DNA from: a virus
Direction: 5' to 3' (one strand)
Virus record (IMG/VR): IMGVR_UViG_3300031669_000119
Span: 1-35,725 of that record
DNA length: 35,725 bases
The notes under the pieces were generated by a model. It did not search any database. It saw only the letters and a program-made list of their open reading frames with translations, and had not been told where the DNA came from. Of the stretch, positions 1 to 35,725 are shown piece by piece (the first letter of the stretch is position 1; every line of letters starts with the position of its first letter). Made by a program: the position numbers and the translations under genes.

Positions 1-843
1 GTTTTTTCTGAGGGCTGTGAACGCACAGTTGATGGTCCCCTGTGTGGTCTCCTTGTACACCTCTTCTGCGTCCAGGAAAGCAGCCTCCAATGTAGGATAG
101 AAGAGGTCCGCATCCGCTGATTTGAACCGCACCAGACGAGTCTCTTCGGCGTTTCGCTCCACTCCAATGTCCACTGTCGCACCTTCGATGCTCCCAAGGA
201 TGGTACTGAGTGAAACAGCTTTCAAGATGAACCGTGTGTGCGACTTTACTTTGATGTCGGCGGACCTTCGTAAGCAGCGTCCGTAGCTATAGAAATCCAG
301 ACCCACCACTTCCATCGAAGCTTTTCCATTCTCATCTGCTGGGCGTAGATCGAACTGCATTCGCATCTCTTCCTGCTTCAAACCCGGTTTGATGGCAACC
401 AGCGCAGCTGCCTGCGCAAGCGTGTCAGCAGGAATCCTTGCGACGATGGGCATCTCGTAGTCGGTAGGCTTCGTGTTTTCAATGATGTCTGCAGCGTCCT
501 GATCGGCTGGCAAATCATACTTGGCTTTCGATGTTGAAAAGTGAACCAGCTTAACGTTGTGGTCGTACTCGATAGTGACCGTTCCGCTTAGTCTGTACTT
601 GTTCACCTCAACCAGGTCGACGCCTATGCTACCTTCACGCAGCATCTTTGCCTCGATCGTTTTTTGTACGTAAGCTCCGCTGTTGACCACGTCGATCAAA
701 AGGCGCCCTTCCGCCACCTGTAGCCGTCCCTTGAAGCCACCAGCTTCTGAGGTCTTTTTACCACCCTCCCCGCTCAATCGCTGTAACGCTTGGAGCGCAT
801 TTACCGCCTTCTTTAGGTCTGTCGCAGCTACCTTGGCCTTCAT
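1..843 (-). CDS. DnaN-like sliding clamp (beta clamp), C-terminus cut by window edge
   Basis: The frame stays open from the ATG at 843-841 to the left edge, giving 281 codons without a stop, so the C-terminus is missing. The N-terminal pattern (an LKKAVNALQAL helix, then a short strand-turn-strand around LQVAEGRLLIDVV) and the second-domain opening (IPADTLAQAAALVAIK) look like domains 1 and 2 of bacterial beta clamps, which tether the polymerase to DNA. The start lies only 3 bases after the flap-exonuclease stop, so the two are probably translated together. A DnaX-type clamp loader is encoded in the same window, which fits a bacterial-type clamp. The match is by fold-like pattern only; a divergent clamp of another phage family is possible. 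Confidence 0.6.
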   Translation of the reverse strand, partial: MKAKVAATDLKKAVNALQALQRLSGEGGKKTSEAGGFKGRLQVAEGRLLIDVVNSGAYVQKTIEAKMLREGSIGVDLVEVNKYRLSGTVTIEYDHNVKLVHFSTSKAKYDLPADQDAADIIENTKPTDYEMPIVARIPADTLAQAAALVAIKPGLKQEEMRMQFDLRPADENGKASMEVVGLDFYSYGRCLRRSADIKVKSHTRFILKAVSLSTILGSIEGATVDIGVERNAEETRLVRFKSADADLFYPTLEAAFLDAEEVYKETTQGTINCAFTALRKN

Positions 844-846
844 TGA

Positions 847-1731
847 TCAAGGCTCCTCTCTGGTGATCTTGTCGACTAACTGAACACTAACTCCGTATAG
901 CTGCTGGTCTGAAAGAAACTTCATGAACCCAGTTGGGTCGCCCTTCTGCTGCTTCGTCCGTAGCTTTAGCGCGTCTCTCAGGCGGATCAGTTTGTAGTTC
1001 AAGTCGATCTGTTCCTTATATTTTACAACACGTGCCAGCTGTTTCTCTGTAAGAGCTCCCTTGGCCTTTGCGTTTTGGTACGCTGCACCAGGGTGAGTGC
1101 CGTGTTGCGCAAGCTCAGTTAGTAGTACTGTGCGCATCCTGGGAACACCTCGAGGAATGTTGTCCGAGTCCCCCAGTAAAGACTTCAAACAAGCTACGTT
1201 TTCAGGAGGAACACCTAGTAATTCTTTACATTTGTACGCGTTTACTACTCCGCTCTTACGTACTACCGCGCACACTGCGTCGCCACGAAGCAGCTGCCAT
1301 AAGTCTCTGTCTTCGCTTATTAGGAGCGCTTTACTACCCTTTTCCATGCGTTTGACGAAGCAAGCTATTGCGTCGTCCGCTTCCCCTTCTGGTGCTCGTA
1401 TCAGTGTACCCTCAATGAAATCAAGAAGTTTCTTGGCTTTTTGCGCTATCGTATCGAAGTCGGAGTCTGGTTTCCTATTCGCTTTGTACGCCGGAAACAT
1501 GCCTGCTCGTATCTCGCTTCCGCGTCCCTCCAACGCAACTACTAAGCGGTGCCCTGGGTGTTCCCTTTTCAACTTTGCTAGCATAAACACAATCAATTCA
1601 AGCACTTTGCTGCTGCTTCCGGAATGGTATGCACGTCTTATAAAGTTGGACCAGTCAATAATTAGGTACTTTTTAGGCTTCTGCACAATAGGCAACATAC
1701 CCGTATTCTTTGGGTTTTTGATGCGTATCAT
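847..1731 (-). CDS. 5'-3' exonuclease / flap endonuclease (Pol I N-domain, T5 FEN family)
   Basis: This 294-residue protein should remove RNA primers and 5' flaps during lagging-strand synthesis. Visible metal-ligand motifs are IIDWSNF (D26), FPAYKANR (around 79-86), GEADDA (E117, D119, D120), SEDRDLWQLL (D141, D143) and LGDSDNIPRGVP (D188, D190). The family's usual aspartate in the VFDG-type motif appears as glutamate (ALEGRG, E68), which is odd. The ATG lies one base after the stop of the small ORF upstream (TAG-C-ATG), so translational coupling is likely; an internal ATG at codon 12 is an alternative start with no better ribosome site. The sliding clamp follows 3 bases downstream. Confidence 0.9.
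   Translation of the reverse strand: MIRIKNPKNTGMLPIVQKPKKYLIIDWSNFIRRAYHSGSSSKVLELIVFMLAKLKREHPGHRLVVALEGRGSEIRAGMFPAYKANRKPDSDFDTIAQKAKKLLDFIEGTLIRAPEGEADDAIACFVKRMEKGSKALLISEDRDLWQLLRGDAVCAVVRKSGVVNAYKCKELLGVPPENVACLKSLLGDSDNIPRGVPRMRTVLLTELAQHGTHPGAAYQNAKAKGALTEKQLARVVKYKEQIDLNYKLIRLRDALKLRTKQQKGDPTGFMKFLSDQQLYGVSVQLVDKITREEP
1019..1028 (-). promoter_or_regulatory. Perfect TTGTAAAATA motif inside the exonuclease gene
   Basis: Read on the minus strand the 10-mer is TTGTAAAATA, followed by TAAGG. It is identical to the copies at 12119-12128 and 22402-22411. It lies about 175 bases upstream of the sliding-clamp start, so it could provide extra clamp transcription from inside the exonuclease gene. 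Because it is in coding sequence it could also be chance. Confidence 0.35.
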
Positions 1732-1732
1732 G

Positions 1733-2017
1733 CTATTTTAGCGCTTTTCTACTTGACAACGACATGTTTGACACACACAATTGTAGTAGTGCACAGATTG
1801 CACCAGAAAGGAGACTGACGTCATGAATAACCGTAACAGTCATCTCCGTGCGAGTTCTACTCAGTTTAGGACCCTTCAGCGCTACCCGCGTCATCCGGGT
1901 GTTTGGCGTTCCCTCGGGGTGCGCCTTGGGAAGGCTACACGTGTTGTAGTCGGTTCCACTAGCGTGCAGATCGTACGCCCAAGAGGTCCCAACCGCTAGC
2001 TTTCGTTGTTTGTCCAT
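1733..2017 (-). CDS. Small basic protein of unknown function between helicase and exonuclease
   Basis: A 94-residue ORF fills the only gap between the helicase and exonuclease genes. It begins inside the last 22 bases of the helicase gene, and its TAG stop is one base from the exonuclease ATG. That close packing at both ends is the main reason to believe it is a gene. The protein is rich in Thr, Arg and Lys, with a hydrophobic stretch near residues 66-84 (VSLLSGAICALLQL). The ribosome-binding site is weak, so it may rely on re-initiation after the helicase stop. I recognise no family. A non-coding spacer is the alternative. Confidence 0.5.
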   Translation of the reverse strand: MDKQRKLAVGTSWAYDLHASGTDYNTCSLPKAHPEGTPNTRMTRVALKGPKLSRTRTEMTVTVIHDVSLLSGAICALLQLCVSNMSLSSRKALK

Positions 2018-3387
2018 ACGCCGCTGCTTGCGCTTATCCTGCCGCCGCTTCCATTTCCACTTCCACTTGTTGTCCCCTGATTTCCTACAGATCCTGGGGC
2101 TGCAGTGGTTATGTTCATGACGTCCAACATGAACCGCGCTGGGATACGTGCAACCCTTGTATGCCGCGCTTTGGCCAGCCTGAGCTCTACGTTGCCTGTT
2201 TGCTCTTCTTCCTCACCGTAGCGCCACCAAAGCCAGTAGTCCGTGTTCTCCTCCACACTTTTTCCGTACTTTACCCGCTCGTCATCTGAAAGCTGTGACA
2301 GCAGTATAATGACAACGTTGAGCTTCTTCGCCATCATGGACAAGTATCTAGAGTACTCCATCTGCATCTGCCAGGTGTCTTTCCCCTGGGCGTGCATCAG
2401 TGTGATGTAGTCGATAATGATGACATCGTACATAAGAGGCGCGAGTAGGACATCAATCTTCTGTGGGGTGAAAAACGCGTCCTTGACGGGCCATAGGGTG
2501 TAGCAGCAGCTGTTGACGCTTCCATGCTCCTGCCACTTCTTGAACGCAACACCTGCAGTTTTGCGCTCGTCCTTCGTCATGTACTTCGTCACGCGGACCT
2601 TGTCGTGCGGCACTGTGCTGATGTTGGACACCACGCGTCGCAGGAACTCCCGCTTGCTCATCTCGATGGAGACGTAGCAGACGTTGTGGTTTGACTTGAG
2701 ATACTGGTTGATGCTCATCACCATTCCCAGTGTGCTCTTGCCTCCCCCACGTGGTGCTGAGATGGTTACCAGGTTGCCTCGTTCGAAGCCGTGTAGATGA
2801 GCGTCCAAACCCTCCAGTCCGCTCGAAACAAACTGATTAGGCGTGTACTCCATCAGGTCTAAGAATTCCTGCTTCGCCTCCTCGTCTGAACGCCTGCTAC
2901 CAAAGTGAGCCAGCGTCTGCTTACCGCTGACACCCTGTAGGTCGCTTAGTCCCCTCTCCCACGCGTGCCTAACCGATTCGATCTCCTCCTCACCAACATT
3001 TCCCTCAGCAATGCTGTTGACCACCTGCTGGATGCTGTGGACAGTGCGCACTTGCTGGTAACGTTTAACCTGCTCGATGATTTGAACAACACGCTCTTTG
3101 CCGAACTTTCCTGCCGCTGCCCTCTCTTCCGGCGTAGCCTTGATGAACGTTACCGCTCCTTTTGAGCTAGAAATAGCAACGTCCTCTGCGAAATCTAACG
3201 CCGTGCCAAAGCTCTTACCAGCCTGCAAGAGCACGTTCATCCGCTTGCGTGCGAGGATACCGTACTTCCAGCCAAACGTATCCTCGTCCGTTTCCGCCAG
3301 AATCATGGCACGAATGCGAGGGCTCCGCGTCTCCAGTGCGCAGACGATTAGCTTCTGCTCGAGCTCCGCTGAGTAGAGATGCGCCAT
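1996..3387 (-). CDS. DnaB-like replicative DNA helicase
   Basis: The 463-residue protein has the two-part DnaB plan. A helical N-terminal domain (about 1-150) is followed by a RecA-type motor. Walker A is APRGGGKST (211-219), Walker B is DVIIIDY (321-327), and the SQLS strand at 364-367 carries the usual glutamine after Walker B. It should be the hexameric helicase that unwinds the fork and works with the primase at 17749-18687. The C-terminus is a Gly/Ser/Asn-rich tail (about 433-463), probably disordered. The ATG comes one base after the upstream stop (TAA-T-ATG), with an AGGA ribosome site inside the preceding gene. Confidence 0.9.
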   Translation of the reverse strand: MAHLYSAELEQKLIVCALETRSPRIRAMILAETDEDTFGWKYGILARKRMNVLLQAGKSFGTALDFAEDVAISSSKGAVTFIKATPEERAAAGKFGKERVVQIIEQVKRYQQVRTVHSIQQVVNSIAEGNVGEEEIESVRHAWERGLSDLQGVSGKQTLAHFGSRRSDEEAKQEFLDLMEYTPNQFVSSGLEGLDAHLHGFERGNLVTISAPRGGGKSTLGMVMSINQYLKSNHNVCYVSIEMSKREFLRRVVSNISTVPHDKVRVTKYMTKDERKTAGVAFKKWQEHGSVNSCCYTLWPVKDAFFTPQKIDVLLAPLMYDVIIIDYITLMHAQGKDTWQMQMEYSRYLSMMAKKLNVVIILLSQLSDDERVKYGKSVEENTDYWLWWRYGEEEEQTGNVELRLAKARHTRVARIPARFMLDVMNITTAAPGSVGNQGTTSGSGNGSGGRISASSGVWTNNES

Positions 3388-3388
3388 A

Positions 3389-3958
3389 TTAGTCGTTCCT
3401 CAGGTCTTCCGGCTTCACGTCTTTTACGCGCAGAGCAATGTCTGGGTAGGAGCCCATCTTCTGTACCGCCCACTTTGCAGGGTCTTTTGTGCCACCCACC
3501 ACAACCAACTTGATGGTGTGGTAAAAACGGTTGGTGAGATCACGTACCTGCTGAACGCGCTCAGGGGTGGCCTTCTCCAGAATGTTGTGAATAACTGCGC
3601 ACCCAGGGTAGCTCTCCAACCGAGGTACAGGCAACGCAGCGTCGAGGACCGCCACGTCCCTTCCTTTGATCTTCATGTACTCTGTGAGCATATAATAAGC
3701 CAGGTGCAGCCCTCCTGTGTCTGTGGGGGTCGAGCCTATAACCACGAGTGGAGCCTTTCGTGGGGGCCTTTCAGTAAGCCTACGCACCCATTGGCGCTGT
3801 GCTGCCACCGACAGCGCCTTCTCTCGGAACTTTGTGGCCATGAAGAAGATGTTCGCCTTCTTGGGGTTCCAGAAATGAACTGGCACGAGAGCTCTACACA
3901 AAGCTCTTTCTTGCGGAGTGCTTGCCAGGAAGATGTCGGGATTACTTCTTTTTGCCAT
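3389..3958 (-). CDS. Putative helicase-loader-like protein with degenerate P-loop
   Basis: I chose the ATG at 3958 (protein starts MAKRSNPD, 189 residues), preceded by GGAAAAAG; an in-frame start at 4003 would add 15 residues deep inside the upstream helicase gene. The middle of the protein resembles an ATPase core: strand PLVVIGSTPTDTGG (70-83) sits where a P-loop would be but lacks the GKS/T signature, followed by an LHLAYYML helix and strands DVAVLD and IKLVVVGG. Its place directly before the DnaB-like helicase suggests a DnaC-type loader or adaptor that has lost ATP binding. That role is inference from position and fold pattern, and an unrelated function is possible. Confidence 0.5.
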   Translation of the reverse strand: MAKRSNPDIFLASTPQERALCRALVPVHFWNPKKANIFFMATKFREKALSVAAQRQWVRRLTERPPRKAPLVVIGSTPTDTGGLHLAYYMLTEYMKIKGRDVAVLDAALPVPRLESYPGCAVIHNILEKATPERVQQVRDLTNRFYHTIKLVVVGGTKDPAKWAVQKMGSYPDIALRVKDVKPEDLRND

Positions 3959-5468
3959 GCTTTTTCCAGAGACTGAGCCCAGTGAGGTTTGCCATCCCTG
4001 CATCTATTACTTTTACAGTCCAGCCCTCCGCACGGCACAATCTCATGCGATTTTTGTAGGCCCCTTCAAGTTGGCCACCACCCTCATCAACGTAATCCCG
4101 GATGATGGGGTTCTCTTTCCCAGCAAGCCAACGACGTGCTCTACCGTAGGCTTGCTTGGTATTTTTGAGGGAACTCACGGGTGTGACAAAGTGCAAGCAG
4201 TCGATGACAGGCAGGTTCACCAGCTGGTTCAACACCTTCCCGGCAAACAGTATCTGCACCTTGCCCTCGCGTACCTCCCTGTAGATCATCTTCCGCATAG
4301 CCTTGGGCGTCTTCCCGTCTACGTAGCGCACGTCGTAGCCATCCTGAGAGAGCATCTTGTAGAGCTTCTTTACAACAGCAGTTCGTACAGGGGAAATACA
4401 GGCGATAGTGCGCTTGTTGTCGACGTCTTTGCGTAGGTACTTCTGGATGAGCTCGTAGCGGTCCTCGTCCGCAACGATGTGTTTGAGTACCTCTTTCCAC
4501 TGGTAGTGCTTGGGGAAATTTCGCTCGTACTGCCAGGTCGGGCACGTCGTCCCCGTCTCGATGAAGTACACCGTGGGAGGCATCTGCTTTGCCGTCCCTC
4601 TAGCTACCACAGGCCCAACGATGTCGAACAGTAGGTGGTGGCGCCTGTCTGGGCGTTCTGTCGTAGCAGTTAACCCTAGCAGCGCGAACGCGTTTATCGC
4701 TTGCACCACCTTGCAGAACTGCTCGGCAGCAAAGTCATGTACCTCGTCAATCAGAAGCAGCCCAAAGTCGCTTCTATGTTCAAAAAGCCACCGCTTGCCC
4801 TTGGTTTTGAGGAAAGACTGCACCGTGCCCACGGTGATAGGATAGATGGCTTTCTTGTTGGCCTTGTACGGCCCAATCAGCTTTCTACCCGTCTGCTCCT
4901 CAAGCATCTCGATGTTGGTGTGCGTGTACACCTCATCAATCCACTGGTCGATACCATCTGTCTGGGAGAACAGTATCAGTGTGTTCATACCCAGTGCGCA
5001 GATGGCAGCTACCCCAACCACTGTTTTCCCACTACCTGTATCACCCTCAACAATCCCGTAGCCCTTCTTCATGTAAGCGTCGAGGCACCGCTCCTGGTCT
5101 GGCCATCGGTGGTCTTCTTTGGTACTCTCGTTCAGCTGGAGTCTAACGCCTAAGGGGACAATCGGGCGCAGGTCCCGGTAGCCATGCTGAAGGAAGGGGG
5201 CGATCTTCTCCAGGTTCCCTCTTGGAAAAGCGATGTAGTTACCGTTTGCACTAAACAATTCTCGGTAGCTACGGAACGACTTCTCGACTTTCTTCTTGCT
5301 CTTGATAGGTTGGTCAAAGTCGTCACGCTCTACCTCACCAAACTCATTTTCTTTGAGCTTGTGCTCCGTTTCATTCCAAGCGTAGTAGAACGCTCGAAGG
5401 TCTTGCTGGCGTACAAGGCCCGCAGGCACAATGAGCTTGTTGGAGAGGGTAATGTTACGACAGGACAT
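3942..5468 (-). CDS. SF2 DNA helicase (UvsW / XPB-like)
   Basis: A 508-residue superfamily 2 helicase. Walker A is EGDTGSGKT (141-149), the DEVH box is at 241-244, motif III is LTATT (266-270), and motif VI is QAYGRARR in the C-terminal half. The upstream QERCLDA segment is the Q/helix region that precedes Walker A in this group. T4 UvsW, the best-studied relative, remodels stalled forks and branched recombination intermediates; the same role fits the recombination genes here. The start ATG at 5468 is separated from the upstream stop by about 10 bases. Its last 17 bases overlap the start of the following gene. Confidence 0.88.
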   Translation of the reverse strand: MSCRNITLSNKLIVPAGLVRQQDLRAFYYAWNETEHKLKENEFGEVERDDFDQPIKSKKKVEKSFRSYRELFSANGNYIAFPRGNLEKIAPFLQHGYRDLRPIVPLGVRLQLNESTKEDHRWPDQERCLDAYMKKGYGIVEGDTGSGKTVVGVAAICALGMNTLILFSQTDGIDQWIDEVYTHTNIEMLEEQTGRKLIGPYKANKKAIYPITVGTVQSFLKTKGKRWLFEHRSDFGLLLIDEVHDFAAEQFCKVVQAINAFALLGLTATTERPDRRHHLLFDIVGPVVARGTAKQMPPTVYFIETGTTCPTWQYERNFPKHYQWKEVLKHIVADEDRYELIQKYLRKDVDNKRTIACISPVRTAVVKKLYKMLSQDGYDVRYVDGKTPKAMRKMIYREVREGKVQILFAGKVLNQLVNLPVIDCLHFVTPVSSLKNTKQAYGRARRWLAGKENPIIRDYVDEGGGQLEGAYKNRMRLCRAEGWTVKVIDAGMANLTGLSLWKKHGKKK

Positions 5469-5477
5469 AGTAGCTGG

Positions 5478-6044
5478 TCAGCGGATGCCTTCAATGGCGG
5501 CGTAGCGGTCCAGTATGTAGGGGAGTACACTGGGGTCAACAGGCCCTTGTTGTGGATCACGGACCATCTCGTAGCCCTGCTTTCTGTGTGACCACAAGTA
5601 CAGCGCCCGGATGACAAACTTGTCCTGCACCGGGTCCAGGTCACAGTTCAGGCGTACTACACATAGCTGTTGTACCGTTACCACTATTGCATCCCAATTG
5701 AGCACCTTGTCGCGTCGGGTGATACCACTACGACTGTAGATGACGTGCAGGTTGTTTTTGGCGTACGCAGGCAGTGCGCGGTAGATGTCGTCTGGTTTAG
5801 CCTCTGTCCCAAAGATAGGTGCTACTAGCAGGGCGACGGGGATGATGTAACGACGTTCATACCCAACTAGCAGGTCTGTCTGCCTGGTGGGCATGTCCAC
5901 CTTGTAGATCTTCGCCTCTGGAGGGAGGTCTAGAATGGGTATCCCTTTGGGAGGTGCGTAGTTACCATCTCCCAATACGTTCACTTCGCGCCCAACACTC
6001 TGTACACCCTCTAGTACTCTTCGTGCTTCGTCTTCCTGTGTCAT
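5478..6044 (-). CDS. Conserved-looking phage protein of unknown function
   Basis: This 188-residue ORF has a good AAGGAA ribosome site before its ATG and sits in the replication operon between the SF2 helicase and other unknown genes. The sequence is soluble and mixed: a proline-rich strand region (30-60), a hydrophobic core IIPVALLVAPIFG (about 66-78), and a helical C-terminal third ending in YILDRYAAIEG. I see no catalytic motif, metal site, signal peptide or membrane segment, and I do not recognise a family. Confidence 0.75.
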   Translation of the reverse strand: MTQEDEARRVLEGVQSVGREVNVLGDGNYAPPKGIPILDLPPEAKIYKVDMPTRQTDLLVGYERRYIIPVALLVAPIFGTEAKPDDIYRALPAYAKNNLHVIYSRSGITRRDKVLNWDAIVVTVQQLCVVRLNCDLDPVQDKFVIRALYLWSHRKQGYEMVRDPQQGPVDPSVLPYILDRYAAIEGIR

Positions 6045-6055
6045 GTGTTCCTTCT

Positions 6056-6448
6056 TTACTCCTGGACGGGACGAATCCGTACCTCTAATGCTTTGTTCAC
6101 TATGTTGCCGTCGTCATCGGTCATGTCCATATCTTCGTATCCGAAGGAGGTGTAGAGGTCTGTTTGTGCCGCTCCAACCACTGATATATCCCCGTAGAAA
6201 GCTGTAGACGGTTTCCCCTTCTCGAACTCCTTCTTCACCATCTCCCCGTTTTCTTGTACCCCTACCGCTTTGATGCGCCAGCCCCCAAACCCTGATTGGT
6301 CGATGTCCCAGGCTACTACGAGTAGCTGGCCTGGGTAGCCCTCCAACACGAACGCCTGCTTCTTCGTGGGATCGAACGCAACAGAGCGCGCCTCTTCTCC
6401 TCCGAAGTTGATGACTAACGGTGTCTTCTCTTGGTTATTCTTCGCCAT
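6056..6448 (-). CDS. Small acidic beta-rich protein of unknown function
   Basis: A 130-residue acidic ORF overlapping the end of the upstream gene by 14 bases, so probably translated by coupling; the ribosome site is weak. The sequence reads as a chain of short beta strands (TPLVINFGG, KQAFVLEGY, QLLVVAWDI, GWRIKAVGV) followed by an acidic turn (EDMDMTDDDGN) and a last strand LEVRIRPV. No catalytic signature or known family is visible. It could be a small binding or adaptor protein for the replication genes around it. Confidence 0.7.
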   Translation of the reverse strand: MAKNNQEKTPLVINFGGEEARSVAFDPTKKQAFVLEGYPGQLLVVAWDIDQSGFGGWRIKAVGVQENGEMVKKEFEKGKPSTAFYGDISVVGAAQTDLYTSFGYEDMDMTDDDGNIVNKALEVRIRPVQE

Positions 6449-6944
6449 TGGTTTTTTCGGCGTCCGTTTGTGCAGCTAAACGTTTCCGCGATTCGCGTTC
6501 TTTCGCCGCTTGTTGCTTTATCTCTTCAGCAAACGTGTCCTGCACATGAACGTCCCAGGCTTCGGAGTCAACCCAAGCTAGCATGCGGCTGTCATGCAAA
6601 AGTCCTTCGTGTTTGAAGATGTGTGGGGTGAACGATTGGCCCGACCTGGATTGTCTAATCACCAGTATGGGAGTAATTCTTGTAGGGGTAAACGGTCCCT
6701 GTGGTGCGTCCACCAGCCCTGATTCAAGGTAGTACCCAAGAAACTTGTTGAGGTCTACACCGAACTGCGTAAGAAAGTTCTCGCTTGTAGCTCGAGCGTC
6801 ACCAAAGAACTTCCGTACAGCTTCTTGAATTTCTTTGTCGTTGCCCAGCCTGTTGAACTCTATCCAGCGTGGGAGAAGGTTGCTCATAGGATCGACTTCT
6901 TGCTCATCTGCAAGCATGAGTTCTTTTTGATCGTTATCCGTCAT
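6435..6944 (-). CDS. Protein of unknown function, 169 residues
   Basis: I chose the ATG at 6944 (MTDNDQKEL) because GAGGAGGAAG lies just upstream; an in-frame start at 6977 would lie inside the neighbouring gene. The N-terminal half is helical and acidic (residues 1-70), the middle is a strand-rich segment around TRITPILVIRQ, and the C-terminal 35 residues are a charged Lys/Arg/Glu helix that looks like a coiled coil or flexible tail. The first 11 bases overlap the upstream gene and the last 14 overlap the downstream one. No family is recognised. Confidence 0.7.
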   Translation of the reverse strand: MTDNDQKELMLADEQEVDPMSNLLPRWIEFNRLGNDKEIQEAVRKFFGDARATSENFLTQFGVDLNKFLGYYLESGLVDAPQGPFTPTRITPILVIRQSRSGQSFTPHIFKHEGLLHDSRMLAWVDSEAWDVHVQDTFAEEIKQQAAKERESRKRLAAQTDAEKTNGEE

Positions 6945-7848
6945 AATCTTCCTCCTCGTCCTCCTCGTCGTCGGCACCGTCGTCCTCTACGAAGAACGCG
7001 TTTTTTACCGCTTCCACATCCTCACCACGCGCTTCCGCTTCTTTTATAAGGTTCTGCAACTCTTCTGTCGTTACCATATCCGGGTAGGGGTACCCGTCCA
7101 ACTCTTCCCTGGACATTTCTCGTGTCAACCGAGCGTCCACTTCGTCTGGGTGAAGTGGGGTGACTTTGCTGCCTGTCTTCAAGGAAAGCGCTGTCCCACC
7201 TTCAAGTATTTCGGAATTGAGCTCCGTGAACTCCAGGTCTTCTGGATCTTCTTCGGCGGCTGTCATAACTATTACAATAATATCGAGTATCTGAACGTCG
7301 TGCGGTGGTTCCTTCTTGTCGAGGTCTATTGAGATGAGTAGCGTAACTGAGTAACGTCCTACAGGCCAGTTGTTGAGGTTGAGCGCTTCTAGTATCCCAC
7401 CTTCTACGAAGTCGGGGCAAGTAATCGTAGGTGTCAGTGATGGCATACCCAGTACGGTCCATTTTGGGTCTTCTTCAAGCTCTTGGTCGTCACGACGATC
7501 AATGGCAACGCTTACAGTGAAGTAACGGTCGTACAGAGAGTACAGCGTACGGTGCGTTTGTTGTACCAAACTGAAAATGGACAGCCCTTTTTGTGCTACC
7601 TCATCGTTGGTTACATTGGCGATGTCTACCGTGCTCAGCACCGCACCAACACGTTTGGTTTCTTTCCTCCCTGTAAGCTCGCCCGTTTCTGGGTCACGTT
7701 CTTCAAAGGTGATGATGTCATCCTCTTGCAGGTTGAACACACCGTCATTGAGCTTGACGTCAAATGTTTTCGTGCCTTCCAAATACTGTTTGAATTCCTC
7801 AGGACTGCAAGAGTGTCTGAGATGTTGTGGCGGTTCTGTAGAAAGCAT
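6934..7848 (-). CDS. DUF3850 (ASCH-fold)-like domain protein with long acidic C-terminus
   Basis: Residues about 8-75 match the DUF3850 pattern: a short strand, CSPEEFKQYLEG, then TKTFDVKLND, then a strand with DDIITFEERDPETGELTG and a closing strand. DUF3850 belongs to the ASCH/PUA-like group of presumed RNA- or nucleotide-binding domains common in phages. The remaining 230 residues are unlike the usual short family members (about 80-100 residues) and end in an acidic tail with runs of D and E. AGGAGG lies upstream of the ATG at 7848. It follows the ribonucleotide reductase gene by 13 bases, so it is co-transcribed with it. The function of the C-terminal part is unknown. Confidence 0.65.
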   Translation of the reverse strand: MLSTEPPQHLRHSCSPEEFKQYLEGTKTFDVKLNDGVFNLQEDDIITFEERDPETGELTGRKETKRVGAVLSTVDIANVTNDEVAQKGLSIFSLVQQTHRTLYSLYDRYFTVSVAIDRRDDQELEEDPKWTVLGMPSLTPTITCPDFVEGGILEALNLNNWPVGRYSVTLLISIDLDKKEPPHDVQILDIIVIVMTAAEEDPEDLEFTELNSEILEGGTALSLKTGSKVTPLHPDEVDARLTREMSREELDGYPYPDMVTTEELQNLIKEAEARGEDVEAVKNAFFVEDDGADDEEDEEEDYDG

Positions 7849-7861
7849 ATTGCTGATCCTC

Positions 7862-10597
7862 CTAGCACTCCGTGTGCATGCACACTAAGCAGTGTGGGCA
7901 CTTTCCTGGGATGTTAACGTAAGTGGCGCTCCCACACTTTGGGCAGATGTCAAAGTCGAACCCCAGGTTGTCTGTTTCTGTATCTTCGCTGTAGAACTGC
8001 TCACGGTCCTCGTTCATGATCCAAGCGGTCACCTCTTGGTGGTCTACTTCTTTGTTGCCGTCCACCTGGGTGAGGAACGACGCAACCTGGTCCTCACCCA
8101 TCGGTACGTTGGCCATTGGGAAGTTTCCAGACAAGTAGTCGTGTAGTATCTGAGCGATACCATCTGGCAGCGACATCACCTTGTCGGGACCGAAACCCAC
8201 TTGACCACGTCCTGGGATACGGTGCAGCTGGTCACGGATGATTTCCAGACGTGCTTCTTGAGAGATCACCTCGCCATCAGGCATACGCAGGATAACAGAG
8301 ATGAGCCTTCCCAGAGCCTGCACGTCTGCGGAGATGTCCCCTTTGCCGCTGACAAGGAACAGGTCGTATGGCTTCCCTGTTTTGTGGTGGAAACGCAGCC
8401 CTGCGTGCAGTCGTCCAACCGGGGTCTCTTTGCTCATGATGACCGCGAGTCCCGAGTCGATCTTCGGGCGTAGCACCGCCATCCCGTTGCCCTGCTTGTA
8501 CTCGTCCACCACCACAACCGGAACGTCGTGGTCCTCTTGTGGCTTCTTTTCAACGCCACTGTCCTTCGTGTAGAGAACCTGCTTGTCACGGCTCCCGTCA
8601 CGGTAGACAGTACCTCCCTTGCACCCGAGGTCGTACATGAGCTTGTACGACCTCGCAACGTCTTCCTGGGTTGCGTTGTTGGGTAAATTAATCGTCTTGC
8701 TGATCGATGCGTCGATCCATCGCTGCGCTGCTGCTTGGGTGCGCACATGCTCCTCAGGCGTGATGTCCTGGGTTGTCACGAAGTAGTCTGGGAGCTCCTC
8801 TCCATACTTCTTCTTCATCTCAGTTAGGATGTTGGCTTCCTCGTCTGCCGACCCTATGCGACTTCTTGCCACCCACGCAGGTAGGAAGTACGGTTCTATG
8901 CCTGTAGTAGTTCCCAACATCGTTCCCACCGAGCCTGTGGGTGCAATGGTGTTCAACGTAACATTGCGTACACCGTTCTCACTGATGTCCGTTTTTAGCT
9001 CCGGGTGCGCTTCTCCAAAGATCTTCATGAACCCGGAATTGAGGTACTTGGAGGCGACAAACTTTGGAAATGGTCCGCGTTCCCGCGCAAGCAGCATGGA
9101 CGCCTTGTAGCTGCCATACGCCAGCTTGTCGAACAACCAGTCCGTGAACGCAACTGCATCGTCCGATCCGTAACGGAGCCCCAGGCGTACTAGCAACTCT
9201 CCATAGCCAAGGATGCCCAACCCAATGCGCCGCTCCCCACATTGTTGCTTTTCATTCTCTTTTATATGGTAAGTGTTCAGGTCTGTCACGTTGTCCAAGA
9301 AACGTACACCGGTAGAAATCACCGCATAGAATTTGTCGAGGTCGAAGGCTTCTGTAGCCTTCTTCCATGGCTGCTGTTGCTTGGGTAGTTGCTCAGCCTC
9401 CTCTTTCACAAAGCGCGCTAGGTTGAGATGACCAAGATTACATACCGCATAGCTAGGTAATACCTGCTCGGCGCATGGATTTGTGCAGCTAAGCTTGCCG
9501 TAGTAGTAGCTGTTTGACATCTTGTTGGCGCGTTCCATAAAAAGGAGACCAGGCTCTCCTGATGCCCATGCATGGTCGATGATCAGCTGCCAAAGCCACT
9601 TAGCTTTTATCACCTTGTAGACCTTGATGGGCTTTCCCGCCTGTTTCCATGCGGTAATGTCACCATCCCAATCTTTGTCGTAGGAAGGATGGCTCGTGTC
9701 TGGAAAGATCAACTCCCAGTCTTCGTCGCGTGCTACTGCTTCCATGAATGAGTCCGAGATCAACACGGACACGTTAGAGTTCTTCAGCAGCTGTTTGCTT
9801 CTAGAGACTTTACGTCCGTTTACCAGGAACTCCTCGCGCAGAGATTTTGCTTGGATGAACTCGACGATGTCGGGGTGCCAGCACCACAGTCCCTGTAAAC
9901 TTGCACCTCTGCGCGATCCTCCCTGCTCTACCGCACCTGTGATCTGCGAGTACTGCTCCATCCAGCTGACAGCACCGCTACTTCTGCCGTTCACCTTGCG
10001 GACTACTTCTCCTCGAGGTCGGTGGCTGCTGTTGTCCCAGCCTACACCGCCACCCAAGCTGAACGTGTTGAACAAACTTTTCCAGTGGTCCGCAATGCCT
10101 TCTCGGCTGTCGTGGGGAGGGGGGAATACGTAGCAGTTGAAAAAGGTGAGTGTACGATCTTTACAGCCAAGCCCTGCCAAAATGCGACCAGCAGGCACGA
10201 ACTCGCGGTTCACCATCGCTTTGTGTACAGCATCTCGGAACAGGGTGTTGTCTTTTTCCTGCGCCACCGCTCCCGAGGACACTCGTTTACAGATGTCCTC
10301 GTAGCTGGTTTCGACCAACACGTCAAACGCACGTCTGTCTAGTGAGGTCACCGTTTCCCAGTCAGCTTCGTCTTTTGTGTGGTCAATCAGCTTAACGCTG
10401 TACAAGGGGGATCCTGCACTGCTGTTCTTCTTCGTCACAACTCCTAGTTCGCGTGACTCAATTTCTTCCCCGTCACGCTCAAATCGCCTCTTCATCGAGA
10501 CAACCACTTTATCTCCAACTACCGCGTCTGCATTGGTATCCTTCTGTGCGTATCGGTCAGCAAGGATCCTCTCTTGGTAGTCCTTTGATGATGGCAT
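7862..10597 (-). CDS. nrdJ: Adenosylcobalamin-dependent (class II) ribonucleotide reductase
   Basis: This 911-residue enzyme makes deoxyribonucleotides from ribonucleotides for phage DNA synthesis. The active-site set is visible: C155 (TFFNCYV), then N373-C375-E377 in NPCAEQ, and C386 in VCNLGHLNL, plus the phosphate-binding APTGSVGT loop. The C-terminal part holds a TSCPD-like domain and a cysteine cluster (C885, C888, C900, C903, C906, C911) of the type that re-reduces class II enzymes. No small radical-generating subunit lies nearby, which supports class II. Residues about 21-97 form an extra beta-rich segment between the opening RYAQKD motif and the first conserved domain. The ATG has an AGAGGAC ribosome site, and the leader holds a candidate promoter at 10745-10754. 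Confidence 0.92.
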   Translation of the reverse strand: MPSSKDYQERILADRYAQKDTNADAVVGDKVVVSMKRRFERDGEEIESRELGVVTKKNSSAGSPLYSVKLIDHTKDEADWETVTSLDRRAFDVLVETSYEDICKRVSSGAVAQEKDNTLFRDAVHKAMVNREFVPAGRILAGLGCKDRTLTFFNCYVFPPPHDSREGIADHWKSLFNTFSLGGGVGWDNSSHRPRGEVVRKVNGRSSGAVSWMEQYSQITGAVEQGGSRRGASLQGLWCWHPDIVEFIQAKSLREEFLVNGRKVSRSKQLLKNSNVSVLISDSFMEAVARDEDWELIFPDTSHPSYDKDWDGDITAWKQAGKPIKVYKVIKAKWLWQLIIDHAWASGEPGLLFMERANKMSNSYYYGKLSCTNPCAEQVLPSYAVCNLGHLNLARFVKEEAEQLPKQQQPWKKATEAFDLDKFYAVISTGVRFLDNVTDLNTYHIKENEKQQCGERRIGLGILGYGELLVRLGLRYGSDDAVAFTDWLFDKLAYGSYKASMLLARERGPFPKFVASKYLNSGFMKIFGEAHPELKTDISENGVRNVTLNTIAPTGSVGTMLGTTTGIEPYFLPAWVARSRIGSADEEANILTEMKKKYGEELPDYFVTTQDITPEEHVRTQAAAQRWIDASISKTINLPNNATQEDVARSYKLMYDLGCKGGTVYRDGSRDKQVLYTKDSGVEKKPQEDHDVPVVVVDEYKQGNGMAVLRPKIDSGLAVIMSKETPVGRLHAGLRFHHKTGKPYDLFLVSGKGDISADVQALGRLISVILRMPDGEVISQEARLEIIRDQLHRIPGRGQVGFGPDKVMSLPDGIAQILHDYLSGNFPMANVPMGEDQVASFLTQVDGNKEVDHQEVTAWIMNEDREQFYSEDTETDNLGFDFDICPKCGSATYVNIPGKCPHCLVCMHTEC

Positions 10598-10774
10598 TTA
10601 CTGTCCTCTTTGTCATAGATTCCGGCTAGTTGCACCATTTCCTCCTCATGCTGGTTGTGAGCAGCGGTACCCCATGTAGGAGTGCGCGTCGCACGAGGGA
10701 GGCGGAGCGGACAAGCCAACGTCGGCTTGGCATCCCCTTAGAACAGTTTTACAAGATGAGGGTGGGTTTTTTGG
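10598..10774 (-). promoter_or_regulatory. Leader region of the ribonucleotide reductase gene
   Basis: These 177 bases carry no convincing ORF. On the minus strand they hold, in order, the candidate promoter motif (10745-10754), a hairpin with stem CAAGCC/GGCTTG and a 6-base loop near 10711-10728, a second short GC stem GTGCG/CGCAC near 10685-10697, and an unused AGGAGG sequence near 10643-10648 that is not positioned for the reductase ATG. The long leader with two hairpins could influence translation. I see no B12-box consensus. Confidence 0.35.
10745..10754 (-). promoter_or_regulatory. Candidate promoter motif TTGTAAAACT upstream of nrdJ
   Basis: On the minus strand this reads TTGTAAAACT, matching 8 of 10 bases of the motif found before other replication genes. 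It lies in the gap between the small zinc protein and the reductase, about 148 bases before the reductase ATG. No -35-like element is evident upstream. Confidence 0.45.
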
Positions 10775-10963
10775 CTACTGCTTGCAGCCGCATCGGGAAC
10801 AGACAAGCATGTCTCTTCCAGGGTGGTTTGTCGATCCAGTGCGGAACATGTTCCGTTTCAGCGGTCCGCTGCATTTGGGGCAGCAGTTTGGTGGAGAGAT
10901 TCTCCTACCTGGTGTGGGTTGTTTGACCGCTTCACGTTCTTGGGGATCATCCTTTAACGTCAT
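10775..10963 (-). CDS. Small zinc-ribbon protein
   Basis: This 62-residue protein has two cysteine knuckles: C27/C28 with C31 (NCCPKC), and C55, C58 and C60 (CSRCGC). The spacing of about 24 residues is that of a treble-clef or zinc-ribbon fold. The first 20 residues are polar and probably flexible. The ATG overlaps the end of the acidic coiled-coil gene by 17 bases, and the GAGGAGGAAG that encodes the end of that gene doubles as its ribosome site. It may bind nucleic acid or act as an adaptor; the sequence does not decide. Confidence 0.7.
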   Translation of the reverse strand: MTLKDDPQEREAVKQPTPGRRISPPNCCPKCSGPLKRNMFRTGSTNHPGRDMLVCSRCGCKQ

Positions 10964-11555
10964 CTTCCTCCTCGTCTTCCTCGGCTTCGTCTCCTTCAGC
11001 GTCGGCGTCTTCCCCCCACGCTTCCTCCTCGTCTTCCTCAGCCGTGTCTTCTTCAGCCTCGTCTTTCACGGTGAGCTTCTCAACCTCGGAGATCGGTAAA
11101 ACGATGGCTCCTGTACCGCCCAGAGGGCCATTGGTGGGCTTGAACTCACAGTCGATGCGTAGCATGCTGTCGGCTTCACTCACTCCGGTAACACTGAGCA
11201 CGCGCAGCCCTGTTACTGGCTCTGAGCGTTCTTGTAGTTGCCGCTCCAACTCATCACGTTCTTCCGCCAGCTTGCCATTCTCTGCTTTTACAGCGTCAAG
11301 CTTGGCTGTCAATTCAACGTGGCCATCCTTCTGCTGGTTGTCAAGGTCCGCTGTCGCCTTTTTGAGCTCGGCGTTCTCCGTCTGCAGTTGGGTTACTTTG
11401 TCCGTAAGCTTCTGCACAGTAGCATCCGGTTTTGCCCCAGCAGCTGCCTGAGACTTTTCAGGGAGAGCGCCAAAGTGTACGTCCGTGTGCACGCCTTTTT
11501 GCGGGTTGACTCGTGAGATTTCTCCACGACGGAATCTTTTCATGTTTTGGCCCAT
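10947..11555 (-). CDS. Coiled-coil protein with strongly acidic tail and one W-G motif
   Basis: The 202 residues form three parts. A basic N-terminus (MGQNMKRFRRGE) is followed by a heptad-patterned coiled coil at about 46-110, then a beta-rich segment (114-163), and an acidic tail of D/E runs (165-200). The tail contains EEAWGED (177-183), which resembles the repeated acidic-W-G motif in the ssDNA-binding protein at 22489. The ATG at 11555 is preceded by AGAGGG. It is encoded between the resolvase and the reductase genes. I recognise no family; an oligomeric scaffold or adaptor that contacts replication proteins is a guess from architecture. Confidence 0.75.
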   Translation of the reverse strand: MGQNMKRFRRGEISRVNPQKGVHTDVHFGALPEKSQAAAGAKPDATVQKLTDKVTQLQTENAELKKATADLDNQQKDGHVELTAKLDAVKAENGKLAEERDELERQLQERSEPVTGLRVLSVTGVSEADSMLRIDCEFKPTNGPLGGTGAIVLPISEVEKLTVKDEAEEDTAEEDEEEAWGEDADAEGDEAEEDEEEDDVKG

Positions 11556-11570
11556 TTGGTTTCCCTCTTT

Positions 11571-12098
11571 CTATGTAGCCCTGAGGTGGGCTAGCTTGTG
11601 ATCGTGTGCGTACTTGGCGACATTTGCCGCGTCAACCTCATGCTCGGTAGGAATGCCTTGCCATTCACTATACGTTGTAATGTCGAACTTTTTCTTAACT
11701 TTTCCCTTTGTCTTCTTGGTGGAATACCCCACCTCGAAGTTTCTCGACAGCCACGCTTTGTGCTCGGAGGCTGTGACGAGCTCACAGGGGACATGGTGGA
11801 ACCTGCAGATCATCCGGCACTGCCCGATCATCAGGTTTACCATCTCCATGTTCTTTATAGATCCGGGTCCTGGTCGTTGGTGAAAGCGTTCGATGCAGCA
11901 AATGTCGGGTTCTGTATACCGTACAACGCGCTCAAAGAATGCCGCTACTGCGTCCAGTCTGTCAACAGTTTCAGCACCTTCTATTACTTCGGTCTCCTCG
12001 AGACCATCATCTCCATACACAGCCCAGGCGAAATTGACTTTCCCAGGGTCGCACCCAAGCACGCGGAAGTCCGGTACTATGAGGTTGGAATCAGACAT
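11571..12098 (-). CDS. RuvC-like Holliday junction resolvase (RNase H fold)
   Basis: A 175-residue protein of typical RuvC size. The acidic active-site residues are in place: D17 in GCDPGK, E70 in CCIERFHQRPG, and H153/D156 in EHEVDAANVAKYA near the C-terminus. The family cuts four-way junctions symmetrically; here it would resolve recombination intermediates before packaging, as T4 endonuclease VII does by a different fold. A GGAG site lies before the ATG at 12098, and a perfect TTGTAAAATA motif lies about 20 bases upstream, so this is probably the first gene of the leftward replication operon. Confidence 0.88.
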   Translation of the reverse strand: MSDSNLIVPDFRVLGCDPGKVNFAWAVYGDDGLEETEVIEGAETVDRLDAVAAFFERVVRYTEPDICCIERFHQRPGPGSIKNMEMVNLMIGQCRMICRFHHVPCELVTASEHKAWLSRNFEVGYSTKKTKGKVKKKFDITTYSEWQGIPTEHEVDAANVAKYAHDHKLAHLRAT

Positions 12099-12118
12099 GG
12101 TAGTAATTCTCCGTAATA

Positions 12119-12128
12119 TATTTTACAA
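12119..12128 (-). promoter_or_regulatory. Perfect TTGTAAAATA motif before the resolvase
   Basis: On the minus strand this is TTGTAAAATATATTACGG, located in the 31-base gap just after the stop of the upstream virion-like gene and about 20 bases before the resolvase ATG. It marks the boundary between the virion-like block and the replication block. If it is a promoter, transcription starts at the resolvase and reads on toward the reductase and helicase genes. Confidence 0.5.
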
Positions 12129-12129
12129 T

Positions 12130-12762
12130 TCAGACGTAAGTTATGATGTCGTTTGGGTTGAGGGTGGTTGTTCCTGCTGGGTTACTTTGTTTTTTGTGCC
12201 CAGAAAACCTTCCGTAGAGCTCACGAAGCGCCGCTATGTTTTGGTCCAACGTACCGACTGGTGCAGGAACTAGCGGATTCCAGCTGTCCGCAACTGTGTG
12301 CGTTGCTGCACCCAGTGCAATGTGCGCTGTGTAGTTGCCCTGAAACGACGTTATAAATGCGGTGAGTAACGCTAGAGAGACTGGTTTAGCCAGCGTCTCC
12401 GGGTTTGCAAGATCTTGTGCGCCATGTACAGCCAAGCTCAGCAGGTGTGTGTTGTACACATTTCTCAGGTTGTCTGCTGTGTCGTAAGCAGATTGGAGAT
12501 CGAACGCCCCAAATGGTGCTGGAACATTGCCAAGGTCGTCTACTACGTGCACCGCTGTCATCGTAGTCACGAGTAGCTGTCCGCGTTGCACGTAGCTGGC
12601 AAGGTCCGCTTTAGCACCGTTACCCCACTTTTTGAGCTCCTCTTGGGTCATCTGCATGTGCAGCGACGGTTCCAGCCCTATGTATAATGGGCGTCCCTGC
12701 GTGCCTACGTAACTCGAAGAAATACCGATTTTATACGGCGAGATGTTCTGGACTTTGATCAT
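12130..12762 (-). CDS. Probable virion-associated protein, paralogue A
   Basis: A 210-residue protein clearly homologous over its whole length to the adjacent gene at 12778-13410. Shared blocks include GISSSY, QGRPLYIGL, LVTTMTAVHVVDDLGN in one and KVTELTSVHLVDDLGN in the other, AYDTADN/AYDTADT, LSLAVHG and HIALGAATH. The N-terminal part looks strand-rich and the C-terminal part helical. An ATG with CGGAG upstream starts it. The gene family is not recognised; the position in the block with other probable structural genes suggests a virion component, perhaps two subunits of one structure. Confidence 0.75.
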   Translation of the reverse strand: MIKVQNISPYKIGISSSYVGTQGRPLYIGLEPSLHMQMTQEELKKWGNGAKADLASYVQRGQLLVTTMTAVHVVDDLGNVPAPFGAFDLQSAYDTADNLRNVYNTHLLSLAVHGAQDLANPETLAKPVSLALLTAFITSFQGNYTAHIALGAATHTVADSWNPLVPAPVGTLDQNIAALRELYGRFSGHKKQSNPAGTTTLNPNDIITYV

Positions 12763-12777
12763 AGTACACTCCGACTG

Positions 12778-13410
12778 CTAGTAGGCGATGATTTGGTTTG
12801 GGTTCAGTACGGTGCTTCCAAGCGGGTCACTTTGTATTTGGTGTGAGCGGTATCTCGCGTACAACTCCCGGAGTGCTAGAATGTTCTGCGCTAGCGTTCC
12901 AGTTACCGCCACTACGGGATTCCAGGCGTCCGCTACATCATGCGTAGCAACCCCCAACGCAATATGTGCGTTGAAGTTTCCTTGTAGAGAGGCAATGAAC
13001 GCAGTAAGCAGCAGAAGGGTTGTGGGCTTTGCCAGGCTCTCAATGTTCGCTAGATCTGGTACCCCATGCACCGCCAAGCTCACTATGTGTGCATTGTAGG
13101 CGATTCTGATGGTGTCTGCTGTATCGTACGCTTCTTGTAAGCTAACAGCAGTAACTGGTTCTAGAGGGTTCCCAAGGTCGTCCACTAGGTGCACCGACGT
13201 GAGCTCAGTTACTTTCAGGACGCCGTGTTGTACGTATCCAGCTAGGTCGGCCTTCGACCCATCCCCCCAATTCCTGAGCTCTTCTTGCGTTATCTGCTTG
13301 ATTTGAGTAGGACCCAGTCCTATGTATAGAGGACGCCCCTGAGCTCCTAGGTAGCTCGAAGAGAGCCCAACCCTGTACTGAGATACGTTGTGTATTTCGA
13401 CCATACTCAT
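12778..13410 (-). CDS. Probable virion-associated protein, paralogue B
   Basis: Also 210 residues, with about half of positions identical to paralogue A by eye and almost no length difference, so the pair arose by tandem gene duplication. The two differ most in the linker around residues 80-90 and in the last 40 residues. TAGGAG lies before the ATG at 13410; a second ATG two codons later is possible. The 15-base gap to paralogue A suggests they are made together. No enzyme motif is visible. Confidence 0.75.
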   Translation of the reverse strand: MSMVEIHNVSQYRVGLSSSYLGAQGRPLYIGLGPTQIKQITQEELRNWGDGSKADLAGYVQHGVLKVTELTSVHLVDDLGNPLEPVTAVSLQEAYDTADTIRIAYNAHIVSLAVHGVPDLANIESLAKPTTLLLLTAFIASLQGNFNAHIALGVATHDVADAWNPVVAVTGTLAQNILALRELYARYRSHQIQSDPLGSTVLNPNQIIAY

Positions 13411-13420
13411 TGGTGAGCTC

Positions 13421-14359
13421 CTAGCGTGGCACCTTTACAAACGGTTGATGTTCCTGGACCACCTTTGCGTCGATGTCCCAACTTACAAGCTGTCCGTGCG
13501 GCGCAAATTCTTTCGCCTCGAAGATCTTCCATCGGGAATCCCCTTCCACAGAGGCCAGAAAATCTTCTGTGGTGATCGATTTAAGGGTGCTGTCCATCCA
13601 GAAGGTTTGGACCTGCCAGTTGTCTATGAGACCCAATTCTTCAAACGCGTCACTTTTCCCTACGCGAAGGATGTTTGCTTTTATAATGTTGTCGGTGATG
13701 TTCCTGTAACGTAGGTACACCGACTTCAAATAAGGCGTGGGTGTCTTCGGTGACTCTCTACTCATCACCACACGAATGTCTATCCAGGGATTGAACAGCC
13801 GCTGCTTCACGTTGTTCCGTGTAAGGAGTACCCATGTTTGGTCTGCTGGCGCCTTTACATAGGCTTTTATGTTAGTACCAGGTTCGATCCAGTAATCGGA
13901 GCTCAGTGCATCAATTTCGCCAATATTACTCGTGAGCGGGATGCGAGCTTCTACCGATCCATACCGCGCACCGTCAATAAGAACAAACGGCGTAGGCTTG
14001 CGTCGATTTTTCCAGTCCGGGATAATATTGGATGTGCGCAGGTTCGGGTACGTGATATCCAGCACCTGCGTGGTTGTTCCGTATTTGCTGTACCCACCTA
14101 CTATGCCTGTCCCAAAGCAGGTTCGGCACATTCCGTCTGGGCTGGTTTCTATATCGAAGCAGCTGCAGCGTCGTCCGGCGCGCATCGCTTGATAGAAGAA
14201 TATTTTGATGGGGACTGTTTCTACTGCCATTTTGTTCCGCTGCTCAATGCGCGGGATCAGCTGTTCTGTCGCTATATCGTGAGCGTGCTTCTCCAGTACT
14301 TGTGACCCATCGGTTACAGGTGTTCTTTTGTGGGTCGGTCGGTAGCTTCGTGTGGCCAT
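13421..14359 (-). CDS. Zinc-knuckle protein, probable virion or baseplate component
   Basis: The N-terminal third holds a four-cysteine knuckle: C65-x-C67 and C78-x2-C81 in MCRTCFGTGIVGGY. A cysteine pair followed by an F/YGTG turn is seen in some tail or baseplate proteins of large phages. The remaining 220 residues are beta-rich (VEARIPLTSNIG, IDIRVVMSRES, YLKSVYLRYRNIT). I use the ATG at 14359 (MATRSYRP). An in-frame TTG at 14389, with GGAG 8 bases upstream, would add 10 residues and is a fair alternative. It is the first gene of the leftward virion-like block; the virion role is inferred from the neighbours. Confidence 0.7.
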   Translation of the reverse strand: MATRSYRPTHKRTPVTDGSQVLEKHAHDIATEQLIPRIEQRNKMAVETVPIKIFFYQAMRAGRRCSCFDIETSPDGMCRTCFGTGIVGGYSKYGTTTQVLDITYPNLRTSNIIPDWKNRRKPTPFVLIDGARYGSVEARIPLTSNIGEIDALSSDYWIEPGTNIKAYVKAPADQTWVLLTRNNVKQRLFNPWIDIRVVMSRESPKTPTPYLKSVYLRYRNITDNIIKANILRVGKSDAFEELGLIDNWQVQTFWMDSTLKSITTEDFLASVEGDSRWKIFEAKEFAPHGQLVSWDIDAKVVQEHQPFVKVPR

Positions 14360-14389
14360 GATTACCCATACGTGTCCCCCAAGGGACAA

Positions 14390-14473
14390 GATATATCTCC
14401 ATCTATACCTAACCTTAATTTTAGTCGGTTGTTGTTACTCTATATATAGAGGCAAAAATAGAAAGCGAAAATA
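14390..14473. promoter_or_regulatory. AT-rich divergent control region for the virion-like genes
   Basis: This gap separates the leftward and rightward virion-like blocks and must hold promoters for both. It is far more AT-rich than the coding sequence. It contains a perfect 14-base palindrome, CTCTATATATAGAG, at 14438-14451, just before the rightward gene. The TTGTAAAATA motif is absent. TATA-type sequences on both strands could serve as -10 elements, but I cannot assign exact promoters. Confidence 0.5.
14438..14451. repeat. Perfect 14-base palindrome CTCTATATATAGAG
   Basis: A perfect inverted repeat with no spacer in the divergent gap between the two virion-like blocks, 22 bases before the rightward start codon. 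It could be an operator for a dimeric repressor or activator, or a structure in the leader RNA. It is the only such site I found in the gaps. Confidence 0.6.
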
Positions 14474-15658
14474 ATGCAGTTCGCTCGAGCCACCTCAGCA
14501 GTGTTCGAAGCCACGTTCGTCGATATGGATGGGGAACCAATTTCCTCCATAGACACGAACAGCTATCCAGCGGTGGATGTCAAGGATCCCGCAGGCACCA
14601 GTGTGTCTACAGGTATAGGCAAGCCTCTAGGTAGCGGAAATTATTCTTTCCGTTGGTTTGTGCCAGAGGACGCCGAGATAAACACTTCGGACACTCCATG
14701 GTCCATCTCCTGGTTTTTTGTTACCAATACAGGTCACAACAAGGATTTTCAGGAAACGTTCCATGTTGTTGACGCTGTAGAACCTGAACCCGAGGAACGT
14801 CAGTGGACCTACTTGACTCGAGCGGGTAAGAACGAACGCCTTTTTCTGCCGATGGACACGCAGCCCGAGGAGCTCGGGCTAGACATCCTTGATACCTCTA
14901 ACCGGCTTGTTGTCAGTATTTTTCCAGCCAACAATACGACTACAGAGGAGATGAAAGAGACGTCCATAAAGGTCCCTTTGCCCAAAAGAAAAATTGGGCG
15001 CGTGCGCAGGGATGGGCGCTACCACTACTTCTTCGATACCGACCCGCTAGCGATAGGAGAGTACCTCATTTTCTGGCGTGTCCGTGAAACTGTTGTGTCT
15101 CCTGAAGACGAGGTTCAACAGCTACTGCGCGTACCGGAAATGAATTTCTGGAGATTAATACAGCCATTACGGATGCTTATAGACAAGCTGCAGAAGCGCG
15201 TTGGTTGGGTGCAAGCGTACGCAGACAGCGATGTTTACGAGTACATTATACGTGGTGTTGGTATGACAAATTCGGTGGCACCGTCCACTAACTGGAATTT
15301 GGCATCAATACCTATTAACGGCTCTCGAGGCGTAATTGACGCGGTGTTACTTTACGCAGCAATGTGGGGTTTGATGGCCCAACAGGTACTCGAGACAGAG
15401 CTTCAGTTTGACCATGGTGGTCAGACTGTACAGCTTACTTACAATCATGATTACAGCGGTATATTCGGGCACATCAACACGATGCTGGAGAAGTTCGCAG
15501 AGAGTAAGCTTCTGATTTACCGTATTGCGAACGGTCCTGGTTTGGTTGGTGTACGTCCAAAGAACTGGCGCTACAACAATCGTGTGTGGCGCGTAGACAA
15601 CTGGGGCAGTGGGTCGCCCTATGACGTAGCAGCGCTTGCAACCAGCATAGGTCTGTAG
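14474..15658 (+). CDS. Probable virion protein with repeated beta-sandwich-like domains
   Basis: A 394-residue ORF with two successive beta-rich modules. The first (about 1-105) and second (about 112-230) both follow a pattern of FxATFVD or ERLFLPMD strand, DI/DV strand, and a late strand with GNYSFRWFV or GEYLIFWRV, which is like Ig-type repeats in tail and baseplate proteins. The C-terminal 160 residues are more helical, with long aromatic segments (MNFWRLIQPLRMLIDKL). A weak ribosome site precedes the ATG. It leads the rightward virion-like block after the divergent control region. The structural role is inference from architecture and position. Confidence 0.7.
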   Translation: MQFARATSAVFEATFVDMDGEPISSIDTNSYPAVDVKDPAGTSVSTGIGKPLGSGNYSFRWFVPEDAEINTSDTPWSISWFFVTNTGHNKDFQETFHVVDAVEPEPEERQWTYLTRAGKNERLFLPMDTQPEELGLDILDTSNRLVVSIFPANNTTTEEMKETSIKVPLPKRKIGRVRRDGRYHYFFDTDPLAIGEYLIFWRVRETVVSPEDEVQQLLRVPEMNFWRLIQPLRMLIDKLQKRVGWVQAYADSDVYEYIIRGVGMTNSVAPSTNWNLASIPINGSRGVIDAVLLYAAMWGLMAQQVLETELQFDHGGQTVQLTYNHDYSGIFGHINTMLEKFAESKLLIYRIANGPGLVGVRPKNWRYNNRVWRVDNWGSGSPYDVAALATSIGL

Positions 15659-15677
15659 AAGCAAGCAAAGGAGTTCG

Positions 15678-16493
15678 ATGATGGATATTCAAATGATGGT
15701 AGACAACAACATTCCTATTTATGTAGTGAACCGCAGCGCACGTGTATTAGGCACCGCTCATGTGCTGGTGATCGAGTTTCCACATCCGACGGGTGGTCGT
15801 GGCAGCACAGTGAAGATTCCGCCGATCAAGCACCCGATCAACCTTACTCGACGTGTGGCACCCCCCAGTGCGATTCCACTCAGCACAGCGTTCATCGACT
15901 GGGTGAACAAGGGCGTGCTCGAGATCATCGATGTTGAGAAGGCGAAAGAAATTCTGTCGGATCCAGAGGTCCGTGCTTCCGTAACGCAGGCGTACAAGAA
16001 GCTAGAAGCTCGTCGTGGTGAGGCACTCAACCAGCGTCCACAATTCAAGGTGAAACAGGGTGGTTCTCGCGAGACGCACGCTGTAGCCGACCTGGACGAA
16101 GCTCGCCTGTCAATGTCCGATTTCCAGAGCAGTTCTCTTCCAGAGATGAGGCTTCCTCAACCTGAGCCTCAGAACGCGTTAACTGTCTCAGCGGAGACCA
16201 TCACGATTACCCCCAAAATCCAAAAGTTCTGTCGTGACCTGCAGGAGGACAACTCTCTCAAGGGTGATTACCTACGCGAGCTCAAGAGTTGGGACGAGGT
16301 CATACTGAGCGACGATGACATCGGGTACATGCTATCTCAGCTGAGCGAGTTCGACAACATTTGTGCGTACCTGCGGTCCATCAAGGCATCGCGAGCGGGT
16401 GGGTCGGAGGAGCCTACCTTTTCTAAGAAGGGTGGCCAGAAAAACAAGCAGCGTGGCAACAAGCCAAGTGTGTTGTCTGACGAAGATCTGTAG
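15678..16493 (+). CDS. Protein of unknown function in the virion-like block
   Basis: 271 residues, starting at the first of two adjacent ATG codons (15678 or 15681) after GGAG. The N-terminal half is a compact strand-rich domain containing VVNRSARVLG, VLVIEFPHPTGG and VKIPPIKHPINL, followed by a helix KAKEILSDPEV. The middle (about 125-175) is polar and probably a linker, the region 175-240 is helical, and the C-terminus is a basic Gly/Lys/Asn tail ending in DEDL. It lies 19 bases after the preceding gene and 20 before the next. I recognise no family. Confidence 0.7.
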   Translation: MMDIQMMVDNNIPIYVVNRSARVLGTAHVLVIEFPHPTGGRGSTVKIPPIKHPINLTRRVAPPSAIPLSTAFIDWVNKGVLEIIDVEKAKEILSDPEVRASVTQAYKKLEARRGEALNQRPQFKVKQGGSRETHAVADLDEARLSMSDFQSSSLPEMRLPQPEPQNALTVSAETITITPKIQKFCRDLQEDNSLKGDYLRELKSWDEVILSDDDIGYMLSQLSEFDNICAYLRSIKASRAGGSEEPTFSKKGGQKNKQRGNKPSVLSDEDL

Positions 16494-16513
16494 AAAAGGT
16501 TCTGGTGTAACCA

Positions 16514-17770
16514 ATGGCGCTAGTTTCACAACTTAAAGCAGTAAAGGATATGGTAGATGCAGCTGCCACTGCAGCTACCGTTGCCGCTGGCAGTGCAGAC
16601 AACGCGGCCCCTTTTGCTTGGGAACGCGATTTTACAGGCTACCGCACTCCCATGGTGGTGACTAGTACTCATTGGGATCGCCTGCAGAAACAAATAAGGC
16701 TCTTTGTTAATCCACGGGAAATGACATGGAATCTCGCTAAGCGTGAAACTGTGTCAAAAACCGCTGCTGGTGCAATCAGAAACGCGTGGCGTAACCGTTA
16801 TCGTGGTACATACTACGATGAGCCTACAATAAATATCACATTCCAGACGGGCAACATGATGCCTGGCGCTGGGGTGCCTAGCTACTTATTCAAACCCGGC
16901 TACGCGGATGTGCTGACAAGTATTCTACGCCATCCCCCTGTTCCGCCAGGCATAGAGGACTTCTACGATTTTCTAGAGTTGATTGACCAACCGATGCTCG
17001 ATCAGAACAACAGGGAGAATCGGCACATCTTGCGAGTGAACACACGCCTGTTTCCTCGCATTACTTTGGAAGGGTACTTCACGCAAGATCCAATTACGTT
17101 CGTTGAAACAGCAGACGCGGCCAACTCCGTGACGTGGAACGCCACGTTTATGGTGTACAAAACGTCGCCCAAAATCTGGGGAAGGAATGCCGCTGAGGGC
17201 CTTCGTAACGCGTACTCAAACGCCATTCTCAATCACGGTGCCATGAGTGAGCTCCTGCCTCAAAGCTTCGATTTGGCGGAGTTCAACAAATACTGGGCGA
17301 CAGATAAGGGTGCGACCCCGGACGACCAAGCCACGCCGTATAAGACTACGAAGTTGGACTCGGGTACCACCAGGAAAAAGAAGAAAGTTGGCTTGGTAGC
17401 TACGCCTCCAGGTAAGACAGCAACTCCAACACGAAACACCTCTGTGGCGGGAGACTTGCTGCAGCCCAGCACAGTAGACCCCAACGAGGAGATGGGTAAG
17501 CAGGCCCTCGCTGCCACAACTAAGATCCTCGGGGATTACAAAGCCGCTGGTGATCAGCCCGGAACAAGGACCGACGAAACGATCACTCAGACAGAATACT
17601 GGCCACAGCTGCAGGCAGCCATGAACAGCCAGTTTGCCAGCAACCCCGGCGATACACCTCCTACTGTGGAAGACATCAACGCGTTCACTGCATCATGGAT
17701 GAAACAGAATATGGAGCCAGCAGACCTAGCGAAGTACGACGTGCTGCTTCATCGCCTCGAGAACCCGTAG
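16514..17770 (+). CDS. Probable tail or baseplate-associated structural protein
   Basis: 418 residues. The N-terminus is a short Ala-rich helix. The segment around LFVNPREMTWNLAKRETVSKTAAG, followed by YDEPTINITFQTGNMM, resembles phage tail proteins in which an NP-x-x-x-x motif and a beta barrel precede the tube-related core. The C-terminal 150 residues are polar, Lys/Thr-rich (with a TRKKKKVG patch near 290) and look flexible. The last 22 bases overlap the 3' end of the primase gene on the other strand, so there is no room for a terminator between them. The family assignment is tentative. Confidence 0.65.
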   Translation: MALVSQLKAVKDMVDAAATAATVAAGSADNAAPFAWERDFTGYRTPMVVTSTHWDRLQKQIRLFVNPREMTWNLAKRETVSKTAAGAIRNAWRNRYRGTYYDEPTINITFQTGNMMPGAGVPSYLFKPGYADVLTSILRHPPVPPGIEDFYDFLELIDQPMLDQNNRENRHILRVNTRLFPRITLEGYFTQDPITFVETADAANSVTWNATFMVYKTSPKIWGRNAAEGLRNAYSNAILNHGAMSELLPQSFDLAEFNKYWATDKGATPDDQATPYKTTKLDSGTTRKKKKVGLVATPPGKTATPTRNTSVAGDLLQPSTVDPNEEMGKQALAATTKILGDYKAAGDQPGTRTDETITQTEYWPQLQAAMNSQFASNPGDTPPTVEDINAFTASWMKQNMEPADLAKYDVLLHRLENP

Positions 17771-18687
17771 CTCCTCTCGGTTTCCTTCACCATCCTCCAC
17801 AGCTTGTCCAAGTAGGGCTTTGGCATACCGCCAGGATCCATTCCATCCGGGCAGACAAAGTGCTTCAGGTCAAACATTTCTCGTATGTTGGGGGCAATGT
17901 CCAGCCGTGCAGACTCCCCGGCCCCGTCAGAATCCATCGCGAGTATCACCGTTTTTGCTCCTGTGTTCAAGATGTGCATCCTGTTGTCAGGATGGTAGTT
18001 TCCTGTGCCCAGTATAGACAGCGCAGGGATGCCGTAGTTCACCAGACGAATCGCGTCGTAGGGGCCTTCTACCAACACTACCACTTGCCGCTTCATGCCA
18101 ATAACGTGGTCAAGTGGGTAGAGTGCCTCCGCCGAGGACATGTGCTTGGCGTTCCTGTAGGGCGTGTCCAGCTTCCCCCCTGGAGGTGCTTTGTCTGTGC
18201 GACGTGCTACCCATCCCTCGATTTCGCCGTACATAGAGACAGGGAACAGCACGCGCTCACAACGGTCCTTGGGGTTGATGTCGTCGTACCAGCGCAGAGC
18301 ATTAAGCTGTTCTAGCGTCTCCAATGGGACGTGCCGAAATGGTTTCACCCACGGTTCCACGTCCCAGGGGACCTTCACTTCGGCGGCTGCTTTCTGGATG
18401 CGCTTCTCGAGCTTCTTGTTCAGCAACAAGAAGGGGTCGGGCATCGCTTCATCAGAAAGCTGATCTCCATTGATGTGTGCCGCCAGAGCGTTCCAGTTCG
18501 GCCCTTTTACATGACAACCGAAACAGAGGAACGCACCATCCCATCGACGGATGGAGAGACTTGGTGTCTTGTTGTCGTGCCCTCGGAAGCAGAAGGTCTT
18601 CAGGTTTTCCTGGCGCCCGTCTACTCCAAAGACCATCATGCCCTTGGCATTGAGTTGACTGACTATGAAGTCTGTGAGGTCTGTCAT
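17749..18687 (-). CDS. DnaG-type DNA primase
   Basis: The 312-residue protein makes RNA primers for lagging-strand synthesis. The zinc-binding site is C33-x3-H37 (CFRGH) with C55-x2-C58 (CFGC), a CHC2-like arrangement. The TOPRIM domain has E207 (VVVLVEGPYDAIRL) and the DxD pair D252/D254 (LAMDSDGAGESA). It is shorter than bacterial DnaG (about 600 residues) and lacks an extended helicase-binding domain, which is usual in phages. It is alone on its strand between virion and nuclease genes. A candidate promoter (18756-18765) lies about 70 bases upstream of the ATG. Confidence 0.9.
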   Translation of the reverse strand: MTDLTDFIVSQLNAKGMMVFGVDGRQENLKTFCFRGHDNKTPSLSIRRWDGAFLCFGCHVKGPNWNALAAHINGDQLSDEAMPDPFLLLNKKLEKRIQKAAAEVKVPWDVEPWVKPFRHVPLETLEQLNALRWYDDINPKDRCERVLFPVSMYGEIEGWVARRTDKAPPGGKLDTPYRNAKHMSSAEALYPLDHVIGMKRQVVVLVEGPYDAIRLVNYGIPALSILGTGNYHPDNRMHILNTGAKTVILAMDSDGAGESARLDIAPNIREMFDLKHFVCPDGMDPGGMPKPYLDKLWRMVKETERSYGFSRR

Positions 18688-18715
18688 TGTTCAAGTGCCG
18701 AATTACACAGCTATC

Positions 18716-18725
18716 TTGTAAAGTA
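18716..18725 (+). promoter_or_regulatory. Candidate promoter motif TTGTAAAGTA for the nuclease operon
   Basis: The plus strand reads TTGTAAAGTA, 9 of 10 bases of the recurrent motif, in the gap between the primase and the nuclease. It is about 55 bases before the nuclease TTG start. A copy facing the other way lies 30 bases further on, so the two candidate transcripts would overlap at their 5' ends. Confidence 0.45.
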
Positions 18726-18755
18726 ATACTAGTGGAGCGACTGCGCTCTGCCAAC

Positions 18756-18765
18756 TATTTTACAG
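18756..18765 (-). promoter_or_regulatory. Candidate promoter motif CTGTAAAATA for the primase
   Basis: On the minus strand this reads CTGTAAAATA, 9 of 10 bases of the recurrent motif, about 70 bases before the primase ATG. It shares the gap with an oppositely oriented copy at 18716-18725, so both sides of one divergent gap carry the motif in the matching orientation. Confidence 0.45.
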
Positions 18766-18780
18766 TGCGAGGAGAGAGAT

Positions 18781-19707
18781 TTGTCCATCTTCGACATTCC
18801 CAACGCAGAGCGGATTAGTGCTCCTATCCGCAAAAGCTTTGGTGATATTCGCTACATGCGGCGCAAGATAGAGCACCCTGAGTACATTCAGATACGTGCG
18901 AGCAGCTTCCCAATTTGTCCTCGAGCGTACGTTATCTATCGTCGCCTCCCTGTACGGAAGCGTCCTCGTAGGGAGGAGACGTTCATCGCAGAGAGCTCGG
19001 CCTGGATGGGTACCGCGTTGCACCTGGCGCTCCAGAAATGGTTTGCTATCGAGGGTCAGCTTCATGGTAACTGGGTGTGTGTCAACTGCAAGGTAATTCG
19101 TCGGCATCAGACAGGAATACAGGTGTGTGGTTCTTGTGGCCGCGAAATGGTTTACCATGAGTACGCCATCAAGCGCACGAAGGACAATCCGTTCAGTGGG
19201 CACCTTGACGGTATCCTGCGCACCCCCGACAACTACCTCATCGATTTCAAGGGCTCGAGTCTGGAGAAGATTCGGGAGTACAAGGCAGCCAACAAGCCTA
19301 AGGAGTCGCACTACTTACAGATCAACGCGTACGCCAACTACGTCAACGATCACTTGAGTGATTTCGGCTTAACAGAAAAGCTGAAAAAGATAATTATCAT
19401 CTATGTAGATAGGGGTACACCCTGGAAAACGTGGCTTCCTATGCAGGTGTCCATCAGCCGCCATATTTACGAGGACGTACTTGGTCGCATTAAGCTCGCG
19501 GAGGAGTGCTTAACGAGTGGAAGAATCCCACGTGGTCTTTGTGTGGAACCTTCTGACTCCTATGCTACCTACTGCCCTTGGCGTACTGTTTGTTTCTCAC
19601 CCGCGATTGATGGAATTTTGAGTAGGAAGGTAGAGATTGAAGGACAACCACAGGAGAGGTCGGAACACGAGCTATTCATCCTCGCATCGTTCTTAGAGTC
19701 CCACTAG
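18781..19707 (+). CDS. Cas4/RecB-like PD-(D/E)XK nuclease with a zinc-ribbon insertion
   Basis: 308 residues, starting at TTG with a strong GGAGAGAG ribosome site; no ATG fits as well. Nuclease motifs are H81 (GTALHLAL), D143 (GHLDG), D155-x-K157 (IDFKG) and Q180/Y184 (QINAY). Cysteines C46 (FPICPRAY) and C254, C265 and C271 near the C-terminus could hold an Fe-S cluster as in Cas4. An unusual segment at 98-120 carries C100, C103, C116 and C119, a zinc ribbon inserted between motifs H and D. In phages such enzymes process DNA ends in recombination or degrade host DNA. The stop is 14 bases before the KH-protein start. Confidence 0.85.
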   Translation: MSIFDIPNAERISAPIRKSFGDIRYMRRKIEHPEYIQIRASSFPICPRAYVIYRRLPVRKRPRREETFIAESSAWMGTALHLALQKWFAIEGQLHGNWVCVNCKVIRRHQTGIQVCGSCGREMVYHEYAIKRTKDNPFSGHLDGILRTPDNYLIDFKGSSLEKIREYKAANKPKESHYLQINAYANYVNDHLSDFGLTEKLKKIIIIYVDRGTPWKTWLPMQVSISRHIYEDVLGRIKLAEECLTSGRIPRGLCVEPSDSYATYCPWRTVCFSPAIDGILSRKVEIEGQPQERSEHELFILASFLESH

Positions 19708-19721
19708 TGAAAGGAAGAGAC

Positions 19722-20195
19722 ATGGCTGATCGTGACCAACACGAAGAGATTCCATCAGACGAGACGCCAACAGAGAAAGGATCAGACGCGCAGAGTACTG
19801 CCGGTTTTCAGAGCGCTTCCGAGTTTCTGGACAACGAAATTGATTCAGTTGAAGACATCAGTGAGCTCAGCATCGAAGCGCTCGTTGTGCTTTCCATATT
19901 ACGTATTGCCAACCATTCGAAGGAGCTCCGGGTGAACATTATCCGAGCAAGTCGTCTGGTGATTATAGAGTTGGATGTCAAGGAGGAGGATTTAGGGCAG
20001 GTCATCGGTAAGGATGGGCACACCGTGGACGCTGTTCGATCCATCGCCCGCTCTGCTTCTGGTGACTCTGGAGTGGAGTACGACATCATGCTACTAGAGA
20101 AGGGTCGACGTCCTCAACGGGGAAGACGTCGTAGGTCTCCTGGTCGCAACGACAGGCCCCGTGGGCGCTATCACCGCCAGCGTAGCGGGTACTAG
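19722..20195 (+). CDS. KH-domain RNA/DNA-binding protein with arginine-rich tail (KhpA-like core)
   Basis: 157 residues from the ATG at 19722, preceded by AGGAAG; an in-frame GTG at 19707 is less likely. The first 50 residues are acidic and disordered-looking. Residues about 68-125 form a KH domain with the binding loop VIGKDGHTVDAVR (GKDG at 96-99), close in pattern to bacterial KhpA/YlqC-type proteins that bind RNA. The last 30 residues are packed with Arg and Gly (GRRPQRGRRRR), which would bind nucleic acid non-specifically. It follows the nuclease in one operon and ends exactly where the opposing SWIM gene ends. Confidence 0.85.
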   Translation: MADRDQHEEIPSDETPTEKGSDAQSTAGFQSASEFLDNEIDSVEDISELSIEALVVLSILRIANHSKELRVNIIRASRLVIIELDVKEEDLGQVIGKDGHTVDAVRSIARSASGDSGVEYDIMLLEKGRRPQRGRRRRSPGRNDRPRGRYHRQRSGY

Positions 20196-20816
20196 CTAGG
20201 GGATTTCAAACAGGTCACCACCTCGGTCTGGGGTAACGAACCGTCTTTTTGGGATACGGCTTGCTTGGGGTTTCTGCGCCATACGTGTCATCTGCTGCTT
20301 AGCAGCTGCTGTCTTTGTTTCTTGCAGCGCCTCCATTCTCCTGGCTGCAAGGTCGTCTCTTTGCTGAAGCGCATACTTCGCCGCATTCACTAGGTGCTTG
20401 CAGAGGTGCGGGAACATCTGTCTGTTGCGCACGATAGGTCTATTCCCGTTGGACAGCATAATAGACGAACTGTTGTAACGTGTTAGAACCACTTCTAAAT
20501 TGTATATATGGTAAGGGCAGCTGCACCATACCCAAACAGGAGTGGAAGGATCTGGGGGTCCGAAGAATCGCACATAGCTGATTCTTTTTCCGTCTGTACA
20601 CGCTGAGTAAAGGCGTGCCTCGTTGTAGAAAGTTCTGTCTGGTCGGTAATCCCGTCTGAACCCATCCCTGCTTCCTACGTTGTACTCTTTCCGAATTATG
20701 TGGCACTGGGAGTTGGCTCTCTTGATGATCTCTGGGTAGCGTGCGTTGGTGGCGAACACCAGCTGCTTGAGGTTCATTCGCTTGATGGGGGTGGCCGCGT
20801 AGCGTTTTTTTGGCAT
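20196..20816 (-). CDS. SWIM-type zinc-finger protein
   Basis: The 206-residue protein has C98-x-C100 (WCSCPYH) and, 38 residues later, C139-x-H141 (HLCKH), the CxC-xn-CxH signature of the SWIM zinc finger, a domain found in DNA-interacting and recombination-related proteins. A basic N-terminus and a Lys/Arg/Gln-rich C-terminus flank it. It is a single-gene unit on the minus strand between the KH and sigma genes, with its stop codon adjoining the KH stop. Its promoter should lie in 20817-20928, but I find no good minus-strand copy of the recurrent motif there. Confidence 0.75.
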   Translation of the reverse strand: MPKKRYAATPIKRMNLKQLVFATNARYPEIIKRANSQCHIIRKEYNVGSRDGFRRDYRPDRTFYNEARLYSACTDGKRISYVRFFGPPDPSTPVWVWCSCPYHIYNLEVVLTRYNSSSIMLSNGNRPIVRNRQMFPHLCKHLVNAAKYALQQRDDLAARRMEALQETKTAAAKQQMTRMAQKPQASRIPKRRFVTPDRGGDLFEIP

Positions 20817-20829
20817 AATATTTTCGACC

Positions 20830-20839
20830 TTGTAAATTT
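20830..20839 (+). promoter_or_regulatory. Weaker motif copy TTGTAAATTT before the sigma gene
   Basis: Matches 8 of 10 bases of the recurrent motif and lies about 90 bases before the sigma ATG at 20929. If it is the sigma promoter, an autoregulatory loop is possible. It overlaps the alternative TTG start at 20839, which therefore looks less likely to be used. Confidence 0.35.
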
Positions 20840-20928
20840 TGTTTGACGAGAAAGCAGATCTACGGCATCATCCTAGATCAAGGGTGCTCTTTCAGAGAGT
20901 AACTAATCCTGGTGGATGGGTCAACCAA

Positions 20929-22368
20929 ATGTATGTCACAAATCAGAGTCAAACAGAAAACTGGTCAACATTCAACGACTTAGCCAAACGCACTCTTGGA
21001 TACGATCCGTTAGCGAAAGCAGATCTAACGCAGTTGTTTTCCCAGATCGAGCAGTTGGTGTTTCGTGGTGTAGACCATCTTCTACACGCTACCACCTTCG
21101 TTGAGGACAACCTCTGCTACCTGCTCTCCGAGATTGCGTCTGGGGTCATTAAAAGTAGGAAGGTTTACAAGGGAAAGCGCGTTCGCAGGCGCATCGCGTT
21201 AAACGATGAAGTGGAGATGGGCGCTGAGAACAAACGAATCTTCGGCATAGGCTTCGACTTGTTCAAGCTGTCCCGTATGGAGCGGCAAGCAGCTGTTCCC
21301 TTTTCCAAGCGTATCATTCGTACCCTTCGCATCTCCACAAGTCACTATGAAAACATCTTGATAGCGTTCGCCAAAGTGGGAGCGGAGTACATTGAAGTTT
21401 CCGACAAGCTCGCTGAGGTAACCCTTCAGCTGATCCACAAGCGGCAGCAAAACGACAAAAGGTCCACTCAAAAAGGTGAGGCCGACGAGCAGGAGCTCAC
21501 AAGGTGTGCAGAGAGCCTTATCGACCAGATGGACCTTCTCGAGCTCGACATGGGTTGTGTAGAGTCCAACCTCCTTTATGGAACCATTCGTGCTGTGGTA
21601 CGAATTTTGAAACGCGTGCGCGGCCTTCAAGAACGTATCTTGAAGGCGTACTCGCGTTTGGTACTCAAACCCGTAAAAAGCCGTGCGCAAAGCGAAATGG
21701 AAGCCCTCGACCTCTTCCAATCAGGAAGCCTGGGCCTCGCACGTGCGATCTCCCTGTACGACCTCCGATGTGGTACAAGCTTTCCTACCTTCGCCAACTG
21801 GTGGATCCGCCAGAAAATACTTGGCAGCGCTAAGCACAGTGGCTCCCTAATTAAACTCCCCGGCTCCGTCATCGAACGCTACCAGGAAATAATTAAGGCG
21901 GAGCGTTACTTTGAAGCAGACCCTGAGCTCCGTGACTCCTACACCACCGCAGACGTTGCCAAACATTGCAATACCACCGTCAAGTCCGTTGAGCTTGTGA
22001 AAACGAAAGTCCGTGGCACCAGAGTTGTGTCCCTGGAATCTATGGCGACAAGTAACGAGGACGGCTACGAGAGCGAATCCGCTGCCGACAAGGCACTGCT
22101 GGATGAATCGGTGGAGGAGGAGGAGGAGCTCCAGGCTGTATCAGAGTTCGTGTCGCAAGTGCTCAGCCACGTTGACGAAGGGCAGCGAAACCTCGTGTGT
22201 CTTCGCTATGGTATCATCGACCGCGTGGCCACAAGCCCAGACCCACGACAAGAAGTTCGTGAAGTCTTTAGGCAGGCTGCTTGCAAAGCTATCATGCAGA
22301 AATCGATGTCCACGCTCGCCAACAGTCAGACAGCGTTGCTACGTGTGGAAGAGCTCCCCGCTGATTAA
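20929..22368 (+). CDS. Phage RNA polymerase sigma factor (sigma-70 family)
   Basis: I use the ATG at 20929 (MYVTNQSQ, 479 residues); an in-frame TTG at 20839 would add 30 residues. The centre (about 240-300) is sigma region 2: LQERILKAYSRLVLK, EALDLFQSGSLGLARAI, then FPTFANWWIRQKI, the last being the region 2.4-type -10 recognition helix. Region 3 follows (SYTTADVAKHCN). Region 4 is present in outline (EGQRNLVCLRYGIID) but its helix-turn-helix has lost the usual GVSRERVRQIE signature and is about two residues short. The first 200 residues match nothing I know. It should redirect host RNA polymerase to phage promoters, perhaps those with little need of a -35 element. Confidence 0.85.
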   Translation: MYVTNQSQTENWSTFNDLAKRTLGYDPLAKADLTQLFSQIEQLVFRGVDHLLHATTFVEDNLCYLLSEIASGVIKSRKVYKGKRVRRRIALNDEVEMGAENKRIFGIGFDLFKLSRMERQAAVPFSKRIIRTLRISTSHYENILIAFAKVGAEYIEVSDKLAEVTLQLIHKRQQNDKRSTQKGEADEQELTRCAESLIDQMDLLELDMGCVESNLLYGTIRAVVRILKRVRGLQERILKAYSRLVLKPVKSRAQSEMEALDLFQSGSLGLARAISLYDLRCGTSFPTFANWWIRQKILGSAKHSGSLIKLPGSVIERYQEIIKAERYFEADPELRDSYTTADVAKHCNTTVKSVELVKTKVRGTRVVSLESMATSNEDGYESESAADKALLDESVEEEEELQAVSEFVSQVLSHVDEGQRNLVCLRYGIIDRVATSPDPRQEVREVFRQAACKAIMQKSMSTLANSQTALLRVEELPAD

Positions 22369-22401
22369 AATAAAGCGGAACCTCAGAAACCATCCCCTAC
22401 C

Positions 22402-22411
22402 TTGTAAAATA
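22402..22411 (+). promoter_or_regulatory. Perfect TTGTAAAATA motif before the ssDNA-binding protein
   Basis: The plus strand reads CCTTGTAAAATACGTGAG in the 120-base gap after the sigma gene, 78 bases before the ATG of the ssDNA-binding protein. It would start the long rightward recombination operon. The gap otherwise holds only the AAGGAG ribosome site at 22473-22478. Confidence 0.5.
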
Positions 22412-22488
22412 CGTGAGTACAGCTTGCAGCTACGACCGTGACGCTGAGCTTGTGACATTTACCAGACAGTGAAAAGGAGCACACAGTA

Positions 22489-23694
22489 ATGGCCAGCAAA
22501 AAGTCACCATATCCACGGGGACGTCGTCCCATTTCCAATGCCCCTGGTGGCGGAACTTACGCAGATAAGTGGCACCAGAAGCTTGACTACCTCGAGAAGC
22601 CGAAGAGGGGCAAACCGAAGGAGATCCGCTTGGTCGGTGGTATTTTTACCATCTTCCAGCATTATGTGCGGTTCAAGCGCAAAGACGGAAGCAAGAGCGG
22701 TTTCTATGAGGTGTGCCCGGATTTTGACTGGGACACCGGACAATTTAGGAAGGGGCCTGATGCGTCGTGCCCCCTGTGCGCCGATTTCCAAGACGACAGC
22801 CTTCCTCAGGAGCTTCGTCTGCTTGGGTCCTTCCGTTACTACATCGAAGCTTTCGACATCACCGCAGCCAAAGAAGGTCGGAAGGACGTCTTCGGCGTCC
22901 TGTTCACCAACAAATATGGAAAGAACGACCTGGCGATGATCGGTGACATCATGGGCTGCGAATTGGATGACCCCCAAAAGGGCACCTCCGTTCTGTGGCA
23001 CTACGACGAAAAAGCTCAAGACCCGAAGGACCGCGTACGCTTCTACCAGGGCAACAAAATGCCTGTGAAGTTTGACGAGGAAAAGGGTATCTGGATGATG
23101 AAGGGTGGGGGCAACATCTTTAAGGGTGAGCCCACGCCGTTCGATGAAATTGTCGAGGTCAAAGATCCCGACACGATCCGCGCAGACCTGAAGCGTCTTG
23201 GACTGTACGCTCGTCTTGAAGAAGTGATCGAGGTAGTTGCAAGCCGCGATGAGCCTGGCAACGACCGTTCAGGTAGCTGGGGTGACTCTGAGTCTGCGAA
23301 GCAATCCAGGAGGCCCACTGGTAGTGGACGACCAGCTAAAGCTAAGGCTGCCCCACCTCCTCCAGCGGAAGACGAAGCGTGGGGCGACGACGACTCGCCA
23401 TCGGAGCCATTAGAGTCTGCTCCTTCTGACGAAGGATGGGGCGAGACAAGCGTTGCTGCCAGCACCGATGACGCGTGGGGTGACGACTCTGGCAACGGTA
23501 AATCTGCCAGCACCGATGACGCGTGGGGAGATGAGACTGCTGCTAGCGCCGACAGCGGTGACAGCAGTGAAAGCGGTCCCGAATTCGATGACACCCTTTT
23601 CAGTGACGACGGCTGGGGCGACTCTCCCAGTGAAAAGACCTCTTCCACTGTTACTACTAAAGCAGTGGAAGAGGACGACCCCTCGGGGTGGTAG
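22489..23694 (+). CDS. Putative ssDNA-binding protein (gp32-like role) with acidic W-G repeat tail
   Basis: 401 residues with three parts: a basic N-terminus (KKSPYPRGRRP), a compact core of about 230 residues with strands FTIFQHYVRFKRK and YYIEAFDI and a partial cysteine site (EVCPDF...CPLC), and a long acidic tail. The tail holds about six acidic-W-G motifs (EAWGDD, EGWGET, DAWGDD, DAWGDE, DGWGDS and a final SGW). T4 gp32 and bacterial SSB also use an acidic C-terminus to recruit partners. The gene lies directly upstream of RecA/UvsX, as expected for an SSB, and has an AAGGAG ribosome site. The fold is not proven; position and architecture carry the call. Confidence 0.65.
   Translation: MASKKSPYPRGRRPISNAPGGGTYADKWHQKLDYLEKPKRGKPKEIRLVGGIFTIFQHYVRFKRKDGSKSGFYEVCPDFDWDTGQFRKGPDASCPLCADFQDDSLPQELRLLGSFRYYIEAFDITAAKEGRKDVFGVLFTNKYGKNDLAMIGDIMGCELDDPQKGTSVLWHYDEKAQDPKDRVRFYQGNKMPVKFDEEKGIWMMKGGGNIFKGEPTPFDEIVEVKDPDTIRADLKRLGLYARLEEVIEVVASRDEPGNDRSGSWGDSESAKQSRRPTGSGRPAKAKAAPPPPAEDEAWGDDDSPSEPLESAPSDEGWGETSVAASTDDAWGDDSGNGKSASTDDAWGDETAASADSGDSSESGPEFDDTLFSDDGWGDSPSEKTSSTVTTKAVEEDDPSGW
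23457..23552 (+). repeat. 48-nt in-frame tandem repeat in the ssDNA-binding protein tail
   Basis: The 24 bases at 23457-23480 recur exactly at 23505-23528, a period of 48 bases or 16 residues, each unit beginning ASTDDAWGD. The second half of the units has diverged. The repeat is in frame, so copy number can change without destroying the protein. Confidence 0.8.
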
Positions 23695-23710
23695 TAGCGT
23701 GTGGTGACGG

Positions 23711-24058
23711 GTGTTGCTTGGTAGAAGCATTCGAGACTTTGCCGGGAAAGTTTTCCCAATTTCTTGGGATGCTGCTTTGGCACTGCGAGATCTCGACGTC
23801 GAATTCTTTTTGTTGATTAGCAATGAAAGTACATTGTGTAGTCAACTTGAGGAGTCTCTACTTGGCTTCATCCGTCACCGACGTTTACTGCTCTACATTG
23901 CTAGGGTGTCCCTTGTAGACGACCCTACAGCAGCCACACAGCTGGGTACTGCGTACGTTCCTCAAGTACGGTTTTACCGTGGTGGCCGCGAAGTTGGTCG
24001 TCATCGAGGGATGGCTACTTACGAAACTCTGCGCAAGCTCGTCGGCTTGCCTTTGTAG
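23711..24058 (+). CDS. Thioredoxin-fold protein lacking the CxxC active site
   Basis: About 115 residues from a GTG (TTG at 23714 is an alternative; ribosome site weak). The C-terminal half has the thioredoxin pattern: a TAATQLGTAYVPQVRFYRGG strand pair with the cis-proline motif VP at 83-84, then GREVGRHRG and a last helix TYETLRKLVGL. The usual CxxC after the first strand is absent; the only cysteine is C43. A redox role is therefore unlikely and a scaffolding or binding role is more probable, like thioredoxin in the T7 replisome. It lies between the ssDNA-binding and RecA/UvsX genes, with 7 bases to the latter. Confidence 0.6.
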   Translation: MLLGRSIRDFAGKVFPISWDAALALRDLDVEFFLLISNESTLCSQLEESLLGFIRHRRLLLYIARVSLVDDPTAATQLGTAYVPQVRFYRGGREVGRHRGMATYETLRKLVGLPL

Positions 24059-24065
24059 AGGTACC

Positions 24066-25355
24066 ATGTCCAAAAAGAAAGACAAGCTAAAGATAGAGAT
24101 AGTGCATCCTGCGGAAGCAGCTTCTGCCGCTTTTGACGAGGTGGAGGAGCTCGACTGCATCAACTTACGGCAAGGACAGCGCGTAAAAGATGTGCTCTCT
24201 ACCGGAAGCCTTTCCTTGGACTTGATTACTGGTGGCGGCTTCAAGCCAGGCTTGATGGGGACCACCTTCGGTCCGGAGGGGAGTGGTAAATCTACTCTGC
24301 TCACTTCCATCCTGGCTAGCTCTCAGTTGATAAATATTCCAGCTTGCCTGTACGACCCTGAAGCGGGGTCAGATCCCGTCTACATGCGTACGATGGGCGT
24401 CGACCTAAACTACAAAGTCAAGTTCAAAGATGGCAAAAAAACCATCGAGCGTCCAGGATTCTTCTACACGCAACCAGATACCGGAGAAGCGGTCTACCGT
24501 CATATCCTTCGTGTGCTTAGCAAGATGCCTATCGTGGACGACGGTCCACCTCGGATGCTTTTCTTGGTGGATAGCTTCGCAGGGATGGGTAGTGAAGAGG
24601 TAGATGAGGTCGGTGACGGTGGCCGGATTGCTGACGAAGCCCGGATGCACAGCTACTTCCTCAAACGCGTAGTTCCGCGCCTGCGAAGACGTGGTGCATT
24701 GCTCATCGGCACTAACCAGATGCGTACCAACATTGGGGGCTATGGAGCTCCCCAACACGAATCTGGTGGCAAAGCACTTCGATTCTGGCCCGGGTACAAA
24801 GTGCGCTCCTCTGTGAAGCGTGTAGAGCCCGACAAGATCGGTGTTCAGACGGTACCTGTCATCTGGCGAACGACCAAGAACAAAGCGTTCCCACCGTTTC
24901 GCAGCACAGATATGCGTCTCATGCTTGGGCGCGGGTTGGACAAGTCCTACGACGCTTTCTACTTCCTGAAACACCTGGGTCTCCTCGAGATTCGTGCGGG
25001 TAAGCAGAAAATCCATTTGGAGGGGTACGATAACAAGATACTCAGTTGGGGTGACTTCCGTCGCACAGTGGAGCATCCAGACTTTCGTGCTATGTGCTTT
25101 GCTATGTTGCGGGAGAACGAAACGTACCGCACCTACTTCGAGAAAAGTAACGAGTCTACCTACTTCTACGATGCCGATTACGACGTTCCAGACGAAGTAG
25201 ACGACAACGACGAAGAAGACCTCAAACAGCAGGTAGCAGATGAAGCTGCGGAGTACGAAGAAACCCGCGTTAACCGACGCAAGGTTGGCAAAAAACCTGT
25301 CAACAAGAGTAAGCAGGAAGATCACGCTGACCTTAGCTTCGACGAATCGTTTTAA
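24066..25355 (+). CDS. RecA/UvsX-family recombinase
   Basis: 429 residues from the ATG at 24066, with AGAGG upstream; the frame extends further 5' but only into the neighbouring gene. Walker A is GPEGSGKST (69-77), Walker B is MLFLVDSFAG, and the L2-type loop region follows (GTNQMRTNIGGYG, then ESGGKALRFWPG). The family polymerises on ssDNA and exchanges strands, driving recombination-dependent replication with the SSB-like protein upstream and Mre11/Rad50 downstream. The C-terminus is highly acidic (DEVDDNDEEDLKQQ), then basic, then ends DLSFDESF. The stop overlaps the methyltransferase start as TAATG, so the two are translationally coupled. Confidence 0.92.
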   Translation: MSKKKDKLKIEIVHPAEAASAAFDEVEELDCINLRQGQRVKDVLSTGSLSLDLITGGGFKPGLMGTTFGPEGSGKSTLLTSILASSQLINIPACLYDPEAGSDPVYMRTMGVDLNYKVKFKDGKKTIERPGFFYTQPDTGEAVYRHILRVLSKMPIVDDGPPRMLFLVDSFAGMGSEEVDEVGDGGRIADEARMHSYFLKRVVPRLRRRGALLIGTNQMRTNIGGYGAPQHESGGKALRFWPGYKVRSSVKRVEPDKIGVQTVPVIWRTTKNKAFPPFRSTDMRLMLGRGLDKSYDAFYFLKHLGLLEIRAGKQKIHLEGYDNKILSWGDFRRTVEHPDFRAMCFAMLRENETYRTYFEKSNESTYFYDADYDVPDEVDDNDEEDLKQQVADEAAEYEETRVNRRKVGKKPVNKSKQEDHADLSFDESF

Positions 25356-26398
25356 TGGCTAGAGGATTATCATCTATTACGGACGTATTTAGCTCGGTTT
25401 TTCTGCTAGTACGACGCCATGCTGATGGTACCTACGGGGTACTACTCATCACAGCTGCGCCAAGTTTGCGGAACCGTGCTCTACCGTTCGACGCGTTAGC
25501 GCCAGGGCTCTACAAGTTTCGGTGGGAGCGTGATGATCTCAAAGAAGTAGCGCTTCTGCTGCGCGGTTTAGGCTGCTATGTCTTCCTCTACGAATATGAG
25601 TCACTTCAGGATTGGAGTGCTCCTATAGCGGGACTGCCTTCATACGCAGGACGTCCCGAGGACAGCCCTCTACGTGAAGTCGCGCAGGCGCTCCCAGATT
25701 GTCAAGTGTACGTGGAGGTGTTTGGTGGACGGGCGCCTCTTCTGATGGCTCGAGAACCCGCTCCAGTAGAGGTATTCAACGACTACGCTCGGGCTGCTAT
25801 TACCCTTTTCCATACGTTGCGCGATCCATCCTCTTTCAGTTGGTTTTACCTGATCAGCCAACTCGTCCCCCCGACCAACTCCTTCCTGACTTCCCACCTG
25901 TTTGCAGTGTGGGAAGAGCAGAATGACCGGGATGCTGTGTTAGCTGCGTATGCGTGGTACTGCTACATGCGTGACGCGTTCCCTGCGGTGGAGCTCGCTC
26001 CTGCACAGGAGACACTGCCCGATACCACCTCTGATAAAGTAATGGCTGCGCTGCGTAGCGTAGACCCGGTTCTGCCGCAGCTGCATAGCCGCCTGTACCG
26101 TGTGCAGATAGAGCATAATACGATTGAAAAAGTGCTGCAGATCAATGACGCCCCGCACACCCTTTTCTGGGTGGACCCTCCTTTCGAGGGCATAGGAGCG
26201 CTCGATCTCGACGGCACACACATACTACTCAGTTACTTGAACACCTTGAATGGTACCGTCGCTTTGTATCAAGATGGTACCGTTTTAAACCCTCACATTC
26301 GCTCGCTGATGCGTGGTGACGCTCCATGGGCAAAATGGAAAGCGCTACGTTTCAGCCACTCAACAGTGTACCTGAAACAGTGTACAGAAGAAGCCTGA
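25355..26398 (+). CDS. DNA N6-adenine methyltransferase (D12/Dam class)
   Basis: 347 residues. The SAM-binding motif I is YVEVFGGRAPL (119-129), a variant of the FxGxG loop, followed by VEVFND (138-143). The catalytic DPPF is at 274-277, where the family has DPPY. The first 95 residues are an additional beta-rich domain not usual for Dam, rich in strands such as FLLVRR and YGVLLITAAP. It would methylate adenine in phage DNA, perhaps to evade restriction or to mark DNA for repair. It is coupled to the recombinase gene by a TAATG overlap. Confidence 0.8.
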   Translation: MARGLSSITDVFSSVFLLVRRHADGTYGVLLITAAPSLRNRALPFDALAPGLYKFRWERDDLKEVALLLRGLGCYVFLYEYESLQDWSAPIAGLPSYAGRPEDSPLREVAQALPDCQVYVEVFGGRAPLLMAREPAPVEVFNDYARAAITLFHTLRDPSSFSWFYLISQLVPPTNSFLTSHLFAVWEEQNDRDAVLAAYAWYCYMRDAFPAVELAPAQETLPDTTSDKVMAALRSVDPVLPQLHSRLYRVQIEHNTIEKVLQINDAPHTLFWVDPPFEGIGALDLDGTHILLSYLNTLNGTVALYQDGTVLNPHIRSLMRGDAPWAKWKALRFSHSTVYLKQCTEEA

Positions 26399-26413
26399 AC
26401 AAAGGAGAGAGTC

Positions 26414-26662
26414 ATGGCAGAAAAGAAAAGAAAAGTTCTAGATGAGATGCAGATGAGGAAAGCCACAGGAAATTTCTTCGAGGAGCACGGGAAGAAGGTC
26501 ATCACCGCATCCAAGGTGAAGGAGTACTTCAGTTCCATCGGTCTCCGTGTCGACGGTACCCTCGCGGATTCCCTCGCGAAAAAGTTCACCCAGATGATGC
26601 TCGATTCCGCCTTGCGCTGTGTGGGTAACAAGAGGACGACCGTCCGTCCAGTAGACCTGTAA
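26414..26662 (+). CDS. Histone-fold protein (bacterial-histone-like)
   Basis: 82 residues with AAGGAGAGAG before the ATG. After a basic N-terminus (AEKKRKV) the segment at about 37-82 has the histone-fold plan: helix 1 ASKVKEYFSSIG, loop with LRVDG, long helix 2 ADSLAKKFTQMMLDSALRC, and loop 2 plus helix-3 start NKRTTVRPVDL. The RVDG turn, the alanine-rich long helix and the final (R)(T/K)TV-x-P-x-D-L are hallmarks of short bacterial and archaeal histones. It should bind and bend or coat DNA. It sits between the methyltransferase and Mre11 genes. A different three-helix protein remains possible until structure is modelled. Confidence 0.7.
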   Translation: MAEKKRKVLDEMQMRKATGNFFEEHGKKVITASKVKEYFSSIGLRVDGTLADSLAKKFTQMMLDSALRCVGNKRTTVRPVDL

Positions 26663-26675
26663 GCACCACGGTAGT

Positions 26676-27755
26676 ATGCCAACGTTTTTACACACCTCTG
26701 ATTTGCACCTCAACGCTCTGCGTCGGTTCAGCCAGTTTTATCTGGGCCGTGCAAAGGCGTGCCTTCGCCATATCCAGAATATTGCGGAGGACCGTGAGGT
26801 CGATTTCATAGTAGTAGCGGGGGATATCTACGACCGACGTGATATTACACACGCTGAGCGCCTGCTCCTGTCGGAGTGGCTCGCTGAGTGCCGTGTACCA
26901 GTTGTGATGATCAGCGGTAATCACGACAAGCGTTCTGTGGAAGTTGGCGACACCTGTTTGAGTTACCTCTCCGCCTTCGCACAGCGCTTAGGGAATCACC
27001 TCGTTCACGATGGTGAGCCCAGTGTGTACGAACGCTTCGGTTGCTACCTGGTGCTAATGCCTTACCAGGGATGGATGGACCAGGAACTTTTCTTGATTGT
27101 GCAGGCATTGCTGGAGGACTACTGCACCAACCCGGATTTACCGGTAGTAGTTGTTCTTCATGAAGCAGTGCAGGGCTGTAAAACGGACGTTGGTTTGAGC
27201 ATCACCAAGGCGAACCAAATCCGTATCGACAACAACCTTCCTTCTGTGACTTACTGGGCGATGGGCGACATGCACATCTGCCAGTCGTTACTGGATTGCG
27301 CGTGGTACTCTGGGTCGCCGCACCAAACCCGTTTTGACGAGGTCGCGGAAAAGGGCGTGCTCATTGTTGATACCAACCGCCCAGCAGATCCCGAATTTGT
27401 TCCTGTTCCGTCCATCCCTCTTCGTATCGTTACTGAGGAACTCGAGGATTGGCCTCCTCCTGAGGAAGCGCTGATCCAGTTTCGTCCAGAGGGTCCTTTT
27501 CCCGAAAACGCTCTGCCACTGAACGTTGAATTTCATCCTAGTGTGGTGTCGCTTGAGCGTCGCCAGGATCGCGACCAACAAATGGTCACGGTGGGAATTT
27601 TTGATGATCTTGAAACAGCGTTGGAGAGAGCCCACCTTCCAGAAGATTTGTACCCGTTGGCATGGCGGATTGCCATAAAGTTGGCAAAAACAGCAGGCGT
27701 GACTGTAGAACTTCCAGACAGATACCAGGTACAGGACAATGATGAACAAGGATAA
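26676..27755 (+). CDS. Mre11/SbcD-type nuclease (T4 gp47-like)
   Basis: 359 residues. The metallophosphatase motifs are in order: DLHL (9-12), VAGDIYDRRD, ISGNHDKR, VVLHEAV and MGDMHIC. This subunit forms a complex with the Rad50-like ATPase encoded at 28885 and processes broken DNA ends to 3' tails for the RecA/UvsX protein. The two genes are separated here by the clamp-loader gene, whereas many phages keep them adjacent. The last 17 bases overlap the start of the clamp loader. The ribosome site is weak (ACGGTAG). Confidence 0.9.
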   Translation: MPTFLHTSDLHLNALRRFSQFYLGRAKACLRHIQNIAEDREVDFIVVAGDIYDRRDITHAERLLLSEWLAECRVPVVMISGNHDKRSVEVGDTCLSYLSAFAQRLGNHLVHDGEPSVYERFGCYLVLMPYQGWMDQELFLIVQALLEDYCTNPDLPVVVVLHEAVQGCKTDVGLSITKANQIRIDNNLPSVTYWAMGDMHICQSLLDCAWYSGSPHQTRFDEVAEKGVLIVDTNRPADPEFVPVPSIPLRIVTEELEDWPPPEEALIQFRPEGPFPENALPLNVEFHPSVVSLERRQDRDQQMVTVGIFDDLETALERAHLPEDLYPLAWRIAIKLAKTAGVTVELPDRYQVQDNDEQG

Positions 27756-28881
27756 CTTGCATCTAGCAGCGAAGTGGCGTCCTAAAGCATTCGCTGAGAT
27801 GGTGGGGCAAGTAGAGGTAGTAGACAGTCTGCGTGGCATGATCATGAACAAGAGAATCGACCCTGTGTTGATTTTTCATGGTCCGTACAGTGCAGGTAAA
27901 ACAACGCTGGCGCGTCTCGTAGCCTACTACATCAACTGTCAGAAACCCAGCGGCATTGAACCTTGCGGGGAGTGCTCTAGCTGCAAGCAGATGAAACCCG
28001 TATTGTTGGGTAGGTCTGAACATCCCGACGTGACAGAGTTGAACGTAGCACTGCATGGTGGCATTGATGAGATTCGCCGCTTAGCGTCCATCGCTCCTCA
28101 AGCACCTCGGTACAACTTTCGGGTGTTCATCCTGGATGAAGCACATCAGATTACAGGTGCTGCTTTCCAGGCGATGCTCAAGATGCTGGAGGATCCACCT
28201 CGGCGCACACGCTACATTCTGTGCACCACCAACTTCGAGAAGCTACCCTCCACCATTCGTAGCCGTGGAGAGATTTTTTCGCTCGAGCCGCTGCCTACAG
28301 AAGCCGTGGCGAAGCGTGTGTATCAGATCGCCGTCAAGGAAGGCTTTCAACCTCCCAATGATATGCTGAAGAAGCTGTGCTTGCAAATTGCTACCGCTAG
28401 CGATGGGCATCTTCGTGATGCCCTCGGGCTGCTCAGCAAGGTTATCAATCACGCTGAAGCTGCGAAAGGCGAGACATCCAACTGGCAGGAGCTACTCACC
28501 AAGGTGGTAGCGCAGTCGACCGAACTGCAGACTTCCGAGGTCATCAGACGCTACGTGGGTGCTGTGGTAGCAGGCAACCTGCCGATGGCGCTGCAGGCAC
28601 TCCAACACGTAACCAATCCAGGCTACTTTACACAGTGCGTGCTCGAGACGTTCCAGCAGCTGTTCTACTCGTGGATTGACAAAGATGCCTTGTGCGACCC
28701 AGGAAAAATGTGGCTGCTCAAGGGTGTCACTGCGCGTAAGCCACAGTCGACGGAGAGTTTACCACTCATTCTTGACGACTACTGCACCGTGTTAGAGCGC
28801 ACCAAGTTGTACTCTACCGATTCTATTGCACTGCTTGAAGCAGCTACTTTCCGTACAATGAAGCTCATCAAAAGCTGGTAG
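27739..28881 (+). CDS. DnaX-like clamp loader ATPase (gamma-type)
   Basis: 380 residues. The P-loop is HGPYSAGKTTLARL, preceded by KWRPKAFAEMVGQ, the opening of DnaX/RFC small subunits. A four-cysteine zinc module follows (C-x8-C-x2-C-x2-C around NCQKPSG...PCGECSSCK). The Walker B is ILDEAHQIT and the sensor segment is TTNFEKLPSTIRSR. The enzyme loads the beta-type clamp whose gene begins at 843, which also argues that the left-edge gene is a clamp. The tau extension is absent; only one loader gene is visible, so further subunits may be outside the window or the protein may act as a homo-oligomer. Confidence 0.9.
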   Translation: MMNKDNLHLAAKWRPKAFAEMVGQVEVVDSLRGMIMNKRIDPVLIFHGPYSAGKTTLARLVAYYINCQKPSGIEPCGECSSCKQMKPVLLGRSEHPDVTELNVALHGGIDEIRRLASIAPQAPRYNFRVFILDEAHQITGAAFQAMLKMLEDPPRRTRYILCTTNFEKLPSTIRSRGEIFSLEPLPTEAVAKRVYQIAVKEGFQPPNDMLKKLCLQIATASDGHLRDALGLLSKVINHAEAAKGETSNWQELLTKVVAQSTELQTSEVIRRYVGAVVAGNLPMALQALQHVTNPGYFTQCVLETFQQLFYSWIDKDALCDPGKMWLLKGVTARKPQSTESLPLILDDYCTVLERTKLYSTDSIALLEAATFRTMKLIKSW

Positions 28882-28884
28882 CCT

Positions 28885-31323
28885 ATGCCCTTCATTGAAT
28901 ACGAGTCGCTGGAGTTCGAGAACGCCTACATCTACCGGAAGTGCAGCTTCCCGTTGGCGAATCAGGGACTCGTGTTGGTGCGTGGGTTGAACATGGATGA
29001 TGGTGGTTTTCTGGGTGCGGGGAAGTCTTCCATCTTCGAGGTGTTTGCACAGTTGCAGGTAGGTAAAGGGGGCAAGCGGGACCAGCGGCGCGGTGATCAT
29101 AAATCCGATATCGTCAACTTGTTTAGCGGGGCCGACATGTCGGCCACCCTGAAGTTGCGTGTTGGCGGGCACCCTTACGAGATACGGCAGTACCGCCAGC
29201 ACCACCGGTTCAACAATAAAGTGATGGTGATCGATAGAGAGACGGGCCAGAACGTCCTCCCTATAGACGCTTCACGTGCACCTCACAAGTGGATCCGTGA
29301 AGGGCTGCTATCACTTGACGAAACCACCTTCTTCAACCTTATCTACTTGGTGCAAGAGCTCAACAATGTCATGATTCATGGCAAAGAGTTCGAGCGACGT
29401 AAGCGGTTGACAGTGATGTTCGACCTGGACATTTACGACGAGTTGTACGTGTTGGCCAAGCGGATGCTCTCTATGCACGAGACTTCGATGTCCGACTTCG
29501 CGCAGGTGAGCAACGAGCTTCGAGAGGTTAAACAGAAAATCTTTTCGATGCCAGATTTGGTAGACCTCGAGGCTGACCACGAAGCAGCAGAAATAATGTT
29601 GGAGCATCTCAAGGACGAAAACTCAGAGGACACCGATGAGTACACCGAGGTGTCTTCTCTACACTCGAAGCTGCAGCAGCGGACGTCTGGGCGTAGACAA
29701 ACAATGTCTCGGTTCAAGGGCAGCGACCTGGTCAAGACGTTCGACCACCCAAAGGACATCACCCAGAAAGACGTTGACCGTTGGAAGCGTAAGTACGACA
29801 ATCTTAATGCGGAGTATGCTTCGGCGCAGTCTGACCTGGAGAAGGTAGAAAAGCGTGAAGCTCTCCGGGCGCAGTTACAGAAACTCAGCGACCGAGATGC
29901 AGAAGAGATACAAGAAGACCTGACAGAAACAAAGACGAAGCTTACCTACCTCAACCAGGTAGAGCTTCCACAGGCAGAAGAGCGCCAGGGATTGATGATC
30001 AAACTTCAGCGGCTTGCGGAGCCCACGGCTCCTTTGGATGAGCTTGTTGAGGAACAGGACGCAGCTAAGCTGCGCGAAGCAGCCCTAGAGCGCGACGTTA
30101 AAAATTTGGACACCGAGCTTCGCCATGCTGCGTGTCCACATTGCAAACGTCCCTACGATCTGTCCGCAGAGGAAATTAACGCCAAGCGTACCGAGCTTGC
30201 CCAGCTTCGTGACGAGTTGCAGAAGACCACTTCGAGGCTGCACGTTTTGAAAAAAGAGATAAACGACGGTCGAAATGCAGAGGGAATTCGTTCCCGCTTG
30301 ACCATGTTCCAGACCAAGCGTTCTCCAGAAGAGGTGACAGAGGACATCCGTCTACTTAGTGGTAAGGAGCGCAGGCTTTCCGCTGAGCTTGAGACTTCAC
30401 GACGCCGCATAGAAATCGAAGCCGAGCTTGCGGCTATGCCTTCCGACAGCAAGGATGACTTGGTGGAGCGCTGCGAAAAAGCGCGCCGCGTTGTAGACAA
30501 GTACCGGGACCGCTACGAGACGGGCAAATTCATCGTAGAAAAGCTGGAGGAGCTCAAGCAGCTTCCTCGTGGTGACATGCAGGAAGTGGAAACTAAGTTG
30601 CGGGAGCTCCGTAGCCGGTTGAAGCGAGCAGCCACTAAGATAGCGGAGGCAAGTAGTGATGAGGCTCATCTGCGTGAGCGTGTGAACGAGCTTCGGCAGC
30701 TGCTTCGTCATGAGAAGGTGCTCAAGCGTACCCTACGCAAGCAGGAGGCCCTCATTGCTGAGATTCGTTGTCTAGAGGCTTTGCACAAGTCGTTTGGCAG
30801 CAAGGGTATGAAACAGGATCGTTTCGATGCCATTTTGTCCGACGCAGCGGAGCGCACAGTTCCTGCGTACTCCGACATTTTGTGGCCAAACAGAAATGTA
30901 TCGCTGCACTTGACAGACCAGGAGGGTTCCCTACAGTTTGGGCTTGGTCGGCGTCTCGAAGAAGTGTCTACCAACAGCAGCTTGCTTTCTGGTGGTGAAC
31001 GACACAAGGCTGGACTCGCTTTTTTGTTCGGCCTCCGCGACTTGAAGGAGCTCTACACAGGTAGTAGCTCCAACGTGCTCATCGTTGACGAGCCGTTTGG
31101 AAACCTGGACCCGTTGGGTACAGAGGGTCTTATCTCGATTTTTGCGCTGTTAAAGCAAAAGTTTGGATCGGTGTTCGTGATATCCCACCGTCCGGAGGTG
31201 CTATCACACCCGATTTGGGACCAAACATGGTGGGCGATTCGCGAGAATAATAACGCAACACTTTATCTGGAAGACCCGCCTGCGAAATATCATCAAATGG
31301 CGTCCGAACTTGTAAAACAGTAG
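28885..31323 (+). CDS. Rad50/SbcC-type ATPase (T4 gp46-like)
   Basis: 812 residues. The N-terminal Walker A is GFLGAGKSS (41-49); two long coiled coils flank a CPHC zinc hook at C417/C420; the ABC signature LSGGERHKAG is near residue 700; Walker B is VLIVDEPFGNLDP near 730. It partners the Mre11 subunit encoded just upstream of the clamp loader. Start is the ATG 3 bases after the clamp-loader stop. Size and hook position fit the phage subgroup, which has shorter coiled coils than cellular Rad50. A TTGTAAAACA sequence lies in its last codons (31310-31319), before the next gene. Confidence 0.92.
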   Translation: MPFIEYESLEFENAYIYRKCSFPLANQGLVLVRGLNMDDGGFLGAGKSSIFEVFAQLQVGKGGKRDQRRGDHKSDIVNLFSGADMSATLKLRVGGHPYEIRQYRQHHRFNNKVMVIDRETGQNVLPIDASRAPHKWIREGLLSLDETTFFNLIYLVQELNNVMIHGKEFERRKRLTVMFDLDIYDELYVLAKRMLSMHETSMSDFAQVSNELREVKQKIFSMPDLVDLEADHEAAEIMLEHLKDENSEDTDEYTEVSSLHSKLQQRTSGRRQTMSRFKGSDLVKTFDHPKDITQKDVDRWKRKYDNLNAEYASAQSDLEKVEKREALRAQLQKLSDRDAEEIQEDLTETKTKLTYLNQVELPQAEERQGLMIKLQRLAEPTAPLDELVEEQDAAKLREAALERDVKNLDTELRHAACPHCKRPYDLSAEEINAKRTELAQLRDELQKTTSRLHVLKKEINDGRNAEGIRSRLTMFQTKRSPEEVTEDIRLLSGKERRLSAELETSRRRIEIEAELAAMPSDSKDDLVERCEKARRVVDKYRDRYETGKFIVEKLEELKQLPRGDMQEVETKLRELRSRLKRAATKIAEASSDEAHLRERVNELRQLLRHEKVLKRTLRKQEALIAEIRCLEALHKSFGSKGMKQDRFDAILSDAAERTVPAYSDILWPNRNVSLHLTDQEGSLQFGLGRRLEEVSTNSSLLSGGERHKAGLAFLFGLRDLKELYTGSSSNVLIVDEPFGNLDPLGTEGLISIFALLKQKFGSVFVISHRPEVLSHPIWDQTWWAIRENNNATLYLEDPPAKYHQMASELVKQ
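31310..31319 (+). promoter_or_regulatory. Motif copy TTGTAAAACA at the end of the Rad50-like gene
   Basis: Matches 9 of 10 bases of the recurrent motif, 13 bases before the next start. It is inside coding sequence and may be chance, but its place at a gene boundary resembles the other copies. Confidence 0.25.
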
Positions 31324-31332
31324 TAGTGAGCA

Positions 31333-31845
31333 ATGATTGCTAACGCATTTTTTCAGCTGTCCAAGGAGTCACCAGAGATAATTCAGTGGCTTCTTGATGC
31401 GATGCCTGGTGTTGACTCGATTGAAATACCAGGTGCCAGTGGTGGGGAAGTACGGATTATTGCTCATAAAAGTGACCACATTAAGTACAGAACTCTTAGT
31501 GGTCCACAGATTCTAAGTCGACTCGAACGCACCGCCGACAGCCCTTTGGCTGTAGCAGTCGCCTGGCTACTGCTGTGCTTTCACGACGTCTACTATGACA
31601 CAGACGACTTTCTGCACGACTACGTGAAAAACGTGTGTGGTGTAAGACTTGAGTGGGTACCGTTTTTCTTGCTAGACGGCAACTTGGTAGCCAGCTGCGA
31701 ACATTCTGCGTGCAAGGGTAAGCCAAAAAAATCTGACAAAGCCATTTTTCAAGTTGACAAAAACATTGCGAGTGTGCTACTTCCGCTAAGCAGTCCCGAA
31801 TTAAGAGAACTGTTTTTCGGAAGGCTTCGGAGGATCGATAAATGA
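31333..31845 (+). CDS. Protein of unknown function after Rad50-like gene
   Basis: 170 residues. The N-terminal half is mixed, with a helix and the strand GGEVRIIAHKSDHIKYR. The middle holds a hydrophobic helix AVAVAWLLLCFHDVYY (about 74-89) that could be a buried core rather than a membrane segment. The C-terminal half has two spaced cysteines (CEHSAC), which alone are too few for a clear zinc site. The stop overlaps the next ATG as ATGA, so the pair is translated together. Its place between Rad50 and ligase suggests a replication or repair accessory protein, but no family is recognised. Confidence 0.7.
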   Translation: MIANAFFQLSKESPEIIQWLLDAMPGVDSIEIPGASGGEVRIIAHKSDHIKYRTLSGPQILSRLERTADSPLAVAVAWLLLCFHDVYYDTDDFLHDYVKNVCGVRLEWVPFFLLDGNLVASCEHSACKGKPKKSDKAIFQVDKNIASVLLPLSSPELRELFFGRLRRIDK

Positions 31846-32669
31846 GTCAGCCTTCCTCAGTGAAAGCAGTTGGGTTTGCCTACTTCAGCCCGGAAGCTTT
31901 TGTGTTAGTCGCCAATCACAAGCAGGATCACATCCATTTGTTTCCTGCGAAAACAAACAACCAACCGTTGAAGCTTCAACAGGAGCGTCGTCGGCAAGTT
32001 GTCGCGTTGCGTGCACTTGAGAAGCTGGGGCAGCTTGCACCTCATGCAGCTAATATTGGGCTCGTGGTGGCTTTTGGTGACGCTTCCGACCTCGTTGACT
32101 TGGGTGTCCCTTTAATGGATGCAGAGGTAGACGAGGAGGGCAAGATTGTGGGGCGTCCACGTCAGAGTCGTGATGAGCTACTACGCCGTATCGAGGAAGA
32201 GGCAGTCAGCCTGAAAATTGATATACCTCTTTCCGCAGCTAAGCGCGCTCGTAAAAAAGCTGTCGTGGCCTCCGCTTACACTGGTCCCACCTTCCGTCAA
32301 CAGATGCTCAAGATCCGGGATGCTATTCAAGCGTCGGGTAAAAAAGAAACGTTCATCTTTGCGCATGAAGCAGCTACTCCTTCGATACTCCGGTTGATGG
32401 GAGACACTACGCGTGAGGATTTTAAGAGCGCTTGCGAGGGGATGATTACCCGTGGTGGTGTTCCCGACGACCTAATCAAAAGCTTCTTTAAGTGGGTGGA
32501 AGGCATCGATGGTGTCGGCCCCGATTTGAGCAAAGCAGTAGATATGCTACTCTACTCTGATGATGATATTGAACGTACTGAAGAAGAAGTCGCTGAGCAG
32601 TATTGTGTAGATGCGAAAGATGTCGCCCTCGTGGCGAACAGTTACCAACAGTTAACAGAAGACAGCTAG
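31842..32669 (+). CDS. Protein of unknown function, coupled to the preceding gene
   Basis: 275 residues, overlapping the previous gene by 4 bases (ATGA). The N-terminal half is an alternating strand-helix domain (VGFAYFSPEAFVLV, QVVALRALEKLG, NIGLVVAFGD). After a charged middle with DELLRRIEEEAVSLK and a basic AKRARKKAVV segment, the C-terminal half is helical: EDFKSACEGMI, FKWVEGIDGVG, DDIERTEEEVAEQY. I see no metal or nucleotide motif. Conservation of the ATGA coupling suggests it works with the preceding protein. The function is unknown. Confidence 0.7.
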   Translation: MSQPSSVKAVGFAYFSPEAFVLVANHKQDHIHLFPAKTNNQPLKLQQERRRQVVALRALEKLGQLAPHAANIGLVVAFGDASDLVDLGVPLMDAEVDEEGKIVGRPRQSRDELLRRIEEEAVSLKIDIPLSAAKRARKKAVVASAYTGPTFRQQMLKIRDAIQASGKKETFIFAHEAATPSILRLMGDTTREDFKSACEGMITRGGVPDDLIKSFFKWVEGIDGVGPDLSKAVDMLLYSDDDIERTEEEVAEQYCVDAKDVALVANSYQQLTEDS

Positions 32670-32705
32670 TCTTTAGCGATCCACTATCAAGAGGAGCATT
32701 ACGAG

Positions 32706-33677
32706 ATGGCAAAAAACGAAGATGTCGTCAAGGGTCTTGACCCAGACCTGTTCGAAGCGTCACTGACCGACGATGAGCCCGACAACGTGGAGCCTGCTTC
32801 AAAGGAACCTTCCGAAGAGGAAGTTCCTGAGGGTGATGAACCTTCTACATCTGAAGAGGTTTCCGAAGAAGAGTTGCAGGAAGAAGCGAGCTCAGGCGAA
32901 GAGGAAGCTGCTGCGCCCGCTAAATCCGAAGAGGCACCCGCGCCGCCTTCAAAGGAAGGTGATCCCTCGGATGTGGCTTCCAGCTACGAGGTCCAGCGTG
33001 GCTTCACGGCTGCCGGTGGAAAAACGTACCATCCCGGTGACGTCATCCCCATCAAATGTAAGCACTGCGCGCTTTGGGAACGTGAGTGGCTTGGTAAAAA
33101 GCGGTGTAGCGCAGGGCGTCGTCTTGACGCGGACACCGTCATGAGCGCCGAGCGTTTTTCATGTGGCTCCTTCTTCGTCTGCAAAGAGTACGACGCAGAG
33201 CTCAGTACTTTCCTCAGCATGTCGCTTCCAGAAATTCTTACCGTTCGCAGCATGCTGCCAGGACTGAAGAAGATTCTTGGTGCCTCCGACTTCCTCGGCG
33301 GCTGGTTAGAGCGTCATGCTGTTGAAGCAGACCTGCGGGAGGTGTTCGCGAATGCCAAGGGCTTCGTGATGTCGTTTAACAATCTGGAGCAGCTGAATCT
33401 GGCTGAAGGTTTCATCCGTCAGTACTCCAAGGTTGCTTCCCAGAAAGCGCGTCCGAAACGTCCACCGAAGCCTAAGTTCGAATCAGGCGACTGGGTGGAG
33501 TGGAAAGACCTGGTATCTAAAGAGCGTGTTGAAGGGCTCATTTTGTCCATCGCTCGCGGTAACATCATCCTGGCGGGCGTGAAGTCTCACAAGGGGCAAA
33601 AGTTCACCTACAAGTACAAGGAATGGAAAAATACACGCGACCCGCAGATCACCAAGAAAACAGCGAGCCCCGAATAA
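32706..33677 (+). CDS. Acidic-tail zinc-binding protein of unknown function
   Basis: 323 residues with GAGGAG before the ATG. The first 92 residues are a disordered acidic tract of E, S, P and A. From about 95 a globular domain begins (VQRGFTAAGGKTYHPGDVIPIKC) with cysteines C118, C121, C134, C153 and C159, probably a zinc site. A helical segment (165-255) follows. The C-terminus has an SH3-like pattern, FESGDWVEWKDLVSKERVEGLILSIARG, ending in Lys-rich sequence that could bind nucleic acid. It lies just before the ligase. I recognise no family; DNA-end or RNA binding is a guess. Confidence 0.75.
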   Translation: MAKNEDVVKGLDPDLFEASLTDDEPDNVEPASKEPSEEEVPEGDEPSTSEEVSEEELQEEASSGEEEAAAPAKSEEAPAPPSKEGDPSDVASSYEVQRGFTAAGGKTYHPGDVIPIKCKHCALWEREWLGKKRCSAGRRLDADTVMSAERFSCGSFFVCKEYDAELSTFLSMSLPEILTVRSMLPGLKKILGASDFLGGWLERHAVEADLREVFANAKGFVMSFNNLEQLNLAEGFIRQYSKVASQKARPKRPPKPKFESGDWVEWKDLVSKERVEGLILSIARGNIILAGVKSHKGQKFTYKYKEWKNTRDPQITKKTASPE

Positions 33678-33701
33678 CGCTCTAATTACGAGGCAATTAC
33701 C

Positions 33702-35342
33702 ATGCCGAGAGACAACTCGTACCTCGAGACACTCGAGATAGACACGTTCAAAGCCGCGATACTTGTGCTCGAGGAGCTTGAGAACGCGGCAGGTCCCAAA
33801 GTTCGTAAGGGGATCGTTGAGGAGAGCAAATCCAACCCGGTGCTGCAGGAGTTTTTTCTGAAGGCGCTGGGTACCGACAAGTACTACGTGCGCTTCAAGG
33901 AGGACGTTCCGTCTGCTGAGAACGGCTACGGTACACTAGAATCGTTCAAGTCATTTCTCATCGCTTTGGACGCGCTTACAGCACGGCGCGTTACAGGAAA
34001 CACAGCACGCGAGAAGATGACAAACTTCCTCGCCAAGTGCCACCCACGCGTCCGTAAGTGGTACCTGCGCGTGTTAGACCATGACCTTCGCATTGGTGTT
34101 GGTCGTACTACCATCGAGAAAATCTACGGTTCAGGTTTCTGGACAGGCACAAAAGAGGGAGAATTTCACTACCACGGATGCTGCCTGGCCAAAGACTTTG
34201 AGAAGGTGGTGACCGAGAAGAAGCCTCTCGAATTCCCTGTAACAGCGGAGTTCAAGTTGGATGGTGAGCGTGCCCTTCTTTACATCTTCCCTGATGAGCA
34301 TGAGCTTCAGGTGCACACGCGTGGTCTACTACGCAAAGCTGAAATAGAGGGTGTAGAATCTCTCATCGACCAGTGCATCGCGTTCGCTGCAACGCTTAAC
34401 GAGCTACGCGGTGCGCCGAAAAACACACCCCTCTTCCTCGATGGCGAGTTTTTGGCTACTGACTGGAACGAGACGTCCAGTGTGGTGAGCAAGACGGAGA
34501 CCTTTGATGAGGAGGACTTCTTGGCAAAGACTCGTGTGATTTTGTTCGACTGGGCTCCTGTCGAAGATTACATGAAAAAGAAGTACGAGATGCCCTGGAA
34601 GGACCGCAAGCAGCTTCTCATGCGGGCAGCAGGAGCTACACGTTTGTACGCAAAGGTCCGTCAGGCGACGGATAACCTTTACGTGCTTGGACACAAGGTC
34701 ATCCCTGACGCAGCTGCCCTTGACGCTTTTCATGCCTGGTCCCTTGATGGTGGCTTCGAGGGAACCATGATCAAGATGATGAATGCACCGCATGTGTTCG
34801 ACCGTGCGCACAAATACGTGCTCAAGCTCAAGCCTGTGAAAGACGAGACCGCCACCATCGTTGGGACGGTGGCTGGAACCAAGCAGCATTCTGCTGCATC
34901 TCCCCGAGACAAAAGCATCATCCGCGACGCAATGGTCACCGAGTTCGATGGTGTCGAGGATGATGGTTACTACTTCAACGCCTACGTAGACGATCCGGAG
35001 GCAGCTGCAGAGCATCTACGCACGCTTGTGAAAGATGATCGTGACCGTCGAATTTCGACACATCTCGATGGTGCTGTATCCTACCGCTACAGCGAGCGGC
35101 TGGGTGCGTTTGTTGTTGACCTTAATGGAGAAAAAGTTAATGTTGGTGGAGGTTTCCTCTTCAAGGCAGGTCAAGACGAACGCATGGAATACTGGCAACG
35201 TCGTGCCGAGTTAGTCGGCGTTAAGGTGGACATTAAGCTACAGGGCGATAAGGTCAGTGTAGCAAAAGCTCGGTTTAACAGATTCGTGAGGTTGCGTTGG
35301 GACCTCACAGAGTCATCGAACAGTGAAGAAGAAAGCACATAG
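33702..35342 (+). CDS. ATP-dependent DNA ligase
   Basis: 546 residues. The nucleotidyltransferase motif I is FKLDGERA with the adenylated lysine at 185. Later motifs include LDGEFLA (motif III/IIIa region), GGFEGTMIK (motif IV) and LKLKP (motif V). The N-terminal 170 residues are a helical DNA-binding domain with RKWYLRVLDHDLRIGVGR, as in T4-like ligases (T4 ligase is 487 residues). It seals nicks left after Okazaki-fragment processing and repair. GAGG precedes the ATG. It is followed by the AT-hook protein 13 bases on. Confidence 0.92.
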   Translation: MPRDNSYLETLEIDTFKAAILVLEELENAAGPKVRKGIVEESKSNPVLQEFFLKALGTDKYYVRFKEDVPSAENGYGTLESFKSFLIALDALTARRVTGNTAREKMTNFLAKCHPRVRKWYLRVLDHDLRIGVGRTTIEKIYGSGFWTGTKEGEFHYHGCCLAKDFEKVVTEKKPLEFPVTAEFKLDGERALLYIFPDEHELQVHTRGLLRKAEIEGVESLIDQCIAFAATLNELRGAPKNTPLFLDGEFLATDWNETSSVVSKTETFDEEDFLAKTRVILFDWAPVEDYMKKKYEMPWKDRKQLLMRAAGATRLYAKVRQATDNLYVLGHKVIPDAAALDAFHAWSLDGGFEGTMIKMMNAPHVFDRAHKYVLKLKPVKDETATIVGTVAGTKQHSAASPRDKSIIRDAMVTEFDGVEDDGYYFNAYVDDPEAAAEHLRTLVKDDRDRRISTHLDGAVSYRYSERLGAFVVDLNGEKVNVGGGFLFKAGQDERMEYWQRRAELVGVKVDIKLQGDKVSVAKARFNRFVRLRWDLTESSNSEEEST

Positions 35343-35355
35343 AAGGAGGCTAAAC

Positions 35356-35725
35356 ATGGCCAAAAAGACATCCCAGCAGATCACATTAGTAGGAGTTCGC
35401 GGCGCAAAGCTGCCCGTCACCGAGTGCTTGTTGGTAAACGCCAGCGGCGCCGAGTACGTCGTACAAGCTGTGCACAAAACCAAGGGACGTGCCCCCAACA
35501 AGCTCCGCACGTACACACTTCCGAAGGCGATGGTACAGTACTACTTCGCAGACGAAGATCTTGCGAGTGATGCCGAGGTGGAGGCTCCCGTAGCCACCGC
35601 CAAAAAGGCTGCTCCCAAGAAAGCTACCGACGCGAAGGCAGCCGACGCGCCCAAGAAGCGTGGTCGTCCAAAGGGTAGCAAGAAAGCTACCGACGCGAAG
35701 GCAGCCGACGCGCCCAAGAAGCGTG
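35356..35725 (+). CDS. AT-hook / H1-tail-like DNA-binding protein, C-terminus cut by window edge
   Basis: 123 codons before the right edge, with AAGGAGG before the ATG. The first 65 residues form a small beta-rich domain (QITLVGVRG, ECLLVNASGAEYVVQAV, LRTYTLPKAMVQYYF). After an acidic linker (DEDLASDAEVEAP) the protein becomes Lys/Ala/Pro-rich, with repeats of KKATDAKAADAPKK and the AT-hook core KRGRPKGSKK (101-110), which binds the minor groove of AT-rich DNA. The composition is like the C-terminal tail of histone H1 and of phage or bacterial H1-like proteins. The 3' end is not visible. Confidence 0.8.
   Translation, partial: MAKKTSQQITLVGVRGAKLPVTECLLVNASGAEYVVQAVHKTKGRAPNKLRTYTLPKAMVQYYFADEDLASDAEVEAPVATAKKAAPKKATDAKAADAPKKRGRPKGSKKATDAKAADAPKKR
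35617..35725 (+). repeat. 63-nt in-frame tandem repeat in the AT-hook protein gene
   Basis: A unit starting AAGAAAGCTACC at 35617 begins again at 35680, giving a 63-base (21-residue) period with exact identity over the 46 bases visible in the second copy before the edge. Each unit would encode one KKATDAKAADAPKK-linker plus one AT-hook, so more units would add DNA-binding hooks. Confidence 0.9.

Follow-up and report, generated by a model that had tools for sequence, protein, structure and literature searches.

What is the small protein encoded directly upstream of the Mre11 nuclease gene in this viral DNA, and what would a phage use it for? The gene lies in IMG/VR virus record IMGVR_UViG_3300031669_000119, positions 1-35,725, which is the whole stretch analysed and is called the window here. 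An initial annotation had proposed that a tailed phage here encodes a histone-fold protein among its recombination genes, and sequence, profile, structure model and synteny bore this out.

Genomic setting of the histone gene

The gene string comprised, in order, a sigma factor, RecA/UvsX, a D12 methyltransferase-like protein, the histone, Mre11/SbcD, a clamp loader subunit and Rad50/SbcC, with an ATP-dependent ligase further on. The main features were:

23979-25355, + strand: RecA/UvsX recombinase (Pfam RecA E 3e-26; PHROG UvsX-like E 6e-50), with the true start possibly at 24069
25355-26398, + strand: D12-type DNA methyltransferase-like protein, catalytic motif DPPF in the window
26402-26407, + strand: Shine-Dalgarno AAGGAG, 6 nt 5' of the histone ATG, as read from the sequence
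26414-26662, + strand: histone gene, 82 aa, ATG at 26414 and stop at 26662; orthologs in the same slot of four other phages
26676-27755, + strand: Mre11/SbcD nuclease (Metallophos E 2e-14; PHROG SbcD-like E 1.5e-19), directly 3' of the histone in all five phages
27739-28881, + strand: clamp loader subunit (PHROG E 5e-62)
28885-31323, + strand: Rad50/SbcC (PHROG E 1e-54)

The gene had been placed between an adenine methyltransferase and Mre11. The Mre11 side of this description stood, and the adenine methyltransferase identity had weak support (PHROG E 3.5e-8; Pfam D12 E 0.26). The DPPY-type catalytic motif of this D12-like protein varied, from DPPF in the window (25355-26398) to DPPH and DVPT in orthologs (L008:6269-7309, L015:3870-4913), and its decay suggests a non-catalytic role in some phages. 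A simple scan of 25200-27000 found no sigma-70-like promoter. Together with the short gaps between genes, this is consistent with a single transcription unit.

Two proteins upstream of RecA had no family match. The one at 22489-23694 (401 aa) has a zinc-like region of CPLC type, and its acidic C-terminal tail closes with EDDPSGW; it is a candidate gp32-like single-strand binding protein. The other, at 23711-24058 (115 aa), appears thioredoxin-like by eye and is kept just upstream of RecA in related phages.

Identification as a histone

A phmmer search of the window protein against 177,635 PDB sequences gave a single significant match, 9qt0 (E 9.1e-8, residues 28-81), the next being at E 0.08. 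This entry is HLp, the tetrameric, face-to-face (FtF) histone of Leptospira perolatii (PDB 9QT0-9QT2), which was the best match in both sequence and structure, with ~43-45% identity over the core. Two divergent orthologs, each searched singly, also matched HLp (E 3e-6 and 6e-4). A profile built from the five phage orthologs only retrieved HLp at E 2.1e-13, followed by the archaeal FtF histone HTkC of Thermococcus kodakarensis (PDB 9F2C) at E 1.6e-5 and the Bdellovibrio histone HBb/Bd0055 (PDB 8CMP, 8FVX) at ~0.1 (0.09). The same profile scored HLp at 53.9 bits; among 20,000 shuffled versions of HLp, the highest score was 13.2 bits. HLp ends at F63, its true last residue, and no claim was drawn from the final alignment column. 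No histone model in Pfam, NCBIfam or PHROGs matched the window protein.

An AlphaFold check had been suggested with the first proposal. The AlphaFold2 core model, made from five sequences, had a mean pLDDT of 87 and a pTM of 0.60, and it gave an alpha3-histone layout, not a non-histone fold. Its helices cover core residues 7-16 (a 10-residue alpha1) and 23-46 (a 24-residue alpha2), followed by a one-turn alpha3 of 3 residues. In the window this corresponds to:

26489-26659, + strand: histone core, with alpha1 at residues 32-41, L1 with R45, alpha2 at 48-71, L2, and alpha3 at 79-81 (AlphaFold2 core model)

A Foldseek search of the core model against the PDB was led by HLp (probability 1.00), HBb and HTkC, none below E 0.001; the 50 matches listed were histone-fold entries or histone-containing complexes only. 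A full-length model from three sequences was too weak (pLDDT 64), and its Foldseek matches were meaningless. Two other candidates were set aside: RNA polymerase delta (HARE-HTH), at E 0.08-0.2 in the single-sequence search and absent from the phage-only profile searches, and the designed repeat protein 7ue2, which reached E 0.001 in a phage-only profile search by adding up weak repeats.

On these sequence and model data, the open reading frame at 26414-26662 was confirmed as real and its predicted product as a true histone. The histone plan first described for it was upheld by the HLp match, the profile scores versus shuffles and the core model; that plan had omitted an extra N-terminal helix at residues ~11-29.

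Assignment to the FtF class

Alpha3 histones are defined by a truncated alpha3, and the conserved FtF residues are R48, N52 and the RxTxxxxD motif (PMC11390915). HLp uses R49, N53 and R55 for the contacts between dimers, and R55 and D62 for the RD clamp (PMC12701072). The window protein carries the equivalents of HLp R49, N53, R55, T57 and D62 at exactly the same spacing:

26615-26656, + strand: FtF signature R68-N72-R74-T76-D81 (tetramer contacts, RD clamp and L2 threonine), unchanged across the five phage histones

Fourteen core positions were invariant in the five-phage set. Among these histones, R74, T76 and D81 preserve RxTxxxxD, and R68 and N72 occupy positions -6 and -2 relative to R74 in five of five. 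This conservation (R-6, N-2, R0, T+2, D+7), together with that of the L1 arginine, counts for the FtF assignment. The shortened alpha2 (24 residues) and the alpha3 of 3 residues in the core model are as expected for FtF histones, which have an alpha3 of 3-4 residues, and the phage-only profile was nearer to FtF histones than to the dimer class.

Most DNA contacts of HLp are also present, with A13, S14, K15, K17 and G29 corresponding to A32, S33, K34, K36 and G48. Two differences count against the assignment. The DNA-contacting K21 of HLp is replaced by S, G or A in the three close orthologs (S40 in the window), and the HLp tetramer contacts S52 and T61 are not retained in the phage proteins. 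The L1 arginine (R45) is invariant in the phages and present in HTkC, whereas HLp has M26 there. HTkC, the second-best profile match, is also of the tetramer type and has the L1 'RV' in common with the phage proteins; it differs by two extra L1 residues and has no N-terminal tail, its chain starting with the histone fold. Unlike HLp, the window protein has an extra N-terminal helix and is phage-encoded beside Mre11-Rad50.

Other histone classes fitted less well. HBb/Bd0055 has the alpha3 fold and the RD clamp in common with the phage protein, but it belongs to a dimer class without the R48/N52-type tetramer residues, both of which were found in all five phage histones. Nucleosomal HMf-type histones have an alpha3 of ~10 residues, in place of which the phage protein has a single turn at its C-terminus. 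The DUF1931 pseudodimer (PF09123) has two folds per chain; here there is a single fold and no Pfam match. The initial annotation had likened the protein to bacterial and archaeal histones, naming Bd0055 and HMfB. The histone likeness held, with the tetrameric HLp as the closest solved relative rather than the dimeric Bd0055 or the nucleosomal HMfB.

Published phage histones (Schwab et al. 2024) have a C-terminal helical tetramerisation domain and no RxTxxxxD (PMC11390915). These proteins (e.g. A0A2E7QIQ9) are likewise alpha3-family histones of tailed phages, but the proteins described here end at alpha3 and keep RxTxxxxD. Since both defining features differ, the phage protein falls outside that class. 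The Moraphage H1-like protein (PF07432, PMC12619734) is also DNA-associated, named a histone and found in jumbo phages, but it is Hc1/H1-like and has no histone fold.

N-terminal tails

In the window protein and its two close orthologs, a stretch of 28-37 residues with a predicted helix precedes the core:

26444-26500, + strand: extra N-terminal helix alpha-N, residues ~11-29, preceding the core (low-confidence AlphaFold2 model and alignment)

In the alignment of the three close orthologs, M14, A17, F21 and G26 were invariant; these proteins have a net charge of +7 to +14 and a pI of 9.9-10.5. Two more distant phages encode histones with longer basic tails: 55 residues with an AT-hook-like KKRGRPK in G105 (L060:2705-3034), and 56 residues, 25 of them K/R, with repeated lysine-rich KKKGAKK units in G106 (L066:284-616). 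Bacterial FtF histones typically have basic N-terminal tails that lack a common sequence.

Conservation in jumbo phages

Close orthologs occupied the same slot in G001 (349,793 bp, with a ~100-base terminal repeat containing one mismatch) and G104 (260,067 bp), and were 73% and 55% identical to the window protein. The 35.7 kb window was collinear with both contigs, and the histone was about as divergent as its neighbours. The more distant phages G105 (221,679 bp) and G106 (17.8 kb) were reached via RecA and Mre11. Their Mre11 proteins are 45% (G105) and 36% (G106) identical to that of the window, and the histone again lies directly upstream, with gaps of 48 and 18 nt. Across the five contigs (17.8-350 kb), the gap between histone and Mre11 ranged from 13 to 48 nt. 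Two short contigs carried identical histone copies.

Among the three close orthologs, dN (0.24-0.46) was well below a near-saturated dS (1.8-2.8), which indicates purifying selection. Portal genes in G001, G104 and G105, tail sheath genes in G001 and G104, and terminase and endolysin matches in G001 identify these as tailed phages; the terminase match came from a PHROG profile, while the Pfam model Terminase_6N matched neither G001 nor G104. Judging by sequence and gene order, the histone belongs to the conserved core of several jumbo-phage contigs rather than being a stray capture. Searches of 50,697 phage and 72,556 plasmid records brought up no relative. Two weak matches were attributed to chance: a Novosphingobium 'relative' (L004) from a pattern-based genome scan, with 32% identity over 44 residues of a 1429-aa frame (E 0.006), and a 57-aa frame at G104:8413 (E 0.011).

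The gene preceding the histone is methyltransferase-like in three contigs and macro-domain-like in two (L060:2172-2675, Pfam Macro E 2e-4; L066:2-280, of similar sequence). Elsewhere in the window, the adjacent and related genes at 12130-12762 and 12778-13410 have one common best match in G001 and in G104, a pattern that suggests a tandem duplication peculiar to this phage.

Proposed role and alternatives

We consider it probable, at roughly 0.66, that the protein is an FtF-type alpha3 histone, used by the phage as a nucleoid protein of its own on phage DNA undergoing replication and recombination. Two chains would form a handshake dimer, and two dimers would pair up into a tetramer via the alpha2 C-termini, L2 loops and alpha3 turns (R68, N72, R74). 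By analogy with HLp, a continuous basic belt on the tetramer would wrap or bend DNA, and the basic N-terminal tail or extra helix could add contacts to DNA or protein. The histone would be made together with RecA, Mre11-Rad50, the clamp loader and the ligase; this co-expression, its timing and the choice of phage rather than host DNA as target are our inferences. Wrapping of replicating phage DNA appears the likeliest role, by the same analogy. The initial annotation had suggested that the protein may coat or organise replicating phage DNA or protect DNA ends, and both stand as proposals. An HU/IHF-family match in the same contig as the G105 histone (G105:C1:134789-135007, E 2.8e-8) counts against this reading; G001 and G104 had no HU/IHF family match, which counts for it.

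The position beside Mre11 could also point to a partner of Mre11-Rad50 that is specific to repair, binding DNA near ends or forks and guiding or restraining the SbcCD-like nuclease, with no genome packaging. The histone and Mre11 genes are adjacent in five of five contigs, even though the preceding gene changes and the recombination string of G105 has additional genes inserted further along. Cellular FtF histones, however, are abundant general DNA organisers (PMC12701072). The contigs are moreover related, and their gene order may simply be inherited, so that a repair-specific function seems unlikely.

Phages often carry host-like regulators, and the histone might on this ground be a host-takeover protein, displacing or interfering with a histone-bearing host's nucleoid protein and altering transcription in that host. 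In the bacterium that encodes the closest solved relative, an FtF histone is probably the principal organiser of the DNA (PMC12701072). The phage gene has been inherited vertically in its lineage, at the pace of core genes, which makes such a takeover distinctly improbable.

A small, basic, tailed protein could instead be a virion core protein travelling with packaged DNA, as in the giant eukaryotic virus precedent of the Marseilleviridae viral histones (cited in PMC11390915). Its gene is placed in the replication/recombination block, far from the portal and sheath genes in G001, and we judge this very unlikely; the neighbouring genes argue for a role in phage DNA replication and recombination rather than virion assembly. 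A histone fold that has given up DNA binding and serves as a scaffold, as some in TFIID or kinetochores do (PMC10627809), is barely plausible for strongly positive proteins that in five of five cases keep the RD clamp, the L2 threonine, the L1 arginine and the serine/basic residues of alpha1.

A possible remodeller in a related phage

In G105, a 1063-aa frame (L076, G105:C1:94851-98039, + strand; match in L075) encodes an SNF2 ATPase domain (E 2.8e-18), apparently interrupted by an intein. The histone profile matched its extreme C-terminus (GFLNSLGLKPSKK...ACRATINDRKVIKTHDL) with E 4e-4 over 10,493 frames, and the isolated end scored 26.4 bits, versus 12.0 bits for the best of 50,000 shuffles. 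This stretch keeps R-6, N-2, R0 and D+7, with V in place of T+2. Searched alone against the PDB, it found no histone. We regard a remodeller-histone fusion as possible, but only as a lead. A wider reading would be a jumbo-phage lineage with its own chromatin, in which a tailed FtF histone with variable basic tails (an AT-hook in one relative) forms nucleosome-like tetramers on replicating DNA, and at least one member has an SNF2 ATPase bearing a degenerate histone-fold C-terminus, possibly a remodeller. We hold this to be a speculative and rather doubtful extension.

Implications

In the literature searched, the FtF histones described came from archaea and bacteria, and the histones of phages formed a separate class. 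FtF histones of phages were not mentioned there, although a viral entry may be listed in a supplementary table. Here, a histone of the DNA-wrapping type stands as a conserved core gene among the recombination and replication genes of several jumbo-phage contigs. It may be that some phages, like cells, use histones to organise their DNA, and the use of histone chromatin by a bacterial virus becomes testable. The locus would offer a compact system for how histones meet RecA, Mre11-Rad50 and the replisome, and it suggests that viruses helped to spread FtF histones, which occur patchily among bacteria.
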